A stretch of DNA of 64,000 nucleotides from Ottowia testudinis (lineage in GTDB: Bacteria; Pseudomonadota; Gammaproteobacteria; Burkholderiales; Burkholderiaceae_C), in contig NZ_CP071796.1 of NCBI RefSeq assembly GCF_017498525.1, positions 3,596,001-3,660,000 of the forward strand. The letters run 5' to 3'. The translations under genes and the position numbers were made by a program. Below, piece after piece: positions 1-64,000 of the stretch. Numbering within the stretch: the stretch's first letter is position 1; every line of letters starts with the position of its first letter. The notes beneath the pieces were generated by a model that did no database searches, was not told the DNA's origin, and saw only the letters and a program-made list of their open reading frames with translations.

Positions 1-905
1 AGCGGCAGCAACGTCTGCAGGCCAAATTGCCCCAGCAGCGCGCGCAGCCGCTCGCCCGCGCTGCGCTTTTTGTGGCCGGTGTGGCGGGCGATGATCAGCT
101 CGTTCTTCAGGCTGTGTTCCCAGCCGACCAACTCGGTCACGGTGACGCTGTAGCCCTGCGATTCGAGGTACAGGCAGCGCAGCACGTTGGTCAGTTGGCT
201 GCCCATCTCACGCGTGTGCAGCGGGTGGCGCCACAGCTCGGCCAGCGGCGTACGCGACAGCTGCAGCGCCTTGTGCTGGCGCAGGCTGGCGGCCAGTTCG
301 GCCTGGCAGCAGGGCACCAGCACCAGGGCCTGCGCGTGTTTCGCCAGGCCGAAGGCGATGGCGTCGTCGGTGGCGGTGTCGCAGGCGTGCAGCGCGGTCA
401 CCACGTCGATGCGCGCGGGCAGATCGGCGTCTTGCGCCGCGTCGGCCGCGGCGATGTTCAGAAAGCGCATGCGCTCGAAGCCCAGCCGCTCAGCCAGCGC
501 GCGCGAGCGCTCCACCAGCTCGGCCCGCGTCTCGATGCCGTACACCATGCCGCTGCCCTGCCCTTTGAGCAGCAAGTCGTACAGGATGAAGCCCAGGTAC
601 GACTTGCCGGCGCCGTGGTCGGCCAGCGTCAGCTCGCCCGCGTGCGGCGTGGTCTCGGCCACGATTTTTTCGATGAACTGCACCAGATGATCGACCTGCT
701 TGAGCTTGCGGCGCGAATCCTGGTTGAGCCGGCCATCGCGGGTGAGGATGTGCAGCGCTTTCAGCAGCTCGACGGACTGCCCGGGGCGCAGTTCGGCCAG
801 CACCGCGGCTTCGGCATCTTTTGGGCCGCTGGCGCTTTCTGGACGCGCGCGAGCAGCTATAAAATCAGAAGCATCATGGCGGGGACGGGCGGGCGAACGC
901 TTCAT
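1..905 (-). CDS. SAM-dependent methyltransferase domain protein (3' end outside window)
   Basis: Reverse-strand reading frame open from an ATG at 905 to the left window edge, about 301 codons, so the C-terminus is missing. The segment ADHGAGKSYLGFILYDLL near residues 93-110 resembles the glycine-rich SAM-binding loop of the Methyltransf_32 type (GSTCD-like), and the later VPCCQAEL and HACDTATDDA segments fit the same family. The first ATG overlaps the stop of the upstream DUF1415 gene (ATGA), so the two are probably co-translated. Residues about 13-27 are encoded by a copy of the window's palindromic repeat, which makes this N-terminus unusual. Substrate unknown. Confidence 0.75.
   Translation of the reverse strand, partial: MKRSPARPRHDASDFIAARARPESASGPKDAEAAVLAELRPGQSVELLKALHILTRDGRLNQDSRRKLKQVDHLVQFIEKIVAETTPHAGELTLADHGAGKSYLGFILYDLLLKGQGSGMVYGIETRAELVERSRALAERLGFERMRFLNIAAADAAQDADLPARIDVVTALHACDTATDDAIAFGLAKHAQALVLVPCCQAELAASLRQHKALQLSRTPLAELWRHPLHTREMGSQLTNVLRCLYLESQGYSVTVTELVGWEHSLKNELIIARHTGHKKRSAGERLRALLGQFGLQTLLP
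828..868 (-). repeat. Palindromic repeat copy 1 (coding)
   Basis: Reverse-orientation copy. It lies inside the N-terminal coding region of the methyltransferase gene and is read in frame. Confidence 0.7.
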
Positions 906-1495
906 GATGCGCTGCGCCCCGGCGCGCTGGCGCTCACGTCCAGCGCGGCCCAGCCTGCCTCGCCCAGCTTCTGCAGGGTGGCCATGTTGGCTTCGTAAAT
1001 CGTTTCGGCCTCGGGAAAGGCAGCGACCGCGCGATCGATGCTCTCTTCGCGGATCAGATGCAGCGTCGGGTAGGGCGACCGGTTGGTGGCGTTGGTGATG
1101 TCGTCTTCATCGGTGCCCGCGAACTGAAAGCGCGGGTGAAACGGGGCGATCTGCAGCGTGCCGTGCAGGTCCAGCTCGGTCAGCAGCGCGTCGGCTTCGT
1201 CCAGCAGATCGTTGAAATCGAGGAAGTCGTCGAAACCCTGGGGTGCCATCAGCAGCGTGGTGTCGCGCTCGGCGGCCTTCAGCGCGATCAGGGCCTGCAG
1301 CTCGGCACGCAGCGCGGCCAGCAGATCGGGCCGCGCGGCGCTGGTGCACACGGCGTAGTGGATCTGCCCCTTGGCGTGCGGCGCCTTGGCAAACGGGCAC
1401 AGGTTGAGGCCGATCACGGCGCGTTCCAGCCAGCGGCGCGTGTCAGCGATGATGGTGCCGATCGGCACGGGGTGGGCTTCAATGTCGGTGCGCAT
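902..1495 (-). CDS. DUF1415 family protein
   Basis: 197 residues from the ATG at 1495. I chose this start because the protein upstream of it shows no family resemblance and includes repeat DNA. The core contains WLERAVIGLNLCPFAKAP near residues 20-37, typical of DUF1415 proteins of beta- and gamma-proteobacteria, and further conserved segments DFLDFNDLLDEAD and PFHPRFQFAGT. The biochemical role of the family is unknown. Its stop overlaps the methyltransferase start by 4 bases, and it starts 40 bases after the MFS transporter stop, so the three genes may form one operon. Confidence 0.85.
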   Translation of the reverse strand: MRTDIEAHPVPIGTIIADTRRWLERAVIGLNLCPFAKAPHAKGQIHYAVCTSAARPDLLAALRAELQALIALKAAERDTTLLMAPQGFDDFLDFNDLLDEADALLTELDLHGTLQIAPFHPRFQFAGTDEDDITNATNRSPYPTLHLIREESIDRAVAAFPEAETIYEANMATLQKLGEAGWAALDVSASAPGRSAS

Positions 1496-1535
1496 GGGTC
1501 GATTGTGCCTGCGGGTGACACCTCCGAAACACTCC

Positions 1536-2789
1536 TCATTTGATAGCTGATCGCGCTTGATCAGCAAGCGCCAGGGCCTGATTTGATGCATGCCGCCGTC
1601 CGGTCAGTGCCGCCAGCAGCGCGCCGGCCGCGCAGCATGCGCCTGTCAGCACCCAAGTGAACTGCCAGCCGCCCGCCTGGCTCGCGACCCAGGCCACCAG
1701 CGGCGGGCCGCTGACTTGCCCCACGGCCGACCATTGCTGCATCCAGCCGACGGTGGTGGAGATGCTGCGCTCGCCCGGCGCCAGCGTGGGCGCCAAGGCG
1801 AACAGCGTGCCGGGAATCAGCCCGCCAACACTAGAAAACAGCAGCGCGCCCGCATAGCGCAGCGGCGCGCTGCCGGCCGCTGACGCGCCAAAGGCCAGCC
1901 ACGCGCCCAGCGCCATGGCGGCAAAGCCCGCCCACAGCAATACCTGGGGCCGCACGCCGCGCGCCAGCAGGCGCCCGGCGGCGATGTTGCCGGTGATGTT
2001 GACCGCCGCCACCAGCGCCGTCAGCGCCGCACCGCGCGCCCCACCCCAGCCCGACTGCTGGTAGAGCGAAGGCAGAAAGCCGATCACCGCCAGCCACTGC
2101 GCCGAATACACGCCAAAGGTGAGGGCGCCCAGCCACGGGCCGGGCGCGGTCAGCGTGTGCGCCAGGCGCCGCTGCCAGCGCTCGCCATCGGCGGGGCGGC
2201 GCGCCGCGCGCGGGCCGTCGGATGGCACGCGCGCCGCCACCCACGCCGCCATCGCCAGCGAGAGCGCCGCCGTCAGCCACCACCAAGCCGGCCAGCCGAA
2301 GGCCGCCATGACCAGCGGCCCGGTCAACAGCGCCAGCGCGGTGCCCAAGGGCATGAAGCTGCCCCACACGCCCAGCATGCGTGTGGGCGCGGCGGGCGCC
2401 ACGGCGCGCCGCACCAGGCTGGGCGCGGGCACCGTCGCGAGCAGAAAACCCAGCCCCTCGGCCGCGCGCAGCGCCAGCAGCGCGCTGGCGCCGTGCGCGA
2501 AGCCGCCCGCGAAGCCGGCCGCCGACAGCAGCGCCAGCCCGGTCACGACGCAGCGCTTGAGCCCGATGCCGTCGGCCAGCAGGCCCGCGATGAGGCCCAG
2601 CGCCATCGCCGCCAGTTGCACCAGCGACAGCAGAAAGCCCGCCTGCACCAGCGTGATGCCCAGCTCGGCGCGCAGCACCGGCAGCGCCGGCGGCAGCTTG
2701 CCCACGTGCAGCGCGGCGCTCACGCCGGCCAGCACGACGATCCACGCCGCGTGCCGGTGCTGCATGGCGGCGGGCGGCATGCTGCTCAT
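1536..2789 (-). CDS. MFS transporter (CynX/NimT-like)
   Basis: 417-residue membrane protein with about 12 hydrophobic segments and the arrangement of a major facilitator superfamily carrier: the loop LADGIGLKRCVVTG between segments 2 and 3 matches the MFS signature region. Substrate not predictable; the overall pattern is like the CynX/NimT cyanate/nitroimidazole group. The start at 2789 (MSSMPP) is preferred over an upstream in-frame start at 2852 because the extra 21 residues are arginine-rich and not membrane-like. The last residues (NQALALADQARSAIK) are encoded by a palindromic repeat copy, so the C-terminal tail is probably recent. Confidence 0.85.
   Translation of the reverse strand: MSSMPPAAMQHRHAAWIVVLAGVSAALHVGKLPPALPVLRAELGITLVQAGFLLSLVQLAAMALGLIAGLLADGIGLKRCVVTGLALLSAAGFAGGFAHGASALLALRAAEGLGFLLATVPAPSLVRRAVAPAAPTRMLGVWGSFMPLGTALALLTGPLVMAAFGWPAWWWLTAALSLAMAAWVAARVPSDGPRAARRPADGERWQRRLAHTLTAPGPWLGALTFGVYSAQWLAVIGFLPSLYQQSGWGGARGAALTALVAAVNITGNIAAGRLLARGVRPQVLLWAGFAAMALGAWLAFGASAAGSAPLRYAGALLFSSVGGLIPGTLFALAPTLAPGERSISTTVGWMQQWSAVGQVSGPPLVAWVASQAGGWQFTWVLTGACCAAGALLAALTGRRHASNQALALADQARSAIK
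1539..1584 (+). repeat. Palindromic repeat copy 2 (coding)
   Basis: Forward copy with arms GCGCTTGAT and AAGCGCC. It encodes the C-terminal tail and sits at the stop of the MFS gene. Confidence 0.75.
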
Positions 2790-2894
2790 GGCAGGTGCCA
2801 CTTCCGGCGCGCGTTGGCGCCGCGGATGGGCGCGGGCGCGGCGGCGGCGCATCGCGCTTTGACGGCCACCCTTGCGGCCCCACCCGATTTCAGG

Positions 2895-2946
2895 CCAAAA
2901 CGGGCTGCTGCGCTTGATGGACCAGCGCGAGCAGCTATGAATTTTG
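2895..2946 (-). repeat. Palindromic repeat copy 3
   Basis: Reverse copy in the 214-base gap between dgt and the MFS gene; ends with AGCAGCTAT. The rest of the gap shows no gene. Confidence 0.75.
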
Positions 2947-3003
2947 GGGTGCTGCCCAGCGCTTGGCGTGGGCGCGGCGGCGCTGCAACGGCACGGCTGG
3001 GCT

Positions 3004-4134
3004 TCATGCCAGCAGCTTGCGTCCCGTCAAGCGCTCATGCTCGCGCAGGGCGAAGCGGTCGGTCATGCCGGCGATGTAGTCGGCCACGGCACGTTCGCGG
3101 TCGGGCCGCTGCACAAAGCTGGGGCGCAGCTCATCGGGGCGCTGGCAATACACCGCGAACAGCTCGCGCACCACTTGCCGGGCTTGCGAGGTGGTGCCCA
3201 TCACCTGCGGGTGGCGATAAAGGTTGGCGAACAGAAAGCGTTTGAGTTCGGCCAACTCCGCCCGCATGCCGGGGCTGAACGCGACCAGCGGGCCGGCGCG
3301 GCGCGCGGCGTCGGCATCGGGCGGCGCGGCGGCGGCGATGGCGGCGCCGGTGGTGTCGATCACGTCGTACACCTGGGCCGACAGCATGCGGCGGATCGAT
3401 TCGTACAGCACGCGGCGCTGGGGCAGCCCGGGGTGATCACGCTGCGTTTGGGTGACGAAGCGCGCAAACAAAGGCACTTCGGCCACCTGCTGCAGCGTGA
3501 GCAGGCCCGAGCGCACGCCGTCGTCGATGTCGTGCGCGTTGTAGGCGATGGCGTCGGCCAGGTTGGCCAGCTGCGCCTCCAGGCTGGGCTGCGTGCCGTC
3601 GATGAAGCGGCGCGCCACACCGCCGGGCTCGGCCGCGTCGAGCAGGCGCGCGTTGACCGGCGAGCAGTGCTTGAGGATGCCTTCGCGCGTCTCGAAAGTC
3701 AGGTTCAGCCCGTCGTGACCGGGATAGCGGTGCTCCAGCTGATCGACCACGCGCAGGCTTTGCAGGTTGTGCTCGAAGCCGCCGTGCGCGGCCATGCATT
3801 CGTCCAGCGCATCCTGCCCGGCGTGGCCGAACGGCGTGTGGCCCAGGTCGTGCGCCAGGGCAATGGCCTCGGTCAAATCTTCGTTGAGCCGCAGCGAACG
3901 GGCGATGGAGCGGGCCAGCTGCGCCACCTCGATCGAGTGCGTGAGCCGCGTGCGGAACAGGTCGCCCTCGTGGTTAAGGAACACCTGCGTCTTGTAGACC
4001 AGGCGCCGGAAGGCGGTGGAGTGGACGATGCGGTCGCGGTCGCGCTGAAAGTCGTCGCGCGTCGGCGCCGGGGCGATGGCGTGGCGCCGCCCGCGCGATC
4101 GGGCGGGGTCGCAGGCGTAGGGCGCCAGGCTCAT
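3004..4134 (-). CDS. dgt: Deoxyguanosinetriphosphate triphosphohydrolase (dGTPase)
   Basis: 376 residues. HD-domain phosphohydrolase that cleaves dNTPs (typically dGTP) to the nucleoside and triphosphate. Metal-binding residues are visible: the H in RLTHSIEVAQ (about residue 65), the HD pair in IALAHDLGHTPFGHAG (about 93-107), and a later D in DAIAYNAHDIDDG. Length fits the shorter type II dGTPase-like family common in beta-proteobacteria. It lies 84 bases downstream of aroB in the conserved order pil-aroK-aroB-dgt. The gap to aroB contains one palindromic repeat. Confidence 0.93.
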   Translation of the reverse strand: MSLAPYACDPARSRGRRHAIAPAPTRDDFQRDRDRIVHSTAFRRLVYKTQVFLNHEGDLFRTRLTHSIEVAQLARSIARSLRLNEDLTEAIALAHDLGHTPFGHAGQDALDECMAAHGGFEHNLQSLRVVDQLEHRYPGHDGLNLTFETREGILKHCSPVNARLLDAAEPGGVARRFIDGTQPSLEAQLANLADAIAYNAHDIDDGVRSGLLTLQQVAEVPLFARFVTQTQRDHPGLPQRRVLYESIRRMLSAQVYDVIDTTGAAIAAAAPPDADAARRAGPLVAFSPGMRAELAELKRFLFANLYRHPQVMGTTSQARQVVRELFAVYCQRPDELRPSFVQRPDRERAVADYIAGMTDRFALREHERLTGRKLLA

Positions 4135-4145
4135 GGCTTGTTGAT

Positions 4146-4196
4146 CAAAACGGTCTGTAACGCTTGTGCATCAAGCGCAAGCAGCTATGATTTTTG
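4146..4196 (-). repeat. Palindromic repeat copy 4
   Basis: Reverse copy filling most of the aroB-dgt gap. Confidence 0.8.
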
Positions 4197-4218
4197 ATGA
4201 TCTCACCCGTGGCTTGCG

Positions 4219-5331
4219 TCAACCCGCGCAGCAGCGGTCGATAACCTGCCGCACCAACGCATCGGGCGCGGAGCGCACCGCGGCGCGGCCGGGGCCGTCG
4301 ATGACGACGAAGCGGATTTCTCCGCCCTCGGCCTTCTTGTCGACGCGCATCAGCTGCAGGTAACGGCCGGCGTTGTCCCGCGCGTCAATGACCGCGCCGC
4401 GCGTGGGCAGGCCAGCGCGGGCGATCAATGCGCGCAGACGCTGCACGAACGCGGCGTCGACCCCGCCCAGCTCGCGCGACAGCTCGGCCGCCATCACCAT
4501 GCCGGCGCCCACCGCCTCGCCGTGCAGCCAAGCGCCGTATCCCATGCCGGCCTCGATGGCGTGGCCGAAGGTGTGGCCAAAATTCAGGATCGCCCGCAGG
4601 CCCGCTTCGCGCTCGTCCTGGCCCACCACGTCGGCCTTGATCTGGCAGCTGCGCTTGACGGCGTGCGCCAGCGCCGCTGGCTCACAGGCGCGCAGGGGCT
4701 CGATGTTGGCCTCGATCCAGTCCAGAAATGCCATGTCGGCGATCGGGCCGTACTTGATCACCTCGGCCAGGCCCGCCGACAGCTCGCGCGCCGGCAGGGT
4801 CTTGAGCACGTCCAGATCGCACACCACGGCCTGCGGCTGGTAGAAGGCGCCGATCATGTTCTTACCCAGCGGGTGGTTGATGGCCGTCTTGCCGCCCACC
4901 GACGAATCGACCTGCGCCAGCAGCGTGGTCGGCACCTGCACGAAGGGCACGCCGCGCATGTAGCACGCGGCGGCAAAGCCGGTCATGTCACCCACCACGC
5001 CGCCGCCCAGCGCGTACAGCGTGGTCTTGCGGTCGGCGCCATTCCCGAGCAGCTCGTCAAAGATCAGGTTCAGCGTGTGCCAGTTTTTGTGCTGCTCGCC
5101 ATCGGGCAGCGCCAGCGTGCGCAGCTTCGGGTGGCGGCGCGCCAGCACCTGCGCCAGCCGGGTGGCATACAGCGGCCCGACCGTGGTGTTGGTGACGATG
5201 AGCGCGTCCGGCCCGGGACGCGCCGCCTCAAAAGCGCCAGGGTCGGCCAGCACGCCAGCGCCAATGAGAATGTCGTATCCGCGATCACAAAGATCGATGC
5301 GCACCCGCTCGGAAAATGAAATGCCTTGCAT
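4219..5331 (-). CDS. aroB: 3-dehydroquinate synthase
   Basis: 370 residues. Catalyses the second step of the shikimate pathway, cyclising DAHP to 3-dehydroquinate with NAD and a divalent metal. Conserved blocks are present in order: NAD-binding [13 protein letters not shown], substrate/metal site [20 protein letters not shown] and [12 protein letters not shown], the metal ligands in [13 protein letters not shown], and HGEAVGAGM. Start chosen at MQGISF (5331), since the 15 preceding residues of the longer frame are not family-like. It is the downstream partner of aroK, separated by 179 bases. Confidence 0.97.
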
Positions 5332-5510
5332 GCGGCGAGTGTAGGGCCGGGCTGAATACACCGCCCCGCCAATCATTCAACACGATGAAAACGATGGGCA
5401 TGCCCACAAGGCGAGGCGCCAGGCGTCGCAATGCCGGGTAGCGTCGCGGCTCTTGCAACGCCGGCTTTGGGCCAAGGCGCGCTTAGTTGGTGTGGGTGCA
5501 GGGCGGGGTG

Positions 5511-6038
5511 CTACGGATCCGTGCCCCGCCCGGGCAAAGGCATGAGGTCTAGCTGCATCAGGATGCGGTTGACCAGCATCGGCAAGCTTGTACCGCGCGT
5601 GTCCACGGTGAAGTGCGCGCATTCGCGGTACAGCGGATCGCGCTCTGCATGCAGCGCTTGCAGCTTCTGCAGCGGATCGCCCCCTTGCAACAGCGGCCGC
5701 TTGGTGTCATGGCGCAGCCGGCGGTAAAGCTGCTCGGGCGACGCGCGCAGGTAAATCACCGTGCCTCGCTCACGCAGCCGTTGGCGGTTGGCTGGGCGCA
5801 GCACCGCCCCACCGCCGGTGGAAAGCACACCCGCAACCACCGAAAGCTCGGCAATCACCGCCTCTTCAACGTCGCGGAAGGCCTGCTCGCCCTGACTGTC
5901 AAAAAACGTCCGGATCGCGCAACCCAGGCGCGACTCGATGGCTTGATCGGTATCCACCCAGTCCAGCCCCAAGCGCTGGGCTACCTTCTTCCCCACGGTG
6001 GATTTGCCGCTGCCAGGCAGTCCTATCAACGCGATCAC
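5511..6038 (-). CDS. aroK: Shikimate kinase
   Basis: 175 residues, a normal length for the family. Phosphorylates shikimate at the 3-hydroxyl using ATP. Visible motifs: Walker A GLPGSGKSTVG (residues 6-16), shikimate-binding DTDQAIE, FRDVEE and STGGGAV, and lid arginines in RRLRHDTKRPLL. The start is GTG at 6038, with an AGGA ribosome-binding site 8 bases upstream; no ATG lies nearby. In related genomes aroK directly follows pilQ, but here a lipoprotein gene and a 500-base spacer lie between. Confidence 0.95.
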   Translation of the reverse strand: MIALIGLPGSGKSTVGKKVAQRLGLDWVDTDQAIESRLGCAIRTFFDSQGEQAFRDVEEAVIAELSVVAGVLSTGGGAVLRPANRQRLRERGTVIYLRASPEQLYRRLRHDTKRPLLQGGDPLQKLQALHAERDPLYRECAHFTVDTRGTSLPMLVNRILMQLDLMPLPGRGTDP

Positions 6039-6366
6039 GTTTGTTCCTCAAGCAAGAACCAGGCACGCCAATGTATACGGAGCGAATGCGCCACCCGTCA
6101 ATCCGGTGACACGGCAACCCCTTTGATCGGTGGCGGCAGAGCCACTTCGCCCCGCCTCCATCCTGTGAAACCCATACTTGCCAGAGCGCGACTGCAGCGC
6201 CCTGTGCATGCAGAGTCGGCTTTTCAAAGCGCTGAACAACGTAAATGACTGTCTCGGGCGGAAAGCCACAACGAATGCGCACTGCACGCTGCAAATTGAG
6301 ACACCCACCCCAACTTACCCCAAAGCTCTTTCCGCAAATGATTGATTCGGCACGAAGAAGTTTGAG

Positions 6367-6416
6367 CCGTTCGCCCTGAGCCTGCCTTCGGGAGTCGACA
6401 GGCTCAGGGCGAACGG
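6367..6416. repeat. Long inverted repeat (TTCGCCCTGAGCCTG family)
   Basis: Two 18-base arms, CCGTTCGCCCTGAGCCTG and its exact reverse complement, flank a 14-base loop. This palindrome is a widespread proteobacterial intergenic repeat. It could also form a strong transcript hairpin in either direction. Confidence 0.85.
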
Positions 6417-6456
6417 AATTTAAAACTTCACTGGGACCGTGGCTATAGATGCGCCC

Positions 6457-6493
6457 AAAAAAAACGTTCGCGCCGCAGATGCGACGCGAACGT
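6457..6493 (-). terminator. Rho-independent terminator of the Ig-domain lipoprotein gene
   Basis: On the reverse strand, arms ACGTTCGCG and CGCGAACGT form a stem followed by eight T. It lies 58 bases after the stop of the gene at 6552. Confidence 0.9.
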
Positions 6494-6551
6494 CAGACTG
6501 AACCCTTCCAGAGCGTGCTCTCGCCAGCCCGCTCTGTCAGATTTTCAAATG

Positions 6552-8045
6552 TTAGGGTGTCGTCGACGGGTTGGCTACCGTGATCGTGAGGTTAGCGGTC
6601 ACGGCGACACCGCTGCTGTCGGTCACTTGAACGGCAATGAGGTAGGTACCTGGGGCGCCAATCGTCCCACTCAGTACGCCTGCTTCGCTTAGGCTCAGAC
6701 CGGCCGGCAGCGTTCCCACGGCACCCCACTTGTACGGAGACGTGCCACCCGTCGCACTCAGCGCATAGGTAAACGGCACGCCCGGCGTCAGCGCAACAGC
6801 GGCTGCGTTGATCGCCAGTGGCTTGCATTCACCCGCAGCGATCGTGAAAGTGATATTGCGCGTGACCGAAGCGCCTTCCGTGTCCGTGACCTTGACGGGA
6901 ACCGTATAGCTGCCCCCCGCGGTTCCATTTGCCGACTCTGGCACGCCAGAAACGATACCCGACGGAGACAGATCCAATCCTGCCGGCAAGCTGCCCAAGG
7001 CCGTCCACGTGTAGGGAGGCACGCCACCCGTCGCAAACATAGCCTGAGTGGTGGATTTCCTGCAAGTCGCGGCAACGGACTGCTCGGGCATGGCCAAAGT
7101 CTCGGTCGCTACCGCATTGACCACTGGAACGGCAAGCAATTGGCTGATCGGATGCTGGATGCCGTTGGCCACATTGTTGTCAAATCGATCCGCCGTTAGC
7201 AGCAGCAGGATCACGCCACGGCTGGCACCACTGGAAAGCGAGAAGTTCGCAATACCACCACGGGTGGTCGTCTGAATCACCGTGCCCGCCTGATCGGGAG
7301 AGATCAGCCTGGCCCCCACTGCGGCAGCACCGTCGCTCACGATCGAAACCTGCAGGTTGGGCACGGTCGAGTCGGTGACCGGTTGGGTCAACTCGTCCTT
7401 CAGTTGGGCCTGTATCGCGATATTGTTCCGAATGTTGTTGAGATTACCAAATGTGCCCAGATATTTTGGAAACGACGCTTCATAGAGGACACTCGCTGGC
7501 AAACCGGTCGCGCCTGCACCCGGGCTACCGCCAACCTCGATATCCACATATGCCGATTTCATCATTTTGTCGCGCGGATCCTGCACCGAGCAGGTAATTC
7601 GCGCCACACCCGTGGCATCGCCGGCATGAAAGTGGAACGAATTACCGCCAGCATTAGACCCCAACGTGATGCTACGGTAAGCACCAGGCACCTTGACCTT
7701 GCCACCTTTGCCATCGTCAACCTCCACCATGTGGGCGGGGTCGCCATCCAAGTAGTAAAGGGAGCCTACGTTCAAGCCAGCCGTTACGTTACAACCAAAA
7801 ATATCTTTTCCTCCAGGAATAGCATGCCCACCCACAGAAGCATTCACATGCAAAACCGTGGTATACGGAGCATCGGCACCCGAGCTGGCGCGGACGCCGG
7901 CAATATTAACTGGCAGTTTGACTTTATCTGCCCGCAGAACGATTTTATATTCCTCGGAGATAGTCCCCGAACTGCCACTGCCGCCGCCACAGCCGGCCAG
8001 CAACGCAGCCAACCCAATACCTGCACACCATAAGACTCGTTTCAC
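6552..8045 (-). CDS. Lipoprotein with two putative Ig-like (He_PIG) domains
   Basis: 497 residues. A signal peptide ends in the lipobox LLAGC (cysteine about residue 19) followed by a Gly/Ser linker, so this is probably an outer-membrane-anchored lipoprotein. The C-terminal third contains two repeats of the putative-Ig type, recognisable by GGVPPYTWTALGSLPAGLDLS...SGIVSG and GGTSPYKWGAVGTLPAGLSLS...AGVLSG. The N-terminal 300 residues are not recognised; a cysteine pair may form a disulfide. The gene is more AT-rich than the non-pilus neighbours, has its own terminator, and interrupts the usual pilQ-aroK adjacency. A surface or adhesion role linked to pili is only a guess. Confidence 0.8.
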   Translation of the reverse strand: MKRVLWCAGIGLAALLAGCGGGSGSSGTISEEYKIVLRADKVKLPVNIAGVRASSGADAPYTTVLHVNASVGGHAIPGGKDIFGCNVTAGLNVGSLYYLDGDPAHMVEVDDGKGGKVKVPGAYRSITLGSNAGGNSFHFHAGDATGVARITCSVQDPRDKMMKSAYVDIEVGGSPGAGATGLPASVLYEASFPKYLGTFGNLNNIRNNIAIQAQLKDELTQPVTDSTVPNLQVSIVSDGAAAVGARLISPDQAGTVIQTTTRGGIANFSLSSGASRGVILLLLTADRFDNNVANGIQHPISQLLAVPVVNAVATETLAMPEQSVAATCRKSTTQAMFATGGVPPYTWTALGSLPAGLDLSPSGIVSGVPESANGTAGGSYTVPVKVTDTEGASVTRNITFTIAAGECKPLAINAAAVALTPGVPFTYALSATGGTSPYKWGAVGTLPAGLSLSEAGVLSGTIGAPGTYLIAVQVTDSSGVAVTANLTITVANPSTTP

Positions 8046-8168
8046 AACCAGGCCCCTTCAGAAAATATATTCACTTCAGCCGAACCGCAAAGCAGGCTCG
8101 ACCCTCTTGGAAAGTCACCGAGACATGGGTGGACGGCCACAAAATGGCATCACCTCATCTCTCAACGT

Positions 8169-10331
8169 TCAGCGCACCGCCCCCCGGTCCGAAATCATCT
8201 TCGGCGTAATGAACACCAGCATCTCGGTTTTCGTAGCTTCTTTCTTCTTGTTCTTGAACAGATTCCCCACCACCGGGATGTCCCCAAGCAAGGGCACCTT
8301 GTTCTCGCTTTCGCTCTCGTTCAGCTCAAAGATACCGCCAATCACGACCGTGCCGCCATTCTCGACCAATACCTGCGTTCTGACACGCTTGGTATTGATC
8401 GACATACCCCCCTCCACGGGGCTTCCCGGGCTATCCTTGTTGACGTCCAGATCAAGAATGATGTTGCCTTCAGGAGTGATCTGCGGCGTTACCTCAAGCT
8501 TCAGGACGGCCTTGCGAAAGGCGATGGAAGTCGCGCCGCTTGAGGTTGCTTGTTGGTAGGGGTATTCAGTACCCTGCTCAATCAACGCCTTGGTCTGATC
8601 GGCGGTGACGACGCGGGGACTGGACACCACGCGCCCCTTACCATCAGCCTCCAGAGCCGAAATCTCCAAATTGAGGAAGCGGTTGGCAGCCGAACTGAAT
8701 AAAGATATCGCGAAGCTGGTGGGCGAAACCCCAGTACCCAAGCCCGAGGCAGGTAAGTTGATCATCTGGGACGTCAAAGATGATAAAGCCGATGATTCGA
8801 ACGCCCCCGTAGTCGCTCCGATCGCGTTGTAGTTACCGCCTAATGCAATTCGATTGCCCCCCCCCACGCTGTAACCGGCATCGCCGCCGCGAACACCTCG
8901 GAGATCACCGCCACCGAGCTTAACCCCCAAGGACTTGCCAAAGGTGTCCGTTGCTTCGACGATCCTCGCTTCGATCAACACTTGGCGCACCGCAACGTCC
9001 AGTTTTGCAATCATCTCCTCGACTTGCACCAGCCTCGAGGGAATATCCGAGACGAAAATTTGATTGGTACGCGGCTCTGCGATCACCGAGCCACGAGCAC
9101 TCAGGAGCCCCCGGGCCCCGCCGCTGCCACTCGCGCCACCAACTCCGGCGCCTCCACTTGAAGTCAACTGCGCAGCAATCTCAGGCGCTTTGGAATAGTT
9201 GAGTTGAAAGGACTGGGTGCGCATTGGCTCCAGATCTCGAATAGCAGCCTGCGCTTCCAAATCCGCCTTTTCCTTGGCCGCCAACTCTTCCTTGGGCGCG
9301 ATCTGCAACACGTTGCCGCTGCGCTTCATGCCCAAGCTCTTGGCTTGCAGGATAATGTCGAGCGCCTGATCCCAAGGGACGTCTTTAAGGCGAAGCGTCA
9401 GGTTGCCCTGCACCGTGTCCGAGGTGACGATATTGAAGTTCGTGAAGTCGGCGATCACCTGCAACAATGAACGCACGTCAATGTTCTGGAAGTTGAGTGA
9501 AAGCTTCTCGCCGCGGTAGCCCGGGCCTTGGGTCAACTTGTCGGCATTGACCTTTTGCTGTCTGACCTCGACCACCAACTGGCTGTCACTTTGATATGCG
9601 CTGTGTTCCCACTGACCTTTAGGCTCGATCACCATGCGCACCCGGTCTCCGGTCTGCACGGTGGTGATCGTCTGCACCGGCGTGCCGAAGTCGGTGACAT
9701 CCAGGCGACGGCGCAGCCCTTCGGGCAGGCTGCTGCGCAGAAACTCAACCACCAGGTTTTGTCCCTGCTGCCGGATGTCCACGCCGACCTGGTTGTTGGG
9801 CAAATCGACGATCACGCGCCCTGTGTTCTCCACCCCGCGGCGGAAGTCAATGTCGCGCAATGGCAGTGCCGCGACATTGCTGCTTTCCGCAAATACGCGC
9901 GCAGGCGGTGTCGCAGCAGGCGCCGCAGCGACAGGATCCAGTAACACGAGAAGCGCACGCCCTTGAACGTCCGCCCGGTAGTTTGTGGGTTGACTCAGGT
10001 TAAGCACCACGCGCGTGCGATCTGTCGCCTGCACGACGTGCGCCATTCGCAGGTTACCTTGATTCAGTTCAACCGCATTGCCCTGCAGCCCACTTGAGAC
10101 CCCCGGAAAATCCAGCGCGATGCGAGCCGGCGATTGCACCACGAAACCTGCAGGCGCTGCCGTGATCGGCTCGCTGAAATCAATGCGCACAACTTCCGCG
10201 CCGCCCTGTATCGAACTGGAGATCGACTGAATACGTGGCTGCGCCAGACAAAAGCTGGACGCGCCCAGCAAAATAATTCCAACGCCTCGGGAGCCGACCA
10301 GACGAGCGATCGATTTCATCCACTTCCTCAT
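8169..10331 (-). CDS. pilQ: Type IV pilus secretin PilQ
   Basis: 720 residues. Forms the outer-membrane pore for the pilus fibre. A signal peptide covers residues 1-31. Then come two AMIN peptidoglycan-binding domains (about 35-130 and 150-255), an N0/STN domain (about 275-345, LSLNFQNIDVRSLLQVIADF), an N1 domain and the secretin domain (about 440-715) with its signature VPLLGDIPVVGNLFK near the C-terminus. The ATG overlaps the pilP stop (ATGA); a second ATG four codons later is an alternative. It is the last gene of pilMNOPQ. Confidence 0.97.
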   Translation of the reverse strand: MRKWMKSIARLVGSRGVGIILLGASSFCLAQPRIQSISSSIQGGAEVVRIDFSEPITAAPAGFVVQSPARIALDFPGVSSGLQGNAVELNQGNLRMAHVVQATDRTRVVLNLSQPTNYRADVQGRALLVLLDPVAAAPAATPPARVFAESSNVAALPLRDIDFRRGVENTGRVIVDLPNNQVGVDIRQQGQNLVVEFLRSSLPEGLRRRLDVTDFGTPVQTITTVQTGDRVRMVIEPKGQWEHSAYQSDSQLVVEVRQQKVNADKLTQGPGYRGEKLSLNFQNIDVRSLLQVIADFTNFNIVTSDTVQGNLTLRLKDVPWDQALDIILQAKSLGMKRSGNVLQIAPKEELAAKEKADLEAQAAIRDLEPMRTQSFQLNYSKAPEIAAQLTSSGGAGVGGASGSGGARGLLSARGSVIAEPRTNQIFVSDIPSRLVQVEEMIAKLDVAVRQVLIEARIVEATDTFGKSLGVKLGGGDLRGVRGGDAGYSVGGGNRIALGGNYNAIGATTGAFESSALSSLTSQMINLPASGLGTGVSPTSFAISLFSSAANRFLNLEISALEADGKGRVVSSPRVVTADQTKALIEQGTEYPYQQATSSGATSIAFRKAVLKLEVTPQITPEGNIILDLDVNKDSPGSPVEGGMSINTKRVRTQVLVENGGTVVIGGIFELNESESENKVPLLGDIPVVGNLFKNKKKEATKTEMLVFITPKMISDRGAVR

Positions 10332-10870
10332 TTCGTTTTCTCCTGGAGCTGCAGCGCGCTGCCGCGCTCAATCCATTCACCTGCCGCGTCCTGAACGATT
10401 TCACGCAATGTGACCTCACTCTCAGTGATGCGGGTCACACGACCGTAGTTCTGACCAAGATAATGGCCCAGCTTGACCTGATGCAGCAGGTTGTCGACAC
10501 GCACAAGCGCCACTTTCTGTCCGCTCCGATCCAGGCTTCCCACCATAATCATGGTGTCCAGTGGATAGGCCTCAAGAGGCTCTTTGCGGCGGTTCAATTC
10601 CGGCGCCACCAACGCGGCACTGGCGCTGACCGGGCCCGACTCGCGGCGTAGCACTTGGGTCAAGCGCTCGCTGCTGAACGCGTCGGCCGCAGTGCTTCCA
10701 GCATAGGCCAGCGGGACATAGCGGGTTGGCTCGGTAAGGGGCGCCACCTTCGGCGTGGTCTGGCGGCGCTGTTCGGACATCCAATGTCGAAGGTCTTCGT
10801 TGTCCACCGAACAAGCGCTCAGACCACTGAGTATGGCAATGGCGGCGGCACTTTGCAATAACTTGCTCAT
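10328..10870 (-). CDS. pilP: Type IV pilus inner-membrane lipoprotein PilP
   Basis: 180 residues. Signal peptide with lipobox LSAC (cysteine at residue 20). A proline-rich linker is followed by the beta-rich PilP domain (KEPLEAYPLDTMIMVGSL and LHQVKLGHYLGQNYGRVTRI). PilP links the PilNO inner-membrane complex to the secretin. It overlaps pilO upstream and pilQ downstream by 4 bases, so translation of the operon is coupled. Confidence 0.96.
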   Translation of the reverse strand: MSKLLQSAAAIAILSGLSACSVDNEDLRHWMSEQRRQTTPKVAPLTEPTRYVPLAYAGSTAADAFSSERLTQVLRRESGPVSASAALVAPELNRRKEPLEAYPLDTMIMVGSLDRSGQKVALVRVDNLLHQVKLGHYLGQNYGRVTRITESEVTLREIVQDAAGEWIERGSALQLQEKTK

Positions 10871-11562
10871 TTTTTCTTCGCCCCTGGCTTGGCCGCAGCC
10901 CGTTGGGCGGCTATCTCTTCGGGGTCGAGATATCGGTAGGTTTTGGCGGTCGCTTCGAGCGACAACGAGCCCGCTTTATCCTTGTCCGAACTCGGCGCGA
11001 TCGACAGATTGTTCAGGGTGACGATGCGTGACAGATTGGCGACATCAGCAGTAAAAGCCCCGATATCGTGATAACGCCCCGTCACTTTCAAGGCAATTGG
11101 CAATTCAGCGTAGTAGTCCTTGACAACAAGTTGACCCGGCCGAAACAGATCAAACTGCAGACTGCGGCCAAGCCCAGCCTGGTTGATGTCAGACAGCAAC
11201 GCGTCCATTTCCGCTTTACTGGGCAGTTGCTTTTCCAGCAGCGTCACGTATTGCATGACCTGCACGCGTTGCTTCTTGAGCTCTTCTAGACTGACCGCCT
11301 TCTGCAGCTTTTTCTGGTAGTCCGCTCGCAAGGTCACCTCCTTTGCGCGCTCACCTTCAAGCTCTTGGTCGACGCCTTGCAGCCACAGAAACCACAGCAG
11401 CACCAATATGGCTGCCGCCACCAAAGCGAACAACGCGAAGCGCGGAATGGCGGGCCACGACGAAGGGTCGCGCGAGTCCAGCCCTCTGAACTGCGAGCCG
11501 ATGCCTCGAAACGCCTGAGAGACGTCGAGATTCCGGGAAGATTTACGTGCCATATCTATCAC
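10867..11562 (-). CDS. pilO: Type IV pilus alignment protein PilO
   Basis: 231 residues. Single N-terminal membrane segment (about 45-62, FALFALVAAAILVLLWFLW), then a coiled coil and the PilO core. PilO pairs with PilN in the inner-membrane alignment complex. The C-terminus is lysine-rich (AAKPGAKKK). The gene begins 3 bases after the pilN stop. Confidence 0.96.
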   Translation of the reverse strand: MIDMARKSSRNLDVSQAFRGIGSQFRGLDSRDPSSWPAIPRFALFALVAAAILVLLWFLWLQGVDQELEGERAKEVTLRADYQKKLQKAVSLEELKKQRVQVMQYVTLLEKQLPSKAEMDALLSDINQAGLGRSLQFDLFRPGQLVVKDYYAELPIALKVTGRYHDIGAFTADVANLSRIVTLNNLSIAPSSDKDKAGSLSLEATAKTYRYLDPEEIAAQRAAAKPGAKKK

Positions 11563-11565
11563 CGA

Positions 11566-12174
11566 TCAAGAAGACTTGGCACCTGATGCCGCGGACGCCG
11601 CCTTTTGCACGTCGCTGGCACGTTGCAATTGCACACGCACGGTGAAGTTGTAGACACGGCGCTGCTCTTTGGGGCTCAATGCCATGTTGGCGGACACGAT
11701 CTCTATGAGTTCGGGCTTCGAAACCCACTCGCTGTTGCGCGACAGATTGCGCAGCAATTCAGATACACGCTCGTTGGACTGGGCCACCCCACTCAATAGC
11801 ACGTTTTGGTTTTCCTGCTTGACGCCCTTCAGGTAGATACCGTCCGGCAACTGAAGTACGGCCTCGTTCATCAAATGCACAGGCAGATTGCGGTCTGCCT
11901 GCAGGTTTTCGACCGCCTGCTGGCGCGCTTTCAGGGCAGCAATCTCCTCCTCGAGCGTCGCGACCTCCTTGATCTCGTCATCAAGCTTTTTGATTTCGCC
12001 GGTGAGAAATGTATTGCGATCCTGCTGGGACGAAATTTGCCCCTGATACCAAAGATACACACCGCCGGCAATCAGCGCGCCGAACACCGCAGACACCCCC
12101 AACGAGGTGTTGAACATTTGGCGCGCCCGCTTGCGCGCGATCTCCCGATGCGGGAGCAGGTTGATCAGAATCAC
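11566..12174 (-). CDS. pilN: Type IV pilus assembly protein PilN
   Basis: 202 residues from a GTG at 12174; the family hallmark ILINLLPHRE follows immediately and its stop-overlap with pilM (GTGA) supports this start. Upstream in-frame codons only cover the pilM C-terminal region. One membrane segment (about 22-42) and a coiled coil (KKLDDEIKEVATLEEEIAALKARQ) precede the Fimbrial assembly (PF05137) domain. The N-terminal INLLP peptide binds PilM in characterised systems. Confidence 0.95.
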   Translation of the reverse strand: MILINLLPHREIARKRARQMFNTSLGVSAVFGALIAGGVYLWYQGQISSQQDRNTFLTGEIKKLDDEIKEVATLEEEIAALKARQQAVENLQADRNLPVHLMNEAVLQLPDGIYLKGVKQENQNVLLSGVAQSNERVSELLRNLSRNSEWVSKPELIEIVSANMALSPKEQRRVYNFTVRVQLQRASDVQKAASAASGAKSS

Positions 12175-13247
12175 CGCAGAAACCTCCGCATCGCCAGACC
12201 GCAGGCCGTCAGGTACGAGGGCGCCTCGCGCAGCGCTTTTTTCTCGCGCACCCCGCGACCCACCTCCATGCCATCGAATGGATTGACCACTTGGCACGGA
12301 AAAGACGTATGGCGCGTCACCGCATCGGTCAGCCCAGGCAGGGCCGCCGTGCCACCGGCAAGCAAAATGTAATCTACCCGGTTGTGCGGCGTGCTGGTGA
12401 AGAAGAACTTCAGCGCCCGCTCAACCTCCTGAGCCAGCGATTCGACATAAGGCTGCAGCACCGTCGCGCCGTAGTCGTCTGGCAACTCGCCTGCGCGCTT
12501 CTTAGTCTCGGCCTCTTCGTGGGTGAAGCCGTACTGGCGCACCAGCATTTGTGTCAACTGTGCGCCGCCGAAGACCTGGTCACGTTCATACACCAGGTCG
12601 TCATTGCGCAGCACCTGCATGGCGGACGTCATGGCCCCGATTTCGAACAAGGCAATCAACGCATCCGTCCCACTGCCCGGCAGACGCTCAATGACGCGGC
12701 TGGCGGCCAGGCGAGCCGCATAGCTCTCCACATCCATCACGACAGACGTCAGACCGACAGCCTCGGCCAAGCCTTGCCGATCCTCAACCTTTTCCTTGCG
12801 CGACGCGGCGATGACCACATCGACATCGCCAGCGGATGTGGCGCTTGGGCCGACGACGCAGAAGTCCAGCGCAACCTCATCCAACGAAAACGGAATGTAC
12901 TGGTTGGCCTCGGATTCGACCTGCACTTCCATCTCGCGCTCGCTGAGCCCGCCAGGTAAAATGATTTTTTTGCTGATCACCACCGACGCCGGCAGGGCCA
13001 TGGCCACGTTTTTGGTCTTGGAGCCCGCGCGGCTCACCAGTCGACGCGTGGCCTCCACGACTTCATCGAACTTCTCGATGTTGCCGTCGCTGATCCAACC
13101 CCGCTCCAGAGGCTCGATGCCGCAGCGCTCCAGCGTCAGATTGCCTGAACGGTCCTGCCCCAATTCGACCAGCTTGACGCTGGAGGAACTGATGTCGAGC
13201 CCGATCAAGGGTGCCGCTTGGCGGCTGAACAAGGACCCAGTGTTCAA
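12171..13247 (-). CDS. pilM: Type IV pilus assembly ATPase-like PilM
   Basis: 358 residues. Actin-like cytoplasmic protein that binds PilN; LIGLDISSSSVKLVELG (about 14-31) is the first phosphate-binding loop and LLAGGTAALPGLTD (about 298-311) the adenosine loop. Length and motif order are standard. It is the first gene of pilMNOPQ and faces mrcA across a 318-base divergent spacer. Confidence 0.96.
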   Translation of the reverse strand: MNTGSLFSRQAAPLIGLDISSSSVKLVELGQDRSGNLTLERCGIEPLERGWISDGNIEKFDEVVEATRRLVSRAGSKTKNVAMALPASVVISKKIILPGGLSEREMEVQVESEANQYIPFSLDEVALDFCVVGPSATSAGDVDVVIAASRKEKVEDRQGLAEAVGLTSVVMDVESYAARLAASRVIERLPGSGTDALIALFEIGAMTSAMQVLRNDDLVYERDQVFGGAQLTQMLVRQYGFTHEEAETKKRAGELPDDYGATVLQPYVESLAQEVERALKFFFTSTPHNRVDYILLAGGTAALPGLTDAVTRHTSFPCQVVNPFDGMEVGRGVREKKALREAPSYLTACGLAMRRFLR

Positions 13248-13565
13248 GACAATATCCTGTTACTTTTATTTCGGAAGTCGAAAACTCTTAAGAATTCACT
13301 TGAATGCTAGCAGCAAGCCCCTTGTCGGGCAAAGAAAAAGTCCGCTTACAGGCCTTACCCTCGTTGTCAAAATCTAACGGATGCGGACACTTCCTTACGT
13401 GGCGAGGCACTCCGGAGCGCTAGGTTAGGGGGCCGCTGACGGCCTTCCACCCGTCTCGGCGCACAATCGCGCATCGCATGAGCAGCCAACAAATTTGTTC
13501 GGCAACCTCCTACAGACAGGAGTGACTGTCTCATGAAAGTACCTACTAACTACTGATGTTATCTT
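13248..13565. other. Divergent promoter region pilM/mrcA
   Basis: 318 AT-richer bases that must hold promoters for both directions. I see no convincing -35/-10 pair. An inverted repeat AGACAG-GAGTGA-CTGTCT at 13514-13531 lies 34 bases before the mrcA start and could be an operator. mrcA has no clear ribosome-binding site. Confidence 0.5.
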
Positions 13566-15977
13566 ATGCCCACTGAAAATTCGCCAGACGCCGTGAACAA
13601 GCGCACAAGCGCCCCGGCGGCGCGCTGGCTGACCTGGCTGTTGAAGGGTCTTGCGTGGCTGGGTGGCACGCTGGTCGCCCTGGCACTTTGCGGGGTCATG
13701 GCGGTCTTGATGGCGCTGGCCATCGCCTATCCCAACTTGCCGGACGTCTCCGAGCTGTCCAACTACCGGCCCAAGATGCCACTGCGCGTGTTCACCTCCG
13801 AAGGCACGCTGATCAGCGAATTTGGCGAAGAGCGGCGCAATCTCACACCCATCGGCGAGATTCCGCAGGTGATGAAGAACGCCGTGCTGGCGATCGAGGA
13901 TGCGCGTTTCTACGAGCACAGCGGCGTCGATTACGTCGGCGTAGCACGCGCCGCGCTGGCCAACCTGGGCCGCGAAAAGGCCCAGGGCGCCTCCACCATC
14001 ACGATGCAGGTGGCGCGCAACGTCTACCTGTCTTCCGAAAAGACCTACACCCGCAAGATCTACGAGGTGTTGCTGACCTTCAAGCTTGAGCACATGTTGA
14101 CCAAGGATCAGATCCTTGAGATCTACATGAACCAGATCTTCCTGGGCAACCGAGCCTACGGCTTTGCCGCTGCATCCGAGACCTACTTCGGCAAGCCGCT
14201 GAAGGACGTGACGATCGCCGAGGCCGCCATGCTGGCGGGCATCCCAAAGTTCCCGTCCAGCGCCAACCCGATCGCCAACTTCGCCCGCGCCCGCGAGCGT
14301 CAGCTCTACATCATCGACCGCATGCACGAGAACGGCTTCATCACCGCCGAACAAGCCGCCGCCGCCAAGAAGCAAGAGCTGGTGGTGCGCCCTTCGAACG
14401 AGCAGACGCGGGTGCACGCTGAATATGTGGCCGAAATGGTGCGGCAGATGATGTTTGCTCAGTACGGCGAAGAAACCTACAGCCGCGGCCTGAACGTCTA
14501 TACCTCCATCAACACCGCCGACCAGAACGTGGCTTACAGCGCCCTGCGGCGCGGCATTCTTGAATACGACCGGCGCCAGGCTTATCGCGGCCCGGAAAAA
14601 TTCATCGACCTGCCCAAGGATCCGAAGGAGCGCGAGGAAGCGGTGGACGATGTGCTGACCAGCCACCCGGACGCCGGCGAGCTGATGGCGGCGGTGGTGA
14701 CCCAGGTCAACGTCAACGCCCGCAAAGTCACCGTGATGCGTCGCGGCGGCCAAAGCGTCGAGGTATCTGGTGACGGGCTGCGGCCCGTGGCATCGGGCCT
14801 ATCAGCCAAGGCAGGCCCCACCATCCGCATTCGTCCGGGCGCCGTGGTGCGCATGGCCAAAAACAGCCGCGACAACTGGGAGCTGACCCAGCTGCCCGAG
14901 GTGGAAGGCGCCTTGGTCGCGCTCGACCCGCGCAACGGCGCTGTCAAGGCGCTGGTGGGTGGTTTCGATTACGACAAGAACAAGTTCAACCACGTCACGC
15001 AAGCCTGGCGCCAGCCGGGCTCGAGCTTCAAGCCGTTCATCTATTCGGCCGCGCTCGAGAAGGGCTTCTCGCCCACCACCATGATCAACGACACGCCGCT
15101 TTTCTTCGACTCCAGCGTCACCGGCGGGCAACCGTGGGAGCCGAAGAACTACGAAGGCGGCTTCGAGGGCCCCATGACCATGAAGCGCGGCCTGGCACGC
15201 TCGCGCAACATGATCTCGATCCGCATCCTGCAGACCATCACGCCGCAATATGGCCAGGAATGGGTGACGCGCTTCGGTTTCGACGCCGACAAGCATCCGC
15301 CCTATCTCACCATGGCGCTCGGCGCCGGGTCTGTCACGCCGATGCAGCTGGCGGCCGGCTTTGCCGTGTTCGCCAACGGCGGCTACCGCGTGAGCCCGTT
15401 CCTGATCACCCGCGTGACCGACCACACCGGCAAGGTGCTGGTCGAAAGCCAGGCCGCGGCCCCCACCGAAGCCAATCGCGCCATCGACGCCCGCAACGCC
15501 TTCATCACCGGCACCATGCTGAACGAGGTGGCGCGCGCGGGCACCGCGGCCAAGGCGCAGGCGGCGCTCAAGCGCTCGGACATCGGCGGCAAAACCGGCA
15601 CCACCAACGACTCGATGGACGCCTGGTTCGCCGGCTACCAATCGACCCTGGTGGCCGCCGTGTGGATCGGCTACGACACGCCGCGCAACCTGGGCAGCCG
15701 CGAAACCGGCGGCGGCCTGAGCCTGCCAATCTGGATCAACTTCATGCAGACGGCGCTCAAAGGCGTTCCCGTGTCCGAACCCAAGCCACCCGAAGGCGTC
15801 GTGAAGGTTGGCGGCGACTGGTACTACGAGGAATATGCGCGCGGCGGCGGCATCAGCAACCTGGGCGGCGCCGGCCTGGGGCCACGCCCGGACAGCGAGC
15901 CGGCGGCCGAGGGCGGCGGCACCGAAGCGGCGCCGTCCGAGGAGCGCAACCGCATCCTTGATCTGTTCAAGAACTGA
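13566..15977 (+). CDS. mrcA: Penicillin-binding protein 1A (bifunctional transglycosylase/transpeptidase)
   Basis: 803 residues. Polymerises and cross-links peptidoglycan at the periplasmic face. A membrane anchor (about 28-53) is followed by the glycosyltransferase family 51 domain, with catalytic glutamate in AIEDARFYEHSG (about residue 112) and the QGASTITMQVARN motif. Then comes an OB-like insert, and the transpeptidase domain with the serine nucleophile in QPGSSFKPF (about 486), the SRN motif (RSRNMIS) and KTGT (about 675). Divergence from pilMNOPQ is the usual ponA context in beta- and gamma-proteobacteria. Confidence 0.97.
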   Translation: MPTENSPDAVNKRTSAPAARWLTWLLKGLAWLGGTLVALALCGVMAVLMALAIAYPNLPDVSELSNYRPKMPLRVFTSEGTLISEFGEERRNLTPIGEIPQVMKNAVLAIEDARFYEHSGVDYVGVARAALANLGREKAQGASTITMQVARNVYLSSEKTYTRKIYEVLLTFKLEHMLTKDQILEIYMNQIFLGNRAYGFAAASETYFGKPLKDVTIAEAAMLAGIPKFPSSANPIANFARARERQLYIIDRMHENGFITAEQAAAAKKQELVVRPSNEQTRVHAEYVAEMVRQMMFAQYGEETYSRGLNVYTSINTADQNVAYSALRRGILEYDRRQAYRGPEKFIDLPKDPKEREEAVDDVLTSHPDAGELMAAVVTQVNVNARKVTVMRRGGQSVEVSGDGLRPVASGLSAKAGPTIRIRPGAVVRMAKNSRDNWELTQLPEVEGALVALDPRNGAVKALVGGFDYDKNKFNHVTQAWRQPGSSFKPFIYSAALEKGFSPTTMINDTPLFFDSSVTGGQPWEPKNYEGGFEGPMTMKRGLARSRNMISIRILQTITPQYGQEWVTRFGFDADKHPPYLTMALGAGSVTPMQLAAGFAVFANGGYRVSPFLITRVTDHTGKVLVESQAAAPTEANRAIDARNAFITGTMLNEVARAGTAAKAQAALKRSDIGGKTGTTNDSMDAWFAGYQSTLVAAVWIGYDTPRNLGSRETGGGLSLPIWINFMQTALKGVPVSEPKPPEGVVKVGGDWYYEEYARGGGISNLGGAGLGPRPDSEPAAEGGGTEAAPSEERNRILDLFKN

Positions 15978-16025
15978 AGGCCGCGCGCGGCGTTGGCGCG
16001 CCACCGCCACGCCGTTGCGCCGGGT

Positions 16026-16358
16026 TCAACCCGCTTTGAACTCCAACCCGAGCCGGGCGTGCTCGCTGGCGCTTTGCGACAGGCGGGTGAAAAATTCCTC
16101 GCCCGACTTGGTGTCGCGCCAGGCGCCGCCATCGAACTTGAAGTGATAGCCGCCCGAGCGCGCCGCCAGCCACACTTCTTGCAACGGCTTCTGCAGGTTG
16201 ATGACGATCTGGCTCGCATCGGCGAACACCAGGGTGATCATGCCGCCCACGCGCTGGTTGTCGATATCCGCATCGGTGACGTCATTCAGGCGGTCGCATT
16301 GCGCCTCGACGCTGTGCAGCAGGGCTTCAGCGCGGTCCAGGTATTCCAGGTCGGTCAT
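16026..16358 (-). CDS. cyaY: Iron donor protein CyaY (frataxin homologue)
   Basis: 110 residues. Frataxin-like protein that binds iron and modulates Fe-S cluster assembly. The acidic first helix ([21 protein letters not shown]) and the beta-sheet segment [36 protein letters not shown] match the family. Divergent from lptM with only 14 bases between start codons, so the two promoters overlap the opposing genes. Confidence 0.95.
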
Positions 16359-16372
16359 TACAATGGGCCTCT

Positions 16373-16621
16373 ATGTCGTTAGCGCTCCCGCGTCGATCCA
16401 TTCTAGTCATCGGGGCCGTGTTGGCGCTGCCGGCGGGGCTTGCCGGCTGTGGTCAGAAGGGCCCGCTCTACATTCCGCAGACGCCCGCCTCCGCGCAACG
16501 CGCCACGCTGCCGCAAACCATGTGGGGACGCGGCGGGCCGCCCACCGCACCCGCTGCCGTGGCGCCAGCCCCCATCACGCCTGCGCCGCCTGTTTTGCCG
16601 GATGTGCCCGACATCCAGTAG
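16373..16621 (+). CDS. lptM: LPS translocon maturation chaperone LptM (YifL)
   Basis: 82-residue lipoprotein. Signal peptide with lipobox LAGC (cysteine at residue 26) followed directly by GQKGPLYIP, the hallmark of LptM/YifL, which assists LptD oxidative maturation. The remainder is proline-rich. In many proteobacteria the next gene is lysA; here it is not, and a palindromic repeat and the convergent msrQ follow. Confidence 0.92.
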   Translation: MSLALPRRSILVIGAVLALPAGLAGCGQKGPLYIPQTPASAQRATLPQTMWGRGGPPTAPAAVAPAPITPAPPVLPDVPDIQ

Positions 16622-16654
16622 CCTCGCCTCTCGCTCCGATCTGGCGCATTTGCT

Positions 16655-16708
16655 TCTAATTTTGTAGCTGCTTGCGCTTGCCCATCAAGCGCCAGAGGCC
16701 TTTTTTGG
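16655..16708 (+). repeat. Palindromic repeat copy 5
   Basis: Forward copy between the convergent ends of lptM and msrQ. It overlaps the last codons of msrQ, and T-rich flanks would suit a two-way terminator. Confidence 0.85.
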
Positions 16709-17305
16709 TTGAAGGTATCGCAACAGCCGCTCGAGCATCAGCACACCGATGATGGCGGCGTAAACCGCCACTTCGGCAAAGTCGTTCTTGCCGCTTCTCA
16801 TCCAGAAAAAGTGCAGCAGCGCCAGCGGCGCGATCACGTACACCAGCCGGTGCAGCGCGCGCCACTGCGATGCGCCCAGCCAGCGCACGGCGCGGTTCAT
16901 CGACGTCAGCGCCAGCGGCAGCAACAGCAGCCAGCAGGCAAAACCGACCAGGATGAAGGGGCGCTTGAGGATGTCGCGCCCGATGTCGGCGACTTGGAGC
17001 CCCATGTCGAGCCAGCCGTAGGCCAGCAGGTGCAGGCAGGCGTAGAAGAACGTGAACAGCCCCAGCATCCGCCGATAGCGCGCCAGTTGCGGCGTGCGGG
17101 TGCGCACGCGCAGCGGCGTGACGGCGAGCGTCAGGCACAGAAAGCGCAGCGCCCAGTCGCCCAGGCCGCGGATCAGCGCCTCGGCCGGGTTGGCGCCCAG
17201 CTGGCCGGCGGCGGCGCCCCACACCAGCCACGCCAGCGGCAGCAGGCAGAGCAAGAAACCGGCGGGCTTGGCCAGCGGGTGCAGCAAGGCAGTGCGGAGG
17301 TTCAC
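16685..17305 (-). CDS. msrQ: Methionine sulfoxide reductase haem-binding subunit MsrQ
   Basis: 206 residues from a GTG at 17305; a TTG at 17326 inside a repeat is the alternative, and neither has a clear ribosome-binding site. Six hydrophobic segments of the ferric-reductase-like type, with haem-ligand histidines in YACLHLLAYGW and ALHRLVYVIAPLALLHFFW. MsrQ passes electrons from the quinone pool to MsrP. It lies downstream of msrP, and its last residues (PKKASGA) derive partly from a palindromic repeat. Confidence 0.92.
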   Translation of the reverse strand: MNLRTALLHPLAKPAGFLLCLLPLAWLVWGAAAGQLGANPAEALIRGLGDWALRFLCLTLAVTPLRVRTRTPQLARYRRMLGLFTFFYACLHLLAYGWLDMGLQVADIGRDILKRPFILVGFACWLLLLPLALTSMNRAVRWLGASQWRALHRLVYVIAPLALLHFFWMRSGKNDFAEVAVYAAIIGVLMLERLLRYLQPKKASGA

Positions 17306-17322
17306 GGTACGCGATATCTGTA

Positions 17323-17375
17323 TCAAATCAGCCGCCAGCGCTTTTCCATCAAGCGCAAGCAGCTTCTGTTTTTAT
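17323..17375 (-). repeat. Palindromic repeat copy 6
   Basis: Reverse copy in the msrP-msrQ gap, just upstream of msrQ. Confidence 0.8.
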
Positions 17376-17397
17376 AGCGACCAGCCACGGGCGAACG

Positions 17398-18396
<999 letters not shown>

Positions 18397-18463
18397 GGTT
18401 TTCCTTGCAGAACACGCGGCCGCCCGCCGTTACGATGGGCGCCCTCAACCATGCTAAGACACC

Positions 18464-19690
18464 ATGAAGCCCCTGCGCGTTCCCGCTTTCGCTGTCCTGC
18501 TCGCCGCGCTGCTCGGCCCGTTGAACGCTGCCGCGCGCGGCTACACGCCCCAAGGCGGTTGCGGCCCACATGAGCGCGTGGCACTGGGGGTGGTGCCGGC
18601 CGGGCATTGCGTGGCCCTGGTGGCCGACGAGCGGCAGGGCCTGCGTTCGCCGCGCCGCATCGTGGAAGTGGCGCCGGGGCGGCTGTGGGTGATCGACATG
18701 GGTTCGTGGGAACCGCGCCAGGGCCGGCTGCTGGAATTGACCCTGGCGCCTGGCGCCCGCCACGCCAGCGTGCGCGTGCTGGCCGAGCAGCTGGATCGCC
18801 CGCTGGGGCTGGCGATCGGCCCCGATGGCCAGGTCTGGATCGGTGAGGCGGGCCAGATCTGGCGCACACCCATCCCGCCCGCTGGTCAGCCGCTGGGCCA
18901 GCGCGAGGTGATGCTGCCCGATCTGCCCAGCGATGGCGCGCACCCCCTGAAGGAGATCGCCTTCGGCCCGGGTGGCGCGTTGTACGTCAACATGGGCTCG
19001 GTCACCGACGCCTGCTGGGGCGACGATCAGCGCCAGCCGATACCCTGCCCCGAGTTGGCCGGCCCGCGGCCGCGCGGCGCCGTCTATCGCGCCGAACTCG
19101 ATGCCGCCAACGGCTGGCGCGTGAAGCGCTTCGCACCCTTCGCCACCGGGCTGCGCAATTCGGTAGCGCTGCTGGCACTGCCAGACGGCCGCGTGCTGCA
19201 GGGCGAAAACAACATCGACTACCGGGACGAAAACGCCCCGCCCGAGGAGCTGAACCTGCTGCAGGCCGGCAAAAACTATGGCTGGCCGTATTGCGTGGGC
19301 AAGGGGGCGGCGGCACGCGGCTACGAAAAGCGCCACGACTGCCGGCGCGCCGAGGGGCCGCTGCAAAGCTGGCCCGCACACGCCGCGCCGCTGCAGTTGC
19401 TGGCGGGGCGCGCCGGCTCGGCCTACGCCGGGCAGCTCATCGTGGTGTGGCACGGCCACCGCGCCGCCGGGCACCGCGTGATGCGGCTGCCGCTGGGGCC
19501 CGATGGCTTGCCCAAAGGCGCGCCGCAACCCTTGCTGGCCGGCTGGGATGCGCTGGCCAACGTGCGCCCGCAAGGGCGCCCGACCGGCGCCACCATCGAT
19601 AGCCAAGGGCGGCTGTGGGTGGTCGAGGACTTCAACCGCACCGTGCTGCTGGTGCTGAAGCCGGGAGCGGATTCACTACCAAAACAATAG
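18464..19690 (+). CDS. Periplasmic sorbosone/glucose dehydrogenase-like beta-propeller protein
   Basis: 408 residues with a cleavable signal peptide (about 1-23). Several blade motifs of the GSDH (PQQ-dependent sugar dehydrogenase) fold are visible: RPLGLAIGPDGQVWIGEAG, LKEIAFGPGGALYVNMGS, LRNSVALLALPDGRVLQGENN and AGKNYGWPYCVG. Substrate and cofactor use cannot be deduced; the histidine and arginine residues of the PQQ site are only partly evident. Four or more cysteines suggest disulfides. The stop falls at the edge of a palindromic repeat. Confidence 0.82.
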   Translation: MKPLRVPAFAVLLAALLGPLNAAARGYTPQGGCGPHERVALGVVPAGHCVALVADERQGLRSPRRIVEVAPGRLWVIDMGSWEPRQGRLLELTLAPGARHASVRVLAEQLDRPLGLAIGPDGQVWIGEAGQIWRTPIPPAGQPLGQREVMLPDLPSDGAHPLKEIAFGPGGALYVNMGSVTDACWGDDQRQPIPCPELAGPRPRGAVYRAELDAANGWRVKRFAPFATGLRNSVALLALPDGRVLQGENNIDYRDENAPPEELNLLQAGKNYGWPYCVGKGAAARGYEKRHDCRRAEGPLQSWPAHAAPLQLLAGRAGSAYAGQLIVVWHGHRAAGHRVMRLPLGPDGLPKGAPQPLLAGWDALANVRPQGRPTGATIDSQGRLWVVEDFNRTVLLVLKPGADSLPKQ

Positions 19691-19732
19691 CTGCTCGCGC
19701 TTGCCAGACAAGCGCCAGCACCCTATTTGGCT
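19680..19732 (+). repeat. Palindromic repeat copy 7
   Basis: Forward copy between convergent gene ends, overlapping the stop of the sorbosone dehydrogenase-like gene. Confidence 0.85.
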
Positions 19733-19754
19733 TTGAACCAGGGGCAACGCCGCG

Positions 19755-21101
19755 TCACAGCGTGCCGTAGCTGTGCAGCCCCGACAGGAACATGTTGACG
19801 CCGATGAAGGCAAACGTGGTCACCGCCAGCCCCGCCAGCGCCCACCACGAGGCGACGGTGCCGCGCAGCCCCTTCATCAGCCGCATGTGCAGCCAGGCGG
19901 CGTAGTTCAGCCACACGATCAGGGCCCAGGTTTCCTTCGGGTCCCAGCTCCAGTAGCCGCCCCAGGCCTCGGCGGCCCACAGCGCGCCCAGCACGGTGGC
20001 GATGGTGAAAAAGGCAAAGCCGACGGCAATCGACTTGTACATCACGTCGTCCAGCACCTCGAAGCTGGGCAGCCGCTCGGCGATGCGCTTGCGTCCGAGC
20101 AGGATGCCGCCCACGATCAGCGCCGCGATGACGGCGTAGCCCAGCCAGTAGCTGCCGCCCGCCTCGCCCACGCCCCGCTGGCGGAAGGCCAGCGGCACGA
20201 AGCACAGCGCGATGCCGAAGATCCAGATCGGCGTCAGCTTGTACCAGCGCGTCTCGGCCGCCTGCTGCTTGACCAAGTACGCAAAGCCCAGCATCGCCGC
20301 CAGCGCGAAAGTGCCGTAGCCGATGAAGTTGGCGGGCACGTGCAGCTTCATCCACCAGCTTTTCAGCGCCGGCACCAGCGGCTGGATCTCGTGCGCCTCG
20401 CGCACCAGCGTGTACCACAGCAAAAAGCCGACGGCGGCGCTCACCACCAGCATGACAAAGGCGCCCATGGCGCGCGTCTTGTACTGCGCTTCGTAATACA
20501 GGTAGAACAGCGCCGTCAGCCAGCAGAACAGCACGAACACCTCGTACAGGTTGCTGACCGGGATGTGGCCGATGTCGGGGCCGATCTGGTGGCTTTCGTA
20601 CCAGCGCACCATGGTGCCGATGAGCGCCAGGCCCACCGCCACCCAGGCGATCTTGCTGCCCAGGCCTTCCAGCACGTCCTGCTGGCCGCGGATGAACATG
20701 CCGCCCCAGTAGAACACCGTGCTCATGAAGAACAGCATGCTCATCCACAGGATGGCCGACTGGCTGGAGATGAAGTACTTGAGCATGAACACCGAGTCGG
20801 CGCGGCGCAGGTCGCCCCCGCCGTACAGCCAGATCGCCAGCAGCGAGAACGCGGCCACCACCCCCATCAGGTTGCGCAGCGGGCGCCAGAACCAGCCGAG
20901 CCAGATCATGGCCGGCACGGTGCCGATCAGGATGCCTTTTTCGTACACGTCCATCGCCGCGTGGTACTTCTGGAACGCGAACACCGCGCCCACCACCACC
21001 AGCAGGGCAAACAGCCAATCGGCCCAGTTGCGGCGGGCCAGATAGCCTTCGCCCAGGGTCAGCGTGACGGCGGAATTGGCGGGGGCAGTGGTGGTGTTCA
21101 T
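19755..21101 (-). CDS. ccsB: System II cytochrome c biogenesis protein CcsB (ResC/CcsA-type)
   Basis: 448 residues from the ATG at 21101, which overlaps the resB stop (ATGA). Polytopic membrane protein with the haem-handling WWD motif WGGYWSWDPKETWAL (about 374-388) and conserved histidines in KLHVPANFIGYGTFA and NYAAWLHMRLMKG. With ResB it transports haem and attaches it to apocytochromes c in the periplasm. Longer in-frame extensions upstream lie wholly inside resB and are not protein-like. Confidence 0.95.
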   Translation of the reverse strand: MNTTTAPANSAVTLTLGEGYLARRNWADWLFALLVVVGAVFAFQKYHAAMDVYEKGILIGTVPAMIWLGWFWRPLRNLMGVVAAFSLLAIWLYGGGDLRRADSVFMLKYFISSQSAILWMSMLFFMSTVFYWGGMFIRGQQDVLEGLGSKIAWVAVGLALIGTMVRWYESHQIGPDIGHIPVSNLYEVFVLFCWLTALFYLYYEAQYKTRAMGAFVMLVVSAAVGFLLWYTLVREAHEIQPLVPALKSWWMKLHVPANFIGYGTFALAAMLGFAYLVKQQAAETRWYKLTPIWIFGIALCFVPLAFRQRGVGEAGGSYWLGYAVIAALIVGGILLGRKRIAERLPSFEVLDDVMYKSIAVGFAFFTIATVLGALWAAEAWGGYWSWDPKETWALIVWLNYAAWLHMRLMKGLRGTVASWWALAGLAVTTFAFIGVNMFLSGLHSYGTL

Positions 21102-23242
21102 GCCTTGGCTCCTTGGGGCTGCTCGTGCAGCAGTTTCTGGCGCAGATGGTCGAACTCGCGGTCGGCGTCCATGGTCTTGCGGTTGGACGACAGCGCCATG
21201 GTGGCGCGGCTGCCGGCGGCGCCCTCGGGCGCCAGCCACACCCACAGGCGCCGCTCGCGGATGTAGAGCATGGCAAAAACGCCCAGGATCAGCAACAGGC
21301 AGCCCAGATAGACCACATTCTTGCCCGGCGCGCGCGCCACCTGGAACACGCTGGCCTGCACCTGCTTGAAGTCCTGCAGCTCGAACGCCACCGGCGCCGG
21401 GTACAGCGGCGCGTCGGACAGCGCCAGCACCGCCTGCGTCATGAAGCGCTGGGTCGATTCGCCCTCGGGCAGCGGCTTCAGGCCCGCCGACTCGCGCGCC
21501 AGCGCGTTCAGCTCGAACAGGCTGCCATTCAGAATGCGCAGCAGCACTTCGGCGGCACGCTCGCGCTCGGCCTGCGGCACGGCCGTTTCCATGAAATCAG
21601 AAATCGCCTGCAGACCGCCGGTGCGCTGGCCCTTGACTTCCTCGGCGCCGGCAAACAGCCCCAGCGCGCGCCCGGCGGAGGCCGCCAGCTGGTCGGCCAG
21701 CTCGGGGCGCGCCGGGTCGACCGCCTTGGCCACGTAGCGGCGCACCGCGCGCTCGCGCTGCGCGGCATCGTCCAGCGCCGCGCGCAGGCGCACGAAACCA
21801 TCGATGCTGCCGTTGTCGTCGGCCGGCACGCGCAGGTAGCGGAATTGCTCGGCCGGCGTATTGCGCACGCCCAATAGGAACACCGGCGCGCCGTCGCCCG
21901 TGTCGACCGGCAGCATGTAGTTGTGGAATTCGCGCGCCTGCCCCGCGGCGTCGCGCAGCTTGTAGGTGATGCTGGGGCCAACGTTGCGCAGGTGGCGCTG
22001 CGTCACCGTCTTGTCGGCGGCGCCCAGGCGCTGGCTCAGCGCCTGGCCGAGATCGACCTTGCGCACGTCGGCACCCGAACCGGCGGAGGCGCGGTCGTTG
22101 CTCAGGTTTTCGACGTTGATCACACGCAGCGCCGTGTATTCGAGCGTCAGCTTGTCGCTGCCATTGGTGATTTGCGAGGCGCTGCCGATGGTGCCCTCGA
22201 TATCGAAAGGCCGGGCGTGGCCGTTCATGGGCACGGCACGCAGCTTGACGCTGGAGCCCCCGTCGTCAAAGCTGCTCTGGTAGATGTTGATGCCCTTGTA
22301 AGTGGCCGGGTGGTTGACCTCGACGCGCGCGTCCTGCTTCTCGCCGGTTTGCAGGTCGTGGATCACGATGTCGCTGGCAAACAACTTGGGCATGCCGGTG
22401 GAGTAGTACTCGACGATGAATTTCTTCAGCTCGACCGCGAAGGGCAACTCCTGCAGCAGGATGCCGTCGGACTGGCTCAGCACGGCGGTGCTGGAGACAG
22501 TGCCCTCGGACACCACCAGGTTGCCGCGGAACGTGGGATTGCTGGCTGGCAGGCGATGCTCGGGTTTGACGTCGGACACGAAGCCGCCGCCCTGGTACAC
22601 CGTCTTGCCGCCGGCCCACGTCAGCGCGCGCACGATCAAATCGCCGTCGAACAGCCCGCCCAGGCAGATCAGCACGATGGCGCTGTGCGCCGCGATGTAG
22701 CCGATCTTGTTGGCCGTGCCGGCCTTGGCGGCCACCATCCAGCCCTTGCCGGTGGAGGTGTCGCGCTCTTGCAAGCGCACCTTCCAGCCGCCGCCCGCCA
22801 GCATCTGGCCGATGCGCTGGGCTTCCGCCGCGGGCGCCTGGGGCAGCTCGCCCTCGGCCTTGTGGTGGAACGCCTTCAGGCTGCCTTCGCGGATGTTCTC
22901 CTTGTAGGTGCGCATGTCGGCGACGAACTTGGGCGCATTGCGCGCGATGCACAGCGACGTGCTCACCACCAGAAACGCCAAGATCAGCAGGAACCACCAG
23001 GCGCTGTAGACCGCGTTGAGCTTGAGCGCCAGGAACAGCTCGGCCCAGAAAGGCCCGAACTGGTTGGTGTAGTTGACGGCCGGCTCGTGCTGCTTGAGCA
23101 CGGTGCCGATCACCGAAGCGATGCAGATGACGGTAAGCAGCGCAATGGCAAAACGCATCGACGACAGCAGTTCAACGCCGCGACGCCAGGCGTCGGAGCC
23201 GCGTCGGGGGGCGTAGCCTTGGGTACTGTCGGAGGCGGTCAT
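21098..23242 (-). CDS. resB: Cytochrome c biogenesis protein ResB
   Basis: 714 residues, a normal length for beta-proteobacterial ResB. Membrane segments near the N-terminus (about 30-50, 75-100), a third near 180 (KIGYIAAHSAIVLICLGGLFDG) and one near the C-terminus (about 645-665, NVVYLGCLLLILGVFAMLYI) flank a large periplasmic domain. HEPAVNYTNQFGPFWAELFLALKLNAVYSAWWF is the conserved first loop. Partner of CcsB in System II maturation. Confidence 0.95.
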   Translation of the reverse strand: MTASDSTQGYAPRRGSDAWRRGVELLSSMRFAIALLTVICIASVIGTVLKQHEPAVNYTNQFGPFWAELFLALKLNAVYSAWWFLLILAFLVVSTSLCIARNAPKFVADMRTYKENIREGSLKAFHHKAEGELPQAPAAEAQRIGQMLAGGGWKVRLQERDTSTGKGWMVAAKAGTANKIGYIAAHSAIVLICLGGLFDGDLIVRALTWAGGKTVYQGGGFVSDVKPEHRLPASNPTFRGNLVVSEGTVSSTAVLSQSDGILLQELPFAVELKKFIVEYYSTGMPKLFASDIVIHDLQTGEKQDARVEVNHPATYKGINIYQSSFDDGGSSVKLRAVPMNGHARPFDIEGTIGSASQITNGSDKLTLEYTALRVINVENLSNDRASAGSGADVRKVDLGQALSQRLGAADKTVTQRHLRNVGPSITYKLRDAAGQAREFHNYMLPVDTGDGAPVFLLGVRNTPAEQFRYLRVPADDNGSIDGFVRLRAALDDAAQRERAVRRYVAKAVDPARPELADQLAASAGRALGLFAGAEEVKGQRTGGLQAISDFMETAVPQAERERAAEVLLRILNGSLFELNALARESAGLKPLPEGESTQRFMTQAVLALSDAPLYPAPVAFELQDFKQVQASVFQVARAPGKNVVYLGCLLLILGVFAMLYIRERRLWVWLAPEGAAGSRATMALSSNRKTMDADREFDHLRQKLLHEQPQGAKA

Positions 23243-23354
23243 GCGCGGTCTTGAAACTTCGGGGCGCGCCTAGGCGAGCCTTATTGGAGCGTGCGCACCG
23301 GGCCCAGGTTCATGAGATCGGTTTTTTTCTTGACCTGGATCACGTGCGCCCTTG

Positions 23355-23394
23355 GAAAAAACAAAAGCCGCGCCGGGCAAGCCCGGGCGCGGCT
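23355..23394 (-). terminator. Terminator of the dihaem cytochrome c gene
   Basis: On the reverse strand AGCCGCGCCCGGG and CCCGGCGCGGCT form a long GC stem followed by a T-rich tract. It lies 28 bases after the cytochrome stop. Confidence 0.9.
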
Positions 23395-23421
23395 GGCGGG
23401 GCCACAAGGCCCGGTCCGCGC

Positions 23422-24039
23422 TCAGCGCAGACCGGCGATGTAGTCGGACACCGCCTTGATCTCGCGATCGTTCATCTTGGCGGCCACGCCCTGCATCACG
23501 GCGTTGTTGGTGCGCGTGCCGTCGCGAAAGGCGACCATCTGCTTGACGGTGTAGTCGGCATGCTGGCCCGACAGGCGCGGATACTGTGCCGGAATGCCGG
23601 CGCCGTTCGGGCTGTGGCAGCCGGCGCAGGCCGGAATTTGGCGATCTGGGATGCCGCCGCGGAAAATGCGCTCGCCGGTCATCACCAGCGCTTTTTCCTT
23701 GGCAAAGCCGGGCTTGGCCTTTTGCGAAGCCAGCCAGAACGCGATGTTGCGCGCATCGTCCTCGCTCAGGCCAGCGGCAAAGCCTTGCATGATGGGATCT
23801 TTGCGGGCGCCGCTCTTGAACTCCAGCAACTGCTTGAGCGTGTATTCAGGGTGTTGCTGCGCCAGCGTCGGCTGCAGCGGCACGGTGGAGTTGCCGTCGG
23901 CCGCGTGACAGGCCACGCACACCGTGGCGTAGCTGGCGGCACCCTTGGCCAGATCGACTTTCGGCGCGGCGGGTGCCCCGGCGGCGAAGGCGCTGGCGGA
24001 AAGCAGCAAAGCGGTCAGGGAGGCGGCGAGCGACTTCAT
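23422..24039 (-). CDS. Dihaem cytochrome c (c4-like)
   Basis: 205 residues from the ATG at 24039, followed by a signal peptide ending at AFAA (about residue 20). Two haem motifs: CVACH (41-45) and CAGCH (138-142), with possible axial methionines in PIMQGFAAGLSE and AVMQGVAAKMND. The duplicated fold is typical of cytochrome c4, a periplasmic electron carrier to terminal oxidases. Adjacent to the ResB/CcsB maturation genes but closed off by its own terminator. Divergent from engB. Confidence 0.93.
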   Translation of the reverse strand: MKSLAASLTALLLSASAFAAGAPAAPKVDLAKGAASYATVCVACHAADGNSTVPLQPTLAQQHPEYTLKQLLEFKSGARKDPIMQGFAAGLSEDDARNIAFWLASQKAKPGFAKEKALVMTGERIFRGGIPDRQIPACAGCHSPNGAGIPAQYPRLSGQHADYTVKQMVAFRDGTRTNNAVMQGVAAKMNDREIKAVSDYIAGLR

Positions 24040-24157
24040 GGGCAGACGTCTTCTTTGGAAAGAGGGATCGTGGGGCGCTATCAAACCCTGCGATTCTACA
24101 ATGCCCCACCCGCGGCCCCGCAGTGTTTGCGCGTGCGCCGGCCGGGCCAAGCCACCG

Positions 24158-24865
24158 ATGTCCACCACGCCACCCGTCCCTCACCGCCCGCCTTCCGCCG
24201 CTGTCCCGTCCGAGGCCGCGCGCGACGCGCTGGGCTGGCTGCACACCGCGCGCTTTCTGACCACCGCCGCGCAGCTCAACCAGTTGCCGGCGCTGGAGGT
24301 GCCCGAGATCGCCTTCGTTGGCCGCTCCAACGCCGGCAAGTCCACCGCCATCAACACGCTGACGCAGCAAAAACAGCTGGCCTATGCATCCAAGAAACCG
24401 GGCCGCACGCAGCACATCAATCTGTTCGCGCTCGGCCGCCAGGGCACCACTGACGCCGTGCTGGCCGACCTGCCCGGCTACGGCTACGCGGCGGTGCCGC
24501 TGGCCGACAAGCAGCGCTGGCAGCGCGTGATGGCCAACTACCTCGTCACGCGCGAGAACCTGGCCGGCGTGGTGATGCTGTGCGACCCGCGCCACGGCAT
24601 CAAGGAGCTGGACGAAATCCTGCTCGAAGTCATCCGCCCGCGCGTCGAAGACGGCCTGCCCTTCCTGATTCTGCTGACCAAGGCCGACAAACTGGGCCGC
24701 ACCGAGCAGGCCAAGGCGCTGCAGATCGCCAAGCTGCAGGCCGGCGGCGGCGAGGTCATGCTGTTTTCGGCCCTCAAACGGCAAGGCGTGGAAGACGCCG
24801 CGCTGTGGCTGCGGCGGCTGGCCGAAAACGCCACGCCAGAAGCCGGATCGCCCGCCAGCGCTTGA
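24158..24865 (+). CDS. yihA: Ribosome biogenesis GTP-binding protein EngB/YsxC
   Basis: 235 residues from the ATG at 24158 (MSTTPP). Essential GTPase for large-subunit assembly. G motifs: G1 GRSNAGKST (55-63), G2 region KPGRTQHINLF, G3 DLPGYGYA, G4 TKADK, G5 FSALKRQG. The upstream in-frame sequence back to 23945 is antisense to the cytochrome gene and was excluded. The final residues and stop lie within a palindromic repeat copy. Confidence 0.95.
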   Translation: MSTTPPVPHRPPSAAVPSEAARDALGWLHTARFLTTAAQLNQLPALEVPEIAFVGRSNAGKSTAINTLTQQKQLAYASKKPGRTQHINLFALGRQGTTDAVLADLPGYGYAAVPLADKQRWQRVMANYLVTRENLAGVVMLCDPRHGIKELDEILLEVIRPRVEDGLPFLILLTKADKLGRTEQAKALQIAKLQAGGGEVMLFSALKRQGVEDAALWLRRLAENATPEAGSPASA

Positions 24866-24892
24866 TGGGCAAGCGCGAGCAGCTATTTTTTT
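24851..24892 (-). repeat. Palindromic repeat copy 8
   Basis: Reverse copy that carries the engB stop codon. Confidence 0.8.
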
Positions 24893-24970
24893 GACAGCTA
24901 TCGCAGACCAAGTGATGCGCGCCTCGTCGGCGCGGCAGCCGCCCGGACGCGCCGCGCGAGGGCTCATGTC

Positions 24971-25026
24971 ACTATTATTTTTGTAGCTTCTCGCGCTGGA
25001 TGGGCCAGCGCTGGCACCGTTTTTTA
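24971..25026 (+). repeat. Palindromic repeat copy 9
   Basis: Forward copy, arms diverged (CTCGCGCTGG / CCAGCGCTGG) with compensating changes that keep the hairpin. Confidence 0.75.
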
Positions 25027-25112
25027 CCCAAAATCTCCGATGCCGCCGTCGCCCGCGAGACGGCCAGCGCTCGGGCGCGCGCCTACGATCACCGCGCGCC
25101 ACCCATTTTTCA

Positions 25113-25163
25113 ACAAAATATACCGCCAGCGCTTGCGCAACAAGCGCGAGCAGCTATAAATTG
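25113..25163 (-). repeat. Palindromic repeat copy 10
   Basis: Reverse copy ending 10 bases before the hydrolase start codon; the ribosome-binding site GAGGAG lies just after it. Confidence 0.85.
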
Positions 25164-25173
25164 AGGAGCATCC

Positions 25174-26190
25174 ATGATCGACACCTGGATCGCCGAATTG
25201 CCGCACGGCATCTGCTTGAGCTGCCGCTCGGCCGGCGCGCGCGGCCGGCCGGTGCTGATGTTTTTGCACGGTTTTCCCGAAGCCGCCTTCGTGTGGGATG
25301 AACTGCTCGAACACTTTGCCCGCCCCGAAAACGGCGGCTACCGCTGCGTGGCGCCCAACCTGCGCGGCTACGAGCACTCCAGCAGCCCGGTCGACGCGGC
25401 GGCCTACCACCCCAAGCAGCTGGTGCAGGACATCGCCGCCCTGATCGCCGCCGAATGCGGGCCGCCCGGCCAGCTGGCCGCGCTCGTCGCGCACGACTGG
25501 GGCGGCGGCGTGGCGTGGAACCTGGCCGCCGCGCGGCCCGAATTGATGCAGCGCCTGGTCATCATCAACTCGCCGCACCCGCAAACGTTTTGGCGCGAAT
25601 TGCGGCAAAGCCCCACGCAACAAGCCGCCAGTGCCTACATGAACTTCCTGATCCGCCCCGACGCCGAGGCGCTGCTGGCTGAAAACGATTTCGCCCGCCT
25701 GTGGCCGTTCTTCGACCTGATGGGCGCCAGCGGCGCGGCCGCCCAGCCGCGGGCCGCCAGCGTTTTGTCCGGCCACGCCATCACCCCCGGCGATGCGGAT
25801 CGGCCACCCGCGCAGCCCGACGGCGCGGGCTGGATGACCGATGCCCTGCGCGCCCGATACCGCGCCGTGTGGACAGGTCACGCCAGCCGGCCGGGCGCGG
25901 GCCTCACCGGCGGCCTGAACTATTACCGCGCCTCGCCCCTGCGCCCGGCGCGCGAAGGCGACCCGGCGGCGGCGGGCATCGAGCTGCCGCCCGCGGCCTT
26001 CACCATCACACTGCCCACGCTGGTGCTGTGGGCGATGCAGGACAGCGCGCTGCCGCCCGCGTTGCTCGACGGCCTGGAGCGCTGGGTGCCACGGATGCAG
26101 CTGGAGCGCATCGAGCGCGCCACGCATTGGGTGGTGCATGAGCAGCCGGCGCGGGTGGCGGCGTCCATCGGACGCTTTATTGCTACATAA
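25174..26190 (+). CDS. Alpha/beta hydrolase (epoxide hydrolase-like)
   Basis: 338 residues. Oxyanion-hole motif HGFPE (32-36), nucleophile elbow HDWGG with aspartate at 108 and catalytic histidine in ATHWVVHEQP near the C-terminus. An aspartate nucleophile and the HGFPE motif fit the epoxide hydrolase/haloalkane dehalogenase branch. A cap region (about 150-240) carries several tyrosines (YMNFL, NYYRAS), as epoxide hydrolases need. Substrate unknown. The start is supported by GAGGAG 7 bases upstream. Confidence 0.85.
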   Translation: MIDTWIAELPHGICLSCRSAGARGRPVLMFLHGFPEAAFVWDELLEHFARPENGGYRCVAPNLRGYEHSSSPVDAAAYHPKQLVQDIAALIAAECGPPGQLAALVAHDWGGGVAWNLAAARPELMQRLVIINSPHPQTFWRELRQSPTQQAASAYMNFLIRPDAEALLAENDFARLWPFFDLMGASGAAAQPRAASVLSGHAITPGDADRPPAQPDGAGWMTDALRARYRAVWTGHASRPGAGLTGGLNYYRASPLRPAREGDPAAAGIELPPAAFTITLPTLVLWAMQDSALPPALLDGLERWVPRMQLERIERATHWVVHEQPARVAASIGRFIAT

Positions 26191-26236
26191 AACATAGCTT
26201 CTTGCGCTTACCCGGCGGGCGCTGGGGCTATTTTTA
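26185..26236 (+). repeat. Palindromic repeat copy 11
   Basis: Forward copy overlapping the hydrolase stop, between convergent genes. The second arm is degenerate (GGGCGCTGG). Confidence 0.7.
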
Positions 26237-26244
26237 ACATCGAA

Positions 26245-27108
26245 TCAATACACCGGCGGCTGCCCCACCGGCCGCGTCTTGAAGCGCTTGTGCACCCAGT
26301 AATACTGCTCGGGCATGGTGCGGATCCATTCTTCCAGCCGGCGGTTCATCAGCGCCGTGTCGGCCACCACGTCGTCCGTCGGGTAGTGGGGCCAGGCGGG
26401 GTGCACCTCGACCTCGTAACCATCGGGCGTCATGCGCGTGATGGCCGGCACCACGCGCGCCCGGCCCAGGCGCGCCAGGCGCGGCAGCGACGGCACGGTG
26501 GCCGTGGGCACGCCGAAGAAGGGCACGAAGATCGACTCGTCCGGCCCCAGATCCATGTCGGGCAGCAGGTACAGGTAACGGCCTTCGCGCAACGACTTGA
26601 CGACAGGCTTGACGCCATCCCGCCGGTTGATCAGCACCACATCCCCAAAGCGCTCGCGCCCGGCGCGCACCCAGGCGTCGGTGGCGGCGCCCGATTGCGG
26701 GCTGTAGATGCTGCCGCCGCGCGCCACCGCCTGCTGCATGATGGCCGTGCCGCCCGCGTCCATGCCGTAGAAGTGCGGCGCGAACACCACCGCCGCCTCG
26801 GGCTGGCGCAGTTCATGCAACGCGCCGGTCAGGCGAATGCGCTGGCGCACCACGGCATCCGGCGCGTGCCAGATCCAGGCGCGGTCGACGAAGGACTGCG
26901 CAAAGGCGATGAAGCCGCGCCGCGCCACCGCCGTGCGCTCGGCGCCGCTCCAGCCGGGAAAGCACAGCCGCAGATTGGTCAGCGCGATGTGACGCCGCCG
27001 CCGCGCCAGAACGAACAGCAGGCGCCCCAGCCCGCTGCCCAGCACCCGCAGCCACGGCAACGGCAGGTGCGCCAGCGCCCGCATCAGCAGCACGCCGGGG
27101 TGCGTCAT
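26245..27108 (-). CDS. LpxL/HtrB-type lipid A acyltransferase (second of pair)
   Basis: 287 residues from the ATG at 27108, overlapping the stop of the upstream paralogue by 4 bases. The acyltransferase motif HX4D is present in FAPHFYGMDAGG. Also visible: RREGRYLYLLPDMDLG and PEQYYWVHKRFKTRP near the C-terminus, both typical of late lipid A acyltransferases. It probably adds a secondary acyl chain to lipid A at the inner membrane. Confidence 0.9.
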   Translation of the reverse strand: MTHPGVLLMRALAHLPLPWLRVLGSGLGRLLFVLARRRRHIALTNLRLCFPGWSGAERTAVARRGFIAFAQSFVDRAWIWHAPDAVVRQRIRLTGALHELRQPEAAVVFAPHFYGMDAGGTAIMQQAVARGGSIYSPQSGAATDAWVRAGRERFGDVVLINRRDGVKPVVKSLREGRYLYLLPDMDLGPDESIFVPFFGVPTATVPSLPRLARLGRARVVPAITRMTPDGYEVEVHPAWPHYPTDDVVADTALMNRRLEEWIRTMPEQYYWVHKRFKTRPVGQPPVY

Positions 27109-27938
27109 GCCGGTTGCCCCCGCGGCGTTTTGTAGCGGCCGTAGCCCCACAGGTATTGCTGCGGACATTGGCGGATCAGCCCTTCCATGGCGCGGTTGAT
27201 CTGCGCCACGGCGGTGTTCAGATCGGCGCTCAGCGCATCTGGAAACGGCTGGATGTGGACACGAAAGCCCTGCGCGCCCGGCAGCCGCTCGCCCCACGCC
27301 AGCAGCGGCGTGGCGCCGGTCTGCTGGATCAGCCGCGCGGCCAGCGTCATGGTGTACGCCGGCCGGCCAAAAAAGGGCGACCACAGGCCCTGCCCTTCGG
27401 GCGGCACCTGGTCGGGCAGCAAGCCCACCGACTGGCCGCGCCGCAGCGCCTTGATCATCTGCCGCACGCCAGCCAGCGTGGTGGGCGCCGTCTCCAGCCC
27501 CTCACGGCGGCGCGCGGTCTCGACCACCTCGGCCAGCGGCGCCTGGCGCGAAGGGCGGTACAACACCGTGATCGGCCCGTGCGCGGCGTGGTAATGCGCG
27601 CCCACCGCCTGCGCCGTGATCTCGAAGCAGCCCAGATGCGGCGTCATGAAGACGATGCCGCGGCCGGCGGCATAGGCGGCGTCGATGTGCTCGCGCCCCT
27701 GCCACAGCACCGGCACCGGCGCGCCGAACCACAGGCGCGGCGTCTCGGCCGCCATGCGGCCGGCATGCGCCACCGCCGGGCGCACCTGCGCCGCCGAATA
27801 GCCGGCCAGGCGCGCGTTCTCGGTGATGCGCCGGCGGTACGTGGGCGAGGCCGCCCAGGTCAGCCAGCCCAGCGCCGCGCCCAGCGCATGCAGCAGCCCC
27901 AATGGCCAGCGCGAAGCAAGGCGATACACGGCAAGCAT
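27105..27938 (-). CDS. LpxL/HtrB-type lipid A acyltransferase (first of pair)
   Basis: 277 residues. Catalytic motif HX4E in TPHLGCFEITAQ, with RRGQSVGLLPDQVPPEG and PQQYLWGYGRYKTPRG marking the family. An N-terminal hydrophobic segment (about 12-30) anchors it to the inner membrane. It is a paralogue of the next gene, to which it is translationally coupled. Divergent from metK, 139 bases away. Confidence 0.9.
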   Translation of the reverse strand: MLAVYRLASRWPLGLLHALGAALGWLTWAASPTYRRRITENARLAGYSAAQVRPAVAHAGRMAAETPRLWFGAPVPVLWQGREHIDAAYAAGRGIVFMTPHLGCFEITAQAVGAHYHAAHGPITVLYRPSRQAPLAEVVETARRREGLETAPTTLAGVRQMIKALRRGQSVGLLPDQVPPEGQGLWSPFFGRPAYTMTLAARLIQQTGATPLLAWGERLPGAQGFRVHIQPFPDALSADLNTAVAQINRAMEGLIRQCPQQYLWGYGRYKTPRGQPA

Positions 27939-28077
27939 GAAGAATTGATTAAAATCGCGCGGTCGCCGAGTTATGGAACTACTTGCAGGGCGACGTTAAA
28001 AAATGCTGCTAAAGCGTTCGCCAGTGCTCCGGAGAGGTTTGGCAACGCAGTCGTTCAAACCCAAGGAGTTTATTCAA

Positions 28078-29265
28078 ATGGAACTGGCGAACAGCTTTCT
28101 CTTCACATCCGAATCCGTCTCTGAAGGCCACCCCGACAAGGTGGCCGACCAGATTTCCGACGCCATCCTCGACGCCCTGCTCGCGCAAGACCCGCGCGCC
28201 CGCGTGGCCGCCGAGACACTGACCAACACCGGCCTGGTGGTGCTGGCCGGCGAGATCAGCGCCAACGCGCAGGTCGACTACATCCAGGTGGCGCGCGACA
28301 CGCTGAAGAAAATCGGCTACGACAACACCGAGTACGGCATCGACTACAAGGGCTGCGCGGTCATGGTCTGCTATGACAAGCAGAGCAACGACATCGCGCA
28401 GGGCGTGGACCACGCGAGTGACGACCACCTGAACACCGGCGCCGGCGACCAGGGCCTGATGTTCGGCTACGCCTGCGACGAGACCGACACGCTGATGCCC
28501 GCGCCCATCTACTACGCGCACCGCCTGGTCGAGCGCCAGGCGCAGCTGCGCAAGGACGGCCGCCTGCCCTTCCTGCGCCCCGACGCCAAAAGCCAAGTGA
28601 CGATGCGCTATGTGGACGGCAAGCCGCACAGCATCGATACCGTCGTGCTCTCCACCCAGCACAGCCCCGACCAGAGCGAAAGCGCCACCAAGATGAAGCC
28701 CAGCTTCATCGAGGCCGTGGTCGAGGAAATCATCAAGCCCGTGCTGCCCAAGGAATGGCTGAAGGACACCAAGTACCTGATCAACCCCACCGGCCGCTTC
28801 GTCGTCGGCGGCCCGCAGGGCGACTGCGGCCTGACGGGCCGCAAGATCATCGTCGACACCTACGGCGGCGCCTGCCCGCACGGCGGCGGCGCCTTCAGCG
28901 GCAAGGACCCGACCAAGGTTGACCGCAGCGCCGCCTACGCCGCGCGCTACGTGGCCAAGAACATCGTCGCTGCGGGTCTCGCGCGCCAGTGCCAGATCCA
29001 GGTGGCGTATGCGATTGGCGTGGCCGAGCCGATGAACATCACCGTCTACACCGAAGGCACCGGCAAGATCAGCGACGAGGCCATCGCCACGCTGGTGCGC
29101 GAGCACTTCGACCTGCGCCCCAAAGGCATCATCCAGATGCTCGACCTGCAGCGCCCGATCTACCAGAAGACCGCCGCCTACGGCCACTTTGGCCGCGACG
29201 AGCCCGAGTTCACCTGGGAGCGCACGGACAAGGCGCAGGTGCTGCGAGCCGCAGCCGGGTTGTAA
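28078..29265 (+). CDS. metK: S-adenosylmethionine synthetase
   Basis: 395 residues. Makes SAM from methionine and ATP. Motifs: [22 protein letters not shown] (start of the ATP site), [33 protein letters not shown] and [19 protein letters not shown]. The ATG at 28078 has AAGGAG 11 bases upstream. A longer frame beginning at 28003 is rejected because the ribosome-binding site lies inside it. Confidence 0.98.
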
Positions 29266-29324
29266 GCCGATTGCGGGCGGTGATGGGCGTCCGCGGTTAT
29301 TTAAGCCGCGCACCCTCACCCCAA

Positions 29325-29345
29325 CCCTCTCCCAGAGGGAGAGGG
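29325..29345. repeat. CCCTCTCCC hairpin repeat
   Basis: Nine-base arms around a 3-base loop, 60 bases after metK. A frequent intergenic element; could act as a transcript-end structure but has no T tract. Confidence 0.75.
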
Positions 29346-29649
29346 AGAAATACAAACGGCCGAGCGCAGCGATGGCCCGTCCGGTTTTTCACTCCCCTCT
29401 GGCCGTGCCGAGAAGCACAGGGTGTGGGGCGGGCGCGGCAGCGCAGCATGCCGCGCGTCGTGAACTGACTCGCTGCGGTTGTCTGAGCGGAGCGGCGCAG
29501 CCGCGCAGTGAGTTCCGCAGCGCCGCCCCACACCCGAGCATCGCAGGTTGCCCGCAGCATCGCTGCGGGACACGGCCAGTGGGGTCGCCTTTGTATTCGC
29601 ATAACTTCGCTGCGCGAAGTGAGCGAATCCCGCTTCGCGAACTTTGGTT

Positions 29650-29675
29650 ACTTTCTTTGGCGAGACAAAGAAAGT
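29650..29675. repeat. ACTTTCTTTG hairpin repeat
   Basis: Ten-base perfect arms around GCGAGA, followed by GCCGCCGGGC. A widespread proteobacterial intergenic element, here 54 bases from the stop of the NlpC/P60 gene. Confidence 0.8.
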
Positions 29676-29728
29676 GACTGCGCCGCCGGGCGCACATCCC
29701 GGCCGACAGCGCATCCACCCCAAAAACC

Positions 29729-30319
29729 TCAAGCCGCAAACACCCGCCGCCCCCCCAGATACCGCGGCCCAAAGTAGCGGCTCGCCACGCTGTCCTTGCG
29801 CACCGTGCCCCCAGTCGACGGCGCATGCACGAACTGCCCGCCCCCCACATAAATCCCCATGTGCGAAAACGCCGCCCCGCTGGTGTTGAAGAACACCAGA
29901 TCGCCGCGCTGCAGCGCCGCCTCGTCCACCGGCACCGTCACCGCCGCCCACTGCGCGGTACTTCGCGGCAGCCGAGCGCCGCCCGCGGCGACCTGCCCAA
30001 ACACGTAGTGCACCAGCCCGCTGCAATCAAAGCCGCCTTCGGGCGTGTTACCGCCATAGCGGTACGGCGTGTTGACCAGCAGCATGGCCTGCGCCACGCT
30101 GGCCTCGCGCCCGGCGGGGTCGAGCGCCAGCGGCGTTTGCGTGGGCGGCACGGGCGACGGTCTGGCCACGGTGCCAGCAGACGGCGCGCCGCCGCGCGCG
30201 GCGGGCGCCGGCCGCCGGCTGGCGCAGCCGGCCAGCAGCGTGCCGGCAGCCAGCGCCGCGAGCCATTGGCGGCGCGTGGGTGAAGGATGCGTGGCGTGAG
30301 CAGATGAAGAACCGGTCAT
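29729..30319 (-). CDS. NlpC/P60 family lipoprotein (C40 peptidase)
   Basis: 196 residues from the ATG at 30319; an earlier in-frame ATG at 30346 falls inside a palindromic repeat. Signal peptide with lipobox LLAGC (cysteine at 32). A proline-rich linker leads to the NlpC/P60 domain: catalytic cysteine in GGFDCSGLVHYVF (C99) and histidine in SHMGIYVGGGQFVHAP (about 150-165). Probably a cell-wall endopeptidase cutting D-Glu-mDAP bonds, anchored in the outer membrane. Confidence 0.9.
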   Translation of the reverse strand: MTGSSSAHATHPSPTRRQWLAALAAGTLLAGCASRRPAPAARGGAPSAGTVARPSPVPPTQTPLALDPAGREASVAQAMLLVNTPYRYGGNTPEGGFDCSGLVHYVFGQVAAGGARLPRSTAQWAAVTVPVDEAALQRGDLVFFNTSGAAFSHMGIYVGGGQFVHAPSTGGTVRKDSVASRYFGPRYLGGRRVFAA

Positions 30320-30320
30320 T

Positions 30321-30366
30321 TCAGGCCTCTCGCGCTTGCTGGACAAGCGCCAGCAGCTATTTTATG
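30321..30366 (-). repeat. Palindromic repeat copy 12
   Basis: Reverse copy at the 5' end of the NlpC/P60 gene, between it and the divergent YnfA-like gene. Confidence 0.8.
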
Positions 30367-30421
30367 TATAGCATACGCGCTTGCCAAGCCTGCCGCCCAT
30401 GCACACCGGTAACCTGCCCCC

Positions 30422-30769
30422 ATGACCCTGCCCTCGCACCCGCTCGCCAGCGCCGCCCTGTTCATGCTCACGGCCGTGACGGAAATCGTCGGCTGCTTCC
30501 TGCCCACGCTGTGGCTGCGCGGGCGCACCGGCGCCTGGGTGCTGCTGCCGGCGGCGCTGGCGCTCACCGCCTTCGTGGCCTTGCTGGCATTGCACCCGGC
30601 GGCGTCGGGGCGCGTGTACGCGGCCTACGGGGGTGTGTACGTGGCGACGGCGATCGCCTGGCTGTGGCTGGTGGATGGCGTGCGGCCCACGCCGTGGGAT
30701 CTGGCCGGCAGCGCCATGGCGTTGGCGGGCATGCTGATCATTGTTTGGGGCGGGCGCCAGGGCGGGTGA
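30422..30769 (+). CDS. YnfA/UPF0060 family membrane protein
   Basis: 115 residues with four hydrophobic segments. Motifs [39 protein letters not shown] and [24 protein letters not shown] are characteristic of UPF0060, a small family related to the small multidrug resistance exporters. Role unknown. Its 3' end overlaps a pirin remnant on the opposite strand by 32 bases. Confidence 0.92.
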
Positions 30770-30917
30770 CCTGCTGGTTGCCCAGGCTGTCGCGGTGCAG
30801 CACCTCGCCTTCGAGCATGCAGGTGAAGGTCTGCAGCGCGGGGGGCAGCGCGCGGGCGATGGGTGCATCGGTGCCGACGATGGCGGTGCGCGCCTGCAGG
30901 CGCCGCGGAGCGGTCAT
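30738..30917 (-). pseudogene. Pirin remnant with internal deletion
   Basis: A 59-codon frame on the reverse strand whose ATG overlaps the GNAT stop (ATGA). The first half (RRLQARTAIVG...IARAL) resembles the start of pirin proteins. The second half, [21 protein letters not shown], closely matches the pirin motif that follows the first metal site. The roughly 35 residues in between, which carry the metal-binding HxH, are missing, and everything after TRPG is lost. It therefore cannot be a working pirin. A complete pirin gene lies 2.3 kb away. Confidence 0.75.
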
Positions 30918-31210
30918 TCGTGCGCCAGCGAAATGGCCTGGTATTCGGGGTGCCGGTCGATGTACGACTTGACGAAAGAGCAGTCGGGCCGCACCTTGAG
31001 CTGATGCGCCGCCGCGTAGTCCAGCACATGGCGCACCAGCTTGCTGCCGATGCCGCGGCCTTCCAGCGCCTTGGGCACGACGGTGTGCAAGGTGGCGATG
31101 CCGTCCGGAAGGCGCGCGAACTCCACGTGGGCGGTGTGGCCGTCCACGGACAGTTCGAAGCGGTGCGCGGCTTCGTTCAGGGTGATGCTGGGCGATTCGC
31201 TGGGTGTCAT
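30914..31210 (-). CDS. GNAT family N-acetyltransferase (short CG type)
   Basis: 98 residues from the ATG at 31210. The acetyl-CoA loop is VVPKALEGRGIGSKLVRHVLDYA (about 48-70), and PDCSFVKSYIDRHPEY near the end is typical of the small YidJ/CG-type acetyltransferases. Substrate unknown. It begins 19 bases after the Kef antiporter stop and is followed by the pirin remnant, so the three were probably one operon. Confidence 0.88.
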   Translation of the reverse strand: MTPSESPSITLNEAAHRFELSVDGHTAHVEFARLPDGIATLHTVVPKALEGRGIGSKLVRHVLDYAAAHQLKVRPDCSFVKSYIDRHPEYQAISLAHE

Positions 31211-31229
31211 GGGTGTTCTCCTGGGTGGT

Positions 31230-33047
31230 TCAGTGTGGCTGCGCCCTGGCGGCGGCGGGTTCGGCCGCATCGCCCTTGGGCGGCGGCGGCTCGATGTGGT
31301 CGATGTTGCCCAGCACCAGCGCGCGGCCGGCAAACGGCTTGCCGGCGATCTCCAGCGCGAAGCGCTCGGCGTCGCGGCGGCGCACGTCGTCGGTGATGTC
31401 CTGCGCCTCGATGTCGCTGGCGCCCATGGCGCGAACGGCTTCGTGGCCCATGCGCAGCGCGGCGTCGAAGGTTTCGCGCACCACGGTGTCGACGTCGATC
31501 TTCACCAGCGCCAGCGCGTGCTGGCGGTCGAAGGCGCGCACCACCAAACGCGCGGAGGGGCATTCGCGCCGCACGTTCTCGGCGATGCGCGTGGCGGCTT
31601 TCGGATCGTCGACGCAGACCATGATGACGTCGGCATGGTGCGCGCCGGCGGCGTGCAGCACCTCGGGCCGCGCGCCGTCGCCGTAGTAGATCTTGAAGTT
31701 GAGGTAGCGCGCGGCGGTGGTGATGACTTCGGTGTCGAGGTCGATCACGCTCAAGCGCGCGCCGCGCGCCAGCGGCGCCTGGCTGGCGATCTGGCCGACG
31801 CGCCCGAAGCCGATGATGAGCACGTTGCCGCGCAGATCGTGCGGCGCTTCCACACCGTCGAGCGAAGGCGCCTGGGCGCGCCCAAGGCGCTTGTGCAGCG
31901 CCACCACGAGCGGCGTGAGCGCCATCGACAGCACCACGATGGCCGTCATGATGGCGTTGGTATTGTCCGAAATCACGTGCTGCGACTGCGCCGCCGCGTA
32001 GAGGACGAAGGCGAATTCGCCGCCCTGGGCCATCAGCGTGGCGCGGTCGGCGGCATCGGCGCTGTTGCTGCCGGCCGCTCGCGCCACGGCGTAGATGCAC
32101 AGTGCCTTGGTGAGCATCAGCGCGATCACGCCGGTGGCGATGTTGACCCCGTTGGCCGCCACAACCGACAGGTTGAGCGACATGCCCACGGCCAGGAAGA
32201 ACAGGCCCAGCAACAGCCCGCGGAAGGGCTCGATGTCGGCCTCGAGCTGGTGGCGAAAGCTCGATTCCGACAGCAGCACGCCGGCCACGAAAGCGCCCAT
32301 GGCCATCGACAGGCCGCCCAGCTCCATCAGCAGCGCGGCGCCCAGCACCACCAGCAGCGCGGCGGCGGTCATCACCTCGCGCGCACCGGCGCGGGCGAGG
32401 ATGCGAAACAGCGGGTTGAGCAGCCACAGCCCGGCCACCACCAACGCGCCCAGCGCCAACGCCGCCACGCCCAGGCGCTGCCACAGCGGATCGGCGGCGG
32501 CCTGCGCGGCGCCGGGCGGCGCCAGAAACGCGACGATGGCCAGCAGCGGCACGATGAGCAGGTCTTCCAGCAGCAGGATGGAGACGATGCGCTGGCCGCG
32601 CGGCGCATTCACGTCGCCACGCTCGGCCAGCACCTGCATCACGATGGCGGTGGACGTGAGCACGAAACCCATGGCGCACACAAACGCCACCGGCCATGGC
32701 ACGCTGTAGCCGGCCACGCCCACCAGCGTGAGCAGGACGCCGCTCACCACCACCTGCAGGCTGCCCAAGCCGAAGATCTGCCGGCGCAGGCTCCACAGGT
32801 GCGAGGGCTTCATCTCCAACCCGATGATGAACAGGAACATCACCACGCCCAGCTCGGCCAGGTGCATGATGGCCTGCGGATTGGTCACCAGCGCCAGGCC
32901 AAACGGCCCGATGGCCAGCCCCGCCGCCAGATAGCCCAGCACCGAGCCCAGCCCGAGGCGCTTGAACAGCGGCACGGCCACCACGGCGGCGCCCAGCAGC
33001 GTCACGACGCCGATCAATTGCCCGGCATAGCCTTCCGCAGCAGCCAT
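31230..33047 (-). CDS. Monovalent cation:proton antiporter, Kef type (CPA2)
   Basis: 605 residues from the ATG at 33047. Twelve or so membrane segments (about 1-385) form the Na+/H+ exchanger domain, with GLEMKPSHLWSLRRQIFGLG and the LLLEDLLIVPLLAI segment. A cytoplasmic RCK/TrkA-N domain follows (about 412-530), with the NAD-binding NVLIIGFGRVGQIASQ. The architecture matches glutathione-gated potassium efflux proteins KefB/KefC. Regulation by glutathione adducts is family knowledge, not visible here. Start preferred over upstream codons because the extension is arginine-rich. Confidence 0.92.
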   Translation of the reverse strand: MAAAEGYAGQLIGVVTLLGAAVVAVPLFKRLGLGSVLGYLAAGLAIGPFGLALVTNPQAIMHLAELGVVMFLFIIGLEMKPSHLWSLRRQIFGLGSLQVVVSGVLLTLVGVAGYSVPWPVAFVCAMGFVLTSTAIVMQVLAERGDVNAPRGQRIVSILLLEDLLIVPLLAIVAFLAPPGAAQAAADPLWQRLGVAALALGALVVAGLWLLNPLFRILARAGAREVMTAAALLVVLGAALLMELGGLSMAMGAFVAGVLLSESSFRHQLEADIEPFRGLLLGLFFLAVGMSLNLSVVAANGVNIATGVIALMLTKALCIYAVARAAGSNSADAADRATLMAQGGEFAFVLYAAAQSQHVISDNTNAIMTAIVVLSMALTPLVVALHKRLGRAQAPSLDGVEAPHDLRGNVLIIGFGRVGQIASQAPLARGARLSVIDLDTEVITTAARYLNFKIYYGDGARPEVLHAAGAHHADVIMVCVDDPKAATRIAENVRRECPSARLVVRAFDRQHALALVKIDVDTVVRETFDAALRMGHEAVRAMGASDIEAQDITDDVRRRDAERFALEIAGKPFAGRALVLGNIDHIEPPPPKGDAAEPAAARAQPH

Positions 33048-33171
33048 GGTTGCGCTTTCTTTTCTTTCTGGTGGATCGGGAGGGCAGCGGCGCGGTCTTC
33101 GTTGCCAACCCGCTGCCGGGCCAGCAGCGTAGCGCAAACCGCCGACGCCCGCGCAGCCCCTCAGATTACTA

Positions 33172-33220
33172 TATATTTAATAGCTGCTTGCGCTTGACAG
33201 ACAAGCGCTGGCGGCACAAA
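33172..33220 (+). repeat. Palindromic repeat copy 13
   Basis: Forward copy between the Kef gene and the pirin gene, with a close-to-consensus hairpin. Confidence 0.9.
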
Positions 33221-33263
33221 ACACCGCGAACCCACAAGGTCCGCGGTGTTCGGGCCGCGCCGC

Positions 33264-34151
33264 TCAGCCCATGCGGCCGAACTTGCCGCTGTTGAAGTCG
33301 CTCACGGCCTGCGCGATCTCTGCCTGGCTGTTCATCACGAACGGCCCGTAGCCGACCACCGGCTCGTCGATCGGCTCGCCGGCCAGCAGCAGCAGCTTGG
33401 CGTCGCCGTTGGCCTCCACGCGCAAGCCCGTGCCGGCGCTGGACAGCGTGGCCATGTCGGCGGCGCGCAGCACGGTATCGCCGTTCAACATCACCGTGCC
33501 GTCCAGCACCACGACGATCGTGCTCCAGCCGTCGGGCTGGCTCAGATCGGCCGTCTGGCCGGCGGCCAGGCGCACGTCCCACACGTTCATGGGCGTGTAG
33601 GTTTGCGCCGGGCCTTTGGCGCCATCGAACGCGCCCGCGATCACGCGCACGCAGCCCGCGCCATCCGGCAATTCGACCGACGGAATCTGCGCGTCGGTGA
33701 TGCCCTGGTAGTGCGCCGGTGTCATCTTGTCCTTGGCGGGCAGGTTCACCCACAGCTGCACCATCTCGAACGGGCCGCCGCTCTTGCTGAAGGCCTCTGA
33801 GTGGAACTCCTCGTGGATGATGCCGCCGCCGGCCGTCATCCATTGCACGTCGCCCTTGCCGATGACGCCGCCGGCGCCGGTGCTGTCGCGGTGCTCCACT
33901 TCGCCGTCGTAGACGATGGTCACGGTTTCGAAGCCGCGGTGCGGGTGCTGGCCGACGCCGCGCCGGTGGCCGGTGTTGGGGCTGAAACGGGTGGGCGCGG
34001 CGTAGTCGAGCATCAGGAACGGGCTGCGCTCGGCCACGCCGGCGCCGCTGTAGCCGAACAGGCCGTGCACCGGAAAACCGTCGCCGACCCAGTGGCGGCC
34101 GGGGGCGCTGCGGGTGTCGAGGACTTGCTTGGAGAGGACGGTGGTGGTCAT
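33264..34151 (-). CDS. Pirin family protein
   Basis: 295 residues. Bicupin with metal ligands in QHPHRGFETVTIVYDGEVEHRD (about 68-90) and WMTAGGGIIHEEF. Some pirins oxidise quercetin, others act as redox-sensing co-regulators. C-terminal cupin PFVMNSQAEIAQAVSDFNSGKFG is complete. Divergent from a LysR regulator, a common arrangement for pirins in Proteobacteria, so it is probably under that regulator. Confidence 0.94.
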   Translation of the reverse strand: MTTTVLSKQVLDTRSAPGRHWVGDGFPVHGLFGYSGAGVAERSPFLMLDYAAPTRFSPNTGHRRGVGQHPHRGFETVTIVYDGEVEHRDSTGAGGVIGKGDVQWMTAGGGIIHEEFHSEAFSKSGGPFEMVQLWVNLPAKDKMTPAHYQGITDAQIPSVELPDGAGCVRVIAGAFDGAKGPAQTYTPMNVWDVRLAAGQTADLSQPDGWSTIVVVLDGTVMLNGDTVLRAADMATLSSAGTGLRVEANGDAKLLLLAGEPIDEPVVGYGPFVMNSQAEIAQAVSDFNSGKFGRMG

Positions 34152-34304
34152 GTCGATCAGCTTTCCTTGTGCGCGGGCCAGGCCGCGCGGCGTGGGGCGC
34201 CAACCGGTTTGTCAGCGCATGATTGAAGGGTATGGTCTATCGAATTGGATTTAAATAGGCCAAATTTCACCAGATTGTTCCATTTGTAGAACAATACAGA
34301 GCGG

Positions 34305-34412
34305 CCGGATGCAGAGGGCGCAGAGATTCCGCAGAGGACGCAAAAGATTCAGAGAAAACCTTTTTGGCTGTTCTTTTGCGTCCTCTGCGAATCCTTTGCG
34401 TCCTCTGCGTCC
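34305..34412. repeat. GCAGAGGACGCA palindromic element, copy A
   Basis: Left half has GCAGAGGACGCA-type units, right half the complementary TGCGTCCTCTGC units, separated by about 30 bases, so the whole can fold into one long imperfect hairpin. A related copy lies at 36092-36234. Confidence 0.8.
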
Positions 34413-34458
34413 GGCTGTTCGGCTGTTCGGCTGTTCGGCTGTTCGGCTGTTCGGCTGC
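34413..34458. repeat. 8-bp tandem repeat (GGCTGTTC)n before LysR gene
   Basis: Five full GGCTGTTC units plus a partial sixth. The array ends 20 bases before the LysR start codon. Confidence 0.95.
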
Positions 34459-34478
34459 TTTTTGAACCGCTCATCCCC

Positions 34479-35438
34479 ATGGACGACCTGAACGACCTGG
34501 CCTACTTCGCCCATGTGGCCGAGCACGGCGGTTTTGCCGCTGCCGAGCGGGCCACGGGCATTCCCAAGAGCAAGCTCAGCCGCCGCGTGGCCGATCTGGA
34601 AGCGCGGCTGGGCGTGCGCCTGATCCAGCGCAGCACGCGGCGCTTTGCCGTCACCGACATTGGCCAGCGCACGCTGCAACATGCACGCGCCATGCTGGCC
34701 GAGGCCGATGCGGCCGAGGCGCTGGCGCGCGAGGAAACCGCCGCCCCGCGCGGCACGGTGCGGCTGGCCTGCCCGCCTGCGCTGCTGCAGCACGCCGTGG
34801 GCGGCATGCTGGCGCGCTTTCTCAACGCCTGGCCGCAAGTGCACGTGCAGGTGCAGGCGACCAACCGCAACGTCGACGTGTGGCAGGACGGCGTGGACCT
34901 GGCGCTGCGCGTGCGCGCCCCGGGCGCCGCGCTGCCGCAGGATGAAATCATCAAGCCGCTGGCGCTCAGCCCCCACCTGCTGGTGGCCGCGCCCGCACTG
35001 CTGGCCAACGCCGCGCCGCCCGCCACGCCGGCCGATCTGGCGCGCCTGCCGGCGCTGGCGCTGGGCAATTCGCCCGAGCAGGCGCGCTGGCGGCTCAGCG
35101 GCCCCGACGGCACGGCGGCCGAAGTGCCGCTGGCCCCGCGCCTGGTGGTGGACGACATGGGCGCGCTGCTGTGCGCCGCGCTGGCCGGCGTGGGCTGCGC
35201 GGCGCTGCCGCGGCTGATGGTGCACGGGCCGCTGGCGCGCGGCGAATTGCAGCCGCTGCTGCCCGGCTGGGCGCCGCCGCCCGGCTTGGTGCAAGCCGCT
35301 TTCGCCAGCCGGCAAGGCCTGCGCCCGGCGGTGCGGCAGTTGCTGGACGCGCTGGCGGCGGGGTTCGATGAGCTGGTGCGCGAGGGGCGTTGCCTGCAAG
35401 CTCCGTTTGGAGCGGCGCCACCTCCAACGCTCTCATAA
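34479..35438 (+). CDS. LysR family transcriptional regulator
   Basis: 319 residues. N-terminal winged helix-turn-helix (about 1-60: AYFAHVAEHGGFAAAERATGIPKSKLSRRVADLE), then a linker helix and the periplasmic-binding-protein-like effector domain (about 90-295). Probably regulates the divergent pirin gene and itself; the inducer is unknown. No good ribosome-binding site is visible in the short stretch between the 8-bp tandem repeat and the ATG. Confidence 0.93.
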   Translation: MDDLNDLAYFAHVAEHGGFAAAERATGIPKSKLSRRVADLEARLGVRLIQRSTRRFAVTDIGQRTLQHARAMLAEADAAEALAREETAAPRGTVRLACPPALLQHAVGGMLARFLNAWPQVHVQVQATNRNVDVWQDGVDLALRVRAPGAALPQDEIIKPLALSPHLLVAAPALLANAAPPATPADLARLPALALGNSPEQARWRLSGPDGTAAEVPLAPRLVVDDMGALLCAALAGVGCAALPRLMVHGPLARGELQPLLPGWAPPPGLVQAAFASRQGLRPAVRQLLDALAAGFDELVREGRCLQAPFGAAPPPTLS

Positions 35439-35499
35439 GCATAGCTGCCACCGCTTATCCACGGCGGGCCAGTCGCCGATGCGACTTAGAAAAACGGCG

Positions 35500-36030
35500 T
35501 CAGCGAGCCGCCGGCGCCAGGGCGCGGCATACGCCGTCGCAGGCGTCCTCGACCAGGTCGAGCACGTGCTCGAAGCCCGCTTCGCCGCCGTAGTACGGGT
35601 CGGGCACCTCGCTGGCCGCGTGGCGCGTGCAGAAGTCGGTCAGGCGGCGCAACTTGTGGCGCTGACCGGGCGGGCAGAGGGCGCGGGCGGCCTGTTCGTT
35701 GGCGTCGTCCATCACCAGCACCAGGTCGAAATCGGCAACGTCCTGCCGCGTGAGCTGGCGCGCCCGCTGATGGCTGAGATCGAAGCCGCGCCGCAGCGCG
35801 TGCGCCTGCGCGCGCTCGTCGGGCGGGCGGCCCACGTGGTAGCCGTGCGTGCCGGCCGAATCGACCTGGATGCGGTCAGCCAAGCCCGCGTCGGCCACCC
35901 GTTGCTCAAGCACGCCATGCGCCGTCGGGCTGCGGCAGATGTTGCCCATGCAAACCATCAGCACGCGCAGCGGGCGCTCGGGGGTGGGAGCGTGCAGACC
36001 GAGAGTGGGTAAAGGAAGCGAATTGCTCAT
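35500..36030 (-). CDS. Low molecular weight protein-tyrosine-phosphatase
   Basis: 176 residues. The catalytic P-loop CMGNICRSP (C27 to R33) and the general-acid aspartate in VPDPYYGGEAGFEHV (about 143) define the family. In other bacteria such enzymes dephosphorylate tyrosine kinases of polysaccharide export or act in stress responses; no kinase or capsule gene is nearby. The N-terminal 20 residues before LRVLMVC are an unusual extension. Confidence 0.93.
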   Translation of the reverse strand: MSNSLPLPTLGLHAPTPERPLRVLMVCMGNICRSPTAHGVLEQRVADAGLADRIQVDSAGTHGYHVGRPPDERAQAHALRRGFDLSHQRARQLTRQDVADFDLVLVMDDANEQAARALCPPGQRHKLRRLTDFCTRHAASEVPDPYYGGEAGFEHVLDLVEDACDGVCRALAPAAR

Positions 36031-36033
36031 GAT

Positions 36034-36080
36034 TCAATAGCTGCTCGCGCTTGCCCAGCAGGCGCTACAGGCTGTTTTAT
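36034..36080 (+). repeat. Palindromic repeat copy 14
   Basis: Forward copy 3 bases upstream of the phosphatase start codon. Confidence 0.8.
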
Positions 36081-36091
36081 CAAAGAAGAAG

Positions 36092-36234
36092 AACAAAAAG
36101 CGGACGCAGAGGACGCAGAGATTTCGCAGAGAACGCAGAAAAAACCATGGGGAATTTTTTCTTGGTTTTCTTTTGCGTCCTTTGCGAATCCTTTGCTCTG
36201 CGTAAGGATGTCCGGCTGTTCGGCTGTCCGGTTT
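36092..36234. repeat. GCAGAGGACGCA palindromic element, copy B
   Basis: Same architecture as copy A: GCAGAGGACGCAGAG units, an AT-rich middle, then TTTTGCGTCC units and two GGCTGTTC-like units. It abuts the ffh stop and may end its transcript. Confidence 0.8.
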
Positions 36235-36235
36235 T

Positions 36236-37663
36236 TCAGAACGGCCGCTTCGGCCCACCCGGCCCGCCAAACCCGGGCGGCAGCGGCGGCATGCCACCGC
36301 CGCCCAGCAGGCCGCCCAGGCCCTTGGCGCCGCCCATCTTGCGCATCATCTTGGCCAGCGCGCCGCCCTTGAACTGCTTCATCATCCCCTGCATCTGCTC
36401 GAATTCCTTCAGCAGGCGATTCACTTCCTGCACGTGCACGCCCGCGCCAGCGGCGATGCGGCGCTTGCGCGTGGCCTTGAGCAGCTCGGGCTTGCGGCGC
36501 TCGAGCGGCGTCATGCTGTTGATGATGCCTTCCTTGCGCTTGATGTCTTTCTCGGCGCGCGCCAGGTCGGCGTCGGTGGTCTTGCCGGTCATCTGGCTGG
36601 GCAGCTTGTCCATCAGGCTGCCCAGGCCACCCATCTGCTTCATCTGCTGCAATTGGCCCAGAAAGTCCTGCAGGTCGAAGCCACTGCCGCTTTTCATCTT
36701 GTCGGCGAGCTTCTTGGCGGCCTCGATGTCGACGTTGGCGGTGACCTGCTCGACCAGCGCCACCACGTCGCCCATGCCCAGGATGCGGCCGGCGTGGCGC
36801 TCGGCGTCGAACACTTCCAGGCCATCGATTTTTTCGCTGACGCCGGCAAACTTGATCGGCGCGCCCGTGATCTGCCGCACCGACAGCGCCGCGCCACCGC
36901 GCGAATCGCCGTCCATCTTGGTCAGCACGATGCCGGTGAGCGGCAGCGCCTCTTTGAAGGCGCGCGCGGTGTTGGCGGCGTCCTGGCCTTGCATGGCATC
37001 GACGACGAACAGCGTCTCGACCGGATTGAGCGCGCCGTGCAGAGCCTTGATCTCGGCCATCAGCGCTTCGTCGATGGCCAGGCGCCCGGCGGTGTCGACG
37101 ATCAGCACGTCGTAGAAATGTTTCTTGGCGTGGTCGAGCGCGGCGCGGGCGATGTCGAGCGGCTTCTGGTCGGGCGTGGACGGGAACCAGTCGGCGCCCG
37201 CCTGCGCGGTCACGGTCTTGAGCTGCTCGATGGCGGCGGGGCGGTAGACGTCGCCCGAAACGGTCAGCACCTTCTTCTTGCGCTTCTGAATGAGGTGGCG
37301 CGACAGCTTGGCGGTGGTGGTGGTCTTGCCCGAGCCCTGCAGGCCGCTCATCAGGATGACGGCCGGCGGCTGCGCGGCCAGATCGAGGTCGGCCACGCCC
37401 TCGCCCATCGTCGCGGCCAGTTCGCGGTTGACGATGCCCACCAGCGCCTGGCCGGGCTTCAGGCTACCCAGCACCTCCTGCCCCATCGCCTTGTCCTTGA
37501 CGCGGGCAATGAAGTCGCGCACCACGGGCAGCGCCACGTCGGCTTCGAGCAGGGCCATGCGCACCTCGCGCAGCATGTCTTGCACGTTGGCTTCGGTGAT
37601 GCGGGCCTGGCCGCTGATCTTCTTGACCAGGCTGGAGAGTTTGTCGGTGAGGGCGGTGGCCAT
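36236..37663 (-). CDS. ffh: Signal recognition particle protein Ffh
   Basis: 475 residues from the ATG at 37663 (MATALTDKLSS). GTPase that targets nascent membrane proteins with 4.5S RNA and FtsY. N domain about 1-90; G domain with GLQGSGKTTTTAKL, DTAGR and TKMDGDSRGG; methionine-rich M domain from about 320 with FEQMQGMMKQF. The C-terminal tail is Gly/Pro-rich. A frame that extends 123 codons upstream crosses the divergent ccsA-like gene and is not real. Confidence 0.97.
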   Translation of the reverse strand: MATALTDKLSSLVKKISGQARITEANVQDMLREVRMALLEADVALPVVRDFIARVKDKAMGQEVLGSLKPGQALVGIVNRELAATMGEGVADLDLAAQPPAVILMSGLQGSGKTTTTAKLSRHLIQKRKKKVLTVSGDVYRPAAIEQLKTVTAQAGADWFPSTPDQKPLDIARAALDHAKKHFYDVLIVDTAGRLAIDEALMAEIKALHGALNPVETLFVVDAMQGQDAANTARAFKEALPLTGIVLTKMDGDSRGGAALSVRQITGAPIKFAGVSEKIDGLEVFDAERHAGRILGMGDVVALVEQVTANVDIEAAKKLADKMKSGSGFDLQDFLGQLQQMKQMGGLGSLMDKLPSQMTGKTTDADLARAEKDIKRKEGIINSMTPLERRKPELLKATRKRRIAAGAGVHVQEVNRLLKEFEQMQGMMKQFKGGALAKMMRKMGGAKGLGGLLGGGGMPPLPPGFGGPGGPKRPF

Positions 37664-37706
37664 GGGGTTATCCAGCGCGGAGGCCGCGCAACGCATGAGA
37701 CAGAAA

Positions 37707-37826
37707 TGCCGCGGAGCAGGCCATGCGGGGCCGGCGCGGAACGGGCTTTGCCCGGCCGCTGACGGCGTCCCCCTCAGGGGGAAGGCGCGCCAGCGCCTCA
37801 GGGGGAGCAAGTCCTTCAGGGGGGTA
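37707..37826. repeat. Long intergenic repeat block, copy A
   Basis: Contains GCCGCGGAGCAGGCCA, a GGGCTTTGCCCGG segment, GGCGTCCCCCTC and GCGCCTCAGGGGG. The same order of motifs recurs at 53293-53407. It lies between divergent ffh and the CcsA-like gene. Confidence 0.8.
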
Positions 37827-37836
37827 AACTTTGCCC

Positions 37837-38646
37837 ATGATTCTAGCCAGCGCCTCCCCCGTCGGCCTGCTGCTTGGCGCGGCGGCCGCGCTGGCCTACG
37901 CGGTGCCGGCGCTGGCAGCGCGCGCCATCGGCGGCGCCGGCGCGCGGCGCGTGCTGCTGCTGGCCTGGCTGCTGCACGGCCTGCTGCTGGCCTGGAACCT
38001 GTTCGGCGGCGCGCCGCGTTTCGGCTTTGCACCGGCGCTGTCGATCACCGTGTGGCTGGTGCTGACGGCCTACGTGGTGGAGAGCCAGCTTTACCCGCAA
38101 TTGCGCGCCCGCTGGGCGCTGGCCGGCTTCGGCACGCTGGCGATCGTGCTGGCGCTGGTGTTTCCGGGCGGACCGCTGCCGCCGACTTCGTCGCCGCTGC
38201 TGCCGCTGCACTGGGCGCTGGGCCTGTCGGCCTACGGCCTGTTTGCCGCCGCCGTGGCCCACGGCTGGCTGATGACGCGCGCCGAGGTGCAGATGCGCCA
38301 GGCCGCGCAGGCGGTGGAAGGCGGCGTGCCGCTGCTGACGCTGGAGCGGCTGATGTTCCGCTTCGTCGCCGCCGGCTTCGTGCTGCTGACGCTGACCATG
38401 CTGGCTGGCATCTTCTTCGGCGAACACCTGTACGGCAGCAGCTACACCGGCTGGCGCTGGGACCACAAGCGCGTGTTCACGCTGCTGTCGTGGCTCACCT
38501 TCGCGCTGCTGCTGATCGGCCGCTCGCAGTTCGGCTGGCGCGGCCGGCGCGCGGTGCGCGTGCTGTACATCGGCGCCGGGCTGCTGCTGCTGGGCTACGC
38601 GGGTTCGCGCTTCGTGCTCGAAGTGCTGCTGGGGCGCATCGCATGA
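37837..38646 (+). CDS. CcsA-related inner-membrane protein (YpjD/HemX-like)
   Basis: 269 residues from the ATG at 37837; a TTG two codons earlier is possible and has better spacing to a G-rich stretch. Eight hydrophobic segments of the cytochrome c assembly protein family. Conserved HWALGLSAYGLFAAAVAHGW and SSYTGWRWDHKRVFTLLSWLTF resemble the haem-handling core, although the WWD motif is reduced. Divergent from ffh, a usual neighbour pair in many Proteobacteria. Exact role unknown. Confidence 0.85.
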   Translation: MILASASPVGLLLGAAAALAYAVPALAARAIGGAGARRVLLLAWLLHGLLLAWNLFGGAPRFGFAPALSITVWLVLTAYVVESQLYPQLRARWALAGFGTLAIVLALVFPGGPLPPTSSPLLPLHWALGLSAYGLFAAAVAHGWLMTRAEVQMRQAAQAVEGGVPLLTLERLMFRFVAAGFVLLTLTMLAGIFFGEHLYGSSYTGWRWDHKRVFTLLSWLTFALLLIGRSQFGWRGRRAVRVLYIGAGLLLLGYAGSRFVLEVLLGRIA

Positions 38647-38862
38647 AGCTGCTGATCGTGCTGCTGGCGGTGCTGGCCGGCGTGTGGCTGTGGAAGCGCG
38701 GACGGCGCCTGTCGCAGCCGCCGCGGCCGCGCCAAGGCGCGGCGTTGCCCATGGTGCGCTGCCAGCGCTGTGGCATGCACGTGCCGGACAACGAAGTGGT
38801 CACGGGGCGGGCGGGGGCATTATTGCAGCGCCGCCCACCGGCGCGAATCCGAGGACGTTTGA
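38643..38862 (+). pseudogene. PP0621 family zinc-ribbon protein, frameshifted
   Basis: Starts at an ATG overlapping the stop of the CcsA-like gene (ATGA). A membrane segment (MKLLIVLLAVLAGVWLW) is followed by CQRCGMHVP, the first zinc pair. In the sequence as given, the frame then diverges after TGRAG. Removing one G from the five-G run at 38813-38817 restores HYCSAAHRRESEDV and a TGA that overlaps the pilS ATG, which is exactly the family's normal ending. As written, the frame instead runs straight into pilS. Confidence 0.85.
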
Positions 38863-40640
38863 TGGCGCGCGATAACCAGCGCGAGCGGCACCCGCCGCGC
38901 TTCGCGGCGTCGCAGGCGCCTGGCGCATCGCTGCCCCCCGCACTCATGCCATTGGCCGGCCTGCTCGGCGATGCCGACGGCGCCGGCGGCTTCGCCCGGT
39001 TGTGGACCGCCTTCATGTCCGCGCGGTTGCTGATCGGGCTGGCGATCCTGAGCCTTCACATGGGCCTGAGCCTGTTCGGGCGTCCCACCTCGGGCTGGCT
39101 GCTGGGGTGGTGTGCCGCCTATGTGGTGCTGGCGGCGGCGGTGCGCGTCATGGCCCGCCCCAGCGCACCCGGCCGGCCGTTCGATCCACAGTGGCTGCCC
39201 ACGGTGGGCGTGGACTTGATGTTCTTCGCCATGCTGCAGTTGCAGCCGTCCTTGGCGCCCATCAATTACACGCCGCTGCTGGCGCTGCCGGTGCTGATGG
39301 CGGCCATCATGGGTTCGCGCCCGCTGGCCTTGGGCACGGCGTCGTTGGTCACCTTGCTGCTGCTGGGCCACGCGGCCTGGACCACGAGCACCGCCGCCGC
39401 CGTCAATGCGGCCGATCTGGCTCAGGCCGGGTTGACCGGCGCCGCCCTGCTGCTGTTGGCCTTGCTGACCAACCAGATGGCCAGCCGGCTGGCGCGCGAG
39501 GAAACCGTCGCGCGCCGCAACCGCGTCGAGGCACAGGTGCAAGCGCTGGTCAACAACCTGGTGGTCGAATCGCTGGCTGACGGCGTGCTGGTGGTCGACT
39601 CGGACTATCTGGTGCGCACCGCCAACCCCGCGGCGCACCTCATGCTGGGGGCCGACCAGGAAGTCACGCCACACCTGTTCAGCCTGCGCGACAACCCAGC
39701 CTGGCTGCAATTGATGCACATCGCCCAGCTGACTTTCGCCGACTCGCCGGTCGACGCGGCCGACGTCATCCTGTATCACGACGACCGCATGACCAGCCGG
39801 CTGCAGGTGCGCACGCAGCGCACGCCGCCGATCGGCGACAGCGGCGTCAGCCTGTGCGTGATGTTTTTGCAGGACTTGCGCGAGATGGAAGCGCGCCTGC
39901 GCACCGAAAAGCTGGCCTCGATGGGCCGCATGTCGGCCGCCGTGGCGCACGAAATCCGCAACCCGCTGGCCGCCATCAGCCAGGCCAACGCACTGCTGGA
40001 CGAAGACCTGTCAGACCCGGCGCTGCGCCGCCTGACCGGCATGGTGCGGCAGAACGCCGAGCGGCTGCAGCACATCGTCGAGGACGTGCTCGACATCGCG
40101 CGCGTGCAGGGCCAGGCCGACGCCGCCCAACTGCACACGCTGGCGCTGGACGACGAGGCCGCCGCCTTCGGCGCCGAATGGGTGCAGCAGCACGCGGCGG
40201 GGCCGCGCCTGCGGTTGGCGCTCAACGCACCCGGCGTGCAGGTGCAATTCGCGCGCGAGCACCTGCGCCGCATCCTGGTCAACCTGCTGGACAACGCGGC
40301 ACGTTATGCCTCGGGCCGCGACGGCGCGATCCAGGTCGAGACGCATGCGGTGCGCCACGGGCCGGTCATGCTGACGGTGTGGAGCGATGGCCCCGCCATC
40401 GAGCCAACGGTGCGCCGCCACCTGTTCGAGCCCTTCTTCTCGTCCGAAAGCCGCTCCTCGGGCCTGGGGCTGTTCATCTGCCGTGAGCTGTGCGAACGCC
40501 ACGGCGCCACCGCCGGCTACGAGCGCTCCACCCGGGATCAGGGCGGGCAAGTGATCGAAGGCAATGAGTTCTTCGTCAGCTTTCGGCGTGCACACAGCGG
40601 ACATTCGACATTCAATATTGAGGACACTGCGCTGCCATGA
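38862..40640 (+). CDS. pilS: Sensor histidine kinase PilS
   Basis: 592 residues from the ATG at 38862, which shares a base with the restored PP0621 stop. Six membrane segments (about 45-205), a PAS-like sensor region (about 225-330), then the kinase core: phospho-accepting histidine in VAHEIRNPLAAI (about 363), N box NLLDNAARYA, G box SSGLGLFICREL. Its neighbour PilR and the order PP0621-pilS-pilR-ampD support the name. PilS senses pilin in the membrane in Pseudomonas. Through the PP0621 frameshift the open frame actually begins at 38643. Confidence 0.92.
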   Translation: MARDNQRERHPPRFAASQAPGASLPPALMPLAGLLGDADGAGGFARLWTAFMSARLLIGLAILSLHMGLSLFGRPTSGWLLGWCAAYVVLAAAVRVMARPSAPGRPFDPQWLPTVGVDLMFFAMLQLQPSLAPINYTPLLALPVLMAAIMGSRPLALGTASLVTLLLLGHAAWTTSTAAAVNAADLAQAGLTGAALLLLALLTNQMASRLAREETVARRNRVEAQVQALVNNLVVESLADGVLVVDSDYLVRTANPAAHLMLGADQEVTPHLFSLRDNPAWLQLMHIAQLTFADSPVDAADVILYHDDRMTSRLQVRTQRTPPIGDSGVSLCVMFLQDLREMEARLRTEKLASMGRMSAAVAHEIRNPLAAISQANALLDEDLSDPALRRLTGMVRQNAERLQHIVEDVLDIARVQGQADAAQLHTLALDDEAAAFGAEWVQQHAAGPRLRLALNAPGVQVQFAREHLRRILVNLLDNAARYASGRDGAIQVETHAVRHGPVMLTVWSDGPAIEPTVRRHLFEPFFSSESRSSGLGLFICRELCERHGATAGYERSTRDQGGQVIEGNEFFVSFRRAHSGHSTFNIEDTALP

Positions 40641-42157
40641 ATGCTTCCGACACGGTGCCAGGCGCCGCCCGCGTGCTGGTGGTCGACGACGAACCCGACC
40701 TGCGCACCCTTTATGAACTGACGCTGCTGCGCGAGGGCCACCACGTCGACGCCGCCGGCTCGCTGGCCGAAGCGCGCGAACGGCTGGCGGGCGGTGTGTT
40801 CGACGTCGTCATCACCGACATGCGACTGCCCGACGGCCTGGGGCTGGAGCTGCTGCGCGAGCTGGCCGTGAGCCAGCGCAAGGAGCGCTGCATCATGATC
40901 ACCGCCTACGGCTCGGCCGAGAACGCGGTCGAGGCACTGAAGTGCGGCGCCTTCGACTACCTCACCAAGCCGGTCGATCCCAAGCAGTTTCGCAGCGTCG
41001 TCGCGTCGGCCGTGCAAGCACCCGAGCGCACGCCGGCCGCCGCACCCGCGGCGGCTGCCCTGCAGGCGGCCGCCGCGAGCCCAGCCGCGGCCGGCCCCGC
41101 CGCCGAGGCACCGGCGCAGGCCGCGTTGGCCCGGTTGGTCGGCGACTCGGCCGCCATGCGCGCCGTCAAGCACCGCATCGCCAAGGTGGCGCGCAGCATG
41201 GCGCCGGTGTTGGTGCACGGTGAATCGGGCACCGGCAAGGAGCTGGTGGCCGGCGCCGTGCACGCCTGCAGCCATCGCGCCGAGGGGCCGTTCGTGCCGG
41301 TGAACTGCGGCGCCATCCCCGAGAACCTGCTGGAGGCCGAGTTCTTCGGCGCCCGCAAAGGCTCCTACACCGGTGCCGCGCAAGACCGCGAAGGCTTCTT
41401 TCAAGCCGCGCGCGGCGGCACGTTGTTTCTCGACGAGATCGGCGACCTGCCGCTGGCCATGCAGGCCAAGCTGCTGCGCGCCATCCAGGAGCGCCGGGTG
41501 CGCGCGCTCGGCGACACGCAAGAAGAGGCGGTGGACGTGCGCATCGTCAGCGCCACGCACAAGGACCTGGCGGCCGAAGTGCAGGCCGGACGTTTCCGGC
41601 AAGACTTGTTCTATCGCCTCAACGTCATCGAGATCGTGGTGCCCCCGCTGCGCGAGCGGCGCGAAGACCTGCCGGCGTTGTGCCAAGCCTTGCTGACCCG
41701 CATCGCGGCGGATTCGGGCGCGCCAGTGGCCAGCCTGTCACCGCGGCAGATGCAGGAGATTGCCGCCGCGCCCCTGGACGGCAACGTGCGCGAACTCGAG
41801 AATCTGCTGCACCGCGCCGTGGCGCTCGGCGAGGCGGGTGATTCAGGCTTTGACGAGCTTCCAGCGCCCGCCAGTCAAGCGCGAGAAGCTACGCCTTCAA
41901 TAGCATCCGAGGTCGCGCCGGCGGCGGCAGAGACCGACGCGCCCGCGCCGTGCGCCCCGCCGCTGCCGGCCAACCTCGAGGCCTGGCTGGATGCGCAAGA
42001 GCGCGAGGTGCTGGTGCGCGCCTTGGGCGAAACCGGCTTCAATCGCACCGCTGCGGCGGCGCGGCTGGGGCTCAACCTGCGTCAGATGCGCTACCGCATG
42101 GCGCGCTTGGGCATCACGGCGCCAACCGGCGACGAGCCCGCCGACGATGCCGGCTGA
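40637..42157 (+). CDS. pilR: Sigma-54-dependent response regulator PilR
   Basis: 506 residues. Receiver domain with the phospho-acceptor aspartate in VVITDMRLPDG (D61); an Ala/Pro-rich linker (about 130-165); AAA+ domain with Walker A GESGTGKE (about 195) and Walker B GGTLFLDEIGD; C-terminal Fis-type helix-turn-helix (NRTAAAARLGLNLRQMRYRMARLG). The sigma-54 contact loop reads GSYTGA instead of the usual GAFTGA. It overlaps pilS by 4 bases. Residues about 408-423 are encoded by a degenerate palindromic repeat. Confidence 0.93.
   Translation: MNASDTVPGAARVLVVDDEPDLRTLYELTLLREGHHVDAAGSLAEARERLAGGVFDVVITDMRLPDGLGLELLRELAVSQRKERCIMITAYGSAENAVEALKCGAFDYLTKPVDPKQFRSVVASAVQAPERTPAAAPAAAALQAAAASPAAAGPAAEAPAQAALARLVGDSAAMRAVKHRIAKVARSMAPVLVHGESGTGKELVAGAVHACSHRAEGPFVPVNCGAIPENLLEAEFFGARKGSYTGAAQDREGFFQAARGGTLFLDEIGDLPLAMQAKLLRAIQERRVRALGDTQEEAVDVRIVSATHKDLAAEVQAGRFRQDLFYRLNVIEIVVPPLRERREDLPALCQALLTRIAADSGAPVASLSPRQMQEIAAAPLDGNVRELENLLHRAVALGEAGDSGFDELPAPASQAREATPSIASEVAPAAAETDAPAPCAPPLPANLEAWLDAQEREVLVRALGETGFNRTAAAARLGLNLRQMRYRMARLGITAPTGDEPADDAG
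41858..41905 (-). repeat. Degenerate palindromic repeat copy (coding, in pilR)
   Basis: Reverse copy with CCAGCGC and TCAAGCGCGAGAAGCTA preserved. It encodes part of the flexible linker before the pilR helix-turn-helix. Confidence 0.55.
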
Positions 42158-42752
42158 GTGCGCGCCAGCGCCCGAGTGGCGCGGCGGCTGGTGGCGCGGC
42201 GCGCGCGCCCTGCCCTCACCCAACTTCGGTCCGCGGCCCGCGAGCGCCCAAGTCACGCTCGCCGTCGTCCACTCCATCAGCCTGCCGCCAGGCGAGTTTG
42301 GCGGTGACTTCGTGCAAGCACTGTTCACCAACACGCTTGACTGGGATGCGCACCCCTACTTCGAGCAGATTCGCGGCATCGAGGTATCGGCCCATTTCTA
42401 CGTGCGGCGCAACGGCGCCGTGTGGCAGTTCGTGGGTTGCGACGACCGCGCCTGGCATGCGGGGGCGTCGAGCTTCCGTGGCCGCGACAACTGCAACGAC
42501 TACGCCGTGGGCATCGAGCTCGAAGGCCTGGAGGGCGGCGCCTTCGAGCCCGCGCAATACGCCACGCTGGTGCGCCTGTGCACCGCGCTGGCCGCGCGCT
42601 ACCCCATCGACGCCATCGCCGGCCACGAGCACGTCGCGCCGGGCCGCAAGCACGACCCGGGCCCGGGGTTTGACTGGGCGCACCTGGCGCGCGCCCTGCG
42701 TGGGTTGCACTGGCACATCCCCCCGGCGTCGCATCCAGCCGACGGCGGCTGA
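42147..42752 (+). CDS. ampD: 1,6-anhydro-N-acetylmuramyl-L-alanine amidase AmpD
   Basis: 201 residues. Cytoplasmic zinc amidase that recycles anhydromuropeptides and so controls beta-lactamase induction. Zinc ligands: H in LAVVHSISLPPGEFGG (about residue 35), H and D in GHEHVAPGRKHDPGPGFDW (about 155-170). The ATG at 42147 overlaps the end of pilR by 11 bases; the longer frame from 41991 is within pilR. A palindromic repeat remnant follows downstream. Confidence 0.95.
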   Translation: MPAECAPAPEWRGGWWRGARALPSPNFGPRPASAQVTLAVVHSISLPPGEFGGDFVQALFTNTLDWDAHPYFEQIRGIEVSAHFYVRRNGAVWQFVGCDDRAWHAGASSFRGRDNCNDYAVGIELEGLEGGAFEPAQYATLVRLCTALAARYPIDAIAGHEHVAPGRKHDPGPGFDWAHLARALRGLHWHIPPASHPADGG

Positions 42753-42798
42753 AGAATTTACAAACCGACACCACCCCGCCCGAAACAGGCATTCAATC

Positions 42799-42850
42799 GG
42801 CCGCTGGCGCAGGCACGTCAAGCGCGGTCAGCTCTGTTTTCAATAGCTTG
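42799..42850 (-). repeat. Diverged palindromic repeat copy
   Basis: Reverse copy with only GCTGGCGC, GTCAAGCGCGGTCAGCT and CAATAGC preserved. Confidence 0.5.
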
Positions 42851-42965
42851 AGCGGCCACCGCGCGCCACCCGCCCATGGCCCGCCAAGCCAGCAGGCATG
42901 CGGCCTGGCACCTGTCTGGCGCCCACCTGGCGCATCGCCCCCTGCGCGGGCAGGTTTTCCACTTA

Positions 42966-43013
42966 CCACTACCTGTAGTGGCTTAAACTCCACCGGCCTA
43001 CTAAATCTAGTGC
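42966..43013 (+). promoter_or_regulatory. Two NrdR boxes upstream of nrdA
   Basis: Box 1 CCACTACCTGTAGTGG (42966-42981) is a perfect 16-bp palindrome. Box 2 CTACTAAATCTAGTGC (42998-43013) is a looser match to the NrdR consensus. The boxes start 32 bases apart, three helical turns, the spacing known for NrdR pairs. NrdR would repress nrdAB when dATP is high. Confidence 0.8.
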
Positions 43014-43088
43014 TTCATCGCCGCGGCGCCCGCCCATGCACCCGGGCGGCTCGTGCCCCGAATCACTGCCACCGCCCCAGAGGACTTC

Positions 43089-46028
<2,940 letters not shown>

Positions 46029-46094
46029 TCCTTTCGCGATCGCAAGGCGCGCCATGCGATGCCTTGCCGCAACACAAATCTCGCCTCACCCCTT

Positions 46095-46135
46095 GAGCAA
46101 CGTGATGGAATGCTTTGCAATTCATCACGTTGCTC
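46095..46135. other. Hairpin in the nrdA-nrdB spacer
   Basis: Arms GAGCAACGTGATG and CATCACGTTGCTC are exact complements and the stem extends by GAAT/ATTC with one bulged G. The loop is about 8 bases. No T tract follows, so it is not a standard terminator. Confidence 0.85.
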
Positions 46136-46160
46136 CCATAATCGGAGCATCTGAAAAATC

Positions 46161-47339
46161 ATGTTGACCTGGGACGACAACGCCACCCCGACCGCGCTGC
46201 AGCCGCGACTGCAGCCGGTGGCCGAACTGCCGCGCAAGCCCGCTCCTGAGCTTGCCGCCATCCATGCAGACGATGTGGCGTTGACGGCAAGGCACGCGAA
46301 TGCCAAACCGGCCAGCGGCCAGCGTCGCGTCAACGCCGCCGACAAGCGCATCATCAACGGCCAGACCGACGTCAACCAGCTGGTGCCTTTCAAATACAAG
46401 TGGGCTTGGGAAAAATACCTGGCCACCTGCGCCAACCACTGGATGCCGCAGGAAATCAACATGAACCGCGACATCGCGTTGTGGAAGTCCCCCAGCGGAT
46501 TGACCGAAGACGAGCGCCGCATCATCAAGCGCAATCTGGGTTTCTTCGTCACCGCCGATTCGCTGGCGGCCAACAACATCGTGCTGGGCACCTACCGGCA
46601 CATCACGGCGCCCGAGTGCCGCCAGTTCCTGTTGCGCCAGGCCTTCGAGGAAGCGATCCACACGCACGCCTATCAGTACATCGTCGAGTCGCTGGGACTG
46701 GATGAGGGCGAGATCTTCAATGCCTACCACGAGGTCGACTCGATCCGTGCCAAGGACGAATTCCTGATCCCGTTCATCGACGCGATCATGGACCCGCACT
46801 TTCACACCGGCACCCCCGAGACCGATCAGACGCTGCTCAAAAGCCTGATCGTGTTCGCCTGCCTGATGGAAGGCCTGTTCTTCTACGTCGGCTTCACGCA
46901 GATCCTGGCGCTGGGCCGGCAGAACAAGATGACCGGCGCCGCCGAGCAGTACCAATACATCCTGCGCGACGAGTCGATGCACTGCAACTTCGGCATCGAC
47001 CTGATCAACCAGATCAAGCTCGAGAACCCGCACCTGTGGACGCCAGCGTTCAAGACAGAGATCAAGGCGCTGTTCGAAAAGGCCGTGGAGCTGGAATACC
47101 GCTACGCCGAAGACACCATGCCGCGCGGCGTGCTGGGCATGAACGCGTCCATGTTCAAGGGCTATCTGCGCTACATCGCCAACCGCCGCGCCACGCAGAT
47201 CGGCCTGGAAACGCTGTTTCCCAATGAAGAAAACCCGTTCCCCTGGATGAGCGAGATGATTGACCTGAAGAAAGAGCGCAATTTCTTCGAAACCCGTGTC
47301 ATCGAATACCAGACCGGTGGCGCTCTGTCGTGGGACTAA
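46161..47339 (+). CDS. nrdB: Class Ia ribonucleotide reductase, beta subunit
   Basis: 392 residues. Supplies the tyrosyl radical for NrdA. Di-iron ligands and radical tyrosine are present: D in [13 protein letters not shown] and H in [11 protein letters not shown] with the radical tyrosine four residues after that H, E in EGLFFYVGF, and E and H in [10 protein letters not shown]. The first 55 residues are a variable extension. The ATG is 132 bases after nrdA and has only a weak ribosome-binding site. Confidence 0.96.
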
Positions 47340-47412
47340 AAACCCAAGGTGCCCATGCCCAATTCGCAACCTATATTGAACGCCTCGCTGTGGCGCGTGG
47401 GTTGCTTCCGTG

Positions 47413-47447
47413 TTCATGGCAATGGATTTTTGCTCCATTACCATGAA
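47413..47447. other. Hairpin downstream of nrdB
   Basis: Arms TTCATGGCAATGGA and TCCATTACCATGAA pair with a single mismatch around TTTTTGC. A second stem follows at 47449-47478. Confidence 0.8.
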
Positions 47448-47448
47448 T

Positions 47449-47478
47449 CGCTTCGTGCGTCCAACAGGCGCGAAGCGT
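47449..47478 (+). terminator. Possible nrdB terminator
   Basis: Arms CGCTTCG and CGAAGCG, then TTTC. Weak T tract; the preceding hairpin may help. Confidence 0.5.
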
Positions 47479-47522
47479 TTCCTGCTGTTGATAGATAGTT
47501 CAACTTGATCAAGGAGAAAAAA

Positions 47523-48020
47523 ATGGCAACTGCAAAAAAAGCACCGGCTAAGAAAGCCGCAGCGAAGAAAGCCCCGGCCAAGAAGGCCCCCGTGAAGAAA
47601 GTCGCGGCCAAGAAAGCGGCGCCAGCCAAGAAGGTCGTCGCCAAGAAAGCCCCGGCCAAAAAGGTCGTAGCGAAAAAGGTCGCGGCCAAGAAAGCCCCGA
47701 CCAAGAAGGTGACCGCCAAGAAGGTTGTGGCCAAGAAGGCGCCAGCCAAAAAGGTCGTGGCCAAGAAAGCGGCGCCGGCCAAGAAAGCCGTCGCCAAGAA
47801 GGCCCCGGTGAAGAAGGTCGCGGCGAAAAAAGCAGCCCCGGCCAAGAAGGTCGTTGCCAAGAAAGCCGCGCCAGCGAAAAAAGCAGCCCCCGCGAAGAAA
47901 GCAGCACCGGTGAAAAAGGCTGCTGCCAAGAAAGCGCCTGCCCGCAAACCTGCTCCGCCAGCGCAGACCACGCTGAACCCGCAGGCCGCCTGGCCTTTCC
48001 CGACCGCGGCCAAGCCCTGA
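47523..48020 (+). CDS. Histone H1-like protein (KAAPAKK repeat)
   Basis: 165 residues, almost entirely Lys, Ala, Pro and Val in imperfect repeats such as [18 protein letters not shown], with a short ordered tail ([17 protein letters not shown]). Similar to the H1-like nucleoid proteins of Bordetella and Ralstonia. It should bind DNA non-specifically and compact the nucleoid. Start at 47523 is set by AAGGAG 7 bases upstream. A strong terminator follows. Repeat number is expected to vary between strains. Confidence 0.92.
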
Positions 48021-48060
48021 TCGACGGATTCACCCCGGCCAAAGCAGCCGGGGTTCTCGC

Positions 48061-48099
48061 AGCCCGGCACGAGGCATCGTGTCCGGGCTTCTTTTTTTC
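48061..48099 (+). terminator. Terminator of the histone H1-like gene
   Basis: AGCCCGGCACGA pairs with TCGTGTCCGGGCT and is followed by TTCTTTTTTT. A second GC stem (CCCCGGCC/AGCCGGGG region, 48033-48053) precedes it. Confidence 0.93.
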
Positions 48100-48273
48100 A
48101 GGTCCATCATTGACTTCACCGCCCGGCGCCAAGATGAAGGCGCTCTGGCGAGCGCGTGGTCGCGGGCCGCACCCGTTGATGACGCATCGTTGGAACCCAT
48201 GGCTCTCGCATGACGCGCTGCAGGCACTGTCATCGCGCCCCGAAAAATTCTGGCGCGCCAGCGTCCGTCATCT

Positions 48274-49179
48274 TCAGATATCAGCGATATCCGAGGCCGC
48301 CACGCGATAGTTCTGCGGACCGCGGCTGGCGATCTTGAGCGCGCCCAGTCGATTGCCCAGCGCCGCGCAGCGGGCCAGCGGCCAGCCTTGCTCCAGGCCG
48401 TGAAGCAGCGCGCCGCGCCATGCATCGCCGCAGCCGGTCGGGTCAATCACCGCTTCGGGCTGCGCGGGGGCCACGTGGGTGCGGCGGCCGTCCTGCCATA
48501 TGTCACAGCCTTCGCCGCCCAGCGTGACGACCAGGCCCTGCACCCGGCGCGACAACTCGGCCAGATCGACCCCCATGCGGTCGCACAGCATGCGGCCCTC
48601 ATAGTCGTTCACGGTGACCCAGGTGGCCAGGTCCACGAAGCGCGCCAATTCGGTGCCGCCAAACATCGGCAACCCCTGGCCGGGATCGAACACAAAAGGA
48701 ATCCCGGCGGCATGGAATTGCTCCGCGTGCTCCAGCATGGCATCGCGCCCGTCGGGCGAGATGATGCCCAGCCGGATGTCGGCGCGCGGCTCGATGTGGG
48801 TACGGTGCGCCTGCATCATGGCACCGGGGTGGAAAGCCGTGATCTGGTTGTTGTCGCGGTCGGTCATGATCATGGCCTGCGCGGTGTAGATGTCGTCGAT
48901 CTGCCTCACGAACTCGGTGCTGATATCCAACGCCCGCAGCCGCTCGAGATAGCCGTCGCCATCGTTTCCCAGCGCCGCCATGGGCAAGGGCGCGCCGCCG
49001 AGCTGGCGCATGGCATAGGCAATGTTGCCGGCACAGCCACCGAAGTCGCGTCGCAACTCGGGCACCAGAAACGAAACATTGAGGATGTGCAGTTGATCGG
49101 GCAGGATCTGCTCGCCAAAGCGCCCCTGAAAACTCATGATGGTGTCAAAAGCGAGCGAGCCGCAAATCAAGGTGGCCAT
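48274..49179 (-). CDS. PfkB family carbohydrate (adenosine-like) kinase
   Basis: 301 residues. Ribokinase/PfkB fold with the GG-containing substrate region LRRDFGGCAGNIAYAMRQLG (about 43-62) and the ATP/anion-hole signature DPTGCGDAWRGALLHG (about 247-262), whose catalytic aspartate is D253. Sugar or nucleoside substrate unknown; sequence feel is closest to bacterial adenosine-kinase-like proteins. Convergent with the histone-like gene, 170 bases apart with no gene seen between. Confidence 0.9.
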   Translation of the reverse strand: MATLICGSLAFDTIMSFQGRFGEQILPDQLHILNVSFLVPELRRDFGGCAGNIAYAMRQLGGAPLPMAALGNDGDGYLERLRALDISTEFVRQIDDIYTAQAMIMTDRDNNQITAFHPGAMMQAHRTHIEPRADIRLGIISPDGRDAMLEHAEQFHAAGIPFVFDPGQGLPMFGGTELARFVDLATWVTVNDYEGRMLCDRMGVDLAELSRRVQGLVVTLGGEGCDIWQDGRRTHVAPAQPEAVIDPTGCGDAWRGALLHGLEQGWPLARCAALGNRLGALKIASRGPQNYRVAASDIADI

Positions 49180-49238
49180 GGTGAATCAGTCGGATGGGAG
49201 GATGAAGGCAGCGCGGCCGCACGCTGGCGGCCAGCGCA

Positions 49239-50672
49239 TCAGGGATGGAAGGCCAGCAGGCGATAGCCGACGATGGCCGACGGGTTGGGAATATCGGTGA
49301 CCGTGAGCAAGTGCGTGGCACTGAATTCGCCGCGCGCCGCCAGCGCGGCCGGCGCGCCCAACTCGGACACACTCACCACGCGGCGCACCAGCGGCTGCTC
49401 TAGCGCATCGTGCAGCGTCAACTCCAGCGCGGGCGTGGCCACGGGCATGTCGGCCACGTTGCGCAGCGTCACGCTGAATCGAAAAGTGTCGGCGTTCACA
49501 CGGTTGAAGGCCGAGCTGTCGATCACCACCGCCTCTGTCGTGCGGTAGGGCGCCAGCGTGCAGGACAAGGGCTGGCACAGCGCCTGCAGCAGCGGCGTCA
49601 GGCGCGGCTCGCGCGCGGCCAGCCAGTCGCGGTGACCGATCGCCCACTGCAACACCAAGCCGGCGGACAACAGCAAGGCCAGCAGCCAAAGTGCCGCACG
49701 CACCGGGCGCGAGGCCCAGAATGCGCGACGGCGCGCCTGGGCAATGAACAAGGGCGCCTCGGCCGGCTGCGCGGCCACCTGGGCTTGCGTTGCCGGTGGC
49801 GGCTCGACGGCCTCGGGCACGCCGGCATCACCCGGCACGATGCCGGCCCGCGTCGCGGCGGGCGTTGACACGGCAGGCGAACCCGCCGGCTCAAGCGGCA
49901 CCATGGGGCGGTCCGCACGCTCGCGCAGCGGCCGCTTCAGTGGCCCGCTCGAAGGCGGCGGCTCGGCCGGCGCAGCGGCCATGCGGCTTTCGACCGCGGG
50001 AGCGCCCCTCGGGCGCTCATCAACTTTGGGCACATCCGACGCGGCTTGCTGCGCCCGCGCACGCTCCAACTTGCGCGCGGCGTTTTGCTCGCGCCAGGCC
50101 TGCAATTCGGACGCCGTCCAAGGCACGCCCGGGGCGGGGCTGTGAGGCACCGGCGATGACGCCGGCGGGAGCTCCCGGCCAGTCCCCCGGTCGGCATCAT
50201 GGGGTTTGGAGACCGGCGCTTCGTCGCTCACCGCGGCTGACGCTGGCGCGGCGCTGGGAACCGGCGGCAAGGTGGAGGCCAGGACGGAGGTTGGCCGCAA
50301 TCGCGTACGCAGCGACGGCAAGGCCGCCTGGCTGGCCTGCGGCGGCGCTGGGGCGGTCACGGCCTCGGGCACGGGCGCGTTGGTGAGTGTCGGCATCACC
50401 GCCTCCAGCGGCGGGGGCACACGCGCTGCCGCGGCGCCGGAGCGCCCTGCCTCCTTCGCCTCGGCAGGCGCGGGCACGGGCGTGGCTGCGCGCACGCTCT
50501 TGACCGCGGTGTGGTGCTCCATCACCGGCCCCTCGGCGGTGACCAGGTGCAACGTGGCGTCGAACACCTCCGCGCAATGCCCGCAGCGCACCCAGCCGCC
50601 CGAGATGAGCAATTGATCGCGCACGACCTTGAACTTGGTCGCACAGGCGGGGCAGCGCGTGATCAGGCTCAT
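49239..50672 (-). CDS. Zinc-ribbon, DUF3426 domain membrane protein
   Basis: 477 residues. N-terminal MJ0042-type zinc ribbon (CPACATKFKV...CGHC, residues 8-34), a long Pro/Ala-rich disordered region (about 60-325), one membrane segment (AALWLLALLLSAGLVLQWAI, about 330-350), and a C-terminal DUF3426 domain. Function unknown. Sits directly downstream of prmA, as in many beta-proteobacteria, with a 36-base gap. Confidence 0.9.
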   Translation of the reverse strand: MSLITRCPACATKFKVVRDQLLISGGWVRCGHCAEVFDATLHLVTAEGPVMEHHTAVKSVRAATPVPAPAEAKEAGRSGAAAARVPPPLEAVMPTLTNAPVPEAVTAPAPPQASQAALPSLRTRLRPTSVLASTLPPVPSAAPASAAVSDEAPVSKPHDADRGTGRELPPASSPVPHSPAPGVPWTASELQAWREQNAARKLERARAQQAASDVPKVDERPRGAPAVESRMAAAPAEPPPSSGPLKRPLRERADRPMVPLEPAGSPAVSTPAATRAGIVPGDAGVPEAVEPPPATQAQVAAQPAEAPLFIAQARRRAFWASRPVRAALWLLALLLSAGLVLQWAIGHRDWLAAREPRLTPLLQALCQPLSCTLAPYRTTEAVVIDSSAFNRVNADTFRFSVTLRNVADMPVATPALELTLHDALEQPLVRRVVSVSELGAPAALAARGEFSATHLLTVTDIPNPSAIVGYRLLAFHP

Positions 50673-50708
50673 GGCGGCGATTGTAGGCAGCGCACCCGCG
50701 CCGGCCGG

Positions 50709-51593
50709 TCAGGCGCGGCGCGCGGCCAGCAGCACCCAACCGTCCTCGGCATCCGCCACCTCCAGCCGCAGCCAGGGCTGGTACGCCGCCTGCAATTCGG
50801 CCGTCTGGCGCTCAAGCACACCCGCCAGCACCAGCGCGCCGCCCGGCGCGACATGGCCGCAGAGCAACGGCGCCAACACCTTCAGCGGCGTTGCCAGGAT
50901 ATTGGCCAGCACCGTGCCATAGGCGCCCGCCGCCCGATCCGGCAGCCCGGCCTGCAGCGCCACGCCATTGGCGGCCGCGTTGTCCAGCGTCGCCTGCACC
51001 GCCGCCGGGTCGATGTCCACGGCGTCGACGCTGGCGGCGCCGTGAAGCGCGGCGCCGATGGCCAGGATGCCGGAGCCACAGCCATAGTCCAGCACCCGCT
51101 GGCCACGCGGCGGGTGCGCGGCGATCCAGCGCAGGCACATGCGGGTGGTCGGGTGCGTGCCCGTGCCAAAGGCCAGGCCAGGATCGAGCCGGATCACCTC
51201 GGTGGCGGCGGCCGGCACGTCGTGCCAGGTCGGCACGATCCAGAACGCGCCGGTGATGGGCACCGGCTCGAACTGCGACTGCGTCAGACGCACCCAATCC
51301 TGCTCGGCCACGCGCTCAATGCGCAACACCTGGCAGCCGGCGAAAAAATCCTGCAGGGCCAGCAGCCGCGCCGCGTCGTGGGCTTCGGTTTCGGCACCAA
51401 ACAGCGCCACCACGCGCGAACGCGACCAGCTTTGCGCGGGCGGCGGCAGGCCGGGTTCACCGAACAGGGCGCGCTCGGCATCGGTGTCGGCATCGGCATC
51501 CTCGACCGAGACACTCAGCGCCTCCAACGCTTCCAGCGCATCGCAGACGTGCTCGACGCGGTCTTCCGCGCAGATCAGGCGCAACTCGTACAT
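50709..51593 (-). CDS. prmA: Ribosomal protein L11 methyltransferase
   Basis: 294 residues. Trimethylates ribosomal protein L11. An N-terminal substrate-recognition domain (about 1-70) is followed by the SAM-binding domain with VLDYGCGSGILAIGA (about 164-178), GTGTHPTT and the NILATPL motif. The start codon is directly adjacent to a palindromic repeat copy, and I see no ribosome-binding site. Confidence 0.96.
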   Translation of the reverse strand: MYELRLICAEDRVEHVCDALEALEALSVSVEDADADTDAERALFGEPGLPPPAQSWSRSRVVALFGAETEAHDAARLLALQDFFAGCQVLRIERVAEQDWVRLTQSQFEPVPITGAFWIVPTWHDVPAAATEVIRLDPGLAFGTGTHPTTRMCLRWIAAHPPRGQRVLDYGCGSGILAIGAALHGAASVDAVDIDPAAVQATLDNAAANGVALQAGLPDRAAGAYGTVLANILATPLKVLAPLLCGHVAPGGALVLAGVLERQTAELQAAYQPWLRLEVADAEDGWVLLAARRA

Positions 51594-51650
51594 ACTATTA
51601 TTTTAGTAGCTGCTCGCGCTTGTCAGACAAGCGCTGGAGCCATTTTTTAC
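51594..51650 (+). repeat. Palindromic repeat copy 16
   Basis: Forward copy touching the prmA ATG and reaching to within 15 bases of the accC stop. Arms are perfect. Confidence 0.9.
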
Positions 51651-51664
51651 GCAGGGCCTCGGTA

Positions 51665-53014
51665 TCAACGCTGCCGGTCATTCATCCACTTTTCGAGGTA
51701 GTGGATGTTGGTGCCACCCTCCATGAACTTGGCATCCACCATCAGTTCGCGGTGCAGCGGGATGTTGGTGTGGATGCCTTCGACCACGGTTTCCGCCAGA
51801 GCGGTCTGCATGCGGGCAATCGCCTGTTCGCGGGTGTCGCCATAGACGATGATCTTGCCAATCATCGAGTCGTAATTGGGCGGCACGAAGTAGTTGTTGT
51901 AGACGTGCGAATCGACCCGCACGCCCGGCCCGCCCGGCATGTGCCACGCCGTCACGCGGCCCGGCGAGGGCGTGAACTTGAACGGGTCCTCGGCGTTGAT
52001 CCGGCACTCGATGGCATGCCCCTTGATCTGGATCTGCCGCTGCGTGAAGGGCAGCTTCTCGCCCGCCGCCACCATGATCTGCGTGCGCACGATGTCGATG
52101 CCGGTGATCCATTCGGTCACCGGGTGCTCAACCTGCACGCGGGTGTTCATCTCGATGAAGTAGAACTCGCCGTTTTCATACAGGAACTCGAAGGTGCCCG
52201 CGCCGCGGTAGCCGATCTTCTTGCAGGCCGCCACGCAGCGTTCGCCGATGCGGTCGATCAGGCGGCGCGGAATGCCCGGCGCCGGCCCTTCCTCGATCAC
52301 TTTCTGATGGCGCCGCTGCATGGAGCAGTCGCGCTCGCCCAGGTAGACCGCGTTGCGGTGCTTGTCGGCGATGATCTGGATCTCGATGTGGCGCGGGTTC
52401 TGGAGGAACTTCTCCATGTACACCGCCGGGTTGTTGAAGGCCGCCGCCGCCTCGCTCTTGGTGGTTTGCACGGCGTGCAGCAGCGCGGCCTCGGTGTGCA
52501 CCACACGCATGCCGCGCCCGCCGCCACCGCCCGCGGCCTTGATGATGACCGGGTAGCCCACCGATTTGGCGATGCGCTTGATGGCGGCCGGGTCGTCGGG
52601 CAGCTCGCCTTCGGACCCGGGCACGCAGGGCACACCCGCCTTGGTCATGGCCTGCTTTGCCGACACCTTGTCGCCCATGATGCGGATCGATTCGGGCGTC
52701 GGGCCGATGAACTGAAAGCCGCTTTTTTCCACCCGTTCGGCAAAGTCGGCATTCTCGCTCAGGAAGCCGTAGCCGGGGTGAATCGCCTCCGCATCGGTCA
52801 CCTCGGCCGCCGAGATGATGGCCGGCATGCTGAGATAGCTTTGCCCCGACGGCGCCGGCCCAATGCACACCGCTTCGTCGGCCAGGCGCACGTACTTGGC
52901 ATCCTTGTCGGCCTCGGAATAGACCATCACCGCCTTGACGCCGAGCTCACGGCAGGCGCGTTGCACGCGCAGGGCGATTTCGCCGCGATTGGCGACCAGT
53001 ATCTTTTTAAACAT
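51665..53014 (-). CDS. accC: Acetyl-CoA carboxylase biotin carboxylase subunit
   Basis: 449 residues. ATP-grasp enzyme that carboxylates the biotin on Acc[18 protein letters not shown] opens the biotin carboxylase N-domain; glycine-rich ATP loop [14 protein letters not shown]; catalytic [16 protein letters not shown]; and the C-domain with [14 protein letters not shown]. The 5' end is preceded by two tandem copies of its own first 11 codons plus upstream sequence (53015-53232). A GAGG lies 8 bases upstream of the ATG at 53014. Confidence 0.97.
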
Positions 53015-53232
53015 CTGCGGCCTCGCGGCTCATCGCCCGCACGCTCACGCGTGCCAGGCCGGTTTGCTTCGCCTGGCCTACGGCCAGAACGCCGCGATTG
53101 GCGACCAGTATCTTTTTAAACATCTGCGGCCTCGCGGCTCATCGCCCGCACGCTCACGCGTGCCAGGCCGGTTTGCTTCGCCTGGCCTGCGGCCAGAACG
53201 CCGCGATTGGCGACCAGTATTTTCTTGAACAT
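52981..53232 (-). repeat. 109-bp tandem duplication of the accC start region
   Basis: CGCCGCGATTGGCGACCAGT recurs at 52981, 53090 and 53199, a period of exactly 109. Each unit contains an ATG followed by [11 protein letters not shown]. The two extra units then read VLA.GQAKQTG...REAADV and stop at a TAA that overlaps the next ATG. Unit copies differ by only a few bases, and the outermost ATG region differs most (TTCAAGAAAATA). Confidence 0.95.
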
Positions 53233-53292
53233 GTCAGTTATCCAATGCGTCACGGGACGCAAGCATCGCGCCGGCCGCGCACCTTTCAAAGG

Positions 53293-53407
53293 GCCGCGGA
53301 GCAGGCCAGGCGAGGCCGCTGTGGCCAGGGTTTGCCCGGCCACCAGCGGCGTCCCCCTTCCCGCGCACCGAGAGAAGAGGGAAGCGGCGCAAGCCGCTCA
53401 GGGGGAT
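53293..53407. repeat. Long intergenic repeat block, copy B
   Basis: Same motif order as 37707-37826, lying between accB and the accC start duplication. It separates genes that are usually 10-30 bases apart. Confidence 0.8.
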
Positions 53408-53409
53408 GC

Positions 53410-53889
53410 TCATTCAATTACAAACAGCGGCTGTCCGTATTCGACCGCCTGGCCGTTCTCGCCCAGTACCTTGGTGATGGTGCCGCTTTTCTCGGCCTCG
53501 ATCTCGTTGAGGATCTTCATCGCCTCGACGATGCACAAGGTGTCGCCTTCCTTGACCTGCTGGCCGACCTCGACAAAAGCCTTGGCGCCCGGGCTGGCCG
53601 CGCGGTAGAAGGTGCCGACCATCGGCGACTTGACGACGAAGCCGGCGACCTCTTCGGACACGGCCGCAGCTGGCGCTGTGGCGGCCGCAGGCATGGCCTG
53701 GCCGCTCGCCGCCGGCCCTTGCGGGGCGGCCATCGCCGGCGGCGGCATCGCGCCGTACACCACTTGGGCTGCTGGCGCCGGGCTGCTTTTGACGATGCGC
53801 ACCTTGCCTTCGGCTTCGGTGATTTCAAGTTCCGACACGTTCGACTCTGACACCAAGTCGATCAGTGTTTTCAGTTTGCGCAAATCCAT
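53410..53889 (-). CDS. accB: Acetyl-CoA carboxylase biotin carboxyl carrier protein
   Basis: 159 residues. The biotinyl domain is at the C-terminus, with the biotin-accepting lysine in [10 protein letters not shown] (K125). An N-terminal domain ([23 protein letters not shown]) and an Ala/Pro linker (about 36-80) are standard. First gene of the accB-accC operon; the promoter must lie in the 107 bases before it. Confidence 0.97.
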
Positions 53890-53996
53890 CGAAAAATCCA
53901 GATTCAGGGAATGTCGGCAAATTTACATCAATTCAGGCATTAAAAGTCCTGATTTGGTTTCAATTTCGTCGAATTTTGGCGGCGGGCTTCAACCAG

Positions 53997-54578
53997 TCAG
54001 ACCAGCACCGCCGCACGCCACCCAGACAGATCACGCTCATTCAGCGGCCCCAACTTGCGTTCAAGCAAGCGGCCATTTGCATCAAAAAGTATACTAAAAG
54101 GCAAGCCACCGACCGTGTTGCCCAACTGGCGGGCCAACTCGATGCCGTCGACGCCGGCCAGAGCAACCGGGAAGCTGACCGGCAACCGGGCCAGGAAGCG
54201 CTGCACCGATTCCGGCTTGTCCACCGCCAATCCCAGCAGTTGCATGCCGTTGGCTTTGTTTTCGGTGTAAAAGCGGCTCAAAAGCGGCATTTCTTCCACA
54301 CAAGGCGGGCACCAGGTGGCCCAAAAATTGACCAGCAGCGGGCGGCCACGAAATGTGGCCAGGCGGTGGCTGGCGCCATCCGGCGCTGGAAAGCTTTGGC
54401 CCCAAAAGCCCGCCAGGTCCGGCTCGGCCAATTGAAAGCGGCGCCAGCCGACGGCCCCGCCGACCACTGCTGCCGCCAGCGCCACGGCGGCCAGTGCCAC
54501 ACGGCGCCGCCCGCGGCGCGCAGGGGCCACCGCAGGAGATGCGGGCTCGTGAACGGATGATGATGCTGGGAGCGTCAT
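53997..54578 (-). CDS. TlpA/ResA-like thioredoxin-fold disulfide reductase
   Basis: 193 residues from the ATG at 54578, overlapping the previous gene's stop (ATGA). One N-terminal membrane segment (about 26-44) anchors a periplasmic thioredoxin domain with the redox motif WCPPC (C90, C93), and a TVGGLPFSILFD segment with cis-proline. It probably reduces disulfides in the periplasm, for example in apocytochromes c, but the cytochrome genes are 30 kb away. Confidence 0.9.
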   Translation of the reverse strand: MTLPASSSVHEPASPAVAPARRGRRRVALAAVALAAAVVGGAVGWRRFQLAEPDLAGFWGQSFPAPDGASHRLATFRGRPLLVNFWATWCPPCVEEMPLLSRFYTENKANGMQLLGLAVDKPESVQRFLARLPVSFPVALAGVDGIELARQLGNTVGGLPFSILFDANGRLLERKLGPLNERDLSGWRAAVLV

Positions 54579-55174
54579 GACAGGGACTCCGGCGCTTGCA
54601 GGCGCGCGGCCAGCGCGCGGCGATCGCCGCGCAAAGGCTGCCCACGCGGCCCCGCTTTGAGCGCGCCGCGCAGATCGTCGTGGTCGTGAATCATCAGATG
54701 CACCCCGATCGGTTCGCCCAGTTCGGGGCATGGGCTGGAAAAGCTCAGGGCGTCGACCTGCGCGCCGTTGAAACCCGTGACACTGCGGGCTTGATAGGCC
54801 ACGCGGTGGTCAATCAGCGCGATCTCGGCCGATTTCGGGTCGTCACAGAACAGCTGCAAGTGGATGTCGGACAGGCGGGTGGCCGTGCCATTCCAGACGG
54901 CACCCGCCACGTGAGGCCGAAACTCCGCCAGCCGATCCATCCACAGCAGCGCCAGACGCCGCAGAGCCGCCAGTTCCCCCGGCTGGGTGTCGGCGTGGAA
55001 CAGTTCCAGGTAGGCCCGCACCTCGGCCTCGAGCAGATCGTTGCCGGGCAAGGCCGAGCGCGGCGGCGCACCAATCGCTTTGCGCGCGCGGCGCTTGGCG
55101 CTGCCATAGTCCAGCCCCTCTTCCACCACCAGGCGCGCGGCGTGCGCCGCCATCTCGTGCGTCAGGGTTTCCAT
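54575..55174 (-). CDS. Conserved protein with degenerate nucleotidyltransferase-like motif
   Basis: 199 residues from the ATG at 55174. A polymerase-beta-like motif is recognisable: HVAGAVWNGTATRLSDIHLQLF (about 97-118). In true nucleotidyltransferases this reads GS...SDxDL; here a histidine replaces the second acidic residue, so catalysis is doubtful. The rest of the sequence is not recognised. Coupled to the TlpA-like gene by a 4-base overlap, and divergent from mpl. Confidence 0.65.
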   Translation of the reverse strand: METLTHEMAAHAARLVVEEGLDYGSAKRRARKAIGAPPRSALPGNDLLEAEVRAYLELFHADTQPGELAALRRLALLWMDRLAEFRPHVAGAVWNGTATRLSDIHLQLFCDDPKSAEIALIDHRVAYQARSVTGFNGAQVDALSFSSPCPELGEPIGVHLMIHDHDDLRGALKAGPRGQPLRGDRRALAARLQAPESLS

Positions 55175-55255
55175 GCCCCGATTCTGCCTTGCGCCGCCTG
55201 CCGCTGCCGCGAGGCGGCCGATGCCCGCAAAAAGCCCACTGCCTTGAAAAACTAC

Positions 55256-55304
55256 CAAAACAATAGCTGCCCGCGCAAGCTGAGCAAGCGCTGCAGGCCA
55301 AAAA
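55256..55304 (+). repeat. Palindromic repeat copy 17
   Basis: Forward copy 30 bases upstream of the mpl start. First arm altered (CCGCGCAAG). Confidence 0.75.
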
Positions 55305-55334
55305 CACCTTGATGCAGGCCGTAGAATCGGGGCC

Positions 55335-56753
55335 ATGCACATTCACATCCTGGGCATTTGCGGCACTTTCATGGGCGGCGTGGCGGCGCTCGCGCGCGAA
55401 GCGGGGCACACCGTCACCGGCTGCGACGCCGGCGTCTACCCGCCGATGAGCGATCAGCTGCGCGCGCTGGGCATCGAGCTGGTCGATGGCTACGGCGCCG
55501 ACCAGTTGGCGCTCAAGCCGGACATGTTTGTCATCGGCAACGTCGTCAGCCGCGCACGCCTGGCCGATGGCACGCCGAAATACCCGCTGATGGAGGCAAT
55601 CCTCGATGCCGGCGCCCCCTACACCAGCGGCCCACAGTGGCTGAGCGAACATGTGCTGCAAGGGCGCCACGTGCTGGCGGTGGCGGGCACGCACGGCAAG
55701 ACCACCACCACGTCGATGCTGGCATGGATTCTGGAAAGCGCCGGGCTTTCACCCGGGTTTCTGGTCGGCGGCGTGCCGCTCAATTTCGGTATTTCGGCGC
55801 GGCTGGGCACGCAGGCAACGGCCCTGGCACGCCCGTTGTTCGTGATTGAAGCCGACGAATACGACACCGCCTTCTTCGACAAGCGCAGCAAGTTCGTGCA
55901 CTACCGGCCGCGCACCGCCGTGTTGAACAACCTGGAATTCGATCACGCCGACATCTTTGACGATCTGCCCGCCATCGAGCGCCAATTCAACCATTTGCTG
56001 CGCACCGTGCCGCCGTCGGGCCAGATCGTATTCAACGACCTGGAGGAGAGTTTGGTGCGCGTGCTGGCGCAAGGCTGCTGGAGCGAGCGCCGCAGCTTCG
56101 GCAGCGCCGTGGCCGATTTCAGCGCCACCGGCGACGCGTCGGACTTCAAGGTGCTGCGGCGCGGCGCGGTGGTGGGCCATGTCGCCTGGGCGTTATCGGG
56201 CACGCACAACCAACTCAACGCACTGGCGGCGATCGCCGCCGCCGAACATGTGGGCGTGGCGCCGCGGGATGCCGCGCACGCCCTGGGCAGCTTTCAGAAC
56301 GTGCGGCGGCGCATGGAGCTGCGCGGCACGGTGCGGCGTGGTGGCGGTTTGGTCACCGTATACGACGATTTCGCCCACCACCCCACCGCGATCCGCACCA
56401 CGGTGGACGGGCTGCGCCGCCAGCTCAATGCCGCCGGCCGGCCGGCCGAGCGCATCGTGGCCATCTTCGAGCCGCGCAGCAACACCATGAAACTGGGCAC
56501 CATGAAATCGCAGCTTCCTTGGGCGCTGGAGCACGCCGATCTGTCGATCTGCCACAGCGGCGGCCTGGACTGGGATGCCGCCGAGGCGCTCGCGCCGCTC
56601 GGCGCGCGCGCACAGGTGGCCGCCAACATCGACGAAGTGGTGCGCCAGACGCTCACCGCGATACGCCCCGGTGACCACCTGCTGTGCATGAGCAACGGCG
56701 GCTTCGGCGGCGTGCACGCCCAGTTGCTGAACGCACTGGCCGACTCTGCCTGA
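55335..56753 (+). CDS. mpl: UDP-N-acetylmuramate:L-alanyl-gamma-D-glutamyl-mDAP ligase
   Basis: 472 residues. Recycles the murein tripeptide by joining it to UDP-MurNAc. Mur ligase signature: GICGTFMGGVAALAREAG at the UDP-binding N-terminus, ATP loop GTHGKTTTTSML (about 118-129), EADEYDTAFFDKRSKFVHY and VLNNLEFDHADIF. With AmpD it completes a peptidoglycan recycling route in this window. The start is close to a repeat, and no strong ribosome-binding site is obvious. Confidence 0.96.
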   Translation: MHIHILGICGTFMGGVAALAREAGHTVTGCDAGVYPPMSDQLRALGIELVDGYGADQLALKPDMFVIGNVVSRARLADGTPKYPLMEAILDAGAPYTSGPQWLSEHVLQGRHVLAVAGTHGKTTTTSMLAWILESAGLSPGFLVGGVPLNFGISARLGTQATALARPLFVIEADEYDTAFFDKRSKFVHYRPRTAVLNNLEFDHADIFDDLPAIERQFNHLLRTVPPSGQIVFNDLEESLVRVLAQGCWSERRSFGSAVADFSATGDASDFKVLRRGAVVGHVAWALSGTHNQLNALAAIAAAEHVGVAPRDAAHALGSFQNVRRRMELRGTVRRGGGLVTVYDDFAHHPTAIRTTVDGLRRQLNAAGRPAERIVAIFEPRSNTMKLGTMKSQLPWALEHADLSICHSGGLDWDAAEALAPLGARAQVAANIDEVVRQTLTAIRPGDHLLCMSNGGFGGVHAQLLNALADSA

Positions 56754-56784
56754 GTCGGCACGAAGCGCGCCAGACGCGCCATCA

Positions 56785-56840
56785 CTATTAATTTGATAGC
56801 TGCTTGCGCTTGTCAATCAAGCGCTGGCGGCACTTTTTAT
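56785..56840 (+). repeat. Palindromic repeat copy 18
   Basis: Best-preserved forward copy: ATAGCTGCTTGCGCTTG, loop TCAAT, CAAGCGCTGGCGGC, then CACTTTTT. Lies between the convergent ends of mpl and the small gene at 56879. Confidence 0.95.
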
Positions 56841-56878
56841 TCATAAGCCGATCAAGCGCCGGCGGCGCGCAGCCTGTG

Positions 56879-57190
56879 TCAGAACGACACGCTCATGGCC
56901 CGAGCGTCGATCAGCGCCGTGGGCTTGCCGAGCGCGGCAGCGGCGGCGGCGGCAAATTGCGGCCCCCAGGCGGCATCGGACAGCAGCGTGGCGCCGGCGG
57001 CCCGCGCCACCACCACCACCTTGTCGGCCAGCAGCAGCTTGCCGGTGGGACGCAGCGGCTCGCATTCAAGACGCGTGAACTCGGTGTCCAGCCATTCGCG
57101 TCCAGCCGGGCCGGTCAATGGCGCGGCATGTTCCAGATCGAACTTGAATTCCTGCCCGTTGTCGGCGATGACGCGAATTTCGCTGCGCAT
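56879..57190 (-). CDS. Uncharacterised 103-residue protein downstream of DAHP synthase
   Basis: 103 residues from the ATG at 57190, with AGAGGGGA about 8 bases upstream. Not recognised. Begins MRSEIRVIADNGQEFKFDLE, has no membrane segment or signal peptide, an alanine run near residue 80 and a C-terminal ALIDARAMSVSF. It lies 80 bases after the DAHP synthase stop on the same strand and may be cotranscribed. Confidence 0.65.
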   Translation of the reverse strand: MRSEIRVIADNGQEFKFDLEHAAPLTGPAGREWLDTEFTRLECEPLRPTGKLLLADKVVVVARAAGATLLSDAAWGPQFAAAAAAALGKPTALIDARAMSVSF

Positions 57191-57270
57191 GCTGTGATTC
57201 CCCTCTGCTTGGTTTGAAAACCTCCACTGTAACGCGCCGCCAGAGCTTGCGCGGCGCGCGGCGCGTGCCG

Positions 57271-58392
57271 TCAGCGCGCGCGCCGTGCGCGCACCGCATC
57301 GGACAGCACTCGCAAGACAGTCTGCGTGCTGTCCCAGCCGATGCAGGCATCGGTGATGCTCTTGCCATATTCCAGCGCGGTGACGTCGTCCTTGCCTGGC
57401 GTGAATTTCTGCGCGCCGCCGTGAATGTGGCTTTCCACCATCACGCCGAACACCCCGCGCGAACCTGCCGCGATCTGCGCCGCCACGTCGCGCGCCACGT
57501 CGATTTGCTTTTCGTGCTGCTTGCTGCTGTTGGCGTGGCTGCAGTCGACCATCAGCGAGGCCGGCAATTTGGCGGCGGCCAGCTCCAGGCACGCGGCCTT
57601 GACGCTTTCGGCGTCGTAGTTGGGCGCCTTGCCGCCGCGCAGAATCACGTGGCAGTCCTTGTTGCCATCGGTATGCACGATGGCGACCTGGCCGTTCTTG
57701 TGCACCGACAGGAAGTGATGCCCGCGCGCCGCCGCCTGAATCGCGTCCGTCGCGATGCGGATGTTGCCGTCGGTGCCGTTCTTGAAGCCGATCGGCGCCG
57801 ACAGGCCACTGGCCAGCTCGCGGTGCACCTGGCTTTCGGTGGTGCGCGCGCCGATGGCGCCCCACGCAATCAAGTCGCCAATGTATTGCGGCGAGATGAC
57901 GTCCAGAAACTCGCTGCCCGCGGGTAAACCCAGGCGGTTGATGTCGATCAGCAGCTGGCGGGCAATCCGCAAGCCCTCGTCGATGCGGTAGCTTTCATCA
58001 AGGTAAGGGTCATTGATCAGGCCTTTCCAGCCGACGGTGGTGCGCGGCTTCTCGAAGTACACGCGCATGACGATTTCGAGCGTGTCGGCGTACTCATCAC
58101 GCAGCGGCTTCAGACGGCGCGCGTAATCCAGCGCGGCCGCCGGATCGTGAATGGAGCATGGCCCGATCACGGCCAGCAGGCGATCGTCCTTGCCGTTGAT
58201 GATGCGGCGAATGGCCTGGCGCGTGTCGGTGATGAGCGATTCGACCTTGGTGTTGCGAATCGGGAAAAAGCGGATCAGATGCTCAGGTGGCGGCAGGACG
58301 GTGATGTCCTTGATGCGCTCGTCGTCGGTTTGGCTGGTGCGCTCCGGCGCGGTGGGACGGAGATCGAGGCTTTGTACGGCTTTGGCGTTCAT
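57271..58392 (-). CDS. 3-deoxy-7-phosphoheptulonate (DAHP) synthase, type I
   Basis: 373 residues. First step of the shikimate pathway, condensing PEP and erythrose 4-phosphate. Motifs: AVIGPCSIHDP (PEP site), RVYFEKPRTTVGWKGLINDP, GARTTESQVHRELASGL, PIGFKNGTDG, SHANSSKQ and GKSITDACIGWDST. This is the AroF/G/H class; which aromatic amino acid feeds back cannot be read reliably. Upstream lie a leader peptide gene with clustered aromatic codons and a terminator, suggesting attenuation. Confidence 0.96.
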   Translation of the reverse strand: MNAKAVQSLDLRPTAPERTSQTDDERIKDITVLPPPEHLIRFFPIRNTKVESLITDTRQAIRRIINGKDDRLLAVIGPCSIHDPAAALDYARRLKPLRDEYADTLEIVMRVYFEKPRTTVGWKGLINDPYLDESYRIDEGLRIARQLLIDINRLGLPAGSEFLDVISPQYIGDLIAWGAIGARTTESQVHRELASGLSAPIGFKNGTDGNIRIATDAIQAAARGHHFLSVHKNGQVAIVHTDGNKDCHVILRGGKAPNYDAESVKAACLELAAAKLPASLMVDCSHANSSKQHEKQIDVARDVAAQIAAGSRGVFGVMVESHIHGGAQKFTPGKDDVTALEYGKSITDACIGWDSTQTVLRVLSDAVRARRAR

Positions 58393-58433
58393 CGTGGGCT
58401 GCTTTCCGTGAAAGTGAAATTGCGAAGGACATG

Positions 58434-58467
58434 AAAAAACCGCCGGGCGGGCTCGCTGCGGCGGTTT
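58434..58467 (-). terminator. Attenuator terminator before DAHP synthase
   Basis: On the reverse strand AAACCGCCG and CGGCGGTTT form a stem with a GC-rich loop, followed by TTTTTT. It ends 42 bases before the DAHP synthase ATG, after the leader peptide stop. Confidence 0.9.
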
Positions 58468-58495
58468 GGTCGGGAAGTCGCGTTGGTTTTTGCTT

Positions 58496-58573
58496 CTAGC
58501 AACTCGCCTCTCGTCCGCCGGGGACCGAGAACCAAAAGTAAAAGCCGAAGGCGACAGGGGATGTATTTATCAC
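58496..58573 (-). promoter_or_regulatory. Aromatic-rich leader peptide (attenuation)
   Basis: A 25-codon frame starting GTG at 58573 and ending TAG at 58496-58498. Its residues 9-15 are FGFYFWF: six of seven are Phe, Tyr or Trp. A hairpin (CTCGGTCC / GGACGAG, 58510-58529) follows at once. CGGCGG in that hairpin can also pair with CCGCCG of the terminator's first arm, giving an antiterminator. The start codon is uncertain: no ribosome-binding site is visible, and the frame is open further upstream. This is the layout of ribosome-mediated attenuation. Confidence 0.8.
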
Positions 58574-58649
58574 GAATTGAATGTACCACAGGCTCTTGAC
58601 GGCGCTCCCCAAAGAACCGTTCGGGGCGGCGCTTTCAACGCCCATTACT

Positions 58650-58703
58650 CCAAAATTGATAGCTGCTTGCGCTTGCTGATAAAGCGCTCGGGGCCTATTT
58701 CTT
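58650..58703 (+). repeat. Palindromic repeat copy 19
   Basis: Forward copy between the tldD stop and the DAHP synthase leader region; second arm reads AAAGCGCT. Confidence 0.85.
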
Positions 58704-58716
58704 GTGGAGCGCCAGT

Positions 58717-60177
58717 TCAGCCCGTGCCACCCACCGTCAACCCTTCGATCCGCAACGTGGGTTGACCGACGCCCACCGGCACGCTCTGCCCCTCCTTGCC
58801 ACAGGTGCCTACCCCTGAGTCAAGCCGCATGTCGTTGCCGATCATGGTGATCTTCTTCAGCGACTCCGGCCCGCTGCCGACGATGGTGGCGCCTTTCACC
58901 GGATATTGAATCTTGCCGTTTTCGACCCAAAACGCCTCGCTGGCCGAGAACACGAACTTGCCACTGGTGATGTCGACCTGACCGCCCCCGAAGTTGGTCG
59001 CGTACAAGCCCTTTTTTATGCTGGCCACGATCTCGCGCGGGTCGCGGTCGCCGCCCAGCATGTACGTGTTGGTCATGCGCGGCATCGGGATGTGGGCATA
59101 GCTTTCGCGGCGGCCGTTGCCTGTCGGCTTGACCTTCATCAGTCGCGCATTCATGGCGTCCTGGATGTAGCCTTTCAGAATGCCATCCTCGATCAGCACG
59201 TTGCGCTGCGTGGCGTGCCCTTCGTCGTCCACGTTCAAGCTGCCCCGGCGATCGGCCAGCGTACCGTCGTCAAGCACGGTCACACCTTTGGCCGCCACCC
59301 GCTGACCGATGCGGCCGCTGAAGGCACTCGAACCCTTGCGGTTGAAGTCGCCCTCCAGGCCATGACCCACCGCCTCGTGCAACAGCACACCCGGCCAGCC
59401 CGGCCCAAGCACCACGGTCATCTCACCGGCGGGGGCGGGGTGCGAATCGAGATTCGTCAATGCGGCGCTGACCGCTTCGTCCACATAATGCCTCACCATG
59501 GCATCGTCAAAGTACGCCAATCCGAAACGGCCGCCGCCGCCGAACGATCCCACCTCGCGCCGCCCGTTCTGCTCTGCAATCACCGTCACCGACAAACGCA
59601 CCAAGGGTCTGACGTCGGCGGCGAGGGTGCCATCGAGCCGCGCGATCAGCACCACGTCATATTCACTCGCGAGTCCGGCCATGACCTGAACCACACGCGG
59701 ATCCTTCGCACGAGCCAACTGCTCAACTTTTTCGAGCAGAGCCACCTTGGCCGTGCTGTCGAGAGACCCAATCGGGTCATGGGCTCCATACAACGCTCGT
59801 GCCCCAGCCACCCGCCGCGCGCCAATCTTGACCCGGCCCCCTTTCGACGCGTGACCAATCGCGCGCACCGTCTGCGCCGCATCGGTGAGCGAAGCCATGG
59901 AAATGTCGTCGGAATACGCAAATGCCGTGCGTTCACCGGCCACCGCCCGCACGCCGACGCCTTGGTCTATCGAAAAGCTGCCGGTCTTGACAATGCCCTC
60001 CTCCAGACTCCAGCCCTCCGAGCGCGTGTACTGAAAGTACAGATCCGCGTCATCCACTTTCTGCTCGGCGATCAACGCCAACACCTTGGTCAATCTGGCT
60101 TCGTGCAGGCCAAATGGCGTCAGCAGCAGGTCAGAGGCGGTCGACAGGCGTTCGATGGTGATGTCTCTGGAAATCAT
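58717..60177 (-). CDS. tldD: Metalloprotease TldD
   Basis: 486 residues from the ATG at 60177; nine further codons to 60204 are possible. Zinc motif HEAVGHGLEGD (HExxxH, about 257-267). With TldE/PmbA, usually encoded elsewhere, it forms a protease that processes modified peptides such as microcin B17 and degrades CcdA. Conserved segments GVGVRAVAGERTAFAYSDD and GTCGKEGQSVPVGVGQPTLRI are complete. It is the last protein gene before the rRNA operon. Confidence 0.95.
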   Translation of the reverse strand: MISRDITIERLSTASDLLLTPFGLHEARLTKVLALIAEQKVDDADLYFQYTRSEGWSLEEGIVKTGSFSIDQGVGVRAVAGERTAFAYSDDISMASLTDAAQTVRAIGHASKGGRVKIGARRVAGARALYGAHDPIGSLDSTAKVALLEKVEQLARAKDPRVVQVMAGLASEYDVVLIARLDGTLAADVRPLVRLSVTVIAEQNGRREVGSFGGGGRFGLAYFDDAMVRHYVDEAVSAALTNLDSHPAPAGEMTVVLGPGWPGVLLHEAVGHGLEGDFNRKGSSAFSGRIGQRVAAKGVTVLDDGTLADRRGSLNVDDEGHATQRNVLIEDGILKGYIQDAMNARLMKVKPTGNGRRESYAHIPMPRMTNTYMLGGDRDPREIVASIKKGLYATNFGGGQVDITSGKFVFSASEAFWVENGKIQYPVKGATIVGSGPESLKKITMIGNDMRLDSGVGTCGKEGQSVPVGVGQPTLRIEGLTVGGTG

Positions 60178-60254
60178 GGGCAGATTGTAGGCGTCGTGAA
60201 GCACCGCAGAAGTCGACAGACATCAATAGGGGCAAAAGAAAGTTTTGCCCAAAT

Positions 60255-60287
60255 AAAAACGCCCAGTCATTTCTGACTGGGCGTTTT
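60255..60287 (-). terminator. rRNA operon terminator
   Basis: AAAACGCCCAGTCA and TGACTGGGCGTTTT form a stem with T tracts on both strands, 11 bases after 5S. Works for the rRNA operon and could also end transcripts from the other side. Confidence 0.95.
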
Positions 60288-60297
60288 CGCTGTAATA

Positions 60298-60412
60298 GCC
60301 TGACAATGTCCTACTTTCACACGGGAATCCGCACTATCATCGGCGCTAAGGCGTTTCACTGTCCTGTTCGGGATGGGAAGGAGTGGTACCACCTCGCTAT
60401 GGTCATCAGGCA
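60298..60412 (-). rRNA. rrf: 5S ribosomal RNA
   Basis: About 115 bases. On the reverse strand it begins GCCTGATGACCATAGCGAGG, contains CACTCCTTCCCATCCCGAAC, and ends with the complement of the first bases (TCAGGC). Boundaries within a few bases. Confidence 0.95.
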
Positions 60413-60535
60413 TAACTTTTTGCCATTCAGCCAACACCTAAGCGCTTGGCTAAACGACCAATTCATAGAGCAAATCAGCTTATTTTGAATGCGTCACTTG
60501 GCATAACACCCTTGATCTATCGATCAAAGTTATAG

Positions 60536-63402
<2,867 letters not shown>

Positions 63403-63706
63403 CTATAACTTTGACGTTTCTGACGAAACTAAAATTATCTCAAGGACTGATGTCAGGTCTTTCACCTGACGCGTTATGCCGCAATTGAGCTTTCGCTCTA
63501 ATTACTCGAATTTCAGACAAGCTGATATTCGTTTTGACGCAATCAAAAAATGTTGCCAACGGCACGGTGAGCCATGACGCTCTTTCCGCTGACAACGCTG
63601 ATTCGACTCTATGAATTTTTAAAGAACAGCCGTTAGTCTTGCGACTCATTATTGGCAATGCCAATATCAAAACGACCAACTTGGCCGCTTTGATATGGAC
63701 AATGAA
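63403..63706. other. Internal spacer between 23S and tRNA-Ala
   Basis: About 300 AT-richer bases with no gene. They presumably include the processing stems of pre-23S RNA and the antitermination signals common in this spacer. Confidence 0.6.
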
Positions 63707-63782
63707 TGGTGGAGGATGACGGGATCGAACCGACGACCCCCTGCTTGCAAAGCAGGTGCTCTCCCAGCTGAGCTAATCCCCC
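63707..63782 (-). tRNA. tRNA-Ala (TGC)
   Basis: 76 bases including CCA. Reverse strand starts GGGGGATTAGCTCAGCTGGG; anticodon loop TTTGCAA between CTGC/GCAG arms gives anticodon TGC. T arm GGTTCGATCCC. Confidence 0.97.
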
Positions 63783-63802
63783 AGGTAATCTTGCTGAGGG
63801 AA

Positions 63803-63879
63803 TGGTGGGTCTGGTTGGTCTCGAACCAACGACCCCCGCCTTATCAAGACGGTGCTCTAACCAACTGAGCTACAGACCC
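63803..63879 (-). tRNA. tRNA-Ile (GAT)
   Basis: 77 bases including CCA. Reverse strand starts GGGTCTGTAGCTCAGTTGG; the anticodon loop TTGATAA gives GAT. T arm GGTTCGAGACC. Confidence 0.97.
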
Positions 63880-63974
63880 AAGTCGGTCGAAAGCAAGCCA
63901 TGCAGGCCCAGACCGCTGGCGACACCTTCCAACAACCGATAAGTGTGGACGTTTGAATTGAACTGCTGTTTTCC

Positions 63975-64000
63975 AGAAAGGAGGTGATCCAGCCGCACCT
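63975..64000 (-). rRNA. rrs: 16S ribosomal RNA, 3' end only
   Basis: The last 26 bases of the window are the reverse complement of the 16S 3' terminus, including GGATCACCTCC, the anti-Shine-Dalgarno sequence. The body lies outside the window. Confidence 0.95.

Follow-up and report, generated by a model that had tools for sequence, protein, structure and literature searches.

A conserved aromatic-codon leader and candidate transcription attenuator upstream of DAHP synthase in Burkholderiales

The region upstream of DAHP synthase

A short reading frame with the core FGFYFWF precedes the DAHP synthase gene in the window (the whole 64,000-nucleotide stretch of Ottowia testudinis DNA that was analyzed), raising the question of whether translation of these aromatic codons controls transcription of the gene behind them. 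Ribosome-mediated attenuation is a classical form of control, and the trp and phe attenuators of enterobacteria consist of a leader peptide containing codons for the pathway product, alternative hairpins, and an intrinsic terminator. All three have counterparts here, but the gene is a different one, up to three amino acids would be sampled, and there is no Shine-Dalgarno sequence. We propose, with a probability of about 0.9, that the leader controls DAHP synthase by ribosome-mediated transcription attenuation. Its parts recur across genomes, and from this anatomy we infer both the switching and its dependence on tRNA charging.

The leader frame comprises 25 codons, and its core has six aromatic codons in seven, a density reached by no other stop-free run of seven codons in the six frames of the 64-kb window (Table 1). 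A frame this rich in codons for products of the pathway is what would be predicted for an attenuator, as is the putative intrinsic terminator between the leader and the gene. The 5′ arm of a local hairpin, P1, starts at the last aromatic codon, and P1 takes in part of the antiterminator arm, which is complementary to a segment of the terminator 5′ arm. The terminator loop is 13 nt and a further 41 nt separate the end of the terminator from DAHP synthase. An earlier sequence-only reading had singled out the six aromatic codons in seven, the hairpin behind them, the terminator before the structural gene, the CGGCGG/CCGCCG complementarity, an extended −10-like element, and the lack of a ribosome-binding site, and each of these was found on direct inspection. 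The terminator did not appear in the output of a terminator scan with a loop limit of 8 bases, which listed one plus-strand terminator instead. Folded as a whole, the leader of the window was only modestly stabler than its shuffles (z = −1.19, with 23 of 200 shuffles at least as stable). Beyond tldD, the minus strand of the window carries 5S and 23S rRNA and two tRNAs (60298-63879).

Table 1. Features of the leader region and its neighbors, in window coordinates
Feature	Position	Strand	Basis
Leader frame, hairpin, and intrinsic terminator	58434-58573	minus	read from sequence
Extended −10 promoter element TGGTACATT	58580-58588	minus	read directly
−10 hexamer TACATT within TGGTACATT	58580-58585	minus	
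GTG, predicted start codon and predicted transcript start (+1)	58571-58573	minus	
Leader peptide frame VINTSPVAFGFYFWFSVPGGREASC (stop codon TAG, 58496-58498)	58496-58573	minus	conserved in relatives
Control codons F G F Y F W F	58529-58549	minus	
Hairpin P1 (1:2, pause/anti-antiterminator)	58508-58531	minus	local fold
Antiterminator arm CGGCGG	58515-58520	minus	covariation
Intrinsic terminator stem-loop AAACCGCCG/CGGCGGTTT	58437-58467	minus	
Terminator 5′ arm AAACCGCCG	58459-58467	minus	
CCGCCG in terminator 5′ arm	58459-58464	minus	
Terminator 3′ arm CGGCGGTTT	58437-58445	minus	
T-run	58434-58439	minus	
DAHP synthase, type I (aroF/G/H family), proposed regulated gene	57271-58392	minus	Pfam PF00793, TIGR00034
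tldD, upstream neighbor of the leader	58717-60204	minus	

Conservation of the leader and the amino acids it samples

Relatives of the DAHP synthase were collected from 110 loci, 108 of which had an upstream region long enough for comparison (L110 has the same sequence as L050, and the upstream sequences of L027 and L109 were too short to judge whether a leader is present). Stop-free stretches with at least six of nine codons for Phe, Tyr, or Trp were found on the sense strand of 83 of the 108 upstream regions, and of 62 of the 73 where the DAHP synthase is at least 75% identical to that of the window. Such stretches were found in none of the 108 antisense strands and in 2 of 540 dinucleotide shuffles. 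A comparison among relatives had been suggested as a check on the sequence-only reading, and it bore that reading out for the codons, which recur far above controls, and also for the antiterminator and terminator stems, which covary (see below).

A covariance model (R1) was built from 87 distinct upstream regions. The genome of the window contains one clear copy, scoring 92.5 bits, and the next match elsewhere in that genome scored 16.8 bits; the genome's other DAHP synthase has no leader visible by eye in the 400 nt upstream. R1 matched 194 of 200 genomes of the family (137 of 141 genera) and 111 of 399 genomes of the order, in both cases nearly always once per genome. Matches lay directly upstream of DAHP synthase in 105 of 114 cases in the order (the window, 29/29, and 75/84); the positions of family matches were compared with DAHP synthase solely where these were also among the order or homologue loci. 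In the class, R1 matched 11 of 229 genomes: three are of the family of the window, two are of another family and have the match ahead of DAHP synthase, and for the other six the fetched stretch contains no DAHP synthase. The nine remaining order matches and these six class matches were rejected as DAHP synthase leaders; one R1 match, L222, we take by eye to be a FabF-like C terminus followed by a terminator.

No leader was found before DAHP synthase in Cupriavidus (L037 and L042), Polynucleobacter (L038, L040, and L041), L105, or several more distant loci. The Cupriavidus and Polynucleobacter enzymes are related ones, with 75-78% identity, and possibly these are losses. In the Polynucleobacter loci, tldD lies directly upstream of DAHP synthase. 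Farther afield, DAHP synthase in a record titled as an Anaerolineae MAG (L074) is preceded by an aromatic leader, MSRYFSFFSWYGYF, and by a long hairpin that lacks a T-run; this possibly reflects an independent origin or a binning error. In three further loci (L221, L223, and L224, from genomes G288, G227, and G318), a Phe/Tyr/Trp leader, M[IN]TFSAVFNAYFYWYRSS, precedes a frame encoding something other than DAHP synthase. Two of these loci, L221 and L224, show a terminator on reading, and Pfam gave no match for the frame in L221.

For analyses of the leaders themselves, a set of 182 was assembled. The terminator listing left out L024, L035, L041, L054, L055, L061, L076, and L110 (the duplicate of L050), and no terminator was found in L047 or L074; L024, L035, and L047 were restored by hand to the leader set, and the duplicates L145 and L143 were dropped. 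Nine of the other 74 R1 matches with DAHP synthase downstream (L148, L175, L182, L197, L202, L208, L213, L217, and L220) were dropped for want of an in-frame ATG or for having fewer than five aromatic codons in nine. These leaders were selected for having a leader, and occurrence rates were taken from the R1 genome searches instead. Over the nine core positions, Phe, Tyr, or Trp is encoded at 72% in frame vs 24% and 19% in the other frames, a figure biased upward because the core was placed where aromatic codons are densest; the antisense and shuffle counts given above are the fairer control. Synonymous codons are mixed in the cores (TTT 491, TTC 276, TAC 158, TAT 134, and TGG 125).

The sequence-only reading held that all three aromatic amino acids are sampled together, matching the first enzyme of the common pathway. 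This holds for close relatives: Phe, Tyr, and Trp all occur in 60 of the 67 set members that precede a DAHP synthase with at least 75% identity to that of the window, vs 12 of the 23 below 75%. It does not extend across the order, where the 182 leaders comprise 109 with Phe, Tyr, and Trp, 59 with Phe and Tyr, 8 with Phe, and 6 with Phe and Trp. With all three found in 60/67 leaders close to that of the window and in 109/182 overall, pooled sampling is the norm among close relatives without holding for the order as a whole.

Alternative pairing and the proposed switch

The antiterminator and terminator helices are both present in 179 of the 182 leaders. The exact motif GGCGG within the antiterminator arm is missing from 3 of the 87 regions and from 12 leaders of the larger set, six of which have GGTGG. 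Its reading frame relative to the leader peptide is 0, 1, or 2 in 54, 2, and 28 of 84 leaders, respectively, and a motif that falls in differing frames is therefore kept as RNA and not as peptide. After exclusion of two leaders lacking terminator anchors and the 12 lacking exact GGCGG from the 179, 165 leaders were available for covariation counts at the base beside GGCGG. The combinations in antiterminator, terminator 5′ arm, and terminator 3′ arm include C/G/C (68 leaders), T/A/T (45), A/T/A (2), and G/C/G (1). The pair between the antiterminator and the terminator 5′ arm is kept in 128 of 165 (119 Watson-Crick and 9 G-U) and broken in 37; shuffles that ignore relatedness gave a mean of 67 and a maximum of 88 Watson-Crick pairs. 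T/A/T occurs mainly in Burkholderia-type loci and A/T/A in two Oxalobacteraceae-type loci (named loci), so the changes were not all one event.

The same signal was found in a MAFFT alignment, A1, in which cells changed on both sides of a pair numbered 21 for each helix (shuffled means 3.5 for the terminator and 5.7 for the antiterminator); neither count was reached in any of 500 shuffles, relatedness again being ignored. Because some rows of A1 (e.g., L034) have GGCGG in the wrong place, pairs were counted again with the motifs as anchors. Overlap between the antiterminator and the terminator 5′ arm was found in 177 of 182 leaders. The two helices thus appear to be mutually exclusive, with covariation in support, as would be expected of an attenuator of the trp/phe type.

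The position of P1 is conserved. In 149 of 177 leaders, 8-14 nt separate the start of the last aromatic codon from the antiterminator arm, and local folds begun at that codon have two or more arm bases paired in all 177. P1 is no stabler than dinucleotide shuffles (mean z of −0.17 over 177 leaders; +0.55 in the window), and its covariation is weak: a score of 10.06 against a permuted mean of 9.57 and maximum of 10.2, or 10.21 against 9.65 and 10.19 in 124 nonredundant leaders. Ribosome stalls were modeled with a 13-nt footprint counted from the first base of the A site. Stalls at the last, second, third, and fourth codon positions back in the core left the antiterminator fold in 146, 174, 176, and 172 of 177 leaders, respectively; a stall eight codons upstream still left it in 151 of 177, and the modeled stalls discriminate little. 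Minimum-energy folds without a ribosome preferred the antiterminator in 83 of 177 leaders, that of the window included, and P1 must therefore win by forming first. Equilibrium folding was rejected as proof of switching. The trp attenuation model depends on the order in which hairpins form during transcription, and the case for a switch here would likewise be made by co-transcriptional order and covariation, and not by energies.

The events at the leader would then be as follows. Transcription would start at or a few bases from the leader start codon, and the ribosome would bind straight at the 5′ end, with no Shine-Dalgarno sequence involved. While every aromatic tRNA is charged, the ribosome would cross FGFYFWF to the stop codon, where CGGCGG would be covered or held in P1, so that the CCGCCG/CGGCGG terminator would form and transcription would stop about 140 nt from its start. 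When Tyr-, Phe-, or Trp-tRNA is short, the ribosome would stall in the Y-F-W-F codons directly before P1 and block it; CGGCGG would then pair with CCGCCG, no terminator would form, and DAHP synthase would be transcribed. If this is correct, the environmental and host-associated bacteria of a large order would place the first step of the shikimate pathway under pooled end-product control exerted through tRNA charging.

The start of the leader, alternative explanations, and known systems

Six bases separate TACATT from GTG in the window, and the predicted +1 therefore falls on or next to this codon; no Shine-Dalgarno (SD)-like 4-mer (AGGA, GGAG, or GAGG) was seen by eye before it. A point overlooked in the sequence-only reading is that the leader start ATG of relatives is ATA in the window (58570-58568), with GTG one codon upstream. 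Initiation would therefore take place at GTG (+1) or at an unusual AUA, and GTG may have taken over as the start codon. GTG is also found at the corresponding place in L234, a relative from outside the order; L233, of the same family as L234, has ATG.

The suspicion that the leader peptide is leaderless was strengthened by the larger set. Of the 182 leaders, 119 have their best −10 match 6-9 nt ahead of the start codon, the boxes are often TG-extended (e.g., TGCTACATT), and strong extended −10 elements at 5-9 nt occur in 52.7% of the 182 vs 0.66% of shuffles. An SD-like 4-mer precedes 8 of the 182 leaders, compared with 82 of 108 DAHP synthase starts. The −10 spacing and the rarity of SD-like sequences suggest that the leader is probably leaderless. 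Leaderless mRNAs account for 4.67% of primary starts in Cupriavidus metallidurans, a member of this order (PMC7563307), and have been reported in Burkholderia cenocepacia (PMC4603805).

An attenuator that is not leaderless, with a start farther upstream and a weak 5′ UTR carrying the leader, would be in keeping with a consensus promoter scan of the window, in which no −35/−10 pair was found for the leader. It would also fit the 18 named Burkholderia-type (9) and Oxalobacteraceae-type (9) leaders, where the best −10 lies 25-39 nt before the ATG in 17 and at 40 nt in the other; these seem, from the spacing, to carry a short 5′ UTR. Given the −10 positions and scarce SD-like sequences elsewhere in the set, we regard this explanation as unlikely for the window. 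A sensor that reads the peptide in place of tRNA charging, for instance through arrest of an aromatic-rich nascent chain, is very improbable: the aromatic core is kept and Tyr or Trp is missing from some relatives, as such a mechanism would permit, but residues swap among Phe, Tyr, and Trp, length varies, and no fixed arrest-like sequence was seen by eye in the listed leader peptides. We give next to no credence to a terminator that merely ends the tldD transcript behind an incidental aromatic frame, since, although tldD adjoins upstream on the same strand and a TldD match was found in the fetched flank of 50 of 60 leader loci among L001-L080 (a count in which L024 and L047 were scored as having no leader though both have one), the other 10 kept the leader with no TldD match in the fetched flank, the three Polynucleobacter loci have TldD and no leader, and the aromatic codons and covarying antiterminator would be left unexplained.

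Several systems resemble the proposed attenuator in part. The Rfam model Phe_leader (RF01859) had no match in the window at its gathering cutoff of 55; its best scores among seven loci of relatives were 25.8 and 24.9 bits (L001 and L057). No Rfam family covers the window leader at gathering score, and only weak matches in those seven loci were obtained. In Corynebacterium glutamicum, a putative leader with Phe-Tyr-Phe has been described for the DAHP synthase gene aroF (PMC4046766); this organism belongs to the Actinobacteria, and the portion of that article on the leader mentions neither Trp nor covariation. The same article cites a title on an ilvBNC leader peptide made without a ribosome-binding site. 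The uORFC-13-1 motif before aroF in Acholeplasma also places an upstream frame and a terminator before DAHP synthase, but a ribosome-binding site and one or more Phe codons are part of its model; it is described with 24 representatives from Acholeplasma and sources of unknown organism, in an account that mentions an Escherichia coli aroF attenuator as a hypothesis (PMC8632094). The idea of an attenuator for DAHP synthase is common to Shewanella aroF, in the Gammaproteobacteria, where the predicted attenuator is listed as sensing Tyr-tRNA (PMC2659441). In E. coli, control of the aromatic genes is ascribed to the TyrR and TrpR proteins, with attenuators acting at pheA and trpE (PMC11878033). No description of the present leader family was found in Rfam 15 or in the literature searched, a key 2004 comparative study lying outside that search. 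Attenuation before DAHP synthase has thus been proposed earlier elsewhere, and what appears to be new here is a leader that is probably leaderless, is widespread in the order, and would pool the sensing of aromatic amino acids.

A broader proposal, which we advance tentatively and consider doubtful, is that these leaders make up a class of leaderless attenuators found throughout the order, with a switch that can be tripped by any one of as many as three amino acids. A start codon at +1 would take a ribosome once the RNA emerges, coupling translation to transcription without a 5′ UTR; the 140-nt terminated RNA would be a leaderless mini-mRNA that could act in trans, and the sensed set (Phe/Tyr/Trp, Phe/Tyr, Phe/Trp, or Phe) would have been retuned between lineages. 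The leaders offer a natural series, apparently leaderless in most of one family and seemingly with a 5′ UTR in others, and with differing amino acid sets, that would be useful for studying the coupling of leaderless translation to transcription and shifts in the amino acids that attenuators sense.

A leaderless attenuator leader is known from Sinorhizobium meliloti, where trans action of the trpL RNA, rnTrpL, and of its peptide, peTrpL, has been reported; as described there, it differs from the present leader in involving Trp only, in preceding trpE(G), and in belonging to the Alphaproteobacteria (PMC7298713). A second leaderless-looking frame was seen upstream of trpE at L230 (G000:C1:3919778-3921184, minus strand). 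No T-run terminator was spotted there by eye; the arrangement is TGCTACACT, 7 nt, and then an ATG opening the frame MFSSRNVISPLGAAAQGAWPWRKPAR, in which two Trp codons are visible by eye.
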